The position numbers and the translations under genes are program-made. The notes beneath the pieces were generated by a model, which saw only the letters and a list, made by a program, of their open reading frames with translations, did not search any database and was not told where the DNA came from. A DNA stretch of 64,000 bases from NCBI GenBank assembly GCA_945876035.1, contig CAMCMU010000015.1, forward strand, positions 1 to 64,000, in the 5' to 3' direction. Positions 1 to 64,000 of this stretch are shown here, in pieces (within the stretch, counting starts at the first letter, position 1; the number at the start of each line of letters is the position of its first letter). Source of the DNA: Schlesneria paludicola DSM 18645 (GTDB taxonomy: Bacteria > Planctomycetota > Planctomycetia > Planctomycetales > Planctomycetaceae).

Positions 1-93
1 ACTCCCCACCATAGGTCTTTCTCAAATCAGTAATTTACTCAACAGACCGCAACGACGCAGCAAAGCCCTCAGAACCACCAGCCATTTTTATAG

Positions 94-127
94 CCATAGC
101 CCAGACTGCTTGCAGTTTGGGCTATGG
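94..127. terminator. Hairpin downstream of the RND gene
   Basis: A 15-bp inverted repeat (one G/T wobble) flanks a 4-nt loop. It lies about 90 nt past the stop of the minus-strand RND gene. No clear T-run follows on either strand, so its role as a terminator is inferred. The rest of 1-216 shows no gene I can support. Confidence 0.35.
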
Positions 128-216
128 TCGTTCTTTGCTGACGATTGTCACCTCGATGCCTCGTTCGGCCAAGAAGGCCGCCTGGACTTATCCATTTCGA
201 TTGTGACTGGAGTGCA

Positions 217-3200
217 TCAGTGGGATGGCGGTGATTGGCGCGTTTCGGGAGAGGGCTCACCGTGGAAGAGCCGCGTGGCATCGAAAAACACCATATTGAT
301 GGCTGGGACAACGACAAGGGTCAGGACGGTGGCGAAGATCAGTCCCCAGGTGAGGGTGATTGCCATCGGGATCAGGAACTTGGCTTGAAAGCTCGTTTCG
401 AACATCAGGGGCGACATGCCGACGACGGCAGTGATTGTATTGAGCACGATGGCTCGCATGCGGAGTTTGCTGCCAGTGACACTCGCTTCGAAGTGGCTCA
501 TACCCGCTCGAACGCGGTTATTGATGAAATCGACGAGGACAAGGGAGTCATTATCCACGATCCCGATCAGGGCCGTGCAACCGATGACGCTCATGATTGT
601 CAGGTCATAGCCCATGATCCAGTGTCCGACGATCGCCCCTTCGATGCCAAACGGGACGGCAATCAGGACCACCAGCGGTTGTACGTACGAACGGAACAGT
701 CCTGCCAGCAAGACATAGACGATCAGGAGTGACGCGGGGAAGGCGAGGAGCATACTGTCCATGAACTTTTTGTTTTCGAGGGTTGATCCGCGTATTTCGA
801 CGCGTACCTCGGGATGGATCGTGCTGAGTTCGGTATCGATCCATTGTTGCAACGAACGGGCGATCTCGTTGGAATTATGCTGGTCATCGACATCTGCAGA
901 GACAGTGACCGCACGGCGCAGGTCGGTGCGATGAATCGAAGCGAACGCTCGATTCTCGGTCAATTCCGCGACTTCGCGTAATGGGACCCAGTGGTGTCGG
1001 CCGTTTCCGGCCGGGGTGGGGATGTACATGGCATCCAGTGTCGAGTCGTCATTGCGATAGTCCTCGGGATAGCGGACCATGATTTTGACGTCTTCGCGGT
1101 TGCGAGTCATCCGCCGAGCCTCGCGACCATAGAAGGCATTACGGACCTCGTTCCCCAGCATGGAAACCGTGATTCCCGTCGGGCGAGCCGATTCGCGCAG
1201 CCGCAACTGCACCTCACGCTGTCGGTCATCGACGTTGTCGTCGATGTCGAACACGCCGTCGTAGGAGGACAGTTTCTGACGTATGCTCCGAGCGGTGATG
1301 AGAGCGTCCTCAAACTGGTCGCTGGTGATCTTCAGTTCCATCGCACGCCCTGCCGGGCCACCATTGAGTGATACCCACGCGACCGAGTTGACTCCGCTGA
1401 GTTTGTCTGCTTCGCGTCGCAGTTCGGTCAGAACCATTTCGCTCGTTCGTGAACGTTTTACCGATTCCGTGAGTTCGACAATGATTTGTCCGAGATGCGA
1501 TCCGAGGTTTTGTCCGACAGCTCCCTCCCCCGCGATATCGACTTGAACGCCGACATACATTTGGACATTGACGACTTCGGGCAGACTCACGAGAAGATCG
1601 CTGAGTTTTTTGAGTCGATCCTTGGTTTGCGAGGCGGGTGTTCCGACGGACATCTTCAGCGAGCCAACGAGCGTTTCACTGTCCATTTTCGGAACGGGAA
1701 CGAACGGTACGATTCCCCCCTGAACGAGGCCGATCGTCATGGAAAGTGTCGCCACCGCAGCTGCCAAAGTCACGTATCGCCAGCGTAACAGCAGTCGAAT
1801 CAGCCAGTCATACCAGACCTCCACAAGATGCTTTAAGAATGCGTCCTTGATGTGGACCAGTTGATCGCGCATCACGCGCCAGCGCTTCCAACCCCAGAAC
1901 CACGTGCGGCTCTGGCCAGTGGCCCCCGCCGTCGGTCGGTGACGTGGTCGCGGGGTGACGTGTCCCAGATGGCAGGGGAGCATGACCAGCGCCTCGAGCA
2001 TCGACATACTCATCGCGGCGATGCAGACCAGTGGTAGTTCCCTGAGAAATTCGCCTCGTTGTCCCTTGATAAAAAGGAGTGGAACAAACCCACCAATGGT
2101 CGTACCGGTCATGACGATGATCGGCCAGAGAACTTCCTCAGAGCCACGGATCGCGGCTTCGTCGGCGGGAAGTCCCTCTTCCATGTGGCGGTAGATGTTT
2201 TCTCCCATAACGATGGCTTCATCGACATCAATGCTCAGGACGATGATCAGGCCCATCAGGCTGACGAGATTCAGGGTCACTCCGAGTAACGACATCATGA
2301 AAAATGTGCCGAGAAACGTGACTGGCAATCCGGCCGCCGCCCAGAACGCGACTCGCCGGTCGAGAAACACGAGTAACGCCAACACGATCAGAAACAGGCC
2401 CTGTAAACCATTGTCGACCATCAGATCGATTCGTCCTTCAACGAATCGAGCGAGGTCCGTATGCAAGGCGACGTGGAAGGTATGATCGAATGGTTTCGTG
2501 AGACTTTTCTGGTAGTAGGGTTCCGGATCGGGGTGGCCTACGGCCCAGCCGACGAGTCGCGATGCCGAAGTCCACGCCAGTGCGAACGGTTTCCAGTACC
2601 AAGGATGCCCGTAGGCCACGAGGAACCCGTGCGGATCAAACGGAGCCCGCTGCTTCCCCAAGACATACGCCTTGACGAGCAGTGAGATTCGAATGGCATC
2701 TTGTTTGGCCGACTGATAGACGACACAATTCACGGATGGTTGGCTATTGAAGTAGCTCTCCTGATCGCTATCGACAAAAGCATCGTGAATCGTGGCGACA
2801 TCCGACAAATAGACCGAGCGGCCGTCGGGTTGACTCCGGATCAGAATCCGGGCGAGATCCATGCCGCGTTGTTCTTCACCGAGCGTGCGAATCGAAATTG
2901 AGCTGCGACTGCCCTCGATCTGGCCACCCGTGACATCCAGATTGGCCGTCCGAATTGCCGAGGCAACATCATCGAAGGTGATGTCAAATTCCATCAACTT
3001 CGCCGGTCGAATTTCCACGCTGATTTCATCGTCTTTGACACCGGAGAGGACGACATCGCTGACGCCGGGGAGGAGTAGCAGGTCGTCTCGTAACGTCCGT
3101 GCGGCCCGTTTCCGATCGGCGTCGCTTCCCGGCCCATAGAGTGCCACAGCAATGACCGGCAACTTGGGTTCCAGCTTCTTGACCGTCGTCTTTTGGGCTC

Positions 3201-3564
3201 CCTCCGGCAGATCCTCGAGTGCATCGATCTCCGCTTTGACCTCCTGTAACACCCGATCGACGTTCTGCAGACCGGAAACGAGCGTCAGTTGAATCACGCT
3301 CAGGCTTTCGATGACGGTTGAGTCGATTTGTTCGACTCCCTCCACATCGCGGACGGCTTCTTCAATCTTGATCGTCAGGGCTTTTTCAATTTCCTGCGGA
3401 GAAACTCCGGGATAACTGGTCGTGATCAGCAGTTTCTCGGGCCGCGATTCTGGAAACATCTCACGCGTCATGGTGAGTGCACACAGACTACCGCTGAAGA
3501 GAATCACGCACATCAACAAATTGACGAGGATGGGGTTGCGAACACTGAAGCGTGGAAGTGACAT
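217..3564 (-). CDS. RND-family efflux permease (AcrB-like)
   Basis: Inner-membrane proton-driven efflux permease of the HAE/AcrB type, 1,115 residues. TM1 follows a short N-terminus (MSLPRFSVRNPILVNLLM). The two large periplasmic domains and the TM blocks repeat in the usual two-fold RND layout. The TM4 motif reads VDEAIVMGEN near residue 445, where AcrB has VDDAIV. The TM10 motif reads GIVDNDSLVLVDF near residue 1000, so the usual Lys position is Asn. An extra Trp/Pro-rich stretch of about 50 residues lies near residues 315-363, before TM2. The chosen ATG is the first codon of the conserved family start. An upstream in-frame extension to 3711 looks non-coding. I see no strong ribosome-binding site. 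No membrane-fusion partner is visible; it may lie to the left of the window. Substrate unknown. Confidence 0.9.
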   Translation of the reverse strand: MSLPRFSVRNPILVNLLMCVILFSGSLCALTMTREMFPESRPEKLLITTSYPGVSPQEIEKALTIKIEEAVRDVEGVEQIDSTVIESLSVIQLTLVSGLQNVDRVLQEVKAEIDALEDLPEGAQKTTVKKLEPKLPVIAVALYGPGSDADRKRAARTLRDDLLLLPGVSDVVLSGVKDDEISVEIRPAKLMEFDITFDDVASAIRTANLDVTGGQIEGSRSSISIRTLGEEQRGMDLARILIRSQPDGRSVYLSDVATIHDAFVDSDQESYFNSQPSVNCVVYQSAKQDAIRISLLVKAYVLGKQRAPFDPHGFLVAYGHPWYWKPFALAWTSASRLVGWAVGHPDPEPYYQKSLTKPFDHTFHVALHTDLARFVEGRIDLMVDNGLQGLFLIVLALLVFLDRRVAFWAAAGLPVTFLGTFFMMSLLGVTLNLVSLMGLIIVLSIDVDEAIVMGENIYRHMEEGLPADEAAIRGSEEVLWPIIVMTGTTIGGFVPLLFIKGQRGEFLRELPLVCIAAMSMSMLEALVMLPCHLGHVTPRPRHRPTAGATGQSRTWFWGWKRWRVMRDQLVHIKDAFLKHLVEVWYDWLIRLLLRWRYVTLAAAVATLSMTIGLVQGGIVPFVPVPKMDSETLVGSLKMSVGTPASQTKDRLKKLSDLLVSLPEVVNVQMYVGVQVDIAGEGAVGQNLGSHLGQIIVELTESVKRSRTSEMVLTELRREADKLSGVNSVAWVSLNGGPAGRAMELKITSDQFEDALITARSIRQKLSSYDGVFDIDDNVDDRQREVQLRLRESARPTGITVSMLGNEVRNAFYGREARRMTRNREDVKIMVRYPEDYRNDDSTLDAMYIPTPAGNGRHHWVPLREVAELTENRAFASIHRTDLRRAVTVSADVDDQHNSNEIARSLQQWIDTELSTIHPEVRVEIRGSTLENKKFMDSMLLAFPASLLIVYVLLAGLFRSYVQPLVVLIAVPFGIEGAIVGHWIMGYDLTIMSVIGCTALIGIVDNDSLVLVDFINNRVRAGMSHFEASVTGSKLRMRAIVLNTITAVVGMSPLMFETSFQAKFLIPMAITLTWGLIFATVLTLVVVPAINMVFFDATRLFHGEPSPETRQSPPSH

Positions 3565-3719
3565 AACACAAACAAACTCAACGGAAACCAGTAACGTTGT
3601 CCGGGCGTGACACGACCAACAGTATAGGTCGAACGGGTGCGTCTGGCGACATCGACGGATCCTGCCGGTGAGGAAGACGGTTCCGAAGCCGGAGAGCGTT
3701 TGTCGAGTCAAAGGAGCAT

Positions 3720-3761
3720 ACAGCCTGGCCGGGCACGAGTCGGCACGTCGGCTGTTTTTTT
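3720..3761 (+). terminator. Terminator-like hairpin in the leader of the ABC operon
   Basis: ACAGCC at 3720-3725 pairs with GGCTGT at 3750-3755, with GC-rich sequence between that may extend the stem. Seven T residues follow (3755-3761). It sits about 190 bp before the ABC ATPase start. No plus-strand gene lies to its left that it would end, so it may be a leader attenuator or the end of a small RNA. Function is inferred from shape only. Confidence 0.35.
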
Positions 3762-3910
3762 GTTTCCAGCGTTCCCACGGGACTTGCCGTATCCAGCGAC
3801 AGGAGCATTCGTTTCCACCGTAGGGCCGTGGCTCAGCGGCTCGCTCGTTGGAGCCAGACGACGCATCTGGCCCCGAAAGAGCGTCGCTTGCATTGAGGTT
3901 CTGGCGGTGT

Positions 3911-3935
3911 CAAGATCCCGTCACAAGATCCCGTC
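3911..3935. repeat. Short tandem repeat before the ABC ATPase
   Basis: CAAGATCCCGTC occurs twice (3911-3922 and 3924-3935), just upstream of the AAGGAG ribosome-binding site at 3938-3943. It could be an operator half-site pair or chance duplication. The remainder of the 387-bp divergent gap between the RND and ABC genes holds both promoters by inference. Confidence 0.4.
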
Positions 3936-3951
3936 TCAAGGAGTCGTCGAG

Positions 3952-4617
3952 ATGTCGCTGGAACTTCGAAACGTGATGAAAAGCTATTCTGAGCCGAACG
4001 GCGGCCGTCTGCCGGTTCTGAACGTCAAAGAATTCAAGTTAGCCACTGGCGAGCAAGCCGTCCTGCTCGGTTCCAGTGGCGGCGGCAAAACGACGTTGCT
4101 CAATGTCATTGCGGGGATCACGGCCGCCGATAGTGGCGCGGTCTTCGTCGGTGGAACGGACATTGTTCGAATGCCGGAGGCCGCTCGTGATCGACTTCGG
4201 GCCGAGAGGATTGGCTATGTCTTTCAGGCATTCCATTTGTTGCCCGCCTTTTCCGCTCTCGAAAACGTTCTTTTGGGAATGAGTTTTGGGGGCAAACGCC
4301 CCGATCGATCGCGGGCCATCAAGTTACTGGATCGGGTGGGGCTATCGCATCGTTTGCACCACAAGCCGGCCCAGATGTCGGTCGGGGAACAGCAACGGGC
4401 ATCGGTGGCTCGTGCGTTGGCAAATACACCCCGACTGCTTCTCGCCGATGAGCCAACAGCGAGCGTTGATGCCGCGAATCAGAAGACGGTCTTGGATTTA
4501 ATCCGGGACTCCTGTCGCGAGAATCACGTCTCGCTGCTGTTGGTCACACATGCTCCGGAAATTGCGTGTCAGTTCGATCGAGTCGAAACACTGTCGGACT
4601 TCAATAAACCTGTTTGA
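3952..4617 (+). CDS. ABC transporter ATP-binding protein (MacB/LolD type)
   Basis: Cytoplasmic ATPase subunit of a MacB/LolD-type exporter or mechanotransmission complex, 221 residues. Walker A is GSSGGGKTT near residue 40. The signature is MSVGEQQRASVARAL, where the usual LSGGQ has become MSVGE. Walker B is LLLADEPTA, followed by a D-loop region and the switch histidine in LLLVTHAPE. The ATG at 3952 is chosen because AAGGAG lies 8 nt upstream and the family start MSLELRNVMKSY follows. The reading frame stays open further upstream but without family similarity. The stop lies 26 nt before the permease start, so the two form an operon. The substrate could be a lipoprotein, peptide or metal-linked cargo; the sequence does not say. 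Confidence 0.92.
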   Translation: MSLELRNVMKSYSEPNGGRLPVLNVKEFKLATGEQAVLLGSSGGGKTTLLNVIAGITAADSGAVFVGGTDIVRMPEAARDRLRAERIGYVFQAFHLLPAFSALENVLLGMSFGGKRPDRSRAIKLLDRVGLSHRLHHKPAQMSVGEQQRASVARALANTPRLLLADEPTASVDAANQKTVLDLIRDSCRENHVSLLLVTHAPEIACQFDRVETLSDFNKPV

Positions 4618-4643
4618 TCGCTCCGTCTCAGGAAATTCCCCTC

Positions 4644-6026
4644 GTGAATATCGCGACGATTGCTTGGAAGAATCTGTGTCAACGTTCACTGGCTTCCTCG
4701 CTGACCGCCTTGAGTGTTGCGCTGGGCGTGATGCTGATGGTCGCGGTGCTGGTGATTTACGGAATTTTGCAATCCACCTTCAGTCAGCGGACAATCAATT
4801 ACGACCTGATTGTCGGTGCCAAAGGCGATCCGCTCCAATTGGTCCTGAGCACGGTCTATCACATAAGTCCACCGATTGAAAATTTGCCCTACCGCTATTA
4901 TTTGGACTGGAAAAAGGACAAGCGTATCGAAGCGGCGATTCCTCTGGCGATGGGAGATGTGACTCAAGAGGGGTCATTTCCAATCGTCGGAACAATTCCT
5001 GAGTTTTTTGAGATTGACTATGCTCCGAAACGGAAATTTCTGATTAAAGGGGGAGCCTTTCGCCGGCCCTTCGATGCGTACATTGGATCACGGGTGGCGA
5101 TCCAGAACGGTTGGGCTGTGGGAGCCACGTTGAAATTGGTCCATGGCGGTGCGGAGACGGGTCACGTTCATAATGAAGAGTTTACAGTGGTTGGGATTCT
5201 CGCCCCGACGGGGACCCCGCATGACAAGACCGTCTACGTCAATCTGGAAGGCTTCTATCAGATCGAGGGTCACGACAAGCCGTTGAATGAGGCCATCACG
5301 CGGGAACGAGAATTTTATCGTGAGACGCCGCTGACCGAACTCGAGATGGCGGCGGAAATCACGCGACTACAGGCCCAATTTGGAATGCACGATCACGGGG
5401 GCCACGATCACGGGGGCCACGATCACGGGGGCCACGATCACGGGGGCCACGATCATCTTCATGAATTGCCGCCGGTCCAAAAACAGGTGACAGCCGTGCT
5501 GCTCTTGTGCAAGGGGCTCACTGTCGGGCCGCTGATTGCCGGAGACTTAAAGAAAGGGTATCAGGCCCAAGCGGTGAACCCGATTTTTCCGATGCAAAAG
5601 TTGATGGATCAGTTCTTGCGACCGGCGACGGATTTGTTACTGGTGCTGACAATTCTGATTATTATCGTCTCGGGAATCGGCATCTTTGTGAGCATCTATA
5701 ACTCCATGGCGGCCCGCCGCCGTGAAATTGCGATTATGCGTGCTCTCGGTGCTCAGCGTCTGACCGTATTCGCTATTATTCTTGCCGAGTCGATTATTCT
5801 GTGTGTTGGCGGCGGCGTATTCGGGTTAATTTTCGGCCACGGACTGGTCTTTGCCGCCGCGCCTCTGGTCGAGTCCTACACAGGATTGATCGTCAATCCA
5901 CGGGCCTTCGATCCGCAAGAACTGATTCTTTTCCCAGCCTTGCTGGTGTTGGCCGCACTGGTCGGAATTTTGCCAGGATTGACCGCCTACAGGACGGACG
6001 TGGCCGAGTCTTTAAGCGGGAATTGA
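4644..6026 (+). CDS. ABC transporter permease (FtsX/MacB type) with His-rich insert
   Basis: Membrane subunit partnered with the preceding ATPase, 460 residues. The topology is that of the FtsX/MacB family: one N-terminal TM (residues about 12-40), a large periplasmic domain, then three C-terminal TMs (about 330-455) in which the segment around MAARRREIAIMRALGA is the conserved coupling region. The periplasmic domain carries repeats of HDHGG near residues 248-270, which look like a divalent-metal (Zn, Ni or Cu) binding patch. A GTG at 4644 is chosen because AGGAAA lies 8 nt upstream. An in-frame TTG at 4614 that overlaps the ATPase stop is less likely. Related permeases with His-rich loops suggest metal sensing or metal-dependent assembly, but this is inference. 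Confidence 0.9.
   Translation: MNIATIAWKNLCQRSLASSLTALSVALGVMLMVAVLVIYGILQSTFSQRTINYDLIVGAKGDPLQLVLSTVYHISPPIENLPYRYYLDWKKDKRIEAAIPLAMGDVTQEGSFPIVGTIPEFFEIDYAPKRKFLIKGGAFRRPFDAYIGSRVAIQNGWAVGATLKLVHGGAETGHVHNEEFTVVGILAPTGTPHDKTVYVNLEGFYQIEGHDKPLNEAITREREFYRETPLTELEMAAEITRLQAQFGMHDHGGHDHGGHDHGGHDHGGHDHLHELPPVQKQVTAVLLLCKGLTVGPLIAGDLKKGYQAQAVNPIFPMQKLMDQFLRPATDLLLVLTILIIIVSGIGIFVSIYNSMAARRREIAIMRALGAQRLTVFAIILAESIILCVGGGVFGLIFGHGLVFAAAPLVESYTGLIVNPRAFDPQELILFPALLVLAALVGILPGLTAYRTDVAESLSGN
5391..5450 (+). repeat. 15-bp in-frame tandem repeat coding for DHGGH
   Basis: Four perfect copies of GATCACGGGGGCCAC in phase with the permease reading frame, plus a partial fifth copy beginning GATCA. The lack of any silent difference between copies suggests recent expansion by slippage or active homogenisation. 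Confidence 0.95.
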
Positions 6027-6076
6027 GCATTCGAGCGGCCACCTGTCACCGCGGCAAACAGTCTTTTCGGCAATAC

Positions 6077-6093
6077 GGCAGACCCTGTCTGCC
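6077..6093. terminator. Small hairpin between convergent genes
   Basis: GGCAGAC and GTCTGCC pair around a 3-nt loop in the 99-bp gap between the ends of the ABC permease and the FG-GAP gene. No T-run is present. Termination in both directions is inferred from position. Confidence 0.3.
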
Positions 6094-6125
6094 CGTTAGG
6101 ATGAGACGTCCCATGGCGGGGGATG

Positions 6126-8486
6126 CTACTGCGGATCCGTCGGCCCTTCGTCTTGCGGGTAAAGTAGCAGGCGATCGTGAATCAGCAGCAACAGATCGGG
6201 AAGGCCATCTCCGGTGACATCGGCGATGAGTGCCTCCCGAGGCTCGGAATCGCCGGCTTCCTCGTCATTGCGAAACGTCTTTTGCTCGAAGACTCGGAAA
6301 TAGAGGGCATGTTTCAGGCCGCTGTCCGGGCGATATTGCAGGATTTCGACAAAATGGTTGCGGGTGTCGGTGAGTACGAGATCGATCTCCCCATCGTGAT
6401 TGAGATCACCGGCCACCACATCCGTCGGATAGGTCTTTTCGAGTTGGCTCTCGAAGGATGCCAATTCGCGGAGAGTGGGTGATGCTGCTCCGGCATACAG
6501 CACGGCAAACTTATCCGCTCCGAAGAGCAACAGATCATCGTGTTTGTCGCCGTTGAAATCGCCAACCTTCAAGGACTTGTACGGAAAGTCGCCGATGTCG
6601 ATTTCCTTCCACTGCGAGTAATTCTCGCCGTTTTGTCGCAGGATTCTGAGTTTTTTGACACCGGTATCCACCAAGGCAATTTCGAGATTGGGCAGGCCGT
6701 CGAGATCGATGGCTGTGACGCCCACGATTTTTGAATTCGATTCACCGGTATGAAATTGTTCGACGACTTGCCAGCGTTTAGTGTCGCCGAGAACCATGAA
6801 CCGAGCGACGTTGTCTTGGGCCACGAGAACCCCCTTTTTGCCTCGCAACGTCGCAAAGGAAATCGCACCTGGCGGTGCTGAGCCCAGGCCCATGTTTCCG
6901 ATCACGCCGATTTCTGCGGGGATTCCACGTTCGTCAATCCCATAAATTTGTGTGGCTTTTGAAGTTCCTTGGAAAACAAACAATTCATCGCGCCGATCCC
7001 CCGTGATGTCCCCTTGCAGGAGACGTTCGGGCGTTCCCTTGAGGTCCAGCGAGATGGCGGGCTGGCCTCCGAACGAGACCGGTGAAAAGTCGTGCGTATC
7101 CGTCCGTTTCAAGGCTTGCAGGGAATATTCCGAGGAGCGATCCTTCTTGGTTTTCGCGAGGACCACGATTTCCGGCCGCAGGTCATCGTCCAAGTCCGCT
7201 AAGGCAATGCAGCTGGCCTCGGATTCGAGAGGAATCGATTCCGGAAACGTCAGGCGTCCATCGATGTACCGGCTGATTCCGAGCGTTTTTTCCGGACCAC
7301 TGCGGACAACGATTTCTGCCGTGCCGTGCCCCGCAAAATCCGCCGCTCGAATTTGATCGGATCCACTCAGTCCGGGAAACGGTGTTCCCAGATCGAGGCC
7401 ACTTTTCAGGCGTTGCCGAAACAGGAGAATTCGAGAGGCATCCGGATCGGTCACGGCCAAGTCAATCAATCCATCTCCGTCGAAGTCGGCCGTCGTCAGA
7501 TCACGGTCACGCCCTGTCCCCTGCTTGCCAAAACCGAACTGGATCAGACGCTCTGGTAACGCGTTCTCGCCCGGTGTTTGTCGCTCGACATGGAGCAATT
7601 TCAGACGTCCCGTTCGTGAGTCGATCGTGACGATTTCCTGGCCAGGTTTGCCGTCGACATCACGCACTGCAACCGCTCGTGAACGTTCGAGGTCAAACAT
7701 ATACTCGGGGCCCAGTTGGCCGTCATTCGATTGCAGTCTGGCACCCAGTGTGCGGGTCAAGCCTTCGCCCGCCAGATAACACAAGTCGTTTCGGCCGTCG
7801 CCATCAAGATCCGCAATCTGTGCGAGGCTGAGTTTGTCGGACGTGTTCATCAATTTTCTCGGTTCGTCGAGCACTCCTTTTGTTGTCTGATACAGAATGA
7901 TCGTCTCAAATTTTCCGAGGATCACGACATCGTCGAGACCGTTGCCGTCGAGATCTCCGGCCGCGAGAAACCACGGGGATGGAGCGGCATCGGGGATCCG
8001 TTTGTGTTTCTTTTCAGTCCACTCGCCTTGCGCCGGCTGAAAGCGAATGACGAGTTGATCTGGGCTGCCGAAATAGACGATGTCCGTGCGTCCATCGCCG
8101 TTAAAATCGCCCAGTGCAACAGCCGAGACTTCTTGATCAATGGGCAATTTCCGGTGTTCAAATCGCCAATGATTGCTCACCACGTTGACATCTGTCGCGC
8201 CCACTTTCTTCACGTCAGTCTCCGTCGCCGAGGCCCGCTGGATCAAGAGATCAAGCCGACTGTGGCCGTTATCCACCAGCAGCAGGTCATTGAGCCCGTC
8301 ATGGTTCAAGTCTGCCGTCAGTAAATTGGCGGATCTCTGTGAAAGTTTGAAGGACTCCAACGGCCGGAATCCGTAATACGGGGCCAGTGGAGAGTCGTCG
8401 GCAGACGTCCTCGTGTGGTGCAGCCCGAGGCCCACGAGGCTTCCGATCAACAGGGGGAGCGGCCAGAGAATAAAATGAGCACGCAT
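6126..8486 (-). CDS. Exported FG-GAP/VCBS repeat protein
   Basis: 786-residue exported protein. A signal peptide (hydrophobic core LWPLPLLIGSLVGLGL) is followed by an array of FG-GAP/VCBS blades along the whole length. Each blade carries a Ca-binding loop of the type DxNxDGxxD, for example DLNHDGLNDLLL, DFNGDGRTDIVYF, DLDGNGLDDVVIL and DFDGDGLIDLAV. The fold is expected to be one or two integrin-like seven-bladed propellers that bind Ca2+. Such proteins are abundant in planctomycetes, and their ligands are mostly unknown. The ATG has AAAAGG 6 nt upstream. The gene lies 101 bp downstream of the PSP1 gene on the same strand. No membrane anchor or sorting signal is seen. Confidence 0.85.
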   Translation of the reverse strand: MRAHFILWPLPLLIGSLVGLGLHHTRTSADDSPLAPYYGFRPLESFKLSQRSANLLTADLNHDGLNDLLLVDNGHSRLDLLIQRASATETDVKKVGATDVNVVSNHWRFEHRKLPIDQEVSAVALGDFNGDGRTDIVYFGSPDQLVIRFQPAQGEWTEKKHKRIPDAAPSPWFLAAGDLDGNGLDDVVILGKFETIILYQTTKGVLDEPRKLMNTSDKLSLAQIADLDGDGRNDLCYLAGEGLTRTLGARLQSNDGQLGPEYMFDLERSRAVAVRDVDGKPGQEIVTIDSRTGRLKLLHVERQTPGENALPERLIQFGFGKQGTGRDRDLTTADFDGDGLIDLAVTDPDASRILLFRQRLKSGLDLGTPFPGLSGSDQIRAADFAGHGTAEIVVRSGPEKTLGISRYIDGRLTFPESIPLESEASCIALADLDDDLRPEIVVLAKTKKDRSSEYSLQALKRTDTHDFSPVSFGGQPAISLDLKGTPERLLQGDITGDRRDELFVFQGTSKATQIYGIDERGIPAEIGVIGNMGLGSAPPGAISFATLRGKKGVLVAQDNVARFMVLGDTKRWQVVEQFHTGESNSKIVGVTAIDLDGLPNLEIALVDTGVKKLRILRQNGENYSQWKEIDIGDFPYKSLKVGDFNGDKHDDLLLFGADKFAVLYAGAASPTLRELASFESQLEKTYPTDVVAGDLNHDGEIDLVLTDTRNHFVEILQYRPDSGLKHALYFRVFEQKTFRNDEEAGDSEPREALIADVTGDGLPDLLLLIHDRLLLYPQDEGPTDPQ

Positions 8487-8587
8487 CGGGCGACCTTTTC
8501 AAGCGTGGACCATCAAGACGAACGTCGTGGCAACAGTCTTCGCAAACCTCGGTGATCAGGGGCAGAACGCATCCCCCGGTCAAAAAT

Positions 8588-9706
8588 TTACTTCGAGCCG
8601 GAATGACGAGGCGTCTGAGGGGGGCGCGGATCTCGACCCTCACGCGAGCTGTTCCGTCGTGGACTACCCGATCGCGGATTTTGCTCGCTGCGTTCACGCG
8701 CAGGCCGACTTTCCGATCCGCTTTCGTCTCGAGGGCGTTCGCTGCGGGGTGGACTGTGCTGCGGCTTCACACCATCGGTGTTGCTTTCAGTACGGAAATC
8801 ATCGCCGCCGTCAACGTTCGGAGAGTCTCGTGCAATCACCTGTTCAGGAGTGGACAAAGGACTTTGTCTGCCGGAATGTGTACTCACGACCGTCAGGATA
8901 TCCGCCTCATCGGTCATGATATTTCGCTGCCCCTCATAGGCCACCATCAACTTACGGGCCAGAAGTTCTTGGCCAATAATCTTGCCGGTCCCCTGTTTGG
9001 TGACGACGGTCGCTCCCAGAGGCGGCAGCTCTTTGCGGCTTTGCTCATAGGTGTCGTACTCATACCGCAGACAGCACTTGAGACGTCCGCACCGGCCTGA
9101 AATCTTGGAGGGATCCAGAGTTGCTTTTTGAAGTTTGGCCATCTTCATCGACACGGGCGGCATCTCGTTCAAAAATGTGTTGCAGCAGACCGGTTGGCCG
9201 CAATCTCCGTAGTCGGCCAAGAGCTTGGCTTCATCTCGAATCCCGATCTGTCGCATTTCAATGCGCGAGCTAAACTGTTTTGCCAGCGATTTGACAAGAT
9301 CGCGGAAATCGATTCGCTGTTCGGCGACGTAATAAAATACGAGTCGTTCACCACCAATGACCTGCTCGACATCAATCAACTGCATTTGAATATTGCGTTC
9401 GCGAATTTGATCGAGCGTCCGCGTAAACGCCTCTTTTTCAAACACGATGGCTTGCGCTCGGTTGGCTTCGTCATCCGTTGAGGCCAGTCGGACAATGCGC
9501 CCATGCTCCTCCGCAACACCGAGGTATTTCCGTGTTTGTTCCGTTGCCGCGCTGAGAACGGTGCCCCACTCATGTCCTCGGCTACCACGAACGATCACCG
9601 CAGCACCGCGTGGCAACGGACCGAGTCCCCGTGCGGAAAATTCGCCTAGAATTCGTGTTGTTCCGTAACGGACAACATAAGACTTTTCGGGTGCAGATGG
9701 ATTCAT
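8588..9706 (-). CDS. PSP1 domain protein (YaaT/RicT-like)
   Basis: 372 residues. The first 270 or so match the PSP1/YaaT family: a conserved N-terminal segment (YVVRYGTTRILGEFSA), a helical middle, and the Cys clusters CGQPVCC and CGRLKCCLRYE. In Bacillus the homologue (RicT) forms a complex with RicA and RicF that carries Fe-S clusters and modulates RNase Y. Whether planctomycetes use it in the same way is not known, and no RicA/RicF homologue is seen nearby. The last 100 residues are a low-complexity, highly charged tail rich in Arg, Ser, Pro, Glu and Asp, probably disordered and possibly RNA-binding. The ATG precedes the conserved family start. Cytoplasmic. Confidence 0.85.
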   Translation of the reverse strand: MNPSAPEKSYVVRYGTTRILGEFSARGLGPLPRGAAVIVRGSRGHEWGTVLSAATEQTRKYLGVAEEHGRIVRLASTDDEANRAQAIVFEKEAFTRTLDQIRERNIQMQLIDVEQVIGGERLVFYYVAEQRIDFRDLVKSLAKQFSSRIEMRQIGIRDEAKLLADYGDCGQPVCCNTFLNEMPPVSMKMAKLQKATLDPSKISGRCGRLKCCLRYEYDTYEQSRKELPPLGATVVTKQGTGKIIGQELLARKLMVAYEGQRNIMTDEADILTVVSTHSGRQSPLSTPEQVIARDSPNVDGGDDFRTESNTDGVKPQHSPPRSERPRDESGSESRPARERSEQNPRSGSPRRNSSREGRDPRPPQTPRHSGSK

Positions 9707-9921
9707 ACAGCCTTCAAGAGAGAGGCAATGATGTGATCAGGGAAAAAGCTGGCAGAAATTGCTCAGCGTGCCTAGTATACACCCCCGTGTGGCAGATATG
9801 CCAACCTCCAGACAGGTTGTCTGAGCCCCATGCGGTGGGGTTTCGTGAACCGCCGAGGGGAGGGGGCAGAAATCCACGCCGTCGCAGAATCGCCAGACCA
9901 CCGATCGATGGGGTCGCGGAT

Positions 9922-11196
9922 CTACTCGGTCAGAGCCAGGCATTTCAACTGCCGTTCATTGCGGATGTAAAGCCGACCATGGGCGAGGGCTGGCAGTGCT
10001 CGCGTTGTTCCCGACATCACCTTGGCCATGGCCAACTCGTGATAACCGGATTCGATCATTGTCACCAGTCGAACGACTCCGTCAGTCTGCACGACGATTA
10101 ACTTTTCGTCGGCTGCGATCAATGTCGCATAGGCCAGTCCGGATTTTGTCCAATGGATCTGCCGCGATTCGGTATCGAAGCACTTCAGGGCAATTGGCCC
10201 TCCATCTTGGCGGCCATCGATGCCAAATATTTTCCCGCCGTAAACAATGGGCGTTGTGTATTGGCTCGATAACAAGTCATCCTTCCAGATCGGTTTAAAT
10301 TCAGCCGGTGAGATTTGGTGTAATTCCGATCCAATCCCGTAGCTCGCAGTCAATAAGACTCGATGGTCGACAATGACAGGGATCGCCGCATTCACCGTCG
10401 GTCCCCGTTGTCCGAACGGGAGCCGCGCCAGTTCCTTCCCGGTTGCGGGATCGATCGAGACCAGATGAAAGCGTGTGAGGCACAACAGGATTCGTTTTCC
10501 GTCGAGCGTGGCCGCGACGGGAGACGAGTAACTTGCCAATTCATTGGTTGCCTTCCAGACCGTCTCCCCCGTATCCCGATGGAATGCGACAATTCCCGCG
10601 CGGTCTTTGTCGCCGCCCACGTTGACGATCACCAGATTCCCCTCCACCAGTGGTGAGGTGCCTGATCCAAAGTACCCCGCAGGAGCCCGAAATTCTTTTT
10701 GGATCTGCCTCTGCCATCGCAGGTTCCCCCGCTGGAGATCCACGCAAAACAGACCCCCTGCCGCAGCGAGGCCGTAGATTCGATCCTGATCGATCGTCGG
10801 GACAGCCCGTGGCCCATCGTCGTCGACAATCGCGGGTTCAAAATCTGTGGCAAAACCTGTCGACCACAGGGCCTCACCCGTGTCCGCGTCGAAAGAGGAA
10901 AACGTGTCTTCATCACCCATTCGATGAAAAAGAATGACTCTCTTGCCAGAAACTACCACTCCGGCGAAGCCTTTACCGACCGGGACGTCCCACACGGTTC
11001 GCGGGCCGGGTTTCGGCCATGCGTCGGCTAACGTTTCCTCGCTGGCAATGCCATTTCGATGGGGACCTAGAATCTGCGGCCAGTCGCCGGCCTCGGCCTT
11101 GTGATCAACGAACCCGATGGTGAGCCACGTGACAACCTGTCCCCAAAAAACGGCAGACAGGAAAACTCCGGCACGTTTTGGTCGAGAACACGACAT
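9922..11196 (-). CDS. Exported PQQ-like beta-propeller protein
   Basis: 424 residues with a signal peptide (AGVFLSAVFWGQVVTWLTIG) followed by WPQILGPHRNGI, the entry motif typical of planctomycete PQQ-type propellers. Repeats contain blade signatures such as FDADTGEALW, FHRDTGETVW and IDPATGKELARLPFG. They predict an eight-bladed quinoprotein-like fold, but the catalytic residues of true PQQ dehydrogenases are not evident, so a scaffold or binding role is more likely. The ATG at 11196 is chosen because AGGAGT lies 5 nt upstream. The long in-frame extension to 11553 overlaps the zinc-ribbon gene and is rejected. The gene follows that gene by 40 bp and may share its transcript. Confidence 0.85.
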   Translation of the reverse strand: MSCSRPKRAGVFLSAVFWGQVVTWLTIGFVDHKAEAGDWPQILGPHRNGIASEETLADAWPKPGPRTVWDVPVGKGFAGVVVSGKRVILFHRMGDEDTFSSFDADTGEALWSTGFATDFEPAIVDDDGPRAVPTIDQDRIYGLAAAGGLFCVDLQRGNLRWQRQIQKEFRAPAGYFGSGTSPLVEGNLVIVNVGGDKDRAGIVAFHRDTGETVWKATNELASYSSPVAATLDGKRILLCLTRFHLVSIDPATGKELARLPFGQRGPTVNAAIPVIVDHRVLLTASYGIGSELHQISPAEFKPIWKDDLLSSQYTTPIVYGGKIFGIDGRQDGGPIALKCFDTESRQIHWTKSGLAYATLIAADEKLIVVQTDGVVRLVTMIESGYHELAMAKVMSGTTRALPALAHGRLYIRNERQLKCLALTE

Positions 11197-11236
11197 GAGG
11201 GACTCCTGCGGACGGCTGTGGCGAAATCGATGTTGC

Positions 11237-11566
11237 TCACGCCTCCCATTCTGCGTCGCACGAATCACACCGGAAGCCCACAATAGTCGCCGTCCCCGGA
11301 ATTTCCAATCCCTGACGATTGAGTTGTGCGTCGTCACGTTGCAGGGGCGACACCACCGGAAAGAGACAATGACGGCATCGGCGGTTCGTGAAGAGGAGTC
11401 GCGCACGCGAAATGACGTCCAATTTCGTGGCGGTGGTCCCCGAATAGTCTTGGTCAACGGATAGCCGGCGACCTGATCGAGGAAATGGAATAGTGCTCGA
11501 TTGTTGGGCGGAACGTCCCTGCGCCGTGCCGCACTCCTCGGGCCAGTACACACTGAATCGGCTCAT
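11237..11566 (-). CDS. Small zinc-ribbon protein of unknown function
   Basis: 109 residues. Two CxxC pairs (CRHC near residue 64 and CDSC near residue 100) are placed as in a zinc ribbon, separated by a conserved-looking stretch ending PGTATIVGFRC. The N-terminal half is basic and probably flexible. The start is fixed by AAAGGAG 7 nt upstream of the ATG at 11566, which rules out the longer in-frame extension. No signal peptide, so probably cytoplasmic. I recall similar short proteins in planctomycetes but no defined role. It lies directly upstream of the PQQ-like gene. Confidence 0.65.
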   Translation of the reverse strand: MSRFSVYWPEECGTAQGRSAQQSSTIPFPRSGRRLSVDQDYSGTTATKLDVISRARLLFTNRRCRHCLFPVVSPLQRDDAQLNRQGLEIPGTATIVGFRCDSCDAEWEA

Positions 11567-12071
11567 CCATGAGCTCCTTTGCCGTACGAAAGTGTTTCTT
11601 GCATAGGATCCGCTCGCGCTGAGCGGCTCTGGCTGCGAAAACCAAAGTTTCGACGTTGCACGAGGAAAAAAACGTCGCAGCGTTGTCTTTGGGTCGCGAA
11701 AATTACCCGCTGTCTCAATGTTCGGCAAGCCTGAGTGCCAGCCCAGAGGCTCTCGGGAGCGAGCCTCCCCCATCGTTTGCAATCGGAAAGGGTCTGTTTT
11801 TCCAGCAGAACTTGCGATTTGCTCCGGCGCCCCCCCTCCCCCCGTCGCAACAGGTTGTGAGTCTGGGAACGCACCTTCTGATCCACAATCAACCCGCATT
11901 CGTGGTGAGGCATTCGAGGCATTGTGGAGGTTCGCGGAGACAGGTTCCCGCGGTGGCGACGATTGCCGCTGGTTGGTCCGTCCTGACAGGATCTGGTGGT
12001 CAACCTCAGGCGGAATCCTGCGCCGAGGGGATTTGGCGAGGCAATCACAGACACGATCGATAGGGGCCTCT
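11567..12071. other. Intergenic gap, no gene seen
   Basis: 505 bp between the zinc-ribbon gene start and the nnrE stop. No reading frame here has a ribosome-binding site or family similarity. A 7-bp hairpin (GAGGCTC...GAGCCTC, 11746-11767) is the only structure noticed. The promoter of the minus-strand run below should lie here. Confidence 0.5.
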
Positions 12072-12788
12072 TCACGTTTTCAGGCGGGGCTTGTTCATTG
12101 CGTCCAAGGCCACTTCTTGCAACAAGGAATGCGGCACACCGATGTCGAGCACGTGAATCTGGCCGGTCCACGTCGAGGCGTTGAGTTGATCAAATCCCGG
12201 TTTTCTGGCCACGAATGTTGCCGTGTGACTGGCACGCACACACGGTCCTTCGAGGCCTCCTAAGTCGCAGTCGAAACCCGACGGCACGTCGATGGAAAAC
12301 ACTTTTTTCTGTGCGCGATTGACGGCGGCGATGGCACTGGCGAACGGCTCCCGAGCGGGCCCCCGTGTTCCGGTCCCCAGAAGGGCATCGATAATCCAGT
12401 CGGCCTGGTCGAGTTCCTGTTTCCACGCGTTCGCGGGATCGCTAGGAGGTGAAATCACGGCGGTTCCCGCTCGGCGCAAAACATGGAAGTTTGTCGCCGC
12501 ATCGTGTGTCATCGACTCCGCCAGTTGCGTGGTCAGCACGCGCACATCGAAGCCGCTGTTTTCGAGGTGTCTGGCGATGACGAAACCGTCTCCCGCATTG
12601 TTTCCCTTACCGCAACAGACAACGAGACGCCCGTGGATTCCAAGTTCTTGAAGGAGTCGTGCCGCATTTCGGCCGGCATTCTCCATCAACACCAATCCCA
12701 AGAGTCCGTAGTCAAGAAGTGCGCGTCGATCAACCTCTTGCAGTTGATCTCGGGTGAAAGTCCGTGGAAACGGGATAGAATGAGTCAT
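12072..12788 (-). CDS. nnrE: NAD(P)H-hydrate epimerase
   Basis: Epimerises R- and S-NAD(P)HX so that a partner dehydratase can repair the hydrated cofactor. 238 residues spanning a single YjeF_N domain. The nucleotide/phosphate-binding motif GKGNNAGDGFVIARHL lies near residues 60-75. The acidic motif DALLGTGTRGPAREP and the C-terminal IDVPSGFDCD complete the Rossmann-like fold. Unlike E. coli Nnr, the ADP/ATP-dependent dehydratase domain is absent, so NnrD must be encoded elsewhere. The ATG at 12788 fits the family start; a TTG 36 nt further upstream is possible. It diverges from the alpha/beta hydrolase across 59 bp, so the two genes may share regulation. Confidence 0.9.
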   Translation of the reverse strand: MTHSIPFPRTFTRDQLQEVDRRALLDYGLLGLVLMENAGRNAARLLQELGIHGRLVVCCGKGNNAGDGFVIARHLENSGFDVRVLTTQLAESMTHDAATNFHVLRRAGTAVISPPSDPANAWKQELDQADWIIDALLGTGTRGPAREPFASAIAAVNRAQKKVFSIDVPSGFDCDLGGLEGPCVRASHTATFVARKPGFDQLNASTWTGQIHVLDIGVPHSLLQEVALDAMNKPRLKT

Positions 12789-12847
12789 CGTCACGGACTT
12801 TCCGTTGGGATTCAGCGTGTCCAAAGTGTTGTTGAGGAAATCGGGTC

Positions 12848-13690
12848 ATGTTACTCGCAATTGATGTGAATGGGGTTCATTTTCAAGTTTTTGATGCCGG
12901 TTCTGGTCCGACAATTCTGTTTGTCCATGGATTTCCCTTGGATCACACGATGTGGCACGCTCAGTTGGAAGAGTTTTCTAAGACGCATCGTGTCATCGCA
13001 CCCGACTTGCGGGGATTTGGCGGGACGGACGGAGGGCTTTACTCGATTTCCATGGAGCAATTTGCCGACGATCTGGCGGCGATTCTGGAGACCCTGCAGG
13101 TGGTCGGACCAATCATTTTTTGTGGCCTTTCCATGGGAGGCTACATTGGCTGGCAATTCGTCCAGCGTCATCCCGATCGACTCTCAAAACTGATTGTCTG
13201 TGACTCTCGAGCGGGAGCGGATACCGCCGAGGCGGCGGCCAATCGCTTGAGGATGGCCGACATCGTTCTGCGCGAGGGATCGGAGGCGATTGCCTGGGCC
13301 ATGATGCCGAAACTTTTTGCACGCTGTTCCTCTGCCCACTGTCCTCACGTGATCGCCTCCGTCCGCGCGATGGTGTTGAACACCGATCCTCGATCGATTG
13401 CGGCCGCGCACCGTGGCATGGCCATCCGACCGGATGCGACGGCACTTTTGCCGCGAATCCACTGTCCGACACTCATCCTCGTGGGTGAGTACGACCAAAT
13501 TTCGACACCCGTTGAAATGAAATCGCTCGCCGACGCCTTACCCAATGCCACATTCCGTCTGATCAAGGATGCCGGGCATATGGCACCGATGGAACAACCG
13601 GAGGCGGTCAATACGGTGATTCGACAGTTTATTTCGACACCGGATCTGGCTCTCAAGTACGGTTCGCCCGCTCGGTCGCATCAACCGTGA
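12848..13690 (+). CDS. Alpha/beta-fold hydrolase
   Basis: 280-residue cytoplasmic hydrolase of the 3-oxoadipate enol-lactonase/haloperoxidase-like group. The oxyanion-hole region is HGFPLD near residue 27. The nucleophile elbow GLSMGG places Ser at 95, the acid is Asp216 in GEYDQIS, and the base is His244 in DAGHMAP. The catalytic triad is therefore complete. The ATG has GAGGAAA 8 nt upstream. The substrate cannot be told from the sequence. Its only neighbour of interest is the divergent nnrE, with no sign of an aromatic-degradation operon. Confidence 0.88.
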   Translation: MLLAIDVNGVHFQVFDAGSGPTILFVHGFPLDHTMWHAQLEEFSKTHRVIAPDLRGFGGTDGGLYSISMEQFADDLAAILETLQVVGPIIFCGLSMGGYIGWQFVQRHPDRLSKLIVCDSRAGADTAEAAANRLRMADIVLREGSEAIAWAMMPKLFARCSSAHCPHVIASVRAMVLNTDPRSIAAAHRGMAIRPDATALLPRIHCPTLILVGEYDQISTPVEMKSLADALPNATFRLIKDAGHMAPMEQPEAVNTVIRQFISTPDLALKYGSPARSHQP

Positions 13691-13868
13691 GGCCCGCCAC
13701 CCGCACCCGCGGAAGAGATTCGATGCCGGCCTCAGACGTGCGGGGCGTGAGGCAGACTTCGGCTGCGTGTGTGATCCACGTCCAAGGCGTCGCGTCTCGG
13801 TATTTTGTGCCTGCCGGGAGACGCCGGCGAGGATCTTCACCCGCCCCTGTGATGGCCCGATGTGGACC

Positions 13869-14734
13869 TCATACAAGAGGGCTTTTACTCGATCTGCAGT
13901 CGGCTGCCGGTCCCTCGTAAAACGCCTCCAGAAGTGGTTCTGCAGCCTCTGAGGTTGGCGGCCGCATGACCATCAGCGACGGCCAGAAAGAATGGTCGTT
14001 GGGCGTCGAGTCGAGAAAGTTCGCCAGATCACCCGGCAAAAACAGGGGATGGTCTGTCGTCGTCTCGTGCGCGATTGGGTCGTGAGGCCGCAGGCATCCG
14101 CCGAAAACGATTCGTGGCGTATTTCGAAGCGGACCAAAGAGCACAACGCAGAAAAATTCAGGAATCCGTTTGGCGACGCGCAATTCGCGGAACCCCCATC
14201 ATTCCCGTTCTTGCTTGGCAGCGTCGATGAGGGCCTTGAAACATCGAAGCGGCGGTTGGCTGCGGGGTCTCCGAGTCTTCAAAAAAACGAGATCCGGTAC
14301 CACGATTCCGTCGTCCAACGTCTGCGCCGGTTGCAGATCTTCAGCGGCCAATGTCTCGGTCCCCCGCCGATGACGCGTTACACCTCGATTCGCCCAGGCA
14401 CGGGCCAATTGAGGATCGACTCGGATCGCTTTCGTGAAATCCTGTTCGGCCAATTCGTGTTGTTCCTTTGCCAGAGAGACGTTGTCTCGTTGCCGCCAAC
14501 TCCGTGGTTCCTCGGGATCACGTTCGAGGGCCAACCCTGTCTTTTTACGATCGTGCGGACTCAAGGACGCAACCGCGGATTCCAGAGGAGTGCGATGGAA
14601 ACGATTTCTCGGATGACGGTGACGTGCGCCACGAGCAACGGGAATGCACAGGATGGCGGCACTGGCCCACTTTCCCTCGCAAACAGATCGAACCGCGGGT
14701 TGGGAAACTTGTAACCCACGTCAAAAAACGACAT
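13869..14734 (-). pseudogene. Decayed TPR-containing gene
   Basis: An ATG at 14734 with AAGGA 7 nt upstream opens a frame starting MSFFDVGYKFPNPRFD that stops at 14561. The neighbouring minus frame then continues with clear TPR sequence: LAEQDFTKAIRVDP followed by LARAWANRGVTRHRRG. It runs to a TGA at 14199-14201, after which the same frame stays open to 13869 with protein-like sequence (RIPEFFCVVLFGPLRNTPRI). The simplest reading is one gene broken by a frameshift near 14560 and an in-frame stop. The C-terminal part is not recognised and could belong to a second gene. Sequencing error at the frameshift is an alternative. The sequence from 13691 to 13868 shows nothing else. Confidence 0.45.
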
Positions 14735-14856
14735 CCTACAGTCCTTCGACGGATCCACTGGGTTTCGAGTTCGAGTTTTTGAAACACGGATCGTGATCAT
14801 TGCGTTACGGCGTTTTCGGCATTTCTTTCATTCTTCACCGCGTCAAGTTTTCATTG

Positions 14857-15639
14857 ATGGTCAATTCTTCCCGAAGACGCGGCTCGCAACGCGAAATCCT
14901 CACCAACCACAATCGTTGCTGGATTTGGGGCCGTCACGTTGTGCTCGAAACCCTTCGCGCAGGGCGTTGGCCGATCCTTGAGCTCTGTGTGAGTGATCAG
15001 CTCGGCCACGAACTTAAGGCAGAGGTTTGGCGACTTGCGGGGCTTCACGGTGTTGAGACGACGGTTGTCAACGATCAGGCAATCGCGAAGTCGTGTCATT
15101 CGGGCGAGCATCAGGGTTTTGCCGCCCGTATGTCCCCGTTCCCCTGTTTCTCTCTCGAAGAACTCCAGGCCAACTGGCCTGCCAATCCTCTGCTGGTAGT
15201 CTTGGATCGGCTTCAAGACCCGTACAATTTTGGAGCGATTGTCCGGTCGGCCTCGGCATTGGGTTTGGACGGAATTGTGATGGGGACCAAGGGTCAGGTG
15301 GCTGTCAACAGTCTCGTGGCCAGAAGTTCGGCGGGAGCGATTAACCACATTCCGATTGCACGGACAGAGTCCCTTGGGGAGGCGATTGATTCTTTGCGAG
15401 GTTTTGGTTTTCAGATCGTGGCCGCCTCCGAAAAAGGCTCCACAAAACTATGCGAGGCGGACTTCGGGCGTCCGACAGTCGCGATCATCGGCAATGAAGG
15501 CGATGGAATTCAACCCGCGTTACTAAAACGGTGCGATCTGGCTCTTCGAATTCCGATGAGTGGTCAAGTCGGTTCACTGAATGCGGCGGTTGCGGCGAGT
15601 GTTTTATTTTATGAAATGCGTCGTCAGAGGCAGAATTGA
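14857..15639 (+). CDS. rlmB: SpoU/TrmH-family RNA 2'-O-methyltransferase (RlmB-like)
   Basis: 260 residues. The N-terminal substrate-binding domain opens with WGRHVVLETLRAG, typical of RlmB, which methylates the 2'-O of G2251 in 23S rRNA. The C-terminal SPOUT knot carries motif 1 (LDRLQDPYNFGAIVRSA), motif 2 (AIIGNEGDGI) and motif 3 (IPMSGQVGSLNAAVAASVLF), which bind SAM and form the trefoil knot. The catalytic Asn and Arg of motif 1 (N in YNFG, R in VRSA) are present. The ATG at 14857 is the nearest to the domain start but lacks a strong ribosome-binding site; an in-frame start at 14800 is possible. A second SpoU gene follows 49 bp later. The exact target nucleotide is inferred. Confidence 0.85.
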   Translation: MVNSSRRRGSQREILTNHNRCWIWGRHVVLETLRAGRWPILELCVSDQLGHELKAEVWRLAGLHGVETTVVNDQAIAKSCHSGEHQGFAARMSPFPCFSLEELQANWPANPLLVVLDRLQDPYNFGAIVRSASALGLDGIVMGTKGQVAVNSLVARSSAGAINHIPIARTESLGEAIDSLRGFGFQIVAASEKGSTKLCEADFGRPTVAIIGNEGDGIQPALLKRCDLALRIPMSGQVGSLNAAVAASVLFYEMRRQRQN

Positions 15640-15688
15640 TGGCTTTTGCGGTCACGTCGCAAAAGCGACGACAGTCAAGGAAATCGTG

Positions 15689-16444
15689 ATGTCTTTAATC
15701 CTGCGAAATCCACACAGTGTCGACGCCGTCCTCCGGACTCGGCCCACGGACGTGTTGGAAGTCCGTCTTTCACCGAACCAACCCTCCCCCCGATGGTCCG
15801 CAATCGCGGATCTCGCGCGGCACCACGAAATCCCGGTGCGCATGTCACTTGCCGCATCGGAGCGGCATTCGACGTCGCGCGGGAAGAGTGAACGTGTTGG
15901 AGCCGCCTCCGCGATCATCAGTGAACGAAACGAACTTCTGGTCGATCAGCTTTTCACGCCCGAGATGACGGCGGAGTCGGGATTGTGGTTGGCGTTGGAG
16001 CAATTGCAAGATCCGCACAATGTCGGAGCGATCTTCCGTACCGCGGCATTTTTCGGTGTCAAGGGGATTATCCTGACCAAGGATCATTCCGCCCCACTGA
16101 CAGCGACGGTCTACGATGTTGCCTCAGGTGGTTTAGAATTCGTCCCGTTTGCCATCGCATCGAATCTCAGTCGCACGATCCTTCTGGCGAAGTCCGCTGG
16201 ACTCTCGATTCTGGGGACGTCCGAACATGCGGAAGAAGCCGTCGAAAGTGTCCCCTTAGATTCCTCATGTCTGCTGATTTTTGGAAATGAAGAACACGGC
16301 CTGCGTCGCGTGACACAACAGAACTGCGATCGCCTTTGCCGGCTGCAACATCAAGGCGAAATTCAGTCGTTGAATGTCTCTGTTGCGGCAGGGATTCTGA
16401 TGTCCACGCTGGCTAAAGGGTCCCAGCCCAAGAAAGGCAATTGA
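15689..16444 (+). CDS. Second SpoU/TrmH-family RNA methyltransferase
   Basis: 251 residues, same fold as the preceding gene but clearly diverged. The N-terminal domain begins LRNPHSVDAVLRTRP. The SPOUT part has motif 1 LEQLQDPHNVGAIFRTA, motif 2 LIFGNEEHGL and motif 3 GEIQSLNVSVAAGIL. In motif 3 the usual Ile-Pro before Met/Gly is replaced by Leu-Gln-His. The ATG at 15689 is set by AAGGAAA 5 nt upstream; the open frame upstream overlaps rlmB and is not used. Adjacent tandem copies suggest duplication followed by a change of target, perhaps another rRNA site or a tRNA. It ends 68 bp from the convergent arfB-like gene. Confidence 0.82.
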   Translation: MSLILRNPHSVDAVLRTRPTDVLEVRLSPNQPSPRWSAIADLARHHEIPVRMSLAASERHSTSRGKSERVGAASAIISERNELLVDQLFTPEMTAESGLWLALEQLQDPHNVGAIFRTAAFFGVKGIILTKDHSAPLTATVYDVASGGLEFVPFAIASNLSRTILLAKSAGLSILGTSEHAEEAVESVPLDSSCLLIFGNEEHGLRRVTQQNCDRLCRLQHQGEIQSLNVSVAAGILMSTLAKGSQPKKGN

Positions 16445-16512
16445 CCTGCCGACAGAAGTAACGTCAATCGCAGGGCGCTCGGTTTTGCGCAACACGAGCA
16501 GCCGATCTGTTC

Positions 16513-16956
16513 CTAGTCCTCGATTTTTGGAAGTTGTCGACGCTGCTTTGTTTCGGAGTTTAATCGTTTGTCAGCCAGACGCCGTCGCGTGGATGCTTTT
16601 GTCGGATTTTTTTTCTTGCGTGGCTTGGGGCCTTTCGCCACAGACAAGAGAAGCGCCGATAATTTGTCGAGGCAATCCGAAACATTTTTCAATTGGTCTC
16701 GGTATCTTTCGCTTGAGATTAACAAGTCGCCTTCGATGGTGAGTCGGCGTCTGTAGGCCACGGCAAATCGTTCGCGAACATCGTTCGGAAGTCCGACAGA
16801 CTCAAAAATAGGCCAACGCAAGGTGACCTTGGAATTGACTTTGTTCACGTTTTGTCCACCGGGTCCGGAGCTGCGTGCGACTCCCCAAGCAAACTCGCCA
16901 CATCGCACGCGAATCCGTTCCGTGATCGTGAGTATTTCGGAATGAGCAGGGAACAT
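16513..16956 (-). CDS. arfB: Alternative ribosome-rescue factor (ArfB/YaeJ-like)
   Basis: 147 residues, close to the length of ArfB (about 140). The catalytic loop SSGPGGQNVNKVNSKVTLRW contains GGQ at residues 33-35, which hydrolyses peptidyl-tRNA on the ribosome. The C-terminal tail is strongly basic (KGPKPRKKKNP, then RRRLADKRLN), as needed to enter the empty mRNA channel of stalled ribosomes. The codon-recognition domains of RF1/RF2 are absent. The ATG at 16956 has GGAGGG upstream (spacing 11); an ATG 30 nt earlier is possible. Convergent with the two RNA methyltransferase genes. Confidence 0.88.
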   Translation of the reverse strand: MFPAHSEILTITERIRVRCGEFAWGVARSSGPGGQNVNKVNSKVTLRWPIFESVGLPNDVRERFAVAYRRRLTIEGDLLISSERYRDQLKNVSDCLDKLSALLLSVAKGPKPRKKKNPTKASTRRRLADKRLNSETKQRRQLPKIED

Positions 16957-17478
16957 GCGAAAATTACCCTCCGTGATGGGGATCATGGTTACGGATGCGA
17001 CTGCGTTTTCAGGAACCGCGATCGAGGTTTTTAGAAGTTCCTTCTTTTTCAGAACCGTCCGGCGGAGGCGTGATCTCGGGCTGGCCCAGTTCTCGATCGG
17101 TGGCCGTGATCCGAGACAAAACCGCAAGTGGCGATTTCCACGGCGTAGCATTCCTGTTTAATCCATTCTTGATCAAGGCCGAGAATAACGCAAACGAGGA
17201 TCATCACGGTTTGTGGGGGAGGAGCACGATTCAAGCGACAAGACTTTTTTTGATTGTGGGACAAGAAAATTCTCGAGGTCAGGCATGTCGCTCAGGCGGC
17301 CTCGTCATATTACAATGCTGCGCGACGAGACAGACGTTCGTTGTCTTGGCGGGCGTGATGGTTGAGCCCGCATCTGCCGGACGAGATTCTTCCGCTCGAT
17401 GTGTGTGGTGTATCGGGCTTGGTCCCATGGCCAAGAGCGGCTGCTGTTTTTTTGGTTTCCCATTGAGATCGGCAAACA
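16957..17478. other. Divergent intergenic region
   Basis: 522 bp between the arfB-like start and the LarA-like start. It should hold both promoters. Open frames crossing it are upstream extensions of the flanking genes without ribosome-binding sites. No repeat or riboswitch is recognised. Confidence 0.45.
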
Positions 17479-18765
17479 ATGACTTTTCCTCGCATGATTC
17501 GTATTCGGCAAACGTTTGATGCGCGTCGCGTCGATGACGTTGCCCGTGAAGTTCGCGTTCAGCTCTCGTCGCTCAATCTGGGCGAGCGGATTCAGCCCGG
17601 GCAGACCGTGGCGATCTCGGCGGGCAGTCGTGGAATTGCCCACATTGCGCGGATTACTCGGGCGGCCGTCGAGCACGTGCAGGGCTTGGGAGCCGTCCCT
17701 TTTATTGTGCCCGCGATGGGCAGTCACGGCGGGGGGACGGCCGAGGGCCAGACGGAAATTTTGGCGGGATATGGGATCACTCCGGAAGCGATGGGCTGTG
17801 AGATTCGATCCTCCATGGAGACGGTCGTTGTCGATCAAACTCCTCAAGGAATACCGGTTCACTTCGACAAGCAGGCTTCGCTCGCCGATCACGTTTTGAT
17901 TGTCGGACGAGTCAAGCCGCATACAGGTTTTGTAGGAGAAATCGAATCTGGTCTGCACAAGATGATGCTCATTGGCCTAGGCAAGCACGCGGGTGCCAAA
18001 ATTTATCACAGAGCGATTGCCGATTACAGTTTCATGGACATTATTACCGCCGTGGGGAATTCCGTCATCAAGAAATGCCGAGTCGTCGGGGGCTTGGCGA
18101 TTGTGGAGAATGCCTACGACGAAACGGCCTTGATCGAAGCCGTGCCACGTTCACAATTTTTCGAACGAGAAAAGGCGTTGCTCAAGCTGGCGGTCCAGTG
18201 GCTACCGCGACTTCCGTTTGTTTCCACGGATCTCTTGATCATTGATCAAATTGGCAAGAACTTGAGTGGCACGGGGATGGATACCAATGTGGTCGGCCGC
18301 AAGTTTAACGACCATGCCGCGACCGATCGGGATGTCGCCCGCTGCCGGCGCATTTTTGTTCGTGGGCTGACGCAGGAAACTCACGGCAATGCTACGGGGA
18401 TTGGTCTGGCGGAGTTTACGAACCAGCGGACGATTGATTCGATCGACCGAAAGATCACGGCGATCAATTGCATCACGGGACTCCATCCTGCCGCCGCCAT
18501 GATTCCGATTGCGTTTGAGACAGATCGCGAAGTCATCACGGCGGCATTGCAAACAGTGGGGCTCGTCGAACCTCCGCAATCGCGGGTGATCCAGGTCTCC
18601 GATACACTGCATCTCGGCGAATGTCTCGTGAGTGAAGCCTACCTTGCGGAGTTGGCCACGCGTGAGGACCTGACGATACTGAGCGATCCGACCACGATGG
18701 CCTTTGACGAGCAATCCAATCTGTTGAGCGTCACGTCCGGCGTTGACGGGACGGCCGGACTTTAG
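17479..18765 (+). CDS. LarA-like (DUF2088) domain protein
   Basis: 428 residues similar to the N-terminal part of nickel-dependent lactate racemase (LarA, DUF2088). Recognisable stretches are GQTVAISAGSRGIAHI near residue 42, PAMGSHGGGTAEGQ near 78, VGRVKPHTGF near 141 and ESGLHKMMLIGLGKHAGA near 153. LarA binds a nickel-pincer cofactor made by LarB, LarC and LarE; none of these is visible here. The protein may therefore be a paralogue with another substrate, or use cofactor made elsewhere. It is cytoplasmic, with no signal peptide. The ATG follows a 120-bp region of low coding character. The next gene starts 251 bp downstream. Confidence 0.72.
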   Translation: MTFPRMIRIRQTFDARRVDDVAREVRVQLSSLNLGERIQPGQTVAISAGSRGIAHIARITRAAVEHVQGLGAVPFIVPAMGSHGGGTAEGQTEILAGYGITPEAMGCEIRSSMETVVVDQTPQGIPVHFDKQASLADHVLIVGRVKPHTGFVGEIESGLHKMMLIGLGKHAGAKIYHRAIADYSFMDIITAVGNSVIKKCRVVGGLAIVENAYDETALIEAVPRSQFFEREKALLKLAVQWLPRLPFVSTDLLIIDQIGKNLSGTGMDTNVVGRKFNDHAATDRDVARCRRIFVRGLTQETHGNATGIGLAEFTNQRTIDSIDRKITAINCITGLHPAAAMIPIAFETDREVITAALQTVGLVEPPQSRVIQVSDTLHLGECLVSEAYLAELATREDLTILSDPTTMAFDEQSNLLSVTSGVDGTAGL

Positions 18766-19016
18766 TTGCACAGGCATCAACGGTTGGGGACGCATCAACA
18801 CGTCCACGTCGTTCACCGACCTTCCCAGATCAAGGCCATTGCCGAAGCGACAGACTTAACCAGGGGAGCAAGGAATTTGATTGCAGGCAGAGAAGACATC
18901 GTTCACACTCTTTGGCGATCGTCGCCCATGCGTTGTCCGAGGCTTCCGCGTTGGTTGATGCGGACGAGGGGAATGGCAGCGCGTTTGTTGTCCGAATACC
19001 GATTGTGTTTCAGGTT

Positions 19017-20411
19017 ATGACTTCACGAACACGCACGACTCGCCGTTTGGAAGTTTGGTTGAAGGAGACCGGCCAGCCGTTGTTCGTACTCAACGCACAG
19101 CGAAGGTTAGTCTTCTTCAATCGCGGTTGTGAGCGACTAACGGGCTGGATGGCTGCGGATGTTCTCGGTCAAACCTGTGACTATCTCTCCGAATCCAACA
19201 GCCACACGACGGCCGCACTGTTGTCCGGTTTGTCTCCTCCGCCAGCAATACAGGATGGCCAATCAACCCTCGTGCCCACACGGCTACCGCACCGAGAAGC
19301 GGCGGCTCAGCTCTGGGGGATTCATTTTTTCCCGCTGACAAATGAGGATCGGAGTGTGAAGGCCTTTTTGGGTGTGATCGTCCCGTACGTTGCGGACGAC
19401 TTAGATCCGCCAACGTCAATCGCGCAGCAATTGCATGCCGAACTGGCTGTGTTAAAACAGGCCATACAAAATCAGTTCGGTGACGGGACGCTGGTTTGTC
19501 GAAGTCTCGGAATGCAACGCGTGCTGAATCAGATGACTTTGGTGCAACCCTCCAAGACGCCCGTTCTGTTTGTGGGTGAAACGGGTGTTGGCAAGCAACA
19601 TCTGGCGCGGGTCATGCACTATGGAAGCCCCCTCGGTCAAAGGCCTTTCGTTCCGATCGATTGTCGACGTGCTGCAACCGAAGATCTCGAGGCAATTCTC
19701 AGACGCATGCGTGATGATCAAAAAGACGCGGCATTGCGCGCAGGTGCCGTATATTTTGACCGCATCGACGCCGCTCCGGCAGAATTTCAATTCCGGTTGA
19801 CGGAATGGTTGGCAACCAATACCGGCCCCGAAGCCACGCGTGTGTTAGCCGGATCCGCGCGGAACCTTTGTCCGCTGGTGGAATCCGAAGTGTTTTCACG
19901 CAATCTTTATTTGGCACTGACAACGGTTGTTGTGGAAATCGAATCCCTACGCAACCGACGCGAGGATCTCGAGCCACTCGCACAATATTTCCTCGAAGAA
20001 CGGAACCGAGGAGCAAGGATTCAAGTGGGAGGTTTCGCGGCCGATGTCTGGCGCCAATTTCACCGATATCATTGGCCCGGCAACATCCGTGAATTACGAG
20101 TGGTGATTGAAGAAGCGCATGCGACATGCCGCGGTTCGATGCTGACGAACAGCGATCTCCCCTTTCGATTTCGGACCGGTGTTGACGCGCAATCCATCGG
20201 TCCTCCGGCACGCAGGCAACCCGAATTGCTCGACCCGCTTCTGGAACGCATCGAACGTGAACACATTGAAATGGCACTTTCCGAATGCCGTCATAACAAG
20301 GCCCGAGCATCGCAGAGGCTTGGTATTTCAAGACCGCGTCTTTATCGAAGAATGGAAACTCTGGGAATTATCGATGTTGAAACGAAAACAGAAATCGTTG
20401 ATCCGAACTGA
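19017..20411 (+). CDS. Degenerate sigma-54-activator-like regulator (PAS-AAA-Fis)
   Basis: 464 residues. A PAS domain lies at about residues 8-120 (PLFVLNAQRRLVFFNRGCERLTGW). An AAA domain of the bacterial enhancer-binding type follows, with Walker A GETGVGKQ near 187, Walker B region AGAVYFDRID near 243 and WPGNIRE near 353. The C-terminus is a Fis-type helix-turn-helix (NKARASQRLGISRPRLYRRM near 428-447). The GAFTGA loop that contacts sigma-54 is missing, because the sequence passes from PFVPIDC straight to the segment before Walker B. The Walker B Glu is replaced by Arg. It is therefore unlikely to activate sigma-54 and may be a DNA-binding repressor or sigma-70 regulator sensing a ligand via PAS. 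The ATG at 19017 matches the family start; an in-frame ATG at 18912 is a longer option. Confidence 0.82.
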   Translation: MTSRTRTTRRLEVWLKETGQPLFVLNAQRRLVFFNRGCERLTGWMAADVLGQTCDYLSESNSHTTAALLSGLSPPPAIQDGQSTLVPTRLPHREAAAQLWGIHFFPLTNEDRSVKAFLGVIVPYVADDLDPPTSIAQQLHAELAVLKQAIQNQFGDGTLVCRSLGMQRVLNQMTLVQPSKTPVLFVGETGVGKQHLARVMHYGSPLGQRPFVPIDCRRAATEDLEAILRRMRDDQKDAALRAGAVYFDRIDAAPAEFQFRLTEWLATNTGPEATRVLAGSARNLCPLVESEVFSRNLYLALTTVVVEIESLRNRREDLEPLAQYFLEERNRGARIQVGGFAADVWRQFHRYHWPGNIRELRVVIEEAHATCRGSMLTNSDLPFRFRTGVDAQSIGPPARRQPELLDPLLERIEREHIEMALSECRHNKARASQRLGISRPRLYRRMETLGIIDVETKTEIVDPN

Positions 20412-20934
20412 GGAAACAAGCGGGTTTCGCTGTTTTCTCAGGAACCGCCCCGAGTGGTCCGTTGGTCGGTGGTGTTCGGTTGGCAGATGAAATGGATTTC
20501 ACGATCCCGAGTCTCTTCCTGCCGTGTGACCGTGGAGTCGGCCTTGGTGATTGTTCGCAAACGGGACTGCAAAGTCACGGATGTTTTGGTCTGGCCCTGT
20601 GCGCGGATTACGGAACACGAGTGATTTCTTTTCCGACAGCCTCTCGAATTTTGGGGAACGGCGTTGGAGAAGATTTTGAGGAAGTCGGGAGTGGATTCTT
20701 GGCCTCGCCGAATGCAAGATCTGCGCTCCACGCGCGAAACGGAGTGGCGCAGGAATAGCCGCTCCCCATGCTGACCGGCGTGGCTGGGGAGCACTCTTCG
20801 AGCGGCACTGCAGACGGGCTTAGATGTCCGCGACAAGGATTTCGCCAAGACGACGCAGATTCCGGCGCAGCAACAGTCGGCAACACCCGAAATGCCCGCG
20901 AGTAGCTGCAACGTTTCACTCGCCACCAATGAAA
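20412..20934. other. Intergenic gap, no gene seen
   Basis: 523 bp between the PAS-AAA-Fis gene and the tRNA terminator. Overlapping frames on both strands are open, but none has a ribosome-binding site or recognisable sequence. Confidence 0.45.
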
Positions 20935-20958
20935 CAACCCCCGGTTTTCCGAGGGTTG
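20935..20958 (-). terminator. Probable terminator of the tRNA-Lys gene
   Basis: A 10-bp perfect inverted repeat (CAACCCTCGG and CCGGGGGTTG with one G/T pair) around AAAA begins 18 nt past the tRNA 3' end. It is followed on the minus strand by TTTCATT. Shape and position fit intrinsic termination, though the T-run is short. Confidence 0.55.
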
Positions 20959-20976
20959 TGGATCATCCCAAGTCAC

Positions 20977-21049
20977 TGCCCCCACTAGGGCTCGAACCTA
21001 GAACCTAATGATTAAGAGTCATTTGCTCTACCAATTGAGCTATAGGGGC
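20977..21049 (-). tRNA. tRNA-Lys (anticodon CUU)
   Basis: 73-nt cloverleaf. The 7-bp acceptor stem pairs GCCCCTA with TGGGGGC, and the discriminator is A. The D-arm contains AGCTCAATTGGTAGAGC. The anticodon arm is ATGA-CTCTTAA-TCAT, giving anticodon CTT (AAG codons), and the T-arm contains GGTTCGAGCC. CCA is not encoded. The gene stands alone with its own promoter and terminator. Confidence 0.96.
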
Positions 21050-21064
21050 TTCCGAGTCCGTGAG

Positions 21065-21093
21065 ATTCTACCGGTGACCCAGACTTGCTTCAA
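21065..21093 (-). promoter_or_regulatory. Sigma-70-type promoter of tRNA-Lys
   Basis: On the minus strand a -35 box TTGAAG (21088-21093) and a -10 box TAGAAT (21065-21070) are separated by 17 nt. The -10 box ends 15 nt before the tRNA 5' end, so a short 5' leader is expected. Confidence 0.6.
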
Positions 21094-21530
21094 GTGTTCC
21101 GGCTAGCGGTTGTCGGATCAATCTGTTGTCGTTCAAGGGGGCGGCAGAGTCACGACGTTTGAATCTCATCGTCAGTCCGTTAAAAATCACTTGTTCCTGC
21201 GTGCGATTACTAGGAATTCGGATGATCTTTTGTAGACTCTAATTGAATCCACGTGGAGCGTCTTGGCTCCTGTCAGACCGCGACGCAGAGCGGTGAACGA
21301 GCAGGCATCGTTCAGTAAGTTTACGATAAGGGAAGTGGTGTTCTTGATCGAATCGTGGCTTCTAGAACTGTTCTGGTGATTCACGAGACTCGGTTTTGAA
21401 GGTGAGGTGCTGTAACGCTTCCAGCTGGCTGAACGGTTCAGCAGTTGTCGCAGCCGTTCTGCATCGCACGCCGAATCAGGATCGATGCCTGAAAATGGGG
21501 CGTGGGGGGCATTAGGGGAAAATTGTCGAT
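21094..21530. other. Upstream region of tdh
   Basis: 437 bp with no supported gene. It must hold the tdh promoter. I looked for a glycine or threonine riboswitch-like structure and did not recognise one. The tdh ribosome-binding region AGGGGAAA is at about 21513-21520. Confidence 0.4.
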
Positions 21531-22556
21531 ATGAAAGCTCTTGTCAAAAGCAAAAAAAATGTCGGGCTGTGGTTGGAAGAGGTTCCCGATCCGGATATTG
21601 GGATCAACGATGTGTTGATCCGCATCAAGAAGACCGGCATTTGCGGGACAGACCTACATATCTATAATTGGGACGCATGGGCCCAGAAGACGATTCCCGT
21701 TCCCATGGTCGTGGGGCATGAATTTGTGGGGGAGGTCGAGCGTGTTGGCGCGAACGTGACCGACTTTCATCCGGGTGAATTCGTGAGTGGAGAAGGGCAT
21801 GTTGTCTGCGGCAGATGCCGCAATTGTTTGGCGGGGCGACGTCATCTGTGCGCCGATACAAAAGGCGTTGGCGTCAATCGTCCGGGTGCGTTTGCTGATT
21901 TTTTGTCATTGCCGATGACCAATGTATGGCATCACGCTCCGGGAATCGATCCGGAAGTGGCGTCGATTTTTGATCCGTTCGGCAATGCGGTGCACACGGC
22001 GCTCAGTTTCGACCTGTTGGGTGAAGATGTTCTGATTACGGGAGCGGGTCCGATCGGCGTGATGGCTACCGCCATTGCGCGGCATGCGGGAGCACGCAAC
22101 GTGGTCGTAACGGATCTCAATCCCTATCGGCTCGATCTGGCAAGAAAAATGGGAGCCACACGCGCGATTGATCCGCGATCAATCGCGCTTTCCGAGGTTC
22201 AGCGAGATCTGGGCATGAAAGAGGGATTCGATGTCGGGTTGGAGATGTCCGGTAATCCCACGGCATTTAACGGTATGATTGCCAACATGGCACACGGCGG
22301 AAAAATTGCCATGCTGGGCATTCCGGAGAAAGACATCGCAATCGATTGGAGCTTAGTCGTTTTCAACATGTTGACGATCAAGGGAATTTACGGCCGCGAG
22401 ATGTATGAAACATGGTACAAAATGACCGTTATGCTTCAGAGCGGTCTGGACATCGCCCCCGTAATCACACACCGCTTTCACGTCTCCGAATTTCAGCGGG
22501 GATTTGATGCAATGCTCAGTGGCGCATGTGGCAAGGTCATCCTCGACTGGACGTGA
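21531..22556 (+). CDS. tdh: L-threonine 3-dehydrogenase
   Basis: Oxidises L-threonine to 2-amino-3-ketobutyrate with NAD+. 341 residues, the usual length of the zinc medium-chain dehydrogenase Tdh. Catalytic zinc ligands are in CGTDLHIY (Cys38) and GHEFVGEV (His63, Glu64). The structural zinc site is the four-Cys cluster in [15 protein letters not shown]. The Rossmann motif is GAGPIG, and the family-typical [14 protein letters not shown] is present in the C-terminal part. The partner 2-amino-3-ketobutyrate CoA ligase (kbl), often adjacent, is not in the window. The ATG follows AGGGGAAA. A strong inverted repeat lies 97 bp after the stop. Confidence 0.95.
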
Positions 22557-22652
22557 TCGCAGCGTGCCGAAAAGCACCAAACCACGAATCCCGAAATCCT
22601 GAAACGGTTGTGAGCGGAGGCCGTTAGCGCGATGCCTGCTTCGGTCGGATGC

Positions 22653-22678
22653 CAAGGTCTTTTGCACAAAAGACCTTG
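22653..22678. terminator. Perfect 12-bp inverted repeat after tdh
   Basis: CAAGGTCTTTTG and its exact complement flank a CA dinucleotide. As RNA this is a stable hairpin with a small loop, a possible tdh terminator. It lacks a trailing T-run, so a protein-binding palindrome is an alternative. Confidence 0.45.
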
Positions 22679-22727
22679 TCAACGACCCTGAGTCCAAATC
22701 CGAAAATTAGCAGCAGCGTGCGTCGGC

Positions 22728-22768
22728 CAACGTCTTTTTGGGTGAAACCAACGTCTTTTTGGATGAAA
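22728..22768 (+). repeat. Two 20-bp direct repeats
   Basis: CAACGTCTTTTTGGGTGAAA at 22728-22747 recurs with one difference (G to A) at 22749-22768. They lie 50 bp from the inverted repeat and share its GTCTTTT core. Confidence 0.85.
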
Positions 22769-23566
22769 ACAGTGTTCGTGCAGCGGACCCAATGGGGTCG
22801 ATCGATGGCGTTCCTTGTAGCCTTACCGAATCCAAATTCGGCAAATTCGGTGCTGAATTTTGATTTGCCTGTCGGACGTTTTCGATCAGCAGATTTCGAA
22901 TTTTCGGCGACTGGTTACGACACTTCCTGTCAGTGGTCTGCCCCTCTGTAACCTCTGCAACCAGCGCCGCGGGCGACCAAGGAACGCCGGCCAATGGTCG
23001 CCGTCTCTTTCAGAAGCGAAACTTGCGGGCGTTGAATGACGCGGCCGGTGACAAGACACGCCATTTTTCGCCGGACGCCACGGAGAAAAATCGCCTCGCT
23101 TGGTAGCATCCGTCCCCTCCGCACACCGGAATCCATTGACATCGTCGGCCAACGCATTAACGGGACTCAGCCGGGAACGATCTTGTCCGACTGTACGGCT
23201 TCTGCAAGAATCACGGGTGGCTTAGTGATAATCTTCGTCACTCCGAATCAAATGACGAAGGATTTCGCCTCCACGATTTGCCGGGAGGATGCTGTGTCAT
23301 GGGGGATCGGTCGGGGAATGATTCATTCTTAAAAAATTGCGTGTCTTCCACCGCGGGAGATTAGCACACAATTGTGTTTCAAATTTGCGATTCGCCGTGG
23401 CCGACAAAATGTGGCATTGCGGATTCATGACCGGAGGTTTCGGCATCGCAACATCTCCTGACAACCGAGGCTTGCTACGGTCGTCAGGCCGGGGAATTCC
23501 CCGCGAGCTTGCAAGTAGCCGAGTCTTTTGTGGCGGCCCTGTTTTTTATTCACACCGTGTTTTGAG

Positions 23567-24478
23567 ATGACCAGATTGTTCTGTAAAATCATCGCCGCAC
23601 CCATGGGCACGACATCTGAGGGCGACTTCGGCGGCGTCAGATGTCGAACCATTTTGAACATCCGCCGATGGTGGTTTCTCGCCTTGGGCGTGATCGCCAC
23701 GTTTGGCTGCCGCTTGCCATCGCAGCCTTCGCCGATCGCGCTGCCGACTCGTCATTCGGTCGACAATGACCATTTACGGGTTCGTAGCGATATTCGACTT
23801 CCTCCCAACCATCCGTTACTCCGCGATCTCGACAGGCTGCGCGTTGAAATCAGTGAGACACTGTTTCTTCCGGATCAAAGGCAGTCGGTGACGGTGTATC
23901 TCTTCGAGGACGAAGCCGTCTATTCTCAGTATCTGCAATTGCGATATCCGCAATTACCACCACGCCGTGCCTACTTTGTCGGAACTCTCAAGGAATTGGC
24001 CGTCTACACCTATTGGAGCGAAAAAATTCAAGAGGATTTGCGGCACGAATACACTCACGGAGTGTTGCATGCCTCATTACCTCAGGTCCCCTTGTGGCTT
24101 GACGAGGGGTTGGCAGAATACTTTGAAGTGGCCAGTCGTTCAAAAGGCCTTAATCACGAGTATGCCACCCGTTTGGCAGCAGATTTTTCGAACGGATGGC
24201 GACCAAATCTGGAACGACTGGAGTCATTGGAGGCCGTCGCCGACATGAAAAAGGCCGACTACATCGAAGCTTGGGCATGGGTTCACTTTATGCTTCATCA
24301 GAGTGACGATTCACGCGGCTTACTGATTAGCTATCTGCGAGAGTTGCGGTCGGCAGAAAAACCTGAACTGTTATCCGCTCGCATGCGAGTCGAAATACCG
24401 CAAGCCGAGGAACGATTTGCGGCACACGCCTCGTCGCTCTTCAGCGGACTCGCCACCGTCGGCGGCAAGTCCCTGTAA
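23567..24478 (+). CDS. Exported putative zinc metallopeptidase (DUF1570-like lipoprotein)
   Basis: About 303 residues from the ATG at 23567. A hydrophobic segment ending ALGVIATFGC looks like a lipoprotein signal with Cys as the lipidated residue. The enzyme core has HEYTHGVLHA near residue 164 and LDEGLAEYFE about 25 residues later, the HExxH...E arrangement of gluzincins. Zinc ligands would be the two His and the distal Glu. The organisation resembles planctomycete DUF1570 proteins, whose substrates are unknown. The start is uncertain: ATG at 23603 or TTG at 23654 would give a more normal signal peptide, and none has a clear ribosome-binding site. Flanked by two long gene-free stretches. 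Confidence 0.7.
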   Translation: MTRLFCKIIAAPMGTTSEGDFGGVRCRTILNIRRWWFLALGVIATFGCRLPSQPSPIALPTRHSVDNDHLRVRSDIRLPPNHPLLRDLDRLRVEISETLFLPDQRQSVTVYLFEDEAVYSQYLQLRYPQLPPRRAYFVGTLKELAVYTYWSEKIQEDLRHEYTHGVLHASLPQVPLWLDEGLAEYFEVASRSKGLNHEYATRLAADFSNGWRPNLERLESLEAVADMKKADYIEAWAWVHFMLHQSDDSRGLLISYLRELRSAEKPELLSARMRVEIPQAEERFAAHASSLFSGLATVGGKSL

Positions 24479-25078
24479 AACAGAGGAATCGTCCACGAAT
24501 GAGGGGCTCCGGCTGATTGAAGTATCGCTCGGCATGTTCGGTTTCGATGTCTTCTCTGACGCGTTGCCAAGCCGGAAGAGATTCTGCGGGAGACAGGAGT
24601 GTTCACCGGAATGCGGCGCAGAGGATCTTGAAATACGCCTGGCAAAACCAACTCGAAACGCGGTAGCAGAACGGACGTCAACGTGTTGTCGAGACGTTGG
24701 TCTTGCCAGCAAAGATCGACGGGACGTGGCTTGCAGCGTGACTCGGCCGGTGATCTTTCACCATCGCGAGGGGTGGCCGGCGGCCGACTTCGGTGGCGAT
24801 GGATGATCGAGGGGAATCCGGTTCGAGTCCGTTTTCTTGGGAGCAGGACCACGTTTTGGGAAACGCTCCGAAATCAAAAACGCTGTTTTCCGAGGGGCGT
24901 CAAAATAGAGTGTCCGTTCTCTGGATTCGTGGCGGCCGCTTTCGGAATTGTCGGCCAGTGGCCGTTTCTGCCGAAATCGTCTGGACACATTTGAGGGGAT
25001 TCATTACATCCCGCTCCGATCAGGCGTTGTGCACTGGCGCGTCGCCGCAGTTCGAGTCCGTTTCGGGAGGATTGGCTC
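24479..25078. other. Intergenic gap, no gene seen
   Basis: 600 bp. Several frames are open on both strands but lack ribosome-binding sites and protein-like composition. It ends with GGGAGGATT, the ribosome-binding site of the next gene. Confidence 0.4.
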
Positions 25079-25981
25079 ATGCCGTCCACTTCGCCGAGTT
25101 CCTATAAATCGTCTGGCATTCGAATTCTCCTCTGTCTGACAAGTTCCGTCCTTTGCGGCTGCTATTCGCCTTACGGCTACCATGGCCCTTACGGTGGTCC
25201 CGGCTCGTATGGTCAGCCGCCGTATCCGGCATCCGGATTCCCCAGTGGCCCGGTCAATGGATTTCCACCGGGCGCCCCCTACAGCCCGGGTGTGACGCAA
25301 CCCGGATCACCGTTACCGACTCCTTTAGGCCCGCCATCGACTTACGATAACGGCGGAAATGGAATCCGGTTTGATGAGCAGCCGAACAATGCCCCGACTT
25401 TTGACTCCAGTCCGTCGAATGGGCGAAAAGTCCCCAATCCGGACGATGAGCCGACGACTACGAAGCCCACTCTGACACCGACATCAGGAACCGATTCGAA
25501 CGATTTGGAGACACCTTTCGAACAAACGGGGGACTCCCGAAACAACAATTTTGGCAATTCCACAGAGAGGCCTCGGCTGATGTCGGAGCCTGATCCGTTT
25601 GAAATGCCCGAAAAGCTACCACCGCAACTCCGTTCCTCCACCCTGTCTCACGCTTCGCCGATTCGCAGAGTGAGCTATGAGGAACCGCAGTCATCGACGC
25701 TGAATCCTTTCGGTCGTGACACGAAAAATGCCAATCCGACGTGGCTTCGTGGCATGCTCGACTATGACAAGAAACAGGGGACGTGGTCGATCCTTTATTC
25801 CTCGAATCCTGATCCACGAGATCCTCACGGAGGATTCTTGACACTCGCCAGTCACGCCAATTTGGCAAAGTGTCGCGTCGGTGAAGTCATCCTTGCCGAG
25901 GGTGCCATTGACGCAAGCAAAACGGATGCCCGCGGCAAGTCCGTTTACGTTCTGGACAATGTCACACCGCTGACGCAGTAA
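25079..25981 (+). CDS. Pro/Gly-rich lipoprotein of unknown function
   Basis: 300 residues. The signal peptide ends in LCGC, so Cys28 is probably lipidated. Residues 29-95 are Tyr/Gly/Pro-rich (for example YGYHGPYGGPGSYGQPPYP), a flexible surface-exposed type of sequence. Residues 95-210 are Ser/Thr/Asn/Pro-rich. The last 80 or so form a compact domain (PTWLRGMLDYDKKQGTWSI, then GGFLTLASHANL and GEVILAEGAID) that I recognise as recurrent in planctomycete proteins and that looks like a small beta-barrel. The ATG has GGGAGG 8 nt upstream. A role in wall or surface structure is likely but unproven. Confidence 0.72.
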   Translation: MPSTSPSSYKSSGIRILLCLTSSVLCGCYSPYGYHGPYGGPGSYGQPPYPASGFPSGPVNGFPPGAPYSPGVTQPGSPLPTPLGPPSTYDNGGNGIRFDEQPNNAPTFDSSPSNGRKVPNPDDEPTTTKPTLTPTSGTDSNDLETPFEQTGDSRNNNFGNSTERPRLMSEPDPFEMPEKLPPQLRSSTLSHASPIRRVSYEEPQSSTLNPFGRDTKNANPTWLRGMLDYDKKQGTWSILYSSNPDPRDPHGGFLTLASHANLAKCRVGEVILAEGAIDASKTDARGKSVYVLDNVTPLTQ

Positions 25982-26065
25982 TCCCCGTCCCTGGCATCGG
26001 CGTTGCTCTGGATCACGTCGACTGTCCTCGGATTGTTTTGCACTTACGCAAGAAGGTATCGTGGC

Positions 26066-26500
26066 ATGCTTGGTCGATATTGGATTGCTGTCGGCGCGAT
26101 TTTAGGAGGAGTCTCGGTTGGGCTTGGAGCCTTCGCAGCACACGGTCTCGACCAGGTTTTTGTCGAAAAATATGCCGGTCAAACCCGAATCGTTGCGGGA
26201 GAGACGATGCCACTTGCCACGAAGTTTTTGAACGACTTCAAAACCGGTGTGGAATACCAGATGTACCATGCGGTCTCGCTACTGGTCGTCGGTCTGTGGG
26301 CTGAACGGCGAGCCTCTCGAAGCCTCGAATTCGCCGGACGGGCATTTTTTGTGGGGGTCGTTCTGTTCTCGGGAAGTCTTTACATTTTGACGCTGACGGG
26401 CGTAACGAAATGGGGCATGGTGACGCCCTTGGGCGGTGTCGCGTTGATTGCCGGGTGGTTGACTCTCGCTGTCGAGAGTCTTCGCAATCGCGAGATTTAG
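26066..26500 (+). CDS. DUF423 family membrane protein
   Basis: 144-residue inner-membrane protein with four predicted TM helices. The family signature GGVSVGLGAFAAHGL lies near residue 11, and YQMYHAVSLLVVGL and LFSGSLYILTLTG follow. DUF423 proteins (YgdD in E. coli) are widespread and functionally undefined. A roughly 30-residue loop between the first two helices is longer than in YgdD. The ATG at 26066 is selected by AGAAGG 9 nt upstream; the longer open frame from 26003 adds no family sequence. It stands alone between the lipoprotein and phosphodiesterase genes. Confidence 0.88.
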   Translation: MLGRYWIAVGAILGGVSVGLGAFAAHGLDQVFVEKYAGQTRIVAGETMPLATKFLNDFKTGVEYQMYHAVSLLVVGLWAERRASRSLEFAGRAFFVGVVLFSGSLYILTLTGVTKWGMVTPLGGVALIAGWLTLAVESLRNREI

Positions 26501-26712
26501 TCGATGCACGCCCGATCTTCGAAACGAGTGTGCCGGAGACTCGACAGGGATTCGGCTGACTGGCAGGAGGAATCATCGTGGTATCCACGGACACGACGGA
26601 TCCCTGATCCGCATCCCACGTGTACGACCCGTTCTGTCCTCGGTGTTTTGTGTCCCCTGGTCCTCGTGTGGCCATCGAACACCGATTAACCAACCTTGGG
26701 AGGGCTGATGTG

Positions 26713-27468
26713 ATGGAGATTATTGGGCATCGCGGCGCATCGTTTGACGCGCCTGAAAACACACTCGCTTCGTTCCGACGGGGGTGGGAACAACACGCCG
26801 ATGCGGTGGAGTTGGACATCCGGCAAACCAAGGACGGTCGGATCGTTGTGATTCACGATCAAGACACCCAACGCGTGACGGGCGTCAATCGTCTTGTTGA
26901 GGAGCAGACGTTAGAGGAAATCCGGCAGCTTGATGCAGGCGTTTGGAAAGATTCTCGATGGGTCGGAGAAAAGGTTCCCTTGTTGAGCGAAGCTCTGGCC
27001 CTTGTCCCGGCCGGAAAACGATTATTCATCGAGGTCAAATGCGGGATCGCGGTTGTTCCGGAACTGGTGCGGGAGATCCACGCTGCAAATCAACAACCCA
27101 CGCAAACAGTGGTTATTGGTTTTTGCTCGAAGACCATGGCTGCCGTGAAGTCCCTGCTTCCGGCTGTCGAAGTCTACTTGGTTGCGAACATCAGCCAGCG
27201 TGACGCATCCCAGGCAATACCGTCGCCGTCCATTGAGGATCTGCTTCAACGCGCCATCCATTCCGGAATTGATGGTCTCAATCTTTCGGCCTGCAAATTG
27301 ATCGACAAGTCGTTTGTCGATCACGTGACAAGGCGAGGTCTGAAACTAGCCGTATGGACGGTGAACGATCCGACAATCGCGAGGGAGATGATGGATGCTG
27401 GTGTCCAAAGTCTGGCCAGCGACAGGCCCGGATTTATTCGAGATCAATTGGCTCTGCCGTTCCAATGA
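26713..27468 (+). CDS. Glycerophosphodiester phosphodiesterase
   Basis: 251-residue cytoplasmic GDPD (UgpQ-like), which cleaves glycerophosphodiesters to glycerol-3-phosphate and an alcohol. The catalytic start HRGASFDAPENTLASF carries the active-site His-Arg and the Glu of PENT. VELDIRQTKDGRIVVIHD supplies the metal-binding Glu-Asp pair and the second catalytic His. FIEVKCG and the terminal AVWTVNDP (TIM-barrel end) complete the fold. No signal peptide. The ATG at 26713 has GGGAGGG 8 nt upstream. It converges on gspG with only 22 bp between the stops. Confidence 0.9.
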   Translation: MEIIGHRGASFDAPENTLASFRRGWEQHADAVELDIRQTKDGRIVVIHDQDTQRVTGVNRLVEEQTLEEIRQLDAGVWKDSRWVGEKVPLLSEALALVPAGKRLFIEVKCGIAVVPELVREIHAANQQPTQTVVIGFCSKTMAAVKSLLPAVEVYLVANISQRDASQAIPSPSIEDLLQRAIHSGIDGLNLSACKLIDKSFVDHVTRRGLKLAVWTVNDPTIAREMMDAGVQSLASDRPGFIRDQLALPFQ

Positions 27469-27490
27469 TCATGCGAGGAGTCGGCGGAGG

Positions 27491-27988
27491 TCACGAGGGA
27501 CCGGTTTCAGACCAGTTGTTGACATCGTCACTACCCCCGTCATCGTTTTGTTTGTTGGGTCCAGAGGACCAGATTGCCGGCGTCGTCGCGTTCGGTCGTT
27601 TGGTGTTAGGCCACTCGTAGAACAGCATTGAACCCCAACTGTCCTTGGGAACTTTTTCCAGATAGGGACTTGTCGCCTTGCCCGACGCATCTTGACCGGG
27701 ATTCGTCAGTAGGTTGATGACCTCATCGCGGGCCACTTGTGGATACTCACCATCGTGGTCGATTGCATGGTTTTTGCACGCTTGTTCCATGGTACTAATG
27801 CTGATTCGCGTAGACTTGATCAACGCCTGTTTCTGCGCACCGATCAAGTTGGGAAGCGCCATAGCCGCGATCACTCCGAGAATCGCGAGGACGAGCAATA
27901 CTTCGACAAGTGTGAAGCCAACGCGAGACACTCTGATGTCAGCAGGCTCGAAACGGCGCGAGCGGACGGATGCGGGAGCATGGGTCAT
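27491..27988 (-). CDS. gspG: Type II secretion major pseudopilin (GspG-like)
   Basis: 165 residues. A 22-residue basic leader ends in Gly before FTLVEVLLVLAILGVIAAMA, the type III signal processed by prepilin peptidase, with the conserved Glu at +5. The C-terminal globular part (GEYPQVARDEVINLLTN, then PYLEKVPKDSWG) has the length and the PYL..VP.DPWG-like core of GspG. It forms the periplasmic pseudopilus that pushes folded proteins through the outer membrane. GspF lies 186 bp upstream on the same strand. GspE, GspD and others are not in the window. The C-terminal tail is Asn/Asp-rich. Confidence 0.85.
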   Translation of the reverse strand: MTHAPASVRSRRFEPADIRVSRVGFTLVEVLLVLAILGVIAAMALPNLIGAQKQALIKSTRISISTMEQACKNHAIDHDGEYPQVARDEVINLLTNPGQDASGKATSPYLEKVPKDSWGSMLFYEWPNTKRPNATTPAIWSSGPNKQNDDGGSDDVNNWSETGPS

Positions 27989-28174
27989 GACGGCTTTTCT
28001 CTCTACGGAACAATCCCAACTCAACAATCTCAACGGAACGGATTGCAAAACAGGACTCAAGGTAGTTTAGCGAAGAACACTAAAAAATTGAACTGCAGTG
28101 TGTCTGACCGGATGCGGAGGGAACAAGTTTTGGCACACTCTTCCGACACAGGAACCTAAAATTCGCCGGGCGTT

Positions 28175-29383
28175 TCACATCGTGGACGAACTGTTGAAGA
28201 TTGGAAGCATCAGTGCCAGCAGCACAAACAGGATCACCCCTGCCATGATCACGAGCATCAGCGGTTCGAGGAGTCTAACCGTTAGATCGAGTTGTCTATT
28301 GGTCTGCCGTTCCATCTTATCCGCAATGGTGATCAACACCATTTCCAAGTTGTTTGCCTCTTCGCCGACCGAAATCATCTCGATCACGTCGAGGGGAAAG
28401 TGACGACATTCTGACAGCGGTTGAGCAAGAGATCGTCCCGACGAAACTCGGTCGGCCGCTGTGGCGATTGCTTCGCTGAGGACGCGATTGCCGGTTGCAT
28501 CCTTGGCAATACGCAGGGAGTCCAAAATTGGAACCCCATTGTGAAGTAACGTTCCCAAAACGCGACAGAATCGGGCGATGGCAAGACTTCGGATCACATT
28601 GCCAACTCCGAAAATCTTTAAGCGAAGTTCATCCAGGCGCCGTCGTCCGGACTCATTTGAGAAGTGTTTCCGTGCGGCGATGATCGAAAGCGGGACGGCA
28701 ACCAGTCCCAACCATCCGTTGCTTTGCAGGAAACTACTCAATGTCAGCAGAGCCGTCGTCGCCCAAGGGAGTGTTCCCTCTTCGCGCATCTTGTCAAACA
28801 GAGGTTCGAACTTCGGCACGAAAAAAATCAGCATCGCAATCAGAATCAGTGATCCGACGGCGACGAGAAATGCGGGATAGGCCATGGCACCAATGACACG
28901 TCCCTTGAGTTCCTCCTGATGTTCCGTAAATGTTGCAATCCGTTGGAGAGCGTCTTCAAGGAAACTTCCCTCTTCCCCTGCACGGATCATGCTGATGGTC
29001 AACTCGCTAAAAACCGTCGGATGCTGTCGCAAGGCCTCAGCCAACCGTGTGCCATCGGCCACTTGATCGCGAGCCTGCTGCAGGACCATTTTCAGCGTCA
29101 CATGGCGTGTCTGCCTGATCAGCAGGTCGAGAGAACGCAGCAGAGGCACACCCGCCCGCAAGAGATCGGACAATTGGGTGTAGAACACAGATAACACACG
29201 GGCGGGAACGCGGCGTCTCTTGTTGTCTCGATGTGCCGCTGACGATGCCGCCATTGCAATCTGTATCGGAAACAGTCCGCGGGCCGAAAGCTGTCCCAAT
29301 GCCTCACGTTGATTCCCGGCAGTCAGAGTCCCCTCCACCTGTGTTCCCGAAAACTCGCGAGCGATATAACGAAATTCGGGCAT
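28175..29383 (-). CDS. gspF: Type II secretion inner-membrane platform protein (GspF/PilC family)
   Basis: 402 residues, the full family length. Two homologous T2SSF domains (about 65-190 and 268-390), each beginning with a helical bundle (FYTQLSDLLRAGVPLLRSLD; FCRRVLGTLL-type in the second), carry three TM helices near residues 170-190, 218-238 and 372-395. The N-terminal region MPEFRYIAREFSG is the usual GspF start. It anchors the assembly ATPase GspE and the pseudopilus base in the inner membrane. It is upstream of gspG on the same strand and probably co-transcribed with it. Confidence 0.9.
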   Translation of the reverse strand: MPEFRYIAREFSGTQVEGTLTAGNQREALGQLSARGLFPIQIAMAASSAAHRDNKRRRVPARVLSVFYTQLSDLLRAGVPLLRSLDLLIRQTRHVTLKMVLQQARDQVADGTRLAEALRQHPTVFSELTISMIRAGEEGSFLEDALQRIATFTEHQEELKGRVIGAMAYPAFLVAVGSLILIAMLIFFVPKFEPLFDKMREEGTLPWATTALLTLSSFLQSNGWLGLVAVPLSIIAARKHFSNESGRRRLDELRLKIFGVGNVIRSLAIARFCRVLGTLLHNGVPILDSLRIAKDATGNRVLSEAIATAADRVSSGRSLAQPLSECRHFPLDVIEMISVGEEANNLEMVLITIADKMERQTNRQLDLTVRLLEPLMLVIMAGVILFVLLALMLPIFNSSSTM

Positions 29384-29567
29384 GAGAGAAACGTGCCTAT
29401 AAGCCTTGAACGGGCATCGTCAAAAAAACACACACGCCGCCGGTTTGGAGAAACTGGCGACTGAATACGACACAGACTCTCCAGACCACAGGGTGCGTTC
29501 TTGAAACGTTCTTCAATCCGATCCGGATTGCCTCGTCCACAAGTTTGCCATCACGAGACACGGTTTG

Positions 29568-30734
29568 TTAGGGTTGCATCGAGACGAACCGGATACACGA
29601 GGGGCTGCCAACATGGATCGTGCTTCCCGTGGCCGTCAATGCGCCCGTGTCGACATTGATCTGAAACGAACGGACGTCATTTGTTGCCTGATTAGCCGCG
29701 ATCAGATACTGTCCTGTCGGATCGATGTTAAAGTTGCGGGGTACTTTTCCGCCGGTGAGACAATGTCCCACCGCCGTCAGTTTTCCTGTCATGTCGTTAA
29801 ACTGAAAAATTGCCAGACTGTCATGGCCACGATTGGAAACATAGACAAATTTTCCGGTGGGATGAACAACCGTTTCGGCGGTCGAATTGCCGGGGACGTC
29901 GTGGGGCAATGTCGATAACGTCTGCACTTCTGTCAGTCTCCCTGTTTCGGAATTGCAGCGAAAGAGGGTCACCGTTGAACTCGTTTCATTGTTGACGAAC
30001 GCAAACCGCCCCGTGGGATGAAATGCCAAGTGACGCGGCCCGCTTCCCTGTGCGAGTAACCCGGCGGGAGGATCATTCGCGACGAGTGAACTTGTGCTTC
30101 CGTCAAATCGATAGATCAACACTTTGTCCAGACTCAAATCGGCGACGTAGGCAAAACGATTTGCGGTATCCAAGTTGATTGAGTGTGCGTGTGGCATCAC
30201 CTTGCCGGGTTTGACGGCATTCGTGGCCGAATGCTGGATCGAAGTCGCGGCGGATCGTAATCGGCCGTCCAAATCGAGGGGCAGGACCGCGATGCTGCCG
30301 CCGGTGTAGTTGGCCACAAGGACGTTGTTTCCTGCCGCATCAACCACGAGATGGCACGGGGCTGCACCCATCGATGACTGCTGATTGAGCGGGGTGAGGC
30401 TTCCTGTCAAAACGTTCATGGCGAAGGCGTTCACCGCCCCGTCTGGTCGCCCCTGAAAGTCATCCACTTCATTGACAGCGTACAAAAATTTACGGTTGGG
30501 GTGAATAGCCAGAAATGACGGATTTTTGGTTTCAACTGCCAATCGGGGGGGAGTCAGTTCCCCCGTGATCAGACTCATCGTCGAGTGATAAATTCCTTGA
30601 CTCGGCCCGCCGGTGTATGTCCCGATATAGACCCGCAAAGACAGTGGAGCCGCGACCTCTGCCGCTGGCATCAGGCACGGAAATGTTAAGCCGAAGACCA
30701 GCACAATCACACGCTGGGCGTTGCAATGTCGCAT
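29568..30734 (-). CDS. Exported lactonase-type seven-bladed propeller
   Basis: 388 residues with a signal peptide (VIVLVFGLTFPCLMPAAEVA). The mature protein starts LRVYIGTYTGGPSQGIY, the entry of the 6-phosphogluconolactonase (Pgl, YbhE) family. Blades repeat HPNRKFLYAVNEV, GNNVLVANYTGGSI, HPTGRFAFVNNE and HPTGKFVYVSNRGHDS. Secreted members are common in planctomycetes and probably do not act on cytoplasmic 6-phosphogluconolactone, so the substrate is left open. The ATG at 30734 has GAGAGG 7 nt upstream, which excludes the longer frame from 30872. Confidence 0.85.
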   Translation of the reverse strand: MRHCNAQRVIVLVFGLTFPCLMPAAEVAAPLSLRVYIGTYTGGPSQGIYHSTMSLITGELTPPRLAVETKNPSFLAIHPNRKFLYAVNEVDDFQGRPDGAVNAFAMNVLTGSLTPLNQQSSMGAAPCHLVVDAAGNNVLVANYTGGSIAVLPLDLDGRLRSAATSIQHSATNAVKPGKVMPHAHSINLDTANRFAYVADLSLDKVLIYRFDGSTSSLVANDPPAGLLAQGSGPRHLAFHPTGRFAFVNNETSSTVTLFRCNSETGRLTEVQTLSTLPHDVPGNSTAETVVHPTGKFVYVSNRGHDSLAIFQFNDMTGKLTAVGHCLTGGKVPRNFNIDPTGQYLIAANQATNDVRSFQINVDTGALTATGSTIHVGSPSCIRFVSMQP

Positions 30735-30787
30735 GGGAGACCTCTCGGAAGGCGGGGACGCACCCCGAACTAAATTGATGCCGTCGA

Positions 30788-30802
30788 ACACACACACACA
30801 CA
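30788..30802. repeat. Short (AC)n microsatellite
   Basis: A run of seven AC dinucleotides plus A, in the 321-bp gap between the lactonase start and the trpS stop, about 55 bp upstream of the lactonase ATG. The rest of that gap shows nothing else. Confidence 0.9.
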
Positions 30803-31055
30803 AACACAGCTTAAGGCGGTGACGATAGGCAGATCCGTCGACTGCGCCAAGCATCAACGCCGAGACAGACACACGGGCGTTGCCGTGGCCGACAGACGGG
30901 AATCTGTTTTCCTCGACGTTGGCCGACGGGTTGTTCTTGCCGTCGTCTTTTTTAACAGGCGTGGCCTGACTGTTTACGCAACGTGAGGTTTTGCAAGAGA
31001 TCTCGAGTCGTGGGGTGACACCCTGAAAACCAGCCGATGTTTTGTGGACAGACTC

Positions 31056-32033
31056 TTAGTATTTTTGGTGCCCGAGACCACAGGCCTCACGAACTCGCTG
31101 TAGAACGGCTTGCCCTTTCGCGCGCGCTGTTTTTGCACCGGCGGCCAGAATGTCCTCGACCTGTTCGGGATCCGCAGCAAGTTTAGAACGACGTGCTCTG
31201 GCCTCGGCAAAGTAGTCGGTTGCCGCCTCAAACACGGCCTGCTTGGCTTCACCGTAACCCATTCCACCGGCTCGATACCGGTCGGCCAACGCGGCCTGTT
31301 GTTCGGGCGATGTCAAAAGCTTAAAGAGGGCGAAGACGGAGCAGGAGTCTGGATTTTTTGTCGCGTCCATCGGTGTCGAGTCGGTTTTGATCGACATGAT
31401 TTTTTTGCGTAGAGTTTTGCCGGTCTCGAAGATCTCGATCGTATTGCCGTAGCTCTTGGACATTTTCTCGCCGTCCGTTCCCGGAACCTTCGCACCGGTT
31501 TCCAGGACACGGGCATTCGGTAGGTGCAGAAATTCGCCTCCGTAAATCGTATTAAATCGCTGGGCGATATCGCGTGTGACTTCCAAGTGCTGTATCTGAT
31601 CCGCACCGACAGGCACAATGTCCGAGTCATAAAGCAGGATATCGGCGGCCATCAGCACCGGATAGGTGAACAACCCCGCGTCCGGCGAAATTCCTTTGGC
31701 AACCTTGTCCTTGTAAGAGTGACACTTTTCCAAAAGGCTGTGCTGGGTCACTGTCATGAGGAGCCACATCAATTCGGTGACTTCGGGAATGTCCGACTGT
31801 CGGAACAAGGTGGCTCGATGGGGATCCAATCCCAACGCGAGCAGGTCGAGGGCTGCGTCCCACGTGGCGGCAGATAAGGCCTTCGGATCACGAACGGAGG
31901 TCAGTGCATGCAGGTCGGCGATGAAATAAAATGACTGCTCATTTCCCTGCAATGCGATGTACTGGCGGATGGCCCCAAAATAGTTGCCCCAGTGCAAGCG
32001 ACCCGTGGGCTGGATTCCAGAAAGAACCTTCAT
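31056..32033 (-). CDS. trpS: Tryptophan-tRNA ligase
   Basis: 325-residue class I aminoacyl-tRNA synthetase that charges tRNA-Trp. The HIGH-type motif is [12 protein letters not shown] at residues 9-20, and the KMSKS loop [10 protein letters not shown] is at 188-197. The tryptophan pocket region [25 protein letters not shown] is complete (quoted in parts: [14 protein letters not shown], then [12 protein letters not shown]). The C-terminal anticodon-binding helices end GLGHQKY. The ATG at 32033 is preferred over a TTG one codon upstream. It is a single-gene unit as far as can be seen. Confidence 0.96.
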
Positions 32034-32130
32034 CAATCAACCTGAGATTACGGAAACGGATCTACATCGCGAGGCCATATTGTCCTCGCACAGGGAAGGC
32101 GAATCGTAAACACTATCGGGCGTTATACAA

Positions 32131-34017
32131 TCACGGTACGCCCACAATGTTTCTCTTTAGAAAACGACTCGTCGTGGTAATTACCACGTCTGTTCCCAAA
32201 CCGCCATCGAGGTTCAGTGAATCGGCGGCACAAAGGTCGAGATCGCACCGGTCGTCTCCTGAGCCCAACGCGATGCCCATCACGGAGCAGTTGACTCCAA
32301 TCATTGTCAGAACATCAAACCCGGCACCGAGATCGACCTTGACTACGATCTGGCCGGCGCTCACGGAAAACGAATCGGAGGCTTTTCCGTTGATGAAAGT
32401 TCCGGGATCCGCAGTGATCTTGATCAGGGGATTGGAGTACCCTTGATTCGAGTAACTGACGGTGAATTTGTTGCCCTCAGCATCGCCCGTCAAGGTCAAG
32501 GTCTTGTTGAGATCATTGTAGTTGGCGATCACTTCATTTGTGCCACTCACGATCGTCGGTTCGCTGACGTTTCCGACCCAAGTTCCGTAGGAGGAGCTAC
32601 GCGAAACGGAATTGACTTGGGCGAACATGCTGTTGACCCATGCACCTTCTTCGTTCGGATCGATCGCGATGCCGTTGTATCGGCCCCATGCACCATTGTA
32701 CGCCGTATAGGGTGTTGTTCCGATTTTCAGAATTTTGCTGACTCTGAAATCGGTCTCGCCGTTTTTCAGTGCGGTGTAACGGCACTCGGCGCACACGAGC
32801 TTGCTGGAACGGTTGAATACGGCATAGACGTTGTTTTTCGCGTCCGCCGTGACGGCGGGAAATGAGTATGACTCGTTCACCGCACCAATCACTTGGTCTA
32901 ACAGCTTCACCCTGCGAAGCACGTCGATAGATTTGATTCCAGCGGCACACGAGAATGATTTGTTTTTCAAACTCTGTCCGGTGTAAACCACGCCGTTGCG
33001 ATACACGGCGTTGAGTAATCTGGCATCTCCGCCATCGATGAGTACGGATGAGCTCGGCTGATTCATTTTTTGGGGGGCGTCCCACGGATTGAAGGGAATC
33101 GCGGCTTCAATCTTAAGGGGCGGAGGTGAGTCTGTTGGGTTTGGCCAGGTTCCCGTGATGGAATAAAGCGTCACCAAATTGCCGGCAGGAAATGCAGCAC
33201 TGACGAGGTATTCTTTGCCAGGGGTACCAAAGGTCACGCACGGGCGAATGGAAAATGCGAGGGCGTTGACACCATCTTTAACATTGAGATAGTCGAAGTA
33301 TCGGATGGGCTCCGCGACAGGCAAATTAAATTGCTGCTTGGCAAACACGCGAATTTTGGAGGACTTAAATTGGCCGGTTTTTGAGATTTGATTGCTAGTG
33401 ATGTAGTAATTTGTTTTGTCAAATCCGATCCGAACATCGTTGCTGATTTCGGCCGTGTCTACTGGACTACCACTGCCAAAATTGACGTCTGAGCGTTGTA
33501 CATCAAGTATCCAATTTTGCGTGGGGTCAGAGTATTCACGTGGGTTTGCGGTCTTGGAGATCTGGATCAGGTACACGCTTTCCGTTGAGGAATAATCGAC
33601 GGCGTTCCAGACAATGACGAATCGATTAGAAAAATGATCGAACACCGCTGTGGGATTGGTCGGAGCCGAAATCGCGGGATTGTCGGTGTAGCGAGGGTGT
33701 GTGGCATAGAAGGCGTCGAATAACTCTCGAGGATCCACGTCCCCCGAAGATCCGCCGATTTTATTCGTGATCCGGAATAGCGAAGTGACGGCTTGGACGA
33801 TTTCAGTCGGGCCGACTGCGATTTGTGCGCTGGCTGGACCGTTGCGAAGGGCATCTTCGACACCGACAAAACTGCTAATCAGCCCGGGTGCTGCAGGTGC
33901 TGGCTCTGCACCTTCAGCAACGATACCGATTGAGCTCGTGACGAACCAACAGGTCAACGTTACCGCCATGCCCATGGAACCGAACATTCTCAGGGGTTGC
34001 AGAAAATATCTCGTCAT
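32131..34017 (-). CDS. Large exported protein of unknown function
   Basis: 628 residues, not assigned to a named family. A signal peptide (core MFGSMGMAVTLTCWFVTSSIGIVA) precedes a mature part starting near AEPAPAAPG. The central region contains motifs seen in exported planctomycete beta-propellers or sialidase-like folds: FDHFSNRFVIVWNA, RIGFDKTNYYITSN and YNGIAIDPNEEGAWV. Near the C-terminus are Asp/Gly-rich loops (GSGDDRCDLDLCAADSLNLDGG) that resemble the Ca-binding repeats of secreted proteins. The ATG at 34017 is chosen for its signal peptide; in-frame starts further upstream (34068, 34110) lack support. Probably secreted and surface-associated. Confidence 0.65.
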   Translation of the reverse strand: MTRYFLQPLRMFGSMGMAVTLTCWFVTSSIGIVAEGAEPAPAAPGLISSFVGVEDALRNGPASAQIAVGPTEIVQAVTSLFRITNKIGGSSGDVDPRELFDAFYATHPRYTDNPAISAPTNPTAVFDHFSNRFVIVWNAVDYSSTESVYLIQISKTANPREYSDPTQNWILDVQRSDVNFGSGSPVDTAEISNDVRIGFDKTNYYITSNQISKTGQFKSSKIRVFAKQQFNLPVAEPIRYFDYLNVKDGVNALAFSIRPCVTFGTPGKEYLVSAAFPAGNLVTLYSITGTWPNPTDSPPPLKIEAAIPFNPWDAPQKMNQPSSSVLIDGGDARLLNAVYRNGVVYTGQSLKNKSFSCAAGIKSIDVLRRVKLLDQVIGAVNESYSFPAVTADAKNNVYAVFNRSSKLVCAECRYTALKNGETDFRVSKILKIGTTPYTAYNGAWGRYNGIAIDPNEEGAWVNSMFAQVNSVSRSSSYGTWVGNVSEPTIVSGTNEVIANYNDLNKTLTLTGDAEGNKFTVSYSNQGYSNPLIKITADPGTFINGKASDSFSVSAGQIVVKVDLGAGFDVLTMIGVNCSVMGIALGSGDDRCDLDLCAADSLNLDGGLGTDVVITTTSRFLKRNIVGVP

Positions 34018-34780
34018 GATGAATATTCCCAACAGGTGAAGCGAAAACGACGACGAACGGGGTTCCATGTTAATGATGCAGAATTCCCAAAAGACACCGC
34101 TGAGCCCCAAAGGCGACCGTTAGGGGTCCTGACTCAGATGTTTTTATGGACGCTGAAACAGTTTGATGAACTCGCTATATCCAAGCGAAAAAATAACCCA
34201 TACCACCCAGACAACGCAACTACTATCCTTCCCGCTGGAGACAGAAACACGGAAACCGGGTGTGGGAAGTGGAAAATTCAAAAAGTGACCATGCCACTTG
34301 CAAAAATTCGGTGATGCTTAGGGCTTTCCACCAGCATCGATTCTCGGGGAATTCGACGCCTTCGGCATCGTGATCAGATCGTTCGCGGCGGCCACGGAAG
34401 AAGGCTTCAATGCAAGTCCGTCACTTCCCAGGACGCGGTTCAGAAAGGGCTGTCGTTTAGTGGCCTGATTGCCGCCGGAATTGTTGCCGAATTGCTACCG
34501 CAGACAATCTCGCAGCGAGCGGCCCGAGCGACACTGAGGATTCTTACGAAACCGACGCCTTGGCTCGGCCGGAATGTGAGAATTTTTGGTTTCGGATCTT
34601 GCAATTTCCGCCCGTGCTCCCGTTGAGGGGTAGATTCCATGTGTGTCACGAATGTCATGCAACCCCGAACCTGAATGGAGGCTCAATGATGACTCCGAAA
34701 CGGTATGTGGACTTGCTCTGCCCCGAATGGTCCGGAATACACGGTCCGCCCTTAACTGCTGTCGAAATGTGGTGATTGCC

Positions 34781-34796
34781 GATCAGTCGACTGATC
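34781..34796. repeat. Perfect 16-bp palindrome
   Basis: GATCAGTCGACTGATC reads identically on both strands, with no spacer. It lies in a gene-free stretch. It could be a dimeric regulator site or chance. Confidence 0.8.
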
Positions 34797-34871
34797 AGAT
34801 AACTCAATGCACGGTGTGTAAGACCACGGCTGGCTTTTCGGCCCATCTGTCGACTCTGTAATCGCGTGGTC

Positions 34872-34889
34872 CACACACACACACACACA
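34872..34889. repeat. (CA)9 microsatellite
   Basis: Nine uninterrupted CA dinucleotides in a non-coding stretch. A second, shorter run is found at 30788-30802. Confidence 0.95.
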
Positions 34890-35508
34890 ATCGTAAACCA
34901 ACCTGAGTCACACGTGTGGCAACCTTGAAAGATGATGTGATTTCTGGACAGCGCAGCACGGATTTCCCGGCGGCTCACAACCTTCGCGTGACGTCGTTTT
35001 TGGGTTAGCATCTGGTTTCCGGCCGCCAGACCGAGAATTTCAGTCTGGCGATACTGGCGGAGGTTGCACCGCACCGCGACCATCCGGAATGGCGTACTCC
35101 CAAGCACCGCTCGGCCTGCCACTTGCAAGCCGGGCTTTTTTCGTGATTTTTTCCACGGTCGGCCTCGGAGGGGAGCGTCAGGCCAAACCGGTGGAATAAC
35201 TTCCCGGCGTCGACTCTTTGGTCGATGGATCGTTCCGGCCCTTTCGGGCGATCATGTTTTGGCAAGGCTGAGGGGGAGCTGAATCTACCTCTGGCCGCCT
35301 TTCACGAGGGTCACCGCAGTCACGGGAGTCCAGCATCCAGGGACGGCAAACGAGTCCCGAAGGCAGACACGCCCATCGGTTGGACCATGACGCGGGCTCG
35401 CCGGAGAGCGGAACCGTTGTGCGTGCGTGTGTGGGCGTTGGCGGAGGCATTTCAATTTTGGCGCGGTATCATGCGTCTCAAAACATCATCAGCACAGAAA
35501 GATGTCCG

Positions 35509-36555
35509 ATGAACTTCCGCTGCCTGACAACGGCATCAACCGTCTGCGGATTGTTGTTCTTATGTCGTCCACTCGATGCGTGGAACGATGCCGGACACTT
35601 GGTGATTGCCCGTCTGGCATGGGAACGATTGAGCGAACCACAGCGTGAGAAAGTGGTGAACGTCTTATCGGAGCACCCGCACAAGCATCAGATTCTCTTA
35701 CAGGACCGGCCTGAAAATGTCTCCGTCACCGAGTGGCTATTTATTCGAGCGGCGATCTGGTGCGATCATATTCGCCCCCCTCGAGGTCTGACCCGCGCCG
35801 AAATTTACTCGCACACAATTTACAAGTATCATCATGGCCCGTGGCACTACGTGAACTTTCCCTATTCTCCTCGCGGCAAGGAAAATCCGGTTCCCTCTGT
35901 TTCACTGCGTGGTGAAGCGTCGGACTCGTCAACTATTTTGGAACAACTCGAACTGTCGATGAAAGTCCTTCAGGGTCCAGAAGTCGAAGACCCAGACCGC
36001 GTCGTGGGATTAACAACGGCTCAGAACAAGGCGGTCCGCCTCTGCTGGTTGTTCCATTTGATCGGCGATATCCATCAACCGTTGCATGCGGCGACCCTTA
36101 TTGACGAGCGACGCATTCCGATCAAACCGCACTCGGATCAAGGGGGAAACCTCTTCGCAATTCGTTCGCAGGTGGCAGCGTTTCCCCGCAAACTGCATGT
36201 TTTCTGGGACGAGTGTCTTGGAACCGATTCTCGTTACCCCGCAATACGATCCTTGTCGGAAACACTGTCTCACGATCCCGCATTCACTCCAGAGCATCTC
36301 CCCGAGTTATCTCAACACCGTAGCTTCAGGGCTTGGGCGTTGGAGAGTCATCTAGCGGCAAGAACAGAGGTCTACGAGCGAGGTCATCTCCAGTGCGCGC
36401 TGTGGGACGATTACGAACACGGAAAAATCACGGCGGAAGATGTTCCCCGGTTGTCGCCGGAAGCCGAGTCGAAGGCGAAGACACTCGCTCGTCGACGGAT
36501 CGCACTGGCGGGCTGTCGCCTTGCAGAAAAACTCCAAGAAATTGTCGATCCATAA
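35509..36555 (+). CDS. S1/P1-type nuclease, exported
   Basis: 348 residues. A signal peptide (MNFRCLTTASTVCGLLFLCR) is followed by WNDAGHLVIARLAWERL, where the Trp at the mature N-terminus (residue 25) and His30 are zinc ligands in the S1/P1-nuclease and phospholipase C zinc family. Further ligands lie in AIWCDHIRP, HLIGDIHQPLH and DQGGNLF. Three zinc ions would cleave single-stranded DNA or RNA in the periplasm or outside, probably for phosphate or nucleotide scavenging. Family members usually span 260-310 residues, so this one is slightly long. The ATG at 35509 is set by the signal peptide. Flanked by a gene-free region and the convergent DUF1501 gene. Confidence 0.88.
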   Translation: MNFRCLTTASTVCGLLFLCRPLDAWNDAGHLVIARLAWERLSEPQREKVVNVLSEHPHKHQILLQDRPENVSVTEWLFIRAAIWCDHIRPPRGLTRAEIYSHTIYKYHHGPWHYVNFPYSPRGKENPVPSVSLRGEASDSSTILEQLELSMKVLQGPEVEDPDRVVGLTTAQNKAVRLCWLFHLIGDIHQPLHAATLIDERRIPIKPHSDQGGNLFAIRSQVAAFPRKLHVFWDECLGTDSRYPAIRSLSETLSHDPAFTPEHLPELSQHRSFRAWALESHLAARTEVYERGHLQCALWDDYEHGKITAEDVPRLSPEAESKAKTLARRRIALAGCRLAEKLQEIVDP

Positions 36556-36710
36556 TGATCCCGGAGTCCAGGTGAGCCTGCCATGGCAGACGCCGTCTCG
36601 GCAAAGTTCGAACGGAGGACAGCGAATCGCTCGTCGATTCAGGCACTGCGGCAGAGTTTCGATTTGGAGGCACCGCGCGTGATTTGGGACACCACCGCCA
36701 GACGGTCGGG

Positions 36711-38003
36711 TCAGGCGAATAATTGTTCAATCGGTGATCCCCCGTCAACAATTTTCAAGGGTCGCCCGATGGGACTCATGTTTTCCTTGTCCGGACGGAT
36801 GTGCAGCGACTTGCAAATCGTGTTGAACAGGTCTGGTACGGATACCGGGTCCTTCGTAATGGTTGTCCCCTCTTTGGACGTTTCACCGATTACCTGTCCG
36901 CCTCGAATTCCGCCTCCAGCGATGAGAGCGTTAAAGTTCCGTGGCCAATGATCCCTGCCGCCTCGGGGATTAATTTTTGGTGTTCGGCCAAACTCACCGA
37001 CCCACACAATCAACGTTTTGTCGAGCATTCCACGATCTTTGAGGTCCGCGATCAGTGTTGAAATGGCCGGGTCGCACTGCCCTGCCAACGCACCGACTCG
37101 CTCAAAATTTTCGTCATGAGTATCCCAACCGCCCAGCCCCACTTCGACAAAAGTCACTCCTGATTCGATCAGACGCCTTGCTAACAAACAGCCTTTTCCG
37201 AATGATGTATCGCCGTATTTGTCTTTGAGTCCTAGCGGCTCGTCGCTGAGATCAAACGTTTTGAGGAGCGGTGTCAGAATCAATTTAGAGGACTTGTCTG
37301 TGATCTTGCGATGGGATTCCACGACAGATTCGCCGCCGCGTCCGGCGAATTCTCCTTCCAGTCGGTCGAGTAAACCAAGTCGCCGTTGGAATCGTTTCGT
37401 ATCCACTGTTGTCTCGACGTTTTCGGGAATCTGACCCGCATTGGAAATGTGGAACGGTTCATAATCGACTCCCAGAAATCCGGCTCCGTTCCCGTTGCCT
37501 CCCTGACCGCGCCCTTCTCCGATGGTCACGACCGACGGGAGTTCACCGTCTGGCGTGGAAAGTTCCTTGGCGATGTTCGCTCCCAAGGAAGGGTGCTTGA
37601 CCGAACCGGTTGGAAGATAACCGGTGTGAAGTTGGTAACTCGCTCGTTGATGTTGACCCTCTTTGTTGGTCAGCGAGCGGATAATAGCGATGTCTTGCAT
37701 TTGCTTGGCTGTTTTCTCCCAGCCGTTCGCGATCTGAATGCCTGCGACCGCCGTGCCGATTGATTGGGTGGGGCCCCCGTTGCCGGTTCCCGGCTTGGGA
37801 TCAAATGTCTCCAATTGAGATGGTGCTCCCTGCATGTACAGCAAAATCATCGAACGTCCCTGCTTCCGTATGTCGGCCGCCTGAGCCGCCAGGCGAGCGC
37901 GAACATGGAAGGCGCCAACCATTCCGGCGGTGGACATTCCACAAAGGAGGTCTCGCCGGAAGAACTGTCGTTGAAAGTCTTTTTGCCGAGTGAGGTCAGA
38001 CAT
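36711..38003 (-). CDS. DUF1501 domain protein with RR-type leader
   Basis: 430 residues with DUF1501 along nearly all its length; the fold is related to the alkaline phosphatase/sulfatase superfamily but the function is unknown. The N-terminus FFRRDLLCGMSTAGMVGAF looks like a twin-arginine signal, and tatC lies 4.6 kb away. Family landmarks are MILLYMQGAPSQLETFDPKP, VEVGLGGWDTHDENF and VWVGEFGRTPKINPRGGRDHWP. It lies 72 bp downstream of the DUF1549/DUF1553 gene, the standard planctomycete pair, so the two are presumably co-transcribed. Exported and possibly associated with the cytochrome-like partner. Confidence 0.92.
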   Translation of the reverse strand: MSDLTRQKDFQRQFFRRDLLCGMSTAGMVGAFHVRARLAAQAADIRKQGRSMILLYMQGAPSQLETFDPKPGTGNGGPTQSIGTAVAGIQIANGWEKTAKQMQDIAIIRSLTNKEGQHQRASYQLHTGYLPTGSVKHPSLGANIAKELSTPDGELPSVVTIGEGRGQGGNGNGAGFLGVDYEPFHISNAGQIPENVETTVDTKRFQRRLGLLDRLEGEFAGRGGESVVESHRKITDKSSKLILTPLLKTFDLSDEPLGLKDKYGDTSFGKGCLLARRLIESGVTFVEVGLGGWDTHDENFERVGALAGQCDPAISTLIADLKDRGMLDKTLIVWVGEFGRTPKINPRGGRDHWPRNFNALIAGGGIRGGQVIGETSKEGTTITKDPVSVPDLFNTICKSLHIRPDKENMSPIGRPLKIVDGGSPIEQLFA

Positions 38004-38075
38004 GCTGTTTTGCTCCGAAGAATGAGGCGATTCTGATCGTTCGCAGAGATGCGGGAGTCCGGCGTCTGGTCGAGG

Positions 38076-39989
38076 CTATCTTTTTGAAATGAATTCACTC
38101 GAATTTAGCAGGCTCCACATCAGATCTTCGAAGCCTTCCGTCCGCCGTCCCACGTCCTTGACGTACGCATGACAGATTTCCAGTTCGTTGCGGGAAGGCT
38201 CACGCGCTAGCATGAGCAGATATAATTCACTGAATGCATCTCGGTCATTCTCATTGTCTGTCAAGATTTGATGCAATCGAGAATTGCCATTCGCCGAAAT
38301 CACACCGCCGAGAATCCGGGAGTTCATGAGAAAGAGCGACTGGGGGATGTTGCCGGTGATGTCCTCTTTGGCAACCGACGGATCGACAGCGAACAAATTG
38401 TCGAAAACAAATCGGGGTCTCCGCTGATAGGCTCGTGGTCCAGCGTCCATCTTTCCACGAACCGCTTCGGCTGGGTCCGGTTCATCCATTCCAAAAACCT
38501 GTAACAGGGCATTGAACACCACATCGGCTCGCAGCCGAATGGGGGTCACTGAGGCAAACGGAAGGACCGCTTCTCCGTTGATTTTCTCGGCCACTTGGCG
38601 TTGATAGGCCTGCGTGTTAGCGATCGTGCGGACAAGCCACTTAGGATCGTATCGGTTGGAGACGAATCCTCGACAGAGGACGTCTAAGGCCTCGGGAAAT
38701 CGCGCCGATCGCGTTGGACCCATGTCATCCACAGGCATGTAAAATCCTTCGCCCAGCATTTCGCACCACATCCGATTCACAATCGCTCGTGCGAACCAAG
38801 GATTGTCTGGCGCTGTAAACTCTGCGGCGACAATTCGACGTCTTTCGACATCCCGGAGTCCCTGCTTTGCCGAGTGACCAGCGACGAAAAATTTTGGCTC
38901 AACGATTTTCCCCTTGGAGGCGGGGTCATTCAGATCGGCCATATGATGCTCGGGCGAACCTCTGCCAGACTTCATCTTCAGTGGCATCGCCTTGATCTCG
39001 GCCAGTGTCAGGGCTCCGTTCTTGTCGCTGTCAGCAAGCTCAAATATTCGATCGGCAATTTTCATCGGCGGGACCGAGGCTTTTGAAGCACCGCGTCCCC
39101 GTCGTGCAGAACTCATTTCGTCCTTGGAGACTTTCTGGTCCCGATTGCGATCGAGCAAAGCGATCCATCGCTCAGGGGCCTCATGCATCAGGTCGCCGCG
39201 GCCCTTGTCGGAGTCAACCGACTGAACTTCATAGGTCAGGTCGTTGTCGGTTCGGATGCGTCGCAGATCGATCCGGGGAAAAAATGCAGCCAATTCGTGG
39301 AACTGCTCGCGTTTCCAAATGTCGGAAGGATGGTCATGGCAATTGGCGCATTGGATTTGAATTCCCAAAAAAATGCGGCATGCTTCAGCGGCAATGTCTT
39401 CGGTCTCACCGCTTTGTGAAAAGATCAGAGCTGTTTCCGGATGCCCTTTGACATCTCCTGTGGCCGTGAGCATCGCCGAGACCGTGATGTTCCAACCCAC
39501 ACTGTTGTTCCATTGGTCGGAGATCCACGTCTCGAAATCTCCTTGAGACAGGCGAGAACGCGGCTCCGTGGCCGGGATGTAGATCACGTCTCGCCAATAC
39601 CGCGACCAGTTTTTACCGAAGTCGGGTGATTCCAGCAGTCGTTCAATCCGTTGTGTTCTTTTATCCGCGTGAGGATCAAGAACAAAAAGGGTAACTTCAC
39701 GTGGCGTTGGCAAGTGACCGGTGATGTCGAGCGATACGCGTCGCAGGAAGTCTTCGTCCCGACATCGGCCTTCAGGAGTGATGCCCCCCTTCATCAAATC
39801 CGTCAAAATCAATTGGTCGACCTCGGTCGCAACAGCGTTGGCGGCTGCCAGAGTCTTCGTCACGATTTGTGTTTTCGTTGGCGGATTGGCAGCGAACACG
39901 TCGGTTTTATCGTTGTCGATGACCGGAATGCTGAGCCACAAGATGCCGAAAATGACCACCGTTGGCGCCGTGCGTCGAGGAAAAATCAC
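38076..39989 (-). CDS. DUF1549/DUF1553 protein with EF-hands and a CxxCH motif
   Basis: 637 residues. A signal peptide (VVIFGILWLSIPVI) is followed by DUF1549 (about 55-260: FLRRVSLDITGHLPTPREV, DFGKNWSRYWRDVIY). That region carries CANCHDHPS, a possible haem-c site. Between the two DUFs are two EF-hand loops (DRNRDQKVSKDE and DSDKNGALTLAE) that should bind Ca2+. DUF1553 occupies the C-terminal 250 residues (WFARAIVNRMWCEMLGEGF, LLMLAREPSRNEL). A GTG start at 39989 is supported by AGGAGAAAC just upstream. These pairs are very numerous in planctomycetes; roles in polysaccharide or sulfated-polymer breakdown have been suggested but not shown. Confidence 0.92.
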   Translation of the reverse strand: MIFPRRTAPTVVIFGILWLSIPVIDNDKTDVFAANPPTKTQIVTKTLAAANAVATEVDQLILTDLMKGGITPEGRCRDEDFLRRVSLDITGHLPTPREVTLFVLDPHADKRTQRIERLLESPDFGKNWSRYWRDVIYIPATEPRSRLSQGDFETWISDQWNNSVGWNITVSAMLTATGDVKGHPETALIFSQSGETEDIAAEACRIFLGIQIQCANCHDHPSDIWKREQFHELAAFFPRIDLRRIRTDNDLTYEVQSVDSDKGRGDLMHEAPERWIALLDRNRDQKVSKDEMSSARRGRGASKASVPPMKIADRIFELADSDKNGALTLAEIKAMPLKMKSGRGSPEHHMADLNDPASKGKIVEPKFFVAGHSAKQGLRDVERRRIVAAEFTAPDNPWFARAIVNRMWCEMLGEGFYMPVDDMGPTRSARFPEALDVLCRGFVSNRYDPKWLVRTIANTQAYQRQVAEKINGEAVLPFASVTPIRLRADVVFNALLQVFGMDEPDPAEAVRGKMDAGPRAYQRRPRFVFDNLFAVDPSVAKEDITGNIPQSLFLMNSRILGGVISANGNSRLHQILTDNENDRDAFSELYLLMLAREPSRNELEICHAYVKDVGRRTEGFEDLMWSLLNSSEFISKR

Positions 39990-40407
39990 GAGTTTCTCCT
40001 GAAATTTCCTGAGGTCGTTGGATCCCCTGCAAATCCGTTCCGATTAACGAGGCCAAGGTGATTTGAAAGCCAAGTCGCATCTGTCGGCGATACCACAGGC
40101 CGCAGCATAGTCTTCACGATGACGAAAGCAGAATGATGCACGGTTTCGAAGTATACAAGATTGAACCCGAATAAGGCGAAAAAGTTCCGTAACAGGCGTT
40201 TTTGTGTGAGCCGCTGAGGAGTCAGGTCAATTGAGCTCTGCATTTGACTTCAGTTTCCCCGGCAAGATTTCCATGGGGATTGCGAGAACCCCCTTTTCAA
40301 CCGTAAACTCAGGCGGAATTGGTGCTTGAGAACCTCCGACTCAGGTCCTCGGCTTGTGTTCTCGCGACATGGCTCAATGCGTCCGCTCTCACCCGAAGGT
40401 AACCACA
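39990..40407. other. Divergent intergenic region
   Basis: 418 bp between the DUF1549 start and the zinc-ribbon membrane protein start. Promoters for both directions are expected here. No gene or clear repeat is seen. Confidence 0.4.
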
Positions 40408-42405
40408 ATGCCCATCAAAGTTCGCTGCACTGGCTGCGAAAAAGTGCTATCTGTTGCCGATGGAGCTCGCGGCAAAGCGGTCACGTGTCCCAACTGTCGG
40501 GCACGTGTGGCAGTCCCCCGTGAGGGAGCGAAGCAGGCCACCACGAAAAATTCCGCGAAGCCCAGTTCCGATGTCGTCAACAAGAAATCGGCCAGTAAGA
40601 GCGTCAAGCCGCCAGATTCCGAATCCGAACTGATTGCTTTCGATTTAACGAGGTCTGCAGATGCGAATGCACGAATCTGCGTCAAATGCGGCTTCGATAT
40701 GAAGCACCTCGAAGCGGAGGAGAGCGAGTGTCCCGAATGTGGCTTCTGCGCCGAGTCCGGTGGTCTGGGAAAGCAGGCGAGAAAAAGGATGATGATCGGG
40801 CCCGATCCGGCGGACTTTTATGTCAAGTTGTGCGCAAAATCGTGGAGATTTGTCAAGAAGAATCAGCAGGTGGCTTGGCGCACGACAGCCTACTTGTCGA
40901 TTTGCCTACTTCTTGCGAGTGTCTGCGGATACCTGTTCCTGTGGATTGCGGCTTGGCCTCCTCGGGCATTTTTCGGGATTTGCTTTGTGGTTCTGTTAAT
41001 GGTCATGCCCGGCTGGCTTTGGTTTCTGAACGTTGAAGTCATCAAACTGACCCTAGAAGGCAAAGACAAAATCAAGCGGTTGAATTTCGATTTCTTTCTG
41101 TCGAGCGCGCTCGGATTGTTGGCCGTCGGATGGTTTCTGGCGATCTCGCTGCCGCTGATCGTTTTGCCGCTCGGTATCGACTATTTCCTTGTGAATTTTT
41201 TAAACCGGACGCCGTGGATCTACGCCGTCTGCGTAGCTGTTGGTGTGATTCCAGTGCTCGTGATGCTGCCGGTGGCCATGTCACACATGGTGATGCCGAT
41301 TTCAGTCCGAGGTTGGCTAATTTGGAAGATTTTTCCTGTCGCCGTCAAAAACATCAAGCCGCTTTTGCTCATGCTTCTGTGGTTGTTCGTCTCAACCTTA
41401 CCTGTGACGGGTGGAGCAACGGTGATTGGGGTTGTCTGGGGTCGGGCGGTCTACAAAATCGGATCGACAATGGAGTCCAACGGTCGTACCCTGCGCATCA
41501 AGATCGCAGAAGAGTCAAAAAGCAGCTCTGCTAAAAATCAGTCGTCGCCGAGTGCGGCGGCGATGCGAGAAATCGAAACCATCAATTTTCAGCCATTGAT
41601 TGGCCCCGTTATGATCTTGGCTCTGATGTTGCTTCCGACGGGTTTGATGGCGTTGTTCAACATGCGGATTAACGGTGAATTTACCTACTACTTCAGGAAC
41701 CGCCTCGATTTGATTGAGAGGCGGAAGGAACGTAAATATGTCGCCAAAAAGAAGGCTGATGAAGAAGAGGAAGACGAAAAGCCCCGGACGCTGAAAACAG
41801 ATCTGACCGAGGCCCTCGTCGCCAGTAGCCTGTGTCTCGTGCTGGGTACTATTTTCGGAATGATTTACGGCACATTGACTCCCTACGGAAATGTGGCGGG
41901 GATCATCCTAGGGCTTTTTTGGGGATCGGTGTTCGCGTGTGTTGTTGGCAAGATGACCATGAGTTCAGCGGCTTGGGAGACGAGTGTTGGCTGGGGCTTG
42001 TCCGTCAGATTTCTCCCGTTCACCGAAATTGCTTTCGCCATCAAGTATTGGACCGAATCCCGAAAGGGATTTTTCATCAGTGCCTTGAGCGGTCCCGTGA
42101 CGATCGTGATTTTGATCTTAGCCAGTGTCGGTGTGCTGAACTTTGGTTTCCTCGGTTTGGCCAAAGAGACCGTCGTTCCAACTCCGCAGCCGGTGCAACC
42201 GGTCCCCGGACTCACCCCAGAATCTCCCGCCGCAGATGCGGCACCGATCGCTCCGGCCATTCTGCACGGAGTCGATCGAAGAGCGACCCCGCAGAGGAGG
42301 ACTGTGGTCGATGTTCTGGACGAAGATTCTCTTCTGCATCGAGACAAAAAGTCCTTCACCATTTCTGATCGCGGCCACTCTGGACAGGATTCCGCAGCTG
42401 TCTAG
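40408..42405 (+). CDS. Zinc-ribbon polytopic membrane protein
   Basis: 665 residues. The N-terminus MPIKVRCTGCEKVLSVADG...CPNCRARV is a zinc ribbon of the kind found at the start of many planctomycete membrane proteins. A second four-Cys knuckle follows near residue 90 (CVKCGFDMKHLEAEESECPECGFC). Roughly ten TM helices come next (from about residue 165 to 605), interrupted by a charged cytoplasmic segment near residue 455 (RRKERKYVAKKKADEEEEDE). The C-terminal 70 residues are Pro/Ala-rich then polar. The ATG at 40408 has AAGG 8 nt upstream. Function unknown; a membrane sensor or channel is conceivable. It precedes tatC by 203 bp on the same strand. Confidence 0.72.
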   Translation: MPIKVRCTGCEKVLSVADGARGKAVTCPNCRARVAVPREGAKQATTKNSAKPSSDVVNKKSASKSVKPPDSESELIAFDLTRSADANARICVKCGFDMKHLEAEESECPECGFCAESGGLGKQARKRMMIGPDPADFYVKLCAKSWRFVKKNQQVAWRTTAYLSICLLLASVCGYLFLWIAAWPPRAFFGICFVVLLMVMPGWLWFLNVEVIKLTLEGKDKIKRLNFDFFLSSALGLLAVGWFLAISLPLIVLPLGIDYFLVNFLNRTPWIYAVCVAVGVIPVLVMLPVAMSHMVMPISVRGWLIWKIFPVAVKNIKPLLLMLLWLFVSTLPVTGGATVIGVVWGRAVYKIGSTMESNGRTLRIKIAEESKSSSAKNQSSPSAAAMREIETINFQPLIGPVMILALMLLPTGLMALFNMRINGEFTYYFRNRLDLIERRKERKYVAKKKADEEEEDEKPRTLKTDLTEALVASSLCLVLGTIFGMIYGTLTPYGNVAGIILGLFWGSVFACVVGKMTMSSAAWETSVGWGLSVRFLPFTEIAFAIKYWTESRKGFFISALSGPVTIVILILASVGVLNFGFLGLAKETVVPTPQPVQPVPGLTPESPAADAAPIAPAILHGVDRRATPQRRTVVDVLDEDSLLHRDKKSFTISDRGHSGQDSAAV

Positions 42406-42608
42406 AATGGCACGCACCGCGTTACCGCCTCGCCCAATGTGTGGTGGATCTTCGAGCGGAGATCGAACAGCCCGGGCATTGTTTGCAAGAGATCGGTTGC
42501 GATCCGACCGGACAGAAATCGCGGTCTGGAATTGAATAGACCGTGCCGCCGCTTGCTTCTGCGCTCCCCGGATCTCAAGATGCGTGGCCCGCTTGTTTGG
42601 AGAGACAG

Positions 42609-43685
42609 ATGGCCAGCAACAAAGATTTGTTCGACGATACCGCGATGACATTCGGAGAGCATCTTGAGGTGCTCCGTTTTTATTTGATTCGCGCCGTGAT
42701 TGGTCTAGCGCTTTGCGTATTCTTCTCACTGCTGTTCGGTGAAGAACTCGTGCGCTTGATTCGTCAGCCGGTTGATGCGGCACTTCGTCGAGCCAACATT
42801 ACGGCAGGAGTTCAGGACGTCGAAAAAGAGTTCGACTTTTGGAAGTCCGTCAGCAGCGGCTTTCGTCACATGATTGTTCCTCCAGCCGTACCGACACGTG
42901 AACAACTTGAGCAGGCGCAGCCGCAAACCGGAAATCTCAAACAATCGATCATCATCGAATTATCGGCACACGAACTGGCGGCGCAACTCCACGAAGCCGC
43001 ACCCGTGCTTTACCCCTCTGCGCCGATCGAGTTAAAGGACAAGACGTTGACTCTGCTCGCCAGGTCGGAAACGTTTTCACAGTTTCGGCGGAGCATCGAA
43101 AAAATGGATCGCCCCGTGACACTCAACGTCCAAGAGGCGTTTGTGACGTACATGAAGGTTTCCTTCATTGCCGGCCTGATTCTGTCCAGTCCGTGGGTGT
43201 TTTTTCAGCTTTGGTTGTTTGTGGCCGCCGGGCTGTATCCGCATGAACGGAAGTACATTTATACCTACCTGCCCCTGAGCGTAATCCTTTTTCTCGGGGG
43301 CATCTCCTTTTGTTTTTACTGCGTTCTTCCGACTGTTCTCGACTTCCTTCTGGGTTATAATGTTCGGATCGAACTCACCGCACAGATCCGGATCTCCGAG
43401 TGGATCAGTTTTGCCGTGATGCTGCCGCTGATGTTTGGCATCAGCTTTCAATTGCCTCTAGCCATGCTGTTTTTGGCAAAAATCAATGTTTTTTCGCTCC
43501 AAGTTTACATCGCTCAGTGGCGAATGGCGGTCTTAGCAATCGCGGTGCTTTCGATGCTGCTCACGCCCACCCCCGACCCAATGACCATGCTCTTGATGAT
43601 GGCCCCGTTGCTGCTTCTGTACGGTCTGGGAATTGCTTTTTGCTATTGGACATCGCCCAAGGCATCCGTGGAGGAGGCGAGATAG
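42609..43685 (+). CDS. tatC: Twin-arginine translocase subunit TatC
   Basis: 358 residues, about 100 more than E. coli TatC (258). The N-terminal FGEHLEVLRFYLIRAVIG carries the signal-peptide binding Glu and Arg region. TM1 is followed by an unusually long periplasmic loop (about residues 48-170). Then come MKVSFIAGLILSSPWVFFQLW (TM2) and GLYPHERKY, with the conserved Pro/Glu segment, and four further TMs including VLPTVLDFLL and ISFAVMLPLMFGISFQLPL. Together with TatA/B (not seen here) it exports folded proteins bearing RR signals, such as the DUF1501 protein. The ATG at 42609 has GGAGAG upstream. Followed by a 777-bp gene-free stretch. Confidence 0.92.
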   Translation: MASNKDLFDDTAMTFGEHLEVLRFYLIRAVIGLALCVFFSLLFGEELVRLIRQPVDAALRRANITAGVQDVEKEFDFWKSVSSGFRHMIVPPAVPTREQLEQAQPQTGNLKQSIIIELSAHELAAQLHEAAPVLYPSAPIELKDKTLTLLARSETFSQFRRSIEKMDRPVTLNVQEAFVTYMKVSFIAGLILSSPWVFFQLWLFVAAGLYPHERKYIYTYLPLSVILFLGGISFCFYCVLPTVLDFLLGYNVRIELTAQIRISEWISFAVMLPLMFGISFQLPLAMLFLAKINVFSLQVYIAQWRMAVLAIAVLSMLLTPTPDPMTMLLMMAPLLLLYGLGIAFCYWTSPKASVEEAR

Positions 43686-44462
43686 GCCGTCATTTTCAGT
43701 CACGCCCAGCCTTGCCTAAAAACGCGAGGACGGCCGGGAATTTCCCGCGGGTTCAGTCGCTCTCTTTCAAGAATCCGTAAAAATTTGTGGCCCAACGAGG
43801 CTGAAAAATCGATCGTGTCGTCAGCCATCAGGGTTGCGTGAGGCGCCTGTTTTTAGCTGAGTTTCAAATCACGGAGGGACCTCATCGGAGCCGGATCTTT
43901 GCCACCCAATCGGCACCGTTCCGTAGCCGTTTTTGCGGCCGTGTTGTAACCGTAATGCACCCCCGATTTCCTGTCTCGGACTAATCAATGTTGCCTCGAT
44001 CGGAGTCAGCGTCTGCCTCCGATCAGGGTTGGCCGAAACATGGGATCGAGGACACGAATTCCGGCTAAAGAACAGTCACGTCGACTCTGTGGAGATCCCT
44101 GCGACGACAAGTGTTTTTCTGCGTATGTTTCAGTGGACTGTTAGAAATTCGAAGATTCTGAATCAGTCGCCAAAAGTCTGATTTCGATATCGAATTTCTT
44201 GATTGATGATGGTTTCAAGAGAGTTATAACACCGTTTCACGGATCCCAAATTTCGGAAATTTCCCATGAGTCGTTTGACAAGAGAATCTGCCCCGATATT
44301 CTGAAACGCACGCGGACTGGAAACTCTAGTCAGTTATCCCAGTTCTCCATGAGATACCTCGTACGATTCCGTGTTAATCGGCACAACTGTCGTAAGAGGT
44401 GGGTGACCCGAATGTCGGGAATACCTTGTTTTGTATTTGCAACGTGAACGAAGGAGATTGAG
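43686..44462. other. Intergenic region upstream of the Cys-rich gene
   Basis: 777 bp without a supported gene. It holds the promoter at 44275-44302. No further structure was recognised. Confidence 0.4.
44275..44302 (+). promoter_or_regulatory. Sigma-70-like promoter of the Cys-rich gene
   Basis: TTGACA (44275-44280) and TATTCT (44297-44302) are spaced by 16 nt. The perfect -35 box makes this one of the clearest promoters in the window. It would give a 5' leader of about 150 nt before the ATG at 44463. Confidence 0.45.
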
Positions 44463-44759
44463 ATGAGTCGTTTGTTTGGTTTGGTTTTGGCGTTTGGTGT
44501 TGTTGTTGGTTTTGGTGTTGGTACAGCTGAAGCTCGTAGCTGCTGTAAGCCGGCCAAGCAAAAGTGCTGCAAAGTTGAGCGACAACGCTGCTGCAAGCCA
44601 GCTCGGACCTGCTGCGCACCAGCCAAGGCATGCTGTGGTGCCAAAACGGCTTGCGGTACGGCCTGCGGTACTGCCAGTGGTTGCGGTGTCACTGCACCAG
44701 CGGCAGCGATGGGAGCTCCTGTTCCTCCAGTTGAAAATGCTCCAGCACCGATCAAGTGA
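44463..44759 (+). CDS. Secreted Cys-Cys-rich mini-protein
   Basis: 98 residues. The signal peptide (LVLAFGVVVGFGVGTAEA) is followed by a mature part with five CC pairs at regular spacing. After the first CC the spacers are six (KPAKQK), six (KVERQR), five (KPART) and five (APAKA) residues. Three single Cys follow (ACGTACGTASGC), making 13 Cys in all. The tail APVPPVENAPAPIK is Pro/Ala-rich. The ATG has GAAGGAG 6 nt upstream, a strong promoter lies upstream and a strong terminator follows, so it is probably a highly expressed single gene. Such spacing suggests metal binding (metallothionein-like) or a disulfide-linked wall protein. No family known to me; function open. Confidence 0.85.
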   Translation: MSRLFGLVLAFGVVVGFGVGTAEARSCCKPAKQKCCKVERQRCCKPARTCCAPAKACCGAKTACGTACGTASGCGVTAPAAAMGAPVPPVENAPAPIK

Positions 44760-44792
44760 GTGCCAGAGTCGCGCATTGAGATCAATAGTTTG

Positions 44793-44833
44793 AAAAATGG
44801 TCTTCCGGGTATTTCTCGGAAGACCATTTTTTT
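44793..44833 (+). terminator. Intrinsic terminator of the Cys-rich gene
   Basis: A 15-bp perfect stem (AAAAATGGTCTTCCG with its complement) and a 9-nt loop, running into a T-rich 3' side. It lies 34 nt past the stop. One of the strongest Rho-independent terminators in the window. The 417 bp between here and the next gene hold nothing else I can support. Confidence 0.9.
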
Positions 44834-45250
44834 ATCGGTGCTGTGTCTGAACAGACATCGATTTTTCAGCCCTCCGGCGGGAGATCAGGCACGGGCTCCG
44901 TTGTGGACAGCGCCGTTAGTGGACGGCTTTTGAGCGATTATCCAGACGGCTGCAGTTCGCGGATCGTCCCGGGATAGATTGCGGTGGCGTGATGGTCACC
45001 GATCTCGGCACCAGCTAATTTTTCGCCTACCCAATCCCAGCGGGCAAAGGAGATCAAGTCGCCACAAGCCGCGGAGTAACGTGCCTAACACGGTCCAACA
45101 GCGATACAGGGGCGCGACGGGCGTACTGGCAACGACAGCGTTGTGGTGAGCGAAGCGATAGTCTGCTTTGAGAGGTACTGGGATGCATCGCATCCAGTCA
45201 CGCTCCCCACGCGTCGATCCTGTAATGCAATACAGACTTTGACCGGCCGA

Positions 45251-45514
45251 TTACTTTTTCTGGGATGGCGGTGCAACTTCGTTCGTTCCTCCGACAGAGG
45301 TCGTCGGTAATTCGACACCACCACCGGTGGTCGAACCCGGACCAGAGTTAATTTTAACCGATCCAGCGGTAGTCCCCGGACCGGCCTTTGTTTGAACCCC
45401 CTCAGCGGTAGTCGTCCCCTTTGACTCGGGCCTTTTCGCAGATTCACAGCCGACATTTAACATGGATAAGCCAAACGCCACCAACATTGAACTGACAATA
45501 TGAACATTTCGCAT
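45251..45514 (-). CDS. Small lipoprotein with Thr/Gly-rich repeats
   Basis: 87 residues. The signal LVAFGLSMLNVGC makes the Cys near residue 23 the likely lipidation site. The mature part has a loose repeat: TKAGPGTTAGSV, INSGPGSTTGGGV, then LPTTSVGG. The repeats are rich in Gly, Thr and Ser and ought to be unstructured. The ATG at 45514 has AAAAGG upstream (spacing 11); the longer frame from 45550 is not favoured. A strong inverted repeat lies 39-86 bp upstream. Function unknown, possibly surface exposed. Confidence 0.65.
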   Translation of the reverse strand: MRNVHIVSSMLVAFGLSMLNVGCESAKRPESKGTTTAEGVQTKAGPGTTAGSVKINSGPGSTTGGGVELPTTSVGGTNEVAPPSQKK

Positions 45515-46023
45515 TGAACGATTGACCTTTTGTTCCAAGTAGCACAGCATTTTTGTCGAGTGATGCTGACAATTGTCTTGCCGTAAGCATCACTCGACAA
45601 TAGGAATAGAAATCATCACGGTCTTTAGGTACCAATCGCAGGAAGTCACTTGCAATCTATTAAAATGTTCCTCAAGAAATAACGCAACTGTGTTTATGAG
45701 GGTGAGCCGGTGCTTGGCATGAATTCGATGACAACATTGAGCAAAATCCGAGTTAGAGAAAGTCTGCAGCTTCTGGATCTCACACGTTAGTCGGTCTGCG
45801 GTGTCTTTCGGGAACTTTCTCCGTGATATTTTGTCTGGCGATCTGGGACTGGGATGACGTTTCGCTGGTGTTCACCGGTCGGTCTCTTGATCGCGGGAGA
45901 ATGTTCGTTCCGCCGCCGGAAAAAACGGCTGGTAGCGGTTGCCTCCGGAGGGGATTGAAAATCCGCGGACAGGACGGGAGAGTTCAATTGACGATTGAAA
46001 TCCACGATTTAAAATCAAGAACC
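45515..46023. other. Divergent intergenic region
   Basis: 509 bp between the small lipoprotein and the GNAT gene. It holds the inverted repeat at 45553-45600. An open frame from 45823 runs into the GNAT gene but its upstream part lacks family similarity. Confidence 0.4.
45553..45600. repeat. Perfect 15-bp inverted repeat upstream of the lipoprotein gene
   Basis: TTGTCGAGTGATGCT and its exact complement are separated by 18 nt. As it sits in the likely promoter or 5' leader of the small lipoprotein gene, it may be an operator or an RNA hairpin. No T-run follows on either strand, so a plain terminator is less likely. Confidence 0.85.
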
Positions 46024-46593
46024 ATGACTCTTCGCCAACAGTATTTCAAACGCTATCGCATGGAACTCGACTTGGGTGGGATGCTGCTTCCCGCGGCGTC
46101 TCTACCGGATCATTTTTTTTGGGTGGCGTGGGATGCCACCGATGTCGATCGGCATGCGTTGGTAAAGCATCGCAGCTTTCGTGACGAGGTGGATGCGGAA
46201 GTTTTTCCCAGTCTTGGCGAATATCCCGGTTGCCAGCGTCTGATGCGAGACATCAGTCAGCAGGCGGGTTTTTTGGGTCCGTCCACTTGGCTGATCATTC
46301 ATGGCGGCGAGGGGGTGGCGTCCTGCGATTGCGGGACGATTCAGGGCCTGAGTCAATCCGCACAGGTGGGCTCGATTCAAAACGTCGGTGTTGTGCCGGA
46401 GTATCGCGGGTTGGGGTTGGGTCGTGCTCTCGTCCTCCGGTCTCTGCAGGGATTTGCAATGGCGGGGCACCAGCGGACGACACTGGAAGTGACAGCGACG
46501 AATTTTTCCGCCGTGGAGCTGTACCGTAGTCTTGGTTTTCGGGTTGTGAAAACGATGTATCGTTCGGCACCTCTTGAAGAATTCGTCTATTAG
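46024..46593 (+). CDS. GNAT family N-acetyltransferase
   Basis: 189 residues. The N-terminus (YFKRYRMELDLGG, then HALVKHRSFRDEVDAEVFPSLG) matches a planctomycete-type GNAT subgroup. The C-terminal half holds the acetyl-CoA site: NVGVVPEYRGLGLGRALVLRSL supplies the R/QxxGxG/A pyrophosphate loop, and LEVTATNFSAVELYRSLGF is the typical GNAT C-terminal motif. Substrate unknown. The ATG at 46024 is placed at the start of the conserved region and has only a weak AAGAA upstream. TTG at 45988 with GGGAGAG is an alternative. Cytoplasmic, single gene. Confidence 0.85.
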   Translation: MTLRQQYFKRYRMELDLGGMLLPAASLPDHFFWVAWDATDVDRHALVKHRSFRDEVDAEVFPSLGEYPGCQRLMRDISQQAGFLGPSTWLIIHGGEGVASCDCGTIQGLSQSAQVGSIQNVGVVPEYRGLGLGRALVLRSLQGFAMAGHQRTTLEVTATNFSAVELYRSLGFRVVKTMYRSAPLEEFVY

Positions 46594-47060
46594 TCGCGTC
46601 TGGTTGTTCTCCTTGTCCCGCATGGACAAGGCATACTTGATCGATCCGGATTCCAATTTTTGAAACCCAATTCCGATGACTTTCTCGGTCGGACCGAGTA
46701 CTCTCGCCGTCGACTCCGTTCCTCAAGTTGTGGGACCCTGTAACCGATTTCGAAGCGACTCGAGATGCTTTGTTCCAGCTCGGCGACCGTCCGAAATGAA
46801 CAAGTCATCAGACATCGGGTACGCTTTTTGTTGACTTCGGCAGACGTCTGTGCTGTCGCAATCAACCTTCTTATTCGTCGACATCCCGCCGGTATTTGCC
46901 GATTTGCGATTCCCTGGGACAATCGCAGTGGCGGCCGTCTGTTGGCGTGGCCCAGAGGCGTTCACCGAATGTGGCGTGAACACATTCGGCGGAACGCCAC
47001 TTTTCTTGATGCCAGCCATGCTCGTCTTTTCTGATCGGACTCACCCACTTCCCAGAGACG
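46594..47060. other. Intergenic gap, no gene seen
   Basis: 467 bp between the GNAT gene and the SUMF1 remnant. Overlapping open frames on both strands look like shadows. No element recognised. Confidence 0.4.
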
Positions 47061-47962
47061 TTGATCAGGAGTCGAACCGGTGTTTATACGGTTTTGTTTT
47101 ACGGGATGTGCGTTGTGGCGAATGCCGACACCGGCAATAGGCCAGTGGGAATTCAAAGCCTTGAAACGGCGGTTGGGGGTCGCCCAAAAAACGTGGTCGA
47201 TGACACCTTTCGAAGCGGAAAATTTGAGGTGACGGCAGTTGCGTATGTCGAGTGTCTAATCGCCAAGGCAAAAACAACAGACCCCTATCATCTGGACAAC
47301 CGTGACAGGGTCGGTGCGAAGGACAATGTTGGCTGTCAGATCAATCGCGGAGGAGTCCTCGGCAAGTTTTCCTGTCCGTCGACGCCAAGTTTTCCAGCTT
47401 TCCGGTGCATCCCGTTAGCGATGAAGAGGCCTGTCGCTTTGCCAAGTGGGTGCACAACGGACAGGGGGACGGTGATCCGGAAGCGGGTACCTACGCTCTC
47501 GAGGGGTACAACAATGAAGGCGGGGGGCCAGATCCAGCGTCGTCCGGATGTAAAAGGGTGCGTGCCCACAGAGGGTGAATGATACAAGGCAGCCGACTTC
47601 GATCCCGACAAACTCCGGTGGCGCTGGCTATTGAAACTATCCGCCCCGCAGTGATTCGCACGGGAACAGAGATTCTCGCGGGAACAGAGATTCGTACGGG
47701 AACAGAGATTCGTACGGGAACAGAGATTCGCGCGGGAACAACGTCGCGAATTTCTTTATCGACAGTTGTTTTGATTCGGAACAGTTCCTGACGAATGCGG
47801 AGTGGTTCACAAACGCAGCGACTCCCTGCGGAACATTCGATCAGGACGGGAATGTCTATAGAGTCGCCTGAAATACGGATCCGGGAGATTTCAAGAGGTC
47901 TCCGTGGCGGCTCGTTCGGCAACGACGGAGGCCTCGATATTCGCGGTGCGGATCCACCGTAA
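47061..47962 (+). pseudogene. Decayed SUMF1/formylglycine-generating-enzyme-like gene
   Basis: Three plus frames in turn spell an exported FGE-sulfatase (SUMF1) domain. First comes a signal peptide ending VVANADTGNRP, then GKFEVTAVAYVECLIAKAKT and VGCQINRGG. After a frameshift near 47360 the sequence continues FPVHPVSDEEACRFAKWVHN and AGTYALEGYNNEG. A Trp-to-stop change (EWYKAA read as E-stop-YKAA near 47579) and further shifts precede CGTFDQDGNVYR, and the C-terminal motif RGLRGGSFGNDGGL ends at 47962. The order and spacing match intact SUMF1 genes, but at least three lesions interrupt it, so it should be inactive. An 18-bp tandem repeat expanded inside it. Confidence 0.75.
47653..47742 (+). 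repeat. Five 18-bp tandem repeats inside the SUMF1 remnant
   Basis: Five units of GATTCG(C/T)ACGGGAACAGA type (47653, 47671, 47689, 47707, 47725). The middle two are identical and the others differ at a few positions. As 18 is a multiple of 3, the expansion keeps frame and would encode DSYGNR-type hexapeptides. Confidence 0.9.
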
Positions 47963-47989
47963 AACGCCACAGAAAAATGTGAGCACATT

Positions 47990-49284
47990 GTTTTTGGGAT
48001 CGATGCACAGCGGAGAACGACTTTCCACGGGATGCATTAACCAACCCGCAAACGGGCTAACATTTTTTTCGATTGGTTGGTTTGATGACCACACGGGCGG
48101 GCTGAGCCTGACATTGGCACTCGACGATCTCGATTCCAGCGCACACGAAAACGGCCACTTTGTTGTGTTCGTCAATGGTTGGCAGGATCTCGACGATGAG
48201 GCCCCGTTCCAAGAAAAATTACCTCTCAGGCAGGTCGATCTCGATTGCGTTCCTCAGCTTGATCTGAAGGTATTGCCGCAATTGGGAGGCAGGTACCGAG
48301 CGGTGATGCGGAAATGATACGGCCGAGATCGCACGACAGCGGCGGTATATTGATGCCCTTAAGGGGCATCCAGCACGGCTTGGGTATCAGTTTTCTGACG
48401 AGCCCGAGTACAACAACGTTTGCCGCAAGCAGAGAGACATTCATCCTCGAAAAGAGTTTTTGAACGGATTGGTCACGCTTCGAGATCCAGTGCGTGACTG
48501 GGATTCGAACACGAATCACCGCATGCAATGGCTCTTTAACGAGGTTCCTCACAAAGAAGGCGATATCGCGGACGGGAAAGATTTTTTTCCGGCGACGGAC
48601 AGTTTTCAAGTCGATCGCTATCCGATTGGAGCGGGGACTCTATTTTTCCATGCCCTAGATTGGAGTCCGATTCTCATGCCATGGACGATGGCACAGAGGG
48701 TCGCTGGAATGGCAAAAATGCACGATGACCGGTCACCCTGCACGTCGTGGGTGGGTTTCAGCCATTCCTCCCCAGACTGGCGTGATCCGCTGTCTGACGC
48801 AATACGAGAGATGGCCTTCTCATCACTCACCATCGGGTCTTGGGGAGTCGTTCATTTAATCTCTAGTGGCACCTCACCAAACATCTGCGACAATGTCGCG
48901 AAGCTCCACAAACAGATTCGTCAGCGGTTTCCCGCTTTGGAGTAGAGTCCGGAGAAGCGTTCGTTTGTCGCCCTGCACCAGTACAAGGGTATCACGCGTC
49001 TGTTTCGTGCTGAACTCGTCGCCGATGTCACCACGCCGGGTCTCGAGGAGGATCAACACGAGTACTTCATTGCGTCAGATAACAGCGGACCGTTTCCAGG
49101 CGTGGCGTTTCGCAGGAAAATTCCGAACAGGAAGGGCACAGAGTCACGACCGGCAACGGTACTCAATGAGGCTTGGGAGCGACCGATTTCCTATCACGCC
49201 CAGAGTGGCGAGTGGGTGATTCCCAAGGTCTCAGCCCTAGAGCGACGAGACGGAATCCGTGGCGTCCTTGTTTGCACCGGCTAG
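47990..49284 (+). pseudogene. Decayed TIM-barrel glycosidase-like gene
   Basis: A plus frame from about 47990 to 48317 reads FSIGWFDDHTGGLSLTLALD and HENGHFVVFVNGWQDLDDEA, typical early strands of a TIM barrel. After a frameshift near 48320 a second frame (48331-48942) reads YIDALKGHPARLGYQFSDEP, the usual LKxHPALLGYxxxDEPE core of some glycosidases, then DSFQVDRYPIGAG and AIREMAFSSL. A TAG at 48943-48945 interrupts it, and the same frame continues SFVALHQYKGITRLFRAEL to a stop at 49282-49284, probably a C-terminal beta-domain. The exact GH family is not identified. Frameshift plus in-frame stop indicate loss of function. It directly follows the SUMF1 remnant. Confidence 0.6.
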
Positions 49285-49410
49285 CGAGTGGCGCACGGCT
49301 GCGAATCCCGGCCACTCGTACTCGAGCGTTAGTCGATGGCGAAACGAGGCCCCCTGCCAAGCCGCTGACGACTCTTGGTGGCAATAAGTCCCGTGCGCGA
49401 GACGCAGGTT

Positions 49411-50847
49411 TTAGACGCGCAACTCCTCGGCCGTTTGTTTCAGGTCATTTGCGTAACGACGGCGGATCGGTTCAATGACATTTTTGACAAATGCATCGAC
49501 CTGCTCGGGTGCCCGTCCCACAAATCGGCGTGGATCCAACGTCCCGGTCAGATCTACGTTGCGAAACGCCGGATCTGACGTCAGCCGCTCAATCAGATCA
49601 TTGTGTTGGCCCCGTTCTTTGACCTGGCTGGCCGCTTCTTGACTGTGAATTCGAATCCGTTCGTGAAGATCTTGTCGGTCCCCTCCGGCACAAACGCCGG
49701 CCATCAGGATTTCCTCGGTTGCCATAAACGGCAACTCCTCGTCCAGATGTTTTGCAATCACTTGGGGATAGACGACCAGACCATCGACCACGTTGCGGTA
49801 CAGGATCAGAATTGCGTCTGTTGCGAGAAACGCTTGCGGAATGATCAATCGTCGATTGGCACTGTCGTCCAGAGTCCGCTCCATCCATTGAGTCGCCGCA
49901 GTTTGAGCCGCCGAGGATGACAGGCTGATCACAAAACGGGCCAAGCCACACATCCGCTCCGACCGCATCGGATTACGTTTGTAGGCCATGGCAGAGGATC
50001 CGATTTGATGCTTCTCGAAGGGCTCTTCGATTTCTTTGCGGCTTTGCAGCAGTCTCAGATCAGATCCCGACTTGTGAGCGGATTGTGACAGGCCCGCCAG
50101 CAAGTCCATCACCTGTGAATCCACCTTGCGAGAATACGTTTGGCCTGTCACCGGATAGGCTTCGTCAAATCCCATTTTGCGGCAAACGATTCGGTCAAGT
50201 TCTTCAACCTTCGCATGATCGCCGTTGAATAGTAGAAGAAACGTTGCTTGAGTCCCCGTTGTTCCCTTAACGCCTCTCAATTTGATCGACGCAATGCGAT
50301 GTTCAAGTTCAGTCAGATCAAGCACTAAATCATGGCACCACAGCGTCGCACGCTTGCCGACCGTTGTGGGCTGCGCGGGTTGAAGGTGGGTGAAACCGAG
50401 GCAGGGCAGAGCACGATATTGCTCAGCGAATCGAGCCAACCGGTCGATGGTCGCAACCAGTTTGGATCGCAAAGCTTCTAATCCTCGACGCATCAGAATC
50501 AAGTCGGTATTGTCAGTGACATAACAACTTGTCGCGCCGAGGTGAATGATTGGCCTCGCCGCTGGGCAGACGTCTCCATAGGCATGGACATGCGCCATCA
50601 CATCGTGTCTTAATTGCTTTTCGTAACGAGCAGCGGTCGGAAAATCGATCAGATCCACCTGTGACCGGAGCGCGTCAATTTGGTCGTTGCTGATTTCCAG
50701 CCCCAATTCGGCCTGAGCCTCCGCCAGCGCCACCCACAGGCGTCGCCACGTCGAATGCTTGGTCTGGGGCGACCACAGCCGACTCATTTCGGCAGAGGCG
50801 TAGCGGTCGATTAAAGGATTGTCGTAAACGTCAGGATTCAACGCCAA
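49411..50847 (-). CDS. purB: Adenylosuccinate lyase
   Basis: Removes fumarate from SAICAR and adenylosuccinate in purine synthesis. 478 residues, homotetramer. The fumarase/aspartase-superfamily signature [14 protein letters not shown] is at about residues 283-296. Other conserved sites are [31 protein letters not shown] with the catalytic His, and [12 protein letters not shown]. The start is uncertain: the TTG at 50847 (GAGGAACC upstream, short spacing) or an in-frame TTG two codons later. It is a single transcription unit preceded by the hairpin at 51027-51067. Confidence 0.95.
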
Positions 50848-51026
50848 GGTTCCTCAAACGGAAAAGTAGGATTCGCGAAATTTTCATCGAGATCATTAGC
50901 CGTCACTTTACGGAGGGGACCGACGAATTGCGAACCTCCGACGCACATCCCACCGCACTGTTTCATCCGGCTAAAATTTCGAGGCTTCACGAACCTCTTT
51001 CCGGTGCGTGAAGAAGATCTCTTAGA

Positions 51027-51067
51027 AACGATTAAAACCGCATCCGGAGGTTGCGGTTTTAATCGTT
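51027..51067 (-). terminator. Strong hairpin between the TadE-like gene and purB
   Basis: A perfect 16-bp stem (AACGATTAAAACCGCA and its complement) around 9 nt, about 54 nt past the TadE-like stop. On the minus strand it ends in TCGTTTCT. It probably terminates the TadE-like transcript and insulates purB. The rest of the 273-bp gap should hold the purB promoter. Confidence 0.75.
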
Positions 51068-51120
51068 GAAATTTGAAGGGAATGATTCGGAATGACGCGG
51101 AAAGAGATTTTCGGACGAGA

Positions 51121-51570
51121 CTATTCGTGACGCATGGCACTTTTTCCCACAAGACTTTGTCCGTTTAAGTAATTTCCGGGGATTAACGCAACTTTGTTGA
51201 AAGGGAGTGCCACATTGACAGCGATCAGATCGCGAGACTTGGCACTGGCAATCACGTTGCCGACGTTTGGGTTTCCGGCCGCAGGTGTGACGGTGATTGT
51301 CACCCCAATATCCGAGGACAATACGGTCACTCCGATGGCGCTTTGAAGAAACGTCTTGATGCCGTCCGTGACCGTCGTATTTGAAGAACCGTCCAGAACC
51401 GCCATTCGAGCACCCTCACGAGCGGCGTTGGTCACAAGATTGGCAATCATCATCGCTCTACCGAACTCAATCATTCCTAAGATCAGCGTCAGGAACAGCG
51501 GCAAAACCAAAGCCATTTCGACCATTGCCGTTCCTCGGCGAGCGTGTTTTTCTTTTCGCCAGATTTTCAT
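51121..51570 (-). CDS. TadE-like pilus assembly protein
   Basis: 149 residues. A short basic N-terminus (MKIWRKEKHARRG) is followed by TAMVEMALVLPLFLTLILGM and EFGRAMMIANLVTNAAREGA, the hallmark of TadE-type minor pseudopilins, with the conserved Glu in the hydrophobic segment. The rest is Val/Thr/Gly-rich and likely periplasmic. It would act in Tad (Flp) pilus assembly, but no TadA, TadB or RcpA gene is near. Orphan TadE-like genes are common in planctomycetes. The ATG at 51570 is set by the family start; the ribosome-binding site is poor. Upstream (51571-51951) nothing else is seen. Confidence 0.8.
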   Translation of the reverse strand: MKIWRKEKHARRGTAMVEMALVLPLFLTLILGMIEFGRAMMIANLVTNAAREGARMAVLDGSSNTTVTDGIKTFLQSAIGVTVLSSDIGVTITVTPAAGNPNVGNVIASAKSRDLIAVNVALPFNKVALIPGNYLNGQSLVGKSAMRHE

Positions 51571-51951
51571 GACAGACGGACTTTGCCTCTTGGAGTGGAT
51601 TTGATCAATGGCCGGCACAGTCGCCGAGGCTGTTTCGTGACAGCCTCGGCAGAGAGGTCCACAAATCCAAGAATTGCACATGTTATCCTCACAAGAACCG
51701 ACAGACACTTTTTGCCACACGAAGTGGAAACCTATGTCACACATCGACGAAGTCAAATTGTTGCGACAAAAAACTCGAAATTATCGGAAAACACTGCGGC
51801 ACGGTCGGCTTCCGGACAGGGTCGATTTGAGTTCACTCGGTTGATCTGCTAGCGTCAGAAAAATGACACGCGATCCCTGTTTGTGGGGCCATGAGCAGAT
51901 GCCTCGATTTCAGAGACCGTCACGGAAAACACCATCAGGAATGTTTGACGG

Positions 51952-52287
51952 ATGACCATTTTTCAAAAGATCATTGAGAAACAGTTCCCCGCCGACATCG
52001 TCCACGAAGACGATCAGTCGCTGGCCTTCCGAGATATCCATCCCCAAGCTCCGACGCATATTCTGATCATTCCCAAGCGGCGGATATCGTCGTTGGCGGA
52101 CGCTACGGACGACGATGTCGCATTACTCGGTCATTTACTGATTGTCGCTTGCAGATTGGCCCAAAAATTGGGGCTGACGAACGGTTATCGGACCGTCATC
52201 AACTGCGGTCCCGATGGTGGCCAGTCGGTCGATCACCTGCACGTTCATTTGCTCGGAGGCCGCGTGTTGGGCTGGCCTCCGGGATGA
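51952..52287 (+). CDS. HIT-family nucleotide-binding protein (Hint/HinT type)
   Basis: 111 residues, the usual Hint length. The HIT motif [10 protein letters not shown] near residue 94 carries the catalytic middle His. [19 protein letters not shown] and [18 protein letters not shown] are the typical N-terminal strands and nucleotide pocket. Such proteins hydrolyse purine nucleoside phosphoramidates such as AMP-lysine. Cytoplasmic homodimer by analogy. The ATG has AGGA 11 nt upstream. It lies 140 bp before the DUF3500 gene on the same strand. Confidence 0.92.
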
Positions 52288-52427
52288 TCACTCTCACTGG
52301 GGGTGACTCCTCCGAATTTTCTTTCGTTGCCTGTTGAACGGAGGCAGGATACGAAATTGTGCAGGCGAAAAATGTGACGTGTTTTCAAAGTTTGACAGAT
52401 AATCAACGGTTTGAGTGGAGACTTCTC

Positions 52428-53456
52428 ATGAACAATGCAACGCAGCGAAAGCTGATTCTTTCGGGTAGTGTCATTCTGGCGGTGGGTGTCTTAATCGCCG
52501 CTCAAAGCGTTCAGACGCCATCGTCTGGGTTGGCGATGACAATGACGGCAAACAACTATCTTGCAACGCTGACTCCGGAGCAAAAAAAGGAAACATTATT
52601 TGGCTTTGATGATCCGGAGCGGCTCAACTGGCACTTTATTCCCCGCCCGCGCAAGGGTCTTCCGCTCAAGACGCTCGAAGGTGCCGCCTTGAAAGCGGCA
52701 CAGAGCTTGATTCGTAGTGGGCTGTCTGATGCGGGATACGATCAAACTCTGAATGTGATGAGTCTGGAAGAGGTACTCTATCTTTTGGAAGATGGGGACC
52801 GCGGGTACCGGCGGGAACGCCGTGATCCGAACAAGTATTACATCAGTCTCTTCGGCCTCCCTGCGGATTTGGGGCTTTGGGGTTGGCGTGTGGAAGGTCA
52901 TCACCTGTCTCTGAATTTCACGGTCAAGGATGGCAAGGTCATTTCGAGCACACCCGAATTTTTTGGAGCCAATCCCGGCACGGTCGATGCCGGCAAGGGC
53001 CGGCAGATTCGGGTGCTTGGCCCAGAAGAAGATATCGCCCGGCAAATTTTGAAACTCTGCACGCCCGAACAACAAAAAGAATGCTGGGTCAGCAGGGTTG
53101 CTCCTGATGAAGTCCCAGGGTCCGGAGCGCAGCAGCCGGTCGTTGCCGCTCCCGTCGGTCTGGCCTACCGCGAGATGTCAGACGATCAAAAGAAATTGCT
53201 GCAGGAACTGTTGACAGAATACCTGAAAAATCTGCCGATCGACATCGAGCAAGAGCGTCGAGTGACGATGAACGAAGCGGGTTTAGAGATCATCCACTTC
53301 GCCTGGTTCGGTGAGTCCGATCTGCATCAACGTCATCACTACCGGGTTCAGGGAAAGACGTTCGTCATCGAATACAACAACACTCAGAACAACGCGAATC
53401 ATGTCCATTGCATGTGGCGTAACCTGCAAGGTGACTTTGGTCTATCGGTGAAGTGA
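52428..53456 (+). CDS. DUF3500 domain protein, exported
   Basis: 342 residues. A signal or anchor helix (LILSGSVILAVGVLIAA) leads into DUF3500 (from about residue 45 to the end). Landmarks are LNWHFIPRPRKGLPLKTL, GHHLSLNFTVKDGKVISSTP followed by EFFGANPG, and FVIEYNNTQNNANHVHCMWR. The function of DUF3500 is unknown. The ATG at 52428 has GGAG 7 nt upstream; the longer open frame from 52359 is not favoured. It converges on the giant gene across 20 bp. Confidence 0.88.
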   Translation: MNNATQRKLILSGSVILAVGVLIAAQSVQTPSSGLAMTMTANNYLATLTPEQKKETLFGFDDPERLNWHFIPRPRKGLPLKTLEGAALKAAQSLIRSGLSDAGYDQTLNVMSLEEVLYLLEDGDRGYRRERRDPNKYYISLFGLPADLGLWGWRVEGHHLSLNFTVKDGKVISSTPEFFGANPGTVDAGKGRQIRVLGPEEDIARQILKLCTPEQQKECWVSRVAPDEVPGSGAQQPVVAAPVGLAYREMSDDQKKLLQELLTEYLKNLPIDIEQERRVTMNEAGLEIIHFAWFGESDLHQRHHYRVQGKTFVIEYNNTQNNANHVHCMWRNLQGDFGLSVK

Positions 53457-53476
53457 TCGAAACCCTCATGAGTCGG

Positions 53477-56400
53477 CTATTTTGCGACGACAGTTGCCTT
53501 CTGTGCCATACCCCTAACAAGAACAGAAGCCAGTACGAAGAGCAGAAACGAAACGCCGCCGAATGGACGGGGGAGGATCAGATAGCCGATGACTCCGAGC
53601 AGGGAAACCACACCGATCGCTCTTCGGAGATGCCGGCTTCTGTTCGATTTCGCACGTGCCACAAGAACGATGGAAAGCCCAACAGACAACCAGACGATGG
53701 CCCAGACGAGACCCAGTCCTTGGCGAAGTGATTCTTGGGAACGGATCGCCAGTGTCAGTTGGGGATCGCCTCCCGTCTTGGAGAAGACCAGTTTCTGGCC
53801 CGTTGTCGGCAGGTCGAAATCCAGTGACAGGCCCGCGGTTGGAGTCCCCGCCTCGACACGTCCCGCCGTCGGCAGCGGATCTGGTTTCGGGAGGTTGCTG
53901 CCGCTCTTTTTCGCGTCTTGGCCGTCGGTCTTGGCATCCTCCGAAGGGTCGCCAACAGAGGGGGCCAACGCGTGTTGGTTGTCAGCGTCTTCTGCTAACG
54001 ATTGGCTTTTCTCGCCCAGCCGATTCAATTTTTTTTGGCTCTTCAATCCGTCGGTGTCGGGCGTTGTCTCTCTCCGTCGATCGAGGGCTTGTTGACGTTT
54101 GCTGGTGATCGTTAAGTTTAAGGCATGGAGATTGTCATTATTGCGGGTTTGATAGAATTTCCTTTGCTCGACCGTGCCCCGTCGACTTGACGAAATTTCT
54201 GACGTTCCTCGGTGAAACTGCGTTACAGCGCCTTGGAAAACGTCGTTTTTGATCGGCTTGTCTTTTGAGTCGAATGCGAAACCGGTCACGTCATGTCCGG
54301 CCGGAAGCGAGCGTTCCTGTGCGGAATTGGATTCTAGGAGATTTCGATTGTTAAGAGTGTTTTGCGCCAAGGCTTTGGCACTCTCGAAAATGTGTGCCTT
54401 CTCTGTCTGAGTTTCAATCCCTTTTGGCTGATCGCGGGGGCCCTTCGGCTGTCCCTCAATGCTCACCGATTTGCGTCCATGATCAATGTGGACCTTGTTT
54501 TGAAGGTCATTAAACCGCCTCAGTGCGTCTCTTTTTTGGCGGTTGAATTCAGGATCAGAAAGATCGCTGTCGGTTTGAATACCAAGACCGAGTTGTTTCA
54601 GATTGTTCATCGCCTCGTATCGGGTGCGACTGCTGTCGCTTTGCTCGACGACCCCCAAGAGGTCATTCAATTCTTGGATCGCCGCCTTTTCATAGAGCCG
54701 ATCCGATCGGTCAATGGTCTGCCACGTCAAGTTGTGGCTGGTGGCGTCAGGCACGAGTTTCGCGTCCAGATCGTCGGGGAGATACACCGTCCAACGCGTC
54801 TGTGCCACAGGAATGCCGAACTCGGAATCGGCTCGCTGACGGATGACCTCGGGAGCAGGAACGGAGAATTCTTCTCGAAGCACGCTCGCCGAATTGGGCA
54901 ACGCACCACGGAGCGTTCCACGCCAGACGACCTGAACCGGAAACGAGAGGCTGGCCACACTCGTCTTGGGCAGCGCGATCAGTTGAATCGCCTGACCATT
55001 CCGCGTTGTTGTCACTGCACGAGCCGGCTTATTTTCGACAAACACGGACAACAATTGCGAGGGGGTGGGCAGTTTCAGGGCGAGGAACTGTCGCGTACGA
55101 TTTTTGATCGTATAGACGGCCTGGGCACGATAGGTCCCGTCGCGGCTGACAACGGAGGTCAGGTCAGCAATATTGACGGAAGCGGGCGCACTCGGCGTTT
55201 GCGTAAATGTTTGCAGAGTCCACTTTAACGCGTTGAGTCCCTGCTTGAGTCTGACCAGTTCGGTGGCCTGATCGACCAGGGTTTGATCGATCAGGATCGG
55301 TACGTCGTCGCGTTGAACGGATTCGGTTAACGACACATCGGCGGACGTCAGTTGATGGATCGAGGAATTGATGAGTAAGACATAGTGCTGCTGGCCCTCG
55401 ATCATGGCGGCGGTCAAGGATTCCTGATCTGCAGCGGCGGTGTGACGACGGGCCCCTTTCTCCAACACGACGATCGGAGCCACCACTTCTGTGGTGGGGG
55501 GAGGGAGTGTCGCGACCGCTGTGACAAAGTATTTTCCGCGGACTGGCGTGCGCAACAAAATCACCCACCGCGTGCGATCATTGTCAGCAGCAACATGCGT
55601 AGTCTCGCGGATTCCGTTGCCGGTGAAGACCAACTTTCCCGCCAAGGAATTCGGTGTGGTAAACGTCAGCGAGTCGGTCGTTCCCCCCTCGATCTGCCAT
55701 TGCAATGCCAGCGTGTGAATCAGTGCCACGTCTGTGACGGTCACCATCGTTAAACCGTTGGCTGTCAATTGCGGAGTTCTCGGTCTCCATTGGAGCGTGA
55801 TGTCGTTCGGCGCGGTGTTGCTTGTCACAAAGGCGAATTGGATCGGAAAATTAGGTCGAACGGCCTTTATCGCGTTGTCCACTGTGGTGGCATCCATGGA
55901 ACGCCATCCCGACAACTGATCGAGGATTGCATCGAAACCTTCGTCCAACCAAACGCCAGCGGATGTTTCGACCTTCGTAGCATCCATCGCTGTTGGAAAA
56001 GACAGCGTCACCGTGTCTGGATCACCATCCCGAGCAACAGTGCCGGTGAGAACGACTTCAGTGAGACCAAGTCGCGGCGCGTCGAGGTCGAGTGTCAGCG
56101 TAGACGACTCGCCTTGCCTTCCTATAGACCAGTCGCGCAGGTTGGTGGCTTGCAACGCGAGCACAACAAACCCCTTGGGCAACGACAAACGCAACGAGGA
56201 ACGGGGTGCGCCAGTCAGATCGTAAATCAAACGAGTGGTCAACTGCTGCTTGCGACGAGTCACAAAAGCGGCCTGCTGAGCCGTGACCTTCGCCTGTGAC
56301 TCCTGTCGAGTTGCACGAAGACTCAGGACGAATGGTCGCTTGGAAAAGCGATACGCGAGCTGCGGTGTGTCATTCGTAAAAGGCTGAGGAATCGGCCGAG

Positions 56401-59400
56401 ACATTTTGAATATATCGCCATCAATTTGCGTCAGCGATTGGACCCTCTCCGCCCGTAGCAAAAATTGGTCGCTGGCGAACAGGGCCACATGGCCCTGTTC
56501 ATTCGAAATCCCCAGCGGAGTCAGCGAGGGAACTTCAATCGCTATCGGTTGTGCCCCAATTTTTGTGTCAAAATGAAAATTAACAAAGAGCGTTGTCGTG
56601 TCAGCGATCGGGTGACTGAAGATAACCCGTAGTGTTCGTGGCACCTCCTGTCCTTGGATTTCCCAGCCCCCGACATCGCTTCCTTCGACGGACATCAGTC
56701 GCAGCGATTCGGGTATTGAAAAGGAGACCTCGGCCACGGTTCCCCGCCGAATGCGATACTGATAGCCATTACGAACCAATATTCCTTCGTTGCTCAGTGT
56801 CATCGTTTGTACGGAATCGACCTGAACTACCGCGACGTCCGTGCTCTTCGCCAGTTCGGGCTGCCAGGCGATAGACAGGTCACCACCGGTGTCAATCGGT
56901 AGTTCGATCGACGAACTATTACCGTGAGTCACTCGTCGAAATTTCGTCGTCAGGCCGTTGATTTGGAGAGACAATCCCGTGGCCGGAAGAGTGAATGACA
57001 ATTTACCGCTCGGTACCGCGAGTAACGGCAACGTGAATGAACCTGTCATTTCCGACAATCGTGCCATAATCGAGAAGTTGAAATCGATGACATGCAGGCC
57101 GGGCGTCGAGATCGGCACGTTGAATCGCCCCTGTTCCACAATCAAAGCCGCAGTATTGCCATCGACAGTCACCTCGCGTGCCACCACAGGTCCTAACGGC
57201 AACGGCACCAAAAGTGGTCCCTTGATCTGGTTTTGTACGACAAATCGTCCGTGAACATCGACCGTTGATTCGTCTGCAAGTGACCCCGTCCGGCCAATTT
57301 TTGCCGCATAGAGTGCCTCGACGATTCCACTGTTCGGAGGATCCGTTTGCGTCAGTGGCTTCTCGGGATGCGCTAGCCGGTACAGTTCCGTGAACTTTTC
57401 CCACGGCAGGAACACCCTATCGGCCGCAAGCGGATCGGTGCCAGTTTCGAAGGGGATAATCAGGCTCGTTGGTGGTGGAGCGGGCAGACGCGGTCGCTCT
57501 GGGCCGGTTGGTGGACTTAAAACATTGGACACGGTTGGATCGGTCACCTGCTTTGCTGCTGGCTCCTCAGCAAACGTCGCCTGGTTGGTGATCAAGACGG
57601 CGACGAGCACGAGGACGGTCGGCAGTTCGGGGTTCGTGGCTCCCGGGCGACAACATCGAAGACAGCACGATTCAAGGCAACAGACGATCCCTCGCATCAG
57701 CCAAAAACCGTTGACAGCAAGGACTCCACAGCACATGCCATCCAAAACGACCTGCAGACTTACCGGCACAAGAGGCAATAGGGCGAATGGGATTGTCAGT
57801 CCGAGAGCGGAGAACGTCACCTTGGTGGCGCGCGAAGCTGTACGGAGGAACCAACCGATCGAAACGACAAGAATCATCAAGAAGACTCTCAGGTTCGTTA
57901 CCGAATTTTCGTCGACGTAACCGATCTGCAATCCAATCTGACTTCGTCCCGAATCCGCACCGAGATAGCGGAATGTTTTTTCTTGACTGTCGCTCGGTGC
58001 CGTCAGATCGATTGCCAGCGACAACAGCCCCAGTACGTCCCCGCTACTCTTTTCCTGCGTGCGTTTTCCGTCACCCTTGTGTTGCGCCTGTTGTTCTTCT
58101 TCGAGGGGGGGACGCGTTTGAGGCAAATTCATTGGCTCGTCGTGGTCATCCAACGTCAATTCATCGCTCATTTCTTTTGGCTTTGGATCTTGGAACGCAG
58201 GACCTTTGCTGCGGGGCTTATCGGCGGCAAAGGGTATTGGTTGATCCACCGCTTTCGCCGTGGGTGTTTGTTCTGAGGCACGTTTGGGGGTATCGCGCTG
58301 CGGGGGCAGAGGTTCCCCCAATAATGCAATGGTTTGGGCGGCTGGATCAGCGATCAGACCGGCCGTGACTGCGGTGGGCGTGTCGACACCGGGTCTCGCA
58401 GGACGACGCGACTGTTGAAGTTGTGATATCAACAAAGGGACGGTGGCCGCACTCAGGATAACGATGGTCAGCAATCCGCTGCTCGCAAGGCATCGTTGGT
58501 GATACGTCTTCAAGAGAAGAACGATTACACCAAGGGTGCCAACGACGGCGAGCAACTGCCAACCAAGTTGCCCAAGCGTTGGGACGTTGAATCCGGCGTT
58601 GATCTGTCCCAACAAGCTAGTTTCATCCAGTTTCTGCAGCGGTTCCCAAGGGCCTCTGCTACTGACCAGTCGAGTTTCCGACGGGTAGTGCACGGTCCAA
58701 GTGTGATCTAAGACTTCGACCGCTTGGTCCGAACCCTGACCGGTATGAACCGACAGTTCGGGTGGTTTTTGCTGAACTGTTCCGAAGAATGTCAGCGCGG
58801 GGACGGCGGATCGATACAAGAGTTGTAGTTGGCGGCTGCGTTTTGTGGCCGACTCCTCTGCTCCGTCGCTTCTCGGGTGGGAGCTGATTCCTGCGAGGGG
58901 GACGAGATAGGTGTCGCCATTTCCACGGACTTCGACGGGCTTGCCATCCACGAGCGTGGCCCATAACGAGCAGTCGTTGGGCAGGGTGATTCGTAGTCCT
59001 TGCACGCCGACTGCGGTCAGTTGAAAATGGGCGCGATGGTGCATCACGCCTGTGTGGCCCAAGACGCTCGTGACATCGAGTCTGCGGCAGACAGCCGCCG
59101 GAACCGCAAGCGTGTCGAATCGTTCTTGGCGGAGTGTCAACGAAGCCTCCGCCGACACGTTTCGATAAACGGCGACGATCCGTTCCTGAGGCCGATAATC
59201 AACAGCGGGGAGATCCACAGGGTCGACTTCGATCAATGCCGTACCGTCGCGCCCCTTGGCTTCGGTCGTCAGTCGCTGCTCGCTGCCCGCTTCCACGGCG
59301 AAAAAACCGTTCTGTCTTTCCACATCCACGAATCGAGGTTGAGGAATCTCAACCGACACGGCATCACCCCGCGGCAGTTCAATGTCGCAGGTCAGGATGA

Positions 59401-61567
59401 TCCGTCCGCGCACGCGACGATCGAACCGTAGTACCCAGATCCGCTCCCCTTTCAACGGTGCCATTGGCTTTTGCTCGACGATTTGCGTACCTTGGCTGTG
59501 GAATCTCAAAGAGGTTCCGGTGGATTCTGGTAGCCCCACCTGAATCGTTCGCACACCACCGCCCTCGACATCGACAGTCGCCTGCAGGAACGTGTGCGCT
59601 GTTTGCGGGTCGAGCCGTCCAAACGTTACTGTCTGGACCGCCAGTCGCGTCGGTTTGCGTGTCATCTTCAACTGGCCACCGTAGCGCGTGTCCTGCGACT
59701 GGAATCGTAATCGTTCGTAATCCGCTTGGAGCGGCATCGTGTCAAGGCCGTGCAATTCTGAAGCGGTCAAATCGAGATCATCGTCACCGCGTACGACGAG
59801 CATCCCTTCGGTCAGGCTCGATTGTGGCAGGAACAGTTCGGGTAGGCCGACCGTGATCGGTTCGGCCTCCACGGGCCATCCAGGGACATCGCGTCGCAGC
59901 GACAATTTGATGAGGCCAGTCGCCTCGGCAGCTAACGGCGGGTCAAGCAGGATCCGCAGTTGATTGACTCCCGCTTCCTGCGTCAGCAGCTGCCACGTGA
60001 GGGGCTGGTCATCACGCATCGCACTGAGTAGGGTCCAGTCGGCGGAGAGTCGGACGTCGAGCTCAAACAGTGGAGCGAAGTGTGTTTCCACGGTCAACGC
60101 CGTTTGCAAGTCGAGGCCGGTGGCGTTGACGTCGAGTACGGACGCCATGGCCGATTGTACCTCACGCTGCTTTGGCTGAGTGGTGAATCGCAACTGGAAG
60201 TCTGGCTGCCACGTCTCGAACCGCAGGAATTCCGCCGCGTTCTGCCGCGACAAATTATCAGGAATCGTGGTCGCACGCTCCCGGCCCTCAATCGTTCTGC
60301 GGACTCCGTTTGCCTGTTCCACATGCAGGCGAACGCCGTCTGGATACGGAATCGTTATCCAGCCTGTATGCGACGTGGCATGAGGAATGGTCAGTGGTGG
60401 TACGATCCAAGGTTTCCCGGATTCGACGGCCATGACCCCGTGGAATGAAATCTTCCGCCAGCCGTCGAATGGTTGGGCGAAGGTCAGGGTGATTGTGGTT
60501 CGTTCCCGGTTGTTTGTCTCGTCGCTCAAGTCCCACCCACGGAGTCCGGGCGACTCAATCATGGTGATTTCGAGCGTCCTCGGAACAGAGAACATCAAAC
60601 GATGGACTGATTTACCGAAGACTTGAAGTTTTGTCATTGCCTGCCAAGTCACTGCGTTCGGTGCGACGTTCAGCCGGTAATCCGTCGTCGCAAACGTCAA
60701 AAGATCGACCTCATTTTCAATCGCTCGATCGGTGATTTGAAGCCGAATGCCATCGGCTCCACCGAGAGCGACCTGATATTCAGCCGCCGTATCGATGGGC
60801 GAGGGACGTAGGAGCTGCGATCCGTCGACTAGGAGTCGCTTTCCCGGGGGAAGTGTCAGCGACAGCGAGCCGCTGGGCGCCCCTAACGACGGGATCTGCG
60901 CACACCAATCCCAGCCGACACGTTGCAAATTCGTAGAGAGTTCAAACCGGATCGCGTGTGTTCCTTTCCTGTCAGAGAAGAGCGTGACGGAACGGTCGGG
61001 ATTGCGGGCGATCATTGCCGGCTCATCGCCCAGAGTCACCCGCTCTATCGACAGATCTTGCGTGGGGAAATGGATCGACTGCCAATCGGCGGAAAACTGC
61101 GTCATCTGTGCCGTCACGGTCAACAACAACTGATCGCCGTCGATGCGCGCCTGATAGTGATTGCTCGTTAGTACGAGGGGGCGAGTTGTCGCAGAGGCCT
61201 TGTCTGCATGGGCGTGAGCGAGTGACAGCAGTTCCTCAAACTTTTTCTTGGTTAACAGCGCGCCGTGTTTGTCTCGTTCCGTAACAATGTCGAACTCGTC
61301 GAGTGGAACATAGACCTGTCGCGCGTCGGTGAACTCGGTGACAAGATTTCGAGATTGAGCGAAGGCATCTGCTGCCCAAGACCATGCCACGAGGGAGATC
61401 ATCGCGATCAGGGACTTCCAGACGGTGTTCATGGACGATGTCATGTCCTGCACGAGGGATACGCGAGCGCGCCTGGCGTTCACGTTGCAGAACGGCCTGG
61501 CCAGAGTACCCCTCCTGCAGCGTTGCTCAGCGCCAGATTGGAAAGAGTCTTGGAGCGTGCGATTCAT
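53477..61567 (-). CDS. Giant two-unit membrane/exported protein of unknown function
   Basis: 2,696 residues. Unit 1: an N-terminal signal-like segment (LIAMISLVAWSWAADAFA, about 55-70), the motif YVPLDEFDIVTE near 88, several hundred residues of beta-rich sequence, then TM helices near 1003-1045 and 1229-1293. Unit 2: a signal-like segment PTVLVLVAVLITNQATFAEE (1313-1332), a matching motif VFLPWEKFTELYRLAHPEK near 1383, a second beta-rich stretch, a long polar Gln/Lys/Asp-rich region (about 2270-2600) and C-terminal TM helices (2616-2689). The repeated order suggests fusion of two paralogues. The ATG at 61567 has GAGGAG 6 nt upstream. The upstream gene, 85 bp away, carries the same domain. 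No named family. A large envelope-anchored beta-sheet protein is the likely form; the role is unknown. Confidence 0.8.
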   Translation of the reverse strand: MNRTLQDSFQSGAEQRCRRGTLARPFCNVNARRARVSLVQDMTSSMNTVWKSLIAMISLVAWSWAADAFAQSRNLVTEFTDARQVYVPLDEFDIVTERDKHGALLTKKKFEELLSLAHAHADKASATTRPLVLTSNHYQARIDGDQLLLTVTAQMTQFSADWQSIHFPTQDLSIERVTLGDEPAMIARNPDRSVTLFSDRKGTHAIRFELSTNLQRVGWDWCAQIPSLGAPSGSLSLTLPPGKRLLVDGSQLLRPSPIDTAAEYQVALGGADGIRLQITDRAIENEVDLLTFATTDYRLNVAPNAVTWQAMTKLQVFGKSVHRLMFSVPRTLEITMIESPGLRGWDLSDETNNRERTTITLTFAQPFDGWRKISFHGVMAVESGKPWIVPPLTIPHATSHTGWITIPYPDGVRLHVEQANGVRRTIEGRERATTIPDNLSRQNAAEFLRFETWQPDFQLRFTTQPKQREVQSAMASVLDVNATGLDLQTALTVETHFAPLFELDVRLSADWTLLSAMRDDQPLTWQLLTQEAGVNQLRILLDPPLAAEATGLIKLSLRRDVPGWPVEAEPITVGLPELFLPQSSLTEGMLVVRGDDDLDLTASELHGLDTMPLQADYERLRFQSQDTRYGGQLKMTRKPTRLAVQTVTFGRLDPQTAHTFLQATVDVEGGGVRTIQVGLPESTGTSLRFHSQGTQIVEQKPMAPLKGERIWVLRFDRRVRGRIILTCDIELPRGDAVSVEIPQPRFVDVERQNGFFAVEAGSEQRLTTEAKGRDGTALIEVDPVDLPAVDYRPQERIVAVYRNVSAEASLTLRQERFDTLAVPAAVCRRLDVTSVLGHTGVMHHRAHFQLTAVGVQGLRITLPNDCSLWATLVDGKPVEVRGNGDTYLVPLAGISSHPRSDGAEESATKRSRQLQLLYRSAVPALTFFGTVQQKPPELSVHTGQGSDQAVEVLDHTWTVHYPSETRLVSSRGPWEPLQKLDETSLLGQINAGFNVPTLGQLGWQLLAVVGTLGVIVLLLKTYHQRCLASSGLLTIVILSAATVPLLISQLQQSRRPARPGVDTPTAVTAGLIADPAAQTIALLGEPLPPQRDTPKRASEQTPTAKAVDQPIPFAADKPRSKGPAFQDPKPKEMSDELTLDDHDEPMNLPQTRPPLEEEQQAQHKGDGKRTQEKSSGDVLGLLSLAIDLTAPSDSQEKTFRYLGADSGRSQIGLQIGYVDENSVTNLRVFLMILVVSIGWFLRTASRATKVTFSALGLTIPFALLPLVPVSLQVVLDGMCCGVLAVNGFWLMRGIVCCLESCCLRCCRPGATNPELPTVLVLVAVLITNQATFAEEPAAKQVTDPTVSNVLSPPTGPERPRLPAPPPTSLIIPFETGTDPLAADRVFLPWEKFTELYRLAHPEKPLTQTDPPNSGIVEALYAAKIGRTGSLADESTVDVHGRFVVQNQIKGPLLVPLPLGPVVAREVTVDGNTAALIVEQGRFNVPISTPGLHVIDFNFSIMARLSEMTGSFTLPLLAVPSGKLSFTLPATGLSLQINGLTTKFRRVTHGNSSSIELPIDTGGDLSIAWQPELAKSTDVAVVQVDSVQTMTLSNEGILVRNGYQYRIRRGTVAEVSFSIPESLRLMSVEGSDVGGWEIQGQEVPRTLRVIFSHPIADTTTLFVNFHFDTKIGAQPIAIEVPSLTPLGISNEQGHVALFASDQFLLRAERVQSLTQIDGDIFKMSRPIPQPFTNDTPQLAYRFSKRPFVLSLRATRQESQAKVTAQQAAFVTRRKQQLTTRLIYDLTGAPRSSLRLSLPKGFVVLALQATNLRDWSIGRQGESSTLTLDLDAPRLGLTEVVLTGTVARDGDPDTVTLSFPTAMDATKVETSAGVWLDEGFDAILDQLSGWRSMDATTVDNAIKAVRPNFPIQFAFVTSNTAPNDITLQWRPRTPQLTANGLTMVTVTDVALIHTLALQWQIEGGTTDSLTFTTPNSLAGKLVFTGNGIRETTHVAADNDRTRWVILLRTPVRGKYFVTAVATLPPPTTEVVAPIVVLEKGARRHTAAADQESLTAAMIEGQQHYVLLINSSIHQLTSADVSLTESVQRDDVPILIDQTLVDQATELVRLKQGLNALKWTLQTFTQTPSAPASVNIADLTSVVSRDGTYRAQAVYTIKNRTRQFLALKLPTPSQLLSVFVENKPARAVTTTRNGQAIQLIALPKTSVASLSFPVQVVWRGTLRGALPNSASVLREEFSVPAPEVIRQRADSEFGIPVAQTRWTVYLPDDLDAKLVPDATSHNLTWQTIDRSDRLYEKAAIQELNDLLGVVEQSDSSRTRYEAMNNLKQLGLGIQTDSDLSDPEFNRQKRDALRRFNDLQNKVHIDHGRKSVSIEGQPKGPRDQPKGIETQTEKAHIFESAKALAQNTLNNRNLLESNSAQERSLPAGHDVTGFAFDSKDKPIKNDVFQGAVTQFHRGTSEISSSRRGTVEQRKFYQTRNNDNLHALNLTITSKRQQALDRRRETTPDTDGLKSQKKLNRLGEKSQSLAEDADNQHALAPSVGDPSEDAKTDGQDAKKSGSNLPKPDPLPTAGRVEAGTPTAGLSLDFDLPTTGQKLVFSKTGGDPQLTLAIRSQESLRQGLGLVWAIVWLSVGLSIVLVARAKSNRSRHLRRAIGVVSLLGVIGYLILPRPFGGVSFLLFVLASVLVRGMAQKATVVAK

Positions 61568-61652
61568 CGTCGTCTCCTCTTCTTAAATTGGCTACCGATC
61601 CGCGGCAGAGTTGGTGATTCACGGGAGATGCGCAGACGCGTCTCGTGTCACG

Positions 61653-64000
61653 TCAATTCTCGTTCGGTTCCGTCTTATCGGCCTGCGCATCATCGCTCGT
61701 TTGCGGAGGGGATGCGATGGCCAAAGACGTCTCTTGGTGTTGAGGATCTGTAAGTGGATTCGGCGTGATGGCTGCTCCTGAAATCCTTTTCTGACTGAGC
61801 AGACAATGAATCAGCCAGATGGCGAGGAGAGCTGCCAGACCATACGCAGCCACGGCTAGGCCATGAACGATCAAGTCGGCATCCGTGAGCGCATAAGTGG
61901 CTGCCGCGAACGCGGCCAGGATCAGGATAGTTAACTTATTGTCCCAGGAAGTGCCTCGCAGCACGAGTGCAATCAACACGAGCGATCCACTGATAATCCA
62001 AGTGTAGAACGGCAGATGCCACCAGCCGAGAGAGACGGTGTCACGCCCGCCGAGGTTTGCGTATTGGTATCGACGTCCTTCGGTCGGGAAGTCGACGACG
62101 CCCCCGGAATCGGCACCAATCCAGCGATCCAGATCGTGCGTTCCGGATGCGTTCTGATGGCGTGAAAACAGCAGTTTTCCCAGTGACGTTCGCCTCTCGA
62201 CACGGAAGCTGTTCGGTGTTCCGATCAAGGCGTATTGCTCGGGAACCCAGACCGCAATTCGCAGTTGCTGGACGGTGACAGCGCTGCGCGGCGAACCGCC
62301 AACGACAGGCAGACGCAGTAACAGCTTGCCTCCATAACTCTCGAATGGAGCTGGGCTGAGTGGATTGCGGAACAGGAATACCAGCGAAAATTCCTCGTCA
62401 GAGGGTTTGGTCCGAGCCACGTTAACGAAATACGGATCCCAACCCTTTTTTGATTCGCCCCCAGCTTTCTCCAATGTCACCGGCTTGCGATCAAGCAGTA
62501 CCGCGAGGGGTTCAACACCCGACGGGAGATCGACTCGCAATCGTTGTCGTTCACTGGATTTGACCGCATATCGGGCTCGAAACGTAGCCGTCCCAGCTCG
62601 ATCCAAAACGATTTCCACGAGCGCCTTGCTGACGACCGTTTCGACGACACCTTGAATGTCATACTTGTTGGAACTCAGTTCGAGCGTTATTGGCTGTTTA
62701 AAGTAGCGAAAAGCGACGAATCCGTCTTGGCTCAGGTGTCGCAACTCGCGGACGTCGATCGATTCGACATCGCCTCCGCTGGCCACTGTCGAAACAGACA
62801 AAGCCCGATCTTTGACAACGGTCAATTCACCAATGGTGCGTGAGATCTCGAGAGGGCGAATTCCCGGAGAAACGTGAGACTTGTCATACGGCTCATGAAC
62901 ACGAATTGCTGCGAGGATTGACTTTTCGGATTGGGTGTCGGCATCGATCGTGGGAATCAGGTCATAGGTGATCTGAAACGGTTGAGAACCGAGAACATCC
63001 CGTTGCATAACAACAGTCCAAGTCACCCAACCGTCGACCGCCGCCACAGCGCGACTTTTCTGTTTGATCGGCGGCGCGGATCCACCCGCTGTGGAATGGA
63101 TCTGCACCTTGTCGGCTAGTGCTTCCGGAACGGAGAACCGAAACGTATCGATTCCCGCGTATTCCATGAGATACGTCAAATCCGTTGTGACCTGAATCAG
63201 TCCTTGGAGGACAGTGGCACGCGTTCCAATCAAGGCCGTCAGACGCGTCGGTTTGCGGACCGTACGGACGGGAATCTCGACAGGTCGTCGATTGTAGACC
63301 CACGATGAGACGAGTCGAGAACCGGCCACCGCCTCCCCTACGGGTGTCGGATCTGGCTGAGCGGCAATGAGGGTTTCAGTATCGGTCAGGACGTCCAAGA
63401 ACTCCGGTGCGTAGACTTGAACCCGTCCCGTCTCGATATTGACGCCAATCGGCTCCAGAAGTGGCAGCAGTTGGTCTGTTTTCTGAGCCGCGGGCTCGAT
63501 TGGTCGCGTGGCGAAGAGAGTCATGGCGATGTTGCCAATTGTCTTTTCCTGGAGACTGATGGTCAGCATGGATTTGTCAGGTGAGACATCAAACTGTTTC
63601 ATTTTGTCGCAGGCGACGTTTTCAATGCGTAGATTCTCAGGAAGGCGAAACACCAGTTCAAAAAGACCCGAGCGATCGATCGTCATCGTGCAAATTGACC
63701 GCAATTGCAGTTGGTCCTCTTGAAAAATGAGTTGTGAGAACTGATCGACGATGATTCGCGGAGCAACGGGTTTGGCGATCAGTTGCAACCGGAATTCCGG
63801 ACGGTAAAACTTGTAATAGAGCGAGCCGGGGCGTTTGAGTTTCGCATCGACGTCTTCCGCATCGATTCTCGATAACCCCTGCTGCTCAGCAACCGTGAGT
63901 GTCAGATCGGAAGTCTGCTTCACCGCAATCGTTCCGCTCTCGCGAATGACGTCAAGGGCATGAATCCCAAACGCTGTTGTGGCCTCCTGCCCTGCAACAT
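61653..64000 (-). CDS. Large exported beta-rich protein, partial at the window edge
   Basis: At least 782 codons; the frame stays open to the window end, so the true start lies outside. The apparent start at 63923 (GTG) is internal, since protein-like sequence (AGQEATTAFGIHALDVIRES) precedes it. The visible part resembles the middle of both units of the giant protein: FYRPEFRLQLIAKPVAPRII compares with FLRFETWQPDFQLRFTTQPK there, followed by similar strands. TM helices lie near the C-terminus (YTWIISGSLVLIALVLRG, HGLAVAAYGLAALLAIWLIH), then a Pro/Gln/Asp tail (DDAQADKTEPNEN). It is the first visible gene of the operon with the giant gene 85 bp downstream. Function unknown. Confidence 0.75.
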   Translation of the reverse strand, partial: VAGQEATTAFGIHALDVIRESGTIAVKQTSDLTLTVAEQQGLSRIDAEDVDAKLKRPGSLYYKFYRPEFRLQLIAKPVAPRIIVDQFSQLIFQEDQLQLRSICTMTIDRSGLFELVFRLPENLRIENVACDKMKQFDVSPDKSMLTISLQEKTIGNIAMTLFATRPIEPAAQKTDQLLPLLEPIGVNIETGRVQVYAPEFLDVLTDTETLIAAQPDPTPVGEAVAGSRLVSSWVYNRRPVEIPVRTVRKPTRLTALIGTRATVLQGLIQVTTDLTYLMEYAGIDTFRFSVPEALADKVQIHSTAGGSAPPIKQKSRAVAAVDGWVTWTVVMQRDVLGSQPFQITYDLIPTIDADTQSEKSILAAIRVHEPYDKSHVSPGIRPLEISRTIGELTVVKDRALSVSTVASGGDVESIDVRELRHLSQDGFVAFRYFKQPITLELSSNKYDIQGVVETVVSKALVEIVLDRAGTATFRARYAVKSSERQRLRVDLPSGVEPLAVLLDRKPVTLEKAGGESKKGWDPYFVNVARTKPSDEEFSLVFLFRNPLSPAPFESYGGKLLLRLPVVGGSPRSAVTVQQLRIAVWVPEQYALIGTPNSFRVERRTSLGKLLFSRHQNASGTHDLDRWIGADSGGVVDFPTEGRRYQYANLGGRDTVSLGWWHLPFYTWIISGSLVLIALVLRGTSWDNKLTILILAAFAAATYALTDADLIVHGLAVAAYGLAALLAIWLIHCLLSQKRISGAAITPNPLTDPQHQETSLAIASPPQTSDDAQADKTEPNEN

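Follow-up and report, generated by a model that had tools for sequence, protein, structure and literature searches.

A bacterial cytochrome b/c1 precursor is an internal-signal polyprotein that is cut by signal peptidase. Giant genes of more than 5 kb are known as a size class in planctomycetes and were present in all 29 genomes of one analysis, which in the portions available to us treats size classes and one gene with Ig-like and lamin-tail domains and does not name the family described here (PMC5177795). Membrane-anchored tandem beta-domains are found in ribophorin I (OST1), for which a review describes two similar luminal beta-domains and binding to glycosylated peptides only (PMC7226087). 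The accessible parts of published searches place OST1 in eukaryotes and in TACK and Asgard archaea (PMC11417166) and report a profile search for accessory OST subunits that gave no promising prokaryotic candidates (PMC4973528).

Here we analyze a stretch of 64,000 nucleotides (the window) that is part of an 86,848-base contig of Schlesneria paludicola and encodes, on its minus strand, a protein of 2,696 residues (the giant) preceded by a smaller partner. We refer to the upstream protein as U0 and to the first and second halves of the giant as U1 and U2. In the literature searched, as far as its available portions extend, we found no earlier description of the U0/U1/U2 family, and those of PMC10632474, PMC8567305, and PMC2875224 do not name the U0-giant pair; the first of these concerns Planctopirus limnophila, in which transposon work is feasible.

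Three homologous units in two adjoining genes

The features of the operon are listed in Table 1. The U0 frame runs past the window end and is complete in the contig (61653-65087, 1,144 aa). Where translation of the giant begins is uncertain: the ATG at 61567 is preceded by a good ribosome-binding site, but residues 1 to 30 are seldom conserved (occupancy of 0.24) and the signal-like part of the N terminus starts at about M46. The VxxPxxxF motif reads VYVPLDEF in U1 (residues 85-92) and VFLPWEKF in U2 (1385-1392), with a looser counterpart in U0 (IYMPYKNL); proline 88 of the giant is invariant in the 11 giants aligned. A hydropathy scan of the giant finds hydrophobic stretches at 1001-1019, 1032-1050, 1223-1298, 1315-1333, and 2618-2687.

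Comparison of the three units by single sequences and by profiles demonstrates that they are homologous. With composition correction off and on, respectively, BLASTP aligned U0 with U1 at E values of 4e-25 and 7e-20, U0 with U2 at 2e-22 and 5e-11, and U1 with U2 at 5e-10 and 3e-4, while the best match of a reversed U2 control was 0.08. In hhalign the pairs U0/U1 (9e-61, 857 columns), U0/U2 (4e-63, 895 columns), and U1/U2 (4e-92, 1,178 columns) stand against reversed-column controls of 0.0099 (U0/U2) and 0.047 (U1/U2); the U0 values come from a cleaned alignment of 29 rows from which an unrelated frame (L057), a U1 piece (L058), and a wrong-strand row (L059) had been removed. The U0 profile matches span the beta core, and the match between U1 and U2 extends into the C-terminal membrane part.

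The initial annotation had proposed three copies of one architecture that arose by duplication, with the upstream partner sharing the core of both giant halves, and the similarity between units on which this proposal hung is unmistakable by profile-profile comparison. It had also read a VxxPxxxF motif and membrane segments in each giant unit and an internal signal-like segment at 1313-1332 marking the join; the motif is present in both halves, hydrophobic candidate membrane segments lie near both unit ends (1223-1298 and 2618-2687), and the hydrophobic stretch at 1315-1333 falls at the U1-U2 join.

A convergent DUF3500 gene lies below the giant (window 52359-53456, E of 8e-80), and on the other side a divergent TPR gene adjoins U0 in the contig, beyond which lies a gene for a TadE/G-like protein that matches VWA weakly (L001 5466-8286). 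An Rfam scan returned one tRNA and nothing else, and a promoter and terminator scan of the U0 gene and its flanks gave a count not above that of shuffled sequences.

Table 1. Features of the U0-giant operon, in window coordinates; residues are those of the protein concerned.
Feature	Position	Residues	Strand	Basis
Giant frame, 2,696 aa, U1 + U2	53477..61567		(-)	open reading frame
U0 gene, in-window part (whole gene: signal segment, five beta-domains, and a three-segment hydrophobic anchor)	61653..64000		(-)	
U0 R3	63264..63776	438-608	(-)	repeat profile matrix
U0 R4	62673..63263	609-805	(-)	repeat profile matrix
U0 R5	62136..62672	806-984	(-)	repeat matrix and L065 ortholog model
U0 C-terminal anchor, three hydrophobic segments	61818..62015	1025-1090	(-)	hydropathy; helices in ortholog model
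U1 N-terminal signal-like segment	61355..61432	46-71	(-)	read from sequence
U1 R1	60716..61192	126-284	(-)	repeat matrix and model
U1 R2	60179..60715	285-463	(-)	repeat matrix
U1 R3	59663..60178	464-635	(-)	repeat matrix and model
U1 R4	59114..59662	636-818	(-)	repeat matrix
U1 R5	58646..59113	819-974	(-)	repeat matrix
U1 extra hydrophobic hairpin	58418..58567	1001-1050	(-)	hydropathy scan and model
U1 C-terminal hydrophobic anchor	57674..57901	1223-1298	(-)	hydropathy scan
Internal signal-peptide-like segment; possible cut after A1333 (TFA/EE)	57569..57643		(-)	sequence, hydropathy, join statistics
U2 R1	56846..57343	1409-1574	(-)	repeat matrix
U2 R2	56312..56845	1575-1752	(-)	repeat matrix
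U2 R3	55790..56311	1753-1926	(-)	repeat matrix
U2 R4	55202..55789	1927-2122	(-)	repeat matrix
U2 R5	54716..55201	2123-2284	(-)	repeat matrix
U2 C-terminal anchor	53507..53716	2618-2687	(-)	hydropathy scan

Nested five-fold repeats

Each unit carries five tandem domains (R1 to R5) of about 175 aa, fifteen in the operon, a level of organization that the initial annotation had not described. Each unit aligns with a copy of itself shifted by about 175 or 350 residues, with an E value of 4e-18 for U0 (cleaned alignment); U0 R1 lies outside the window and U0 R2 mostly so. In a matrix of all fifteen repeats, those at equivalent positions in different units match with probabilities of 96.2 to 99.4%, and for 11 of the 15 the top-scoring match is at the equivalent position. 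In the four exceptions, the three R3 repeats and U2R2, the match crosses from position 2 to 3 or the reverse: R3 of every unit scores best with U2R2, and U2R2 scores best with U0R3. Repeats R2, R3, and R4 mostly match one another at 85% or more (exceptions being U1R3-U2R4 at 20.5% and U0R2-U2R4 at 72%), and R1 and R5 match the middle repeats poorly, with a few cells at 77 to 90%. Four reversed repeats compared with the fifteen stayed below 5% except for values of 54, 22, and 16%, these controls having used the 32-row U0 alignment with the L057, L058, and L059 rows included. The simplest order of events suggested by these comparisons is that the five-domain unit arose first and was then copied to three.

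Predicted fold and its relatives

We obtained AlphaFold2 models of a U0 ortholog (L065; mean pLDDT of 76.9) and of the U1 core from the window (78.2). Both are mainly beta with helices at the C terminus, in agreement with the beta-rich sequence noted in the initial annotation; with a pTM of 0.37 each, they do not define the placement of the domains along the rod. In VIA comparison to solved structures, where a top score of Z 7 to 8 is usual for models lacking a clear match, four stretches of the predicted models matched the N-terminal beta-sandwich domain of M1 aminopeptidases at Z of about 13 to 14 (rmsd of 2.7 to 4 Å over 137 to 177 residues). In the U0 ortholog these were R1 (model residues 97-253; residues 99-253 with 1z1w, Z 13.3, rmsd 2.7 Å, 142 residues) and R5 (807-1030; 1gw6, Z 13.8, 3.2 Å, 175 residues), and in U1 they were R1 (63-218; 4pw4, Z 13.2, 3.5 Å, 148 residues) and R3 (403-573; 5ni6, the LTA4H N-domain, Z 14.2, 3.9 Å, 165 residues). 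The M1-N fold is thus predicted twice for R1 and once each for R3 and R5, and the models assign it to R1 and R5 even though sequence ties these repeats only weakly to the middle ones.

OST1 is the top match of both models by VIA (Z 14.3 for one and 15.5 for the other), aligned over two domains at about 20 Å rmsd, which may point to like domains in an unlike arrangement. Foldseek also placed OST1 first for the U0 ortholog and returned integrins first for U1 (3e-11) and frequently for U0; we set integrin kinship aside because the alignments had rmsd values of about 18 to 38 Å, tandem sandwiches being common to both. Aminopeptidase activity was rejected on the absence of the HEXXH motif from both window proteins.

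Family profiles gave no sequence counterpart to these folds. PF17900 (Peptidase_M1_N) had no match in the genome at E values up to 10 (the control matched 8 of 14 genomes), none in the window proteins at up to 1, and none in 21 class-wide U0 rows at up to 0.1. Ribophorin_I (PF04597) had no match in the genome at up to 10, its control giving only matches below the cutoff, in 3 of 14 prokaryote genomes, and STT3 (PF02516) had none at up to 1 in this assembly, which is 96.85% complete. Profile searches of the PDB (A3, A4, A5) returned weak scattered matches, such as photosystem PsaE (0.008) and a polyketide synthase (0.018), that we discarded. The initial annotation had also assigned the proteins to no named family, and Pfam and NCBIfam indeed gave nothing over the cutoff for either window protein or the other members tested. 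On the models of the U0 ortholog and U1, we read the likeness as one of fold (M1-N/ribophorin-I-like) without family membership.

Distribution, gene order, and ancestry

Of 148 genomes sampled from the class, 131 have relatives by a class-wide U0 profile (A6) and 74 by a closer profile (A3), these counts being of U0-like matches and not of gene pairs. For all its breadth, the unit has no assigned function, and the members tested match neither a Pfam nor an NCBIfam family. Across the phylum, A6 matched 85 of 294 genomes, with 36 outside the class among the matches listed; this is perhaps a lower bound, at most two candidates per genome having been scored. Two strict peptide patterns run across genome contigs identified 25 loci, with planctomycete titles, and a plasmid collection held no match to U0. 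The window's genome carries a second, diverged operon with adjoining genes for 1,151 and 2,254 aa (L090 8628-18841, contig C2).

Gene order is largely conserved. In 29 of 32 loci (L033-L064) the giant, intact or cut, comes directly after U0 on the same strand, the exceptions (L057, L059, L063) having U0 or the giant fall off the contig, and so it does in 17 of 20 further loci of the class (L090-L109), L094 to L096 being without U0 and L095 cut by a contig end. Forms are more varied among 20 loci from outside the class (L110-L129): five have U0 and a fused giant (U0 being partial in L120), two have three separate genes, three pair a giant with a VWA-cluster protein (two of them examined by Pfam), seven have two adjacent single-unit frames (some cut), and three have one unit at a contig edge. 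For the adjacent genes of L110 (1,128, 1,237, and 1,138 aa) the highest-scoring profiles are those of U0, U1, and U2, respectively (555, 415, and 436 bits), as they are for the genes of L111 (1,202, 1,419, and 1,470 aa; 489, 383, and 382 bits), so that the split versions anticipated in relatives exist as separate U1 and U2 genes in two genomes. Both split U2 genes open with a hydrophobic stretch resembling a signal, at the position of the internal segment in the giant; among the split U1 genes, only that of L111 passes the equal cutoff for a signal segment. We note that L120 (3-13722) has U0-like frames on both sides of the giant, and that contig C81 of G084 has two equal-scoring, inverted U0 matches with one stop each, possibly an assembly inversion.

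In a tree of 54 units, U2 forms one clade (98*) and U1 another (99*), the latter including one very long-branch U0 row (L107_7065); the tree was built without the L125 giant, which could not be cut, and the L094 and L096 giants, left out beforehand. Units from the two operons of the window's genome, like those from lineages sampled outside the class, fall in matching clades, and the triplication therefore predates the sampled diversity; on this tree, it is ancient. Split and fused rows neighbor each other in the unit tree.

Flanking genes mostly differ between genomes, and no neighboring gene or domain points to a scaffold role. U0 is not always the partner of the giant, since in five loci (L094, L096, L124, L125, L127) the giant lies beside a VWA/YfbK-type protein in U0's place, as assigned by clustering and by Pfam on L096, L124, and L125; one of these neighbors has a weak anti-sigma zinc finger below the cutoff. 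An ECF sigma factor gene lies upstream in all three such loci where this was tested (L094, L096, L125). Elsewhere, clustering places an inositol-monophosphatase-type gene before the second-type operon in nine loci (L060, L061, L093, L098, L099, L101, L103, L104, L106), with Pfam run on three (L060, L061, L099). A MinD/ParA-like ATPase gene is directly upstream of U0 in L038, L052, and L080, and in five same-genus loci (L037, L040, L041, L042, L044) a cluster of genes for 825 to 898 aa, with DsbD domains by Pfam on L040, is directly downstream of the giant.

The internal signal-like segment

The final hydrophobic segment before U2 gets under way has, in many giants, an end like that of a signal peptide. 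Within 16 residues of this internal segment, 25 of 54 giants have a strict AxA, compared with 48 of 311 for the remaining hydrophobic segments of these proteins (P = 1.5e-6), and this is near the rate after N-terminal signals (27 of 49). A cleavage site followed by Q, E, or D was found at 25 of 54 joins and 17 of 311 control segments, patterns other than AxA having been picked after inspection of the joins; the join P values are too small because the rows are related. The internal segment is thus more signal-peptide-like than other membrane segments, and the giant is therefore probably a polyprotein cut by signal peptidase. Cleavage behind the internal signal peptide is the reading that we favor with some confidence, and the mature products may then be two separate proteins.

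By hydropathy reading, the anchors comprise three segments in U0, five in U1 (if 1257-1298 holds two), and three in U2. With such odd counts, all three arrays would lie on the outer side, and the internal signal would begin in the cytoplasm, as is required for export, although this simple scan gives the internal signal its correct facing only if 1257-1298 contains two helices.

Possible roles of the three units

We hypothesize that the two genes give rise to three paralogous proteins of the inner membrane, each with a signal peptide of its own for export and each showing five M1-N/ribophorin-I-like beta-domains to the periplasm, with membrane helices at the end. U1 and U2 would be translated as one chain and freed, probably by signal peptidase acting behind the internal signal, in a fixed 1:1 ratio. 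The three could then assemble into a heteromeric scaffold or tether that reaches into the enlarged planctomycete periplasm, its domain arrays holding other envelope proteins. As a whole, this account of three homologous membrane-anchored periplasmic rods, two of them delivered as a polyprotein, that form one envelope scaffold has in our judgment a little under an even chance; that U0, U1, and U2 join in one complex is an evenly balanced proposition, and the scaffold or tether function is a tentative hypothesis that may well be wrong. Long membrane-anchored rods would suit an enlarged periplasm, a hypothetical connection that nothing in this analysis makes. The more specific idea of a connector of three ribophorin-I-like rods, two of them from a self-exporting polyprotein, that ties the inner membrane to the layers outside it, perhaps within the "press stud-like" crateriform connections that cryo-tomography has shown, we consider very unlikely.

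A giant that stays uncut, its arrays held together by membrane segments and its internal segment an ordinary helix, would account for the join in the window, where TFA/EE is an acceptable cleavage motif but a weak one and not AxA, and for the 29 of 54 joins, this one among them, that lack a strict AxA. It fits poorly with the strong difference between the joins, taken together, and the remaining hydrophobic segments of these proteins, and with the existence of separate U1 and U2 genes, and we consider it possible but unlikely. The arrays might handle clients instead of bridging membranes, binding nascent, modified, or misfolded exported proteins at the membrane and aiding their folding or retention. 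The precedent would be a restraint of glycosylated peptides by ribophorin I; OST1, which according to the review binds glycosylated peptides only (PMC7226087), is the best two-domain match of both models. The arrangement of those two domains seems to differ, however, and neither PF04597 nor PF02516 has a match in the genome, which leaves client handling rather improbable.

The VWA/YfbK proteins followed by giant relatives in five loci, together with the ECF sigma gene upstream in three of them, raise instead a surface sensing or adhesion array coupled to transcription, with rods that would detect a surface or ligand and relay the signal across the membrane. The window operon and the other ordered loci among L033 to L064 have U0 in that place, however, and no ligand-binding domain was recognized in the window proteins by Pfam or NCBIfam, so we regard sensing as improbable. 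The scaffold or tether remains our working hypothesis for the three units.

If the giant is indeed cut, it would be a chromosomal bacterial polyprotein with an internal signal and split relatives, making both fusion and processing directly testable. The unit also illustrates nested protein growth, from repeated domains to a five-domain unit to three units, two of them in one chain, and by prediction it has the fold of ribophorin I, a protein without a bacterial relative in the accessible portions of published searches. What is new here is thus, on the models, an unusual nested multiplication of a known predicted fold and, likely, a polyprotein.

Comparison with known systems

The giant resembles other planctomycete giant genes in being large and of unassigned function, as far as the available portion of that survey extends (PMC5177795). 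In the predicted models, R1, R3, and R5 resemble the N-terminal beta-sandwich of M1 aminopeptidases (LTA4H, aminopeptidase N, ERAP1, tricorn factor F3); those enzymes carry a single N-domain before a catalytic domain, whereas the U units carry five in tandem on a membrane anchor and no HEXXH. Ribophorin I/OST1 is closer in organization, being membrane anchored with tandem beta-domains and the best two-domain VIA match, but it has two domains where the U units have five, and the likeness comes with an rmsd of about 20 Å, no sequence match, and no STT3 match in the genome. Internal-signal polyproteins cut by signal peptidase, such as those of flaviviruses in the portions of the literature available, likewise have two exported units joined by a signal peptide; here, with cleavage deduced from sequence alone, the corresponding arrangement lies in a chromosomal envelope operon whose relatives include the split form.
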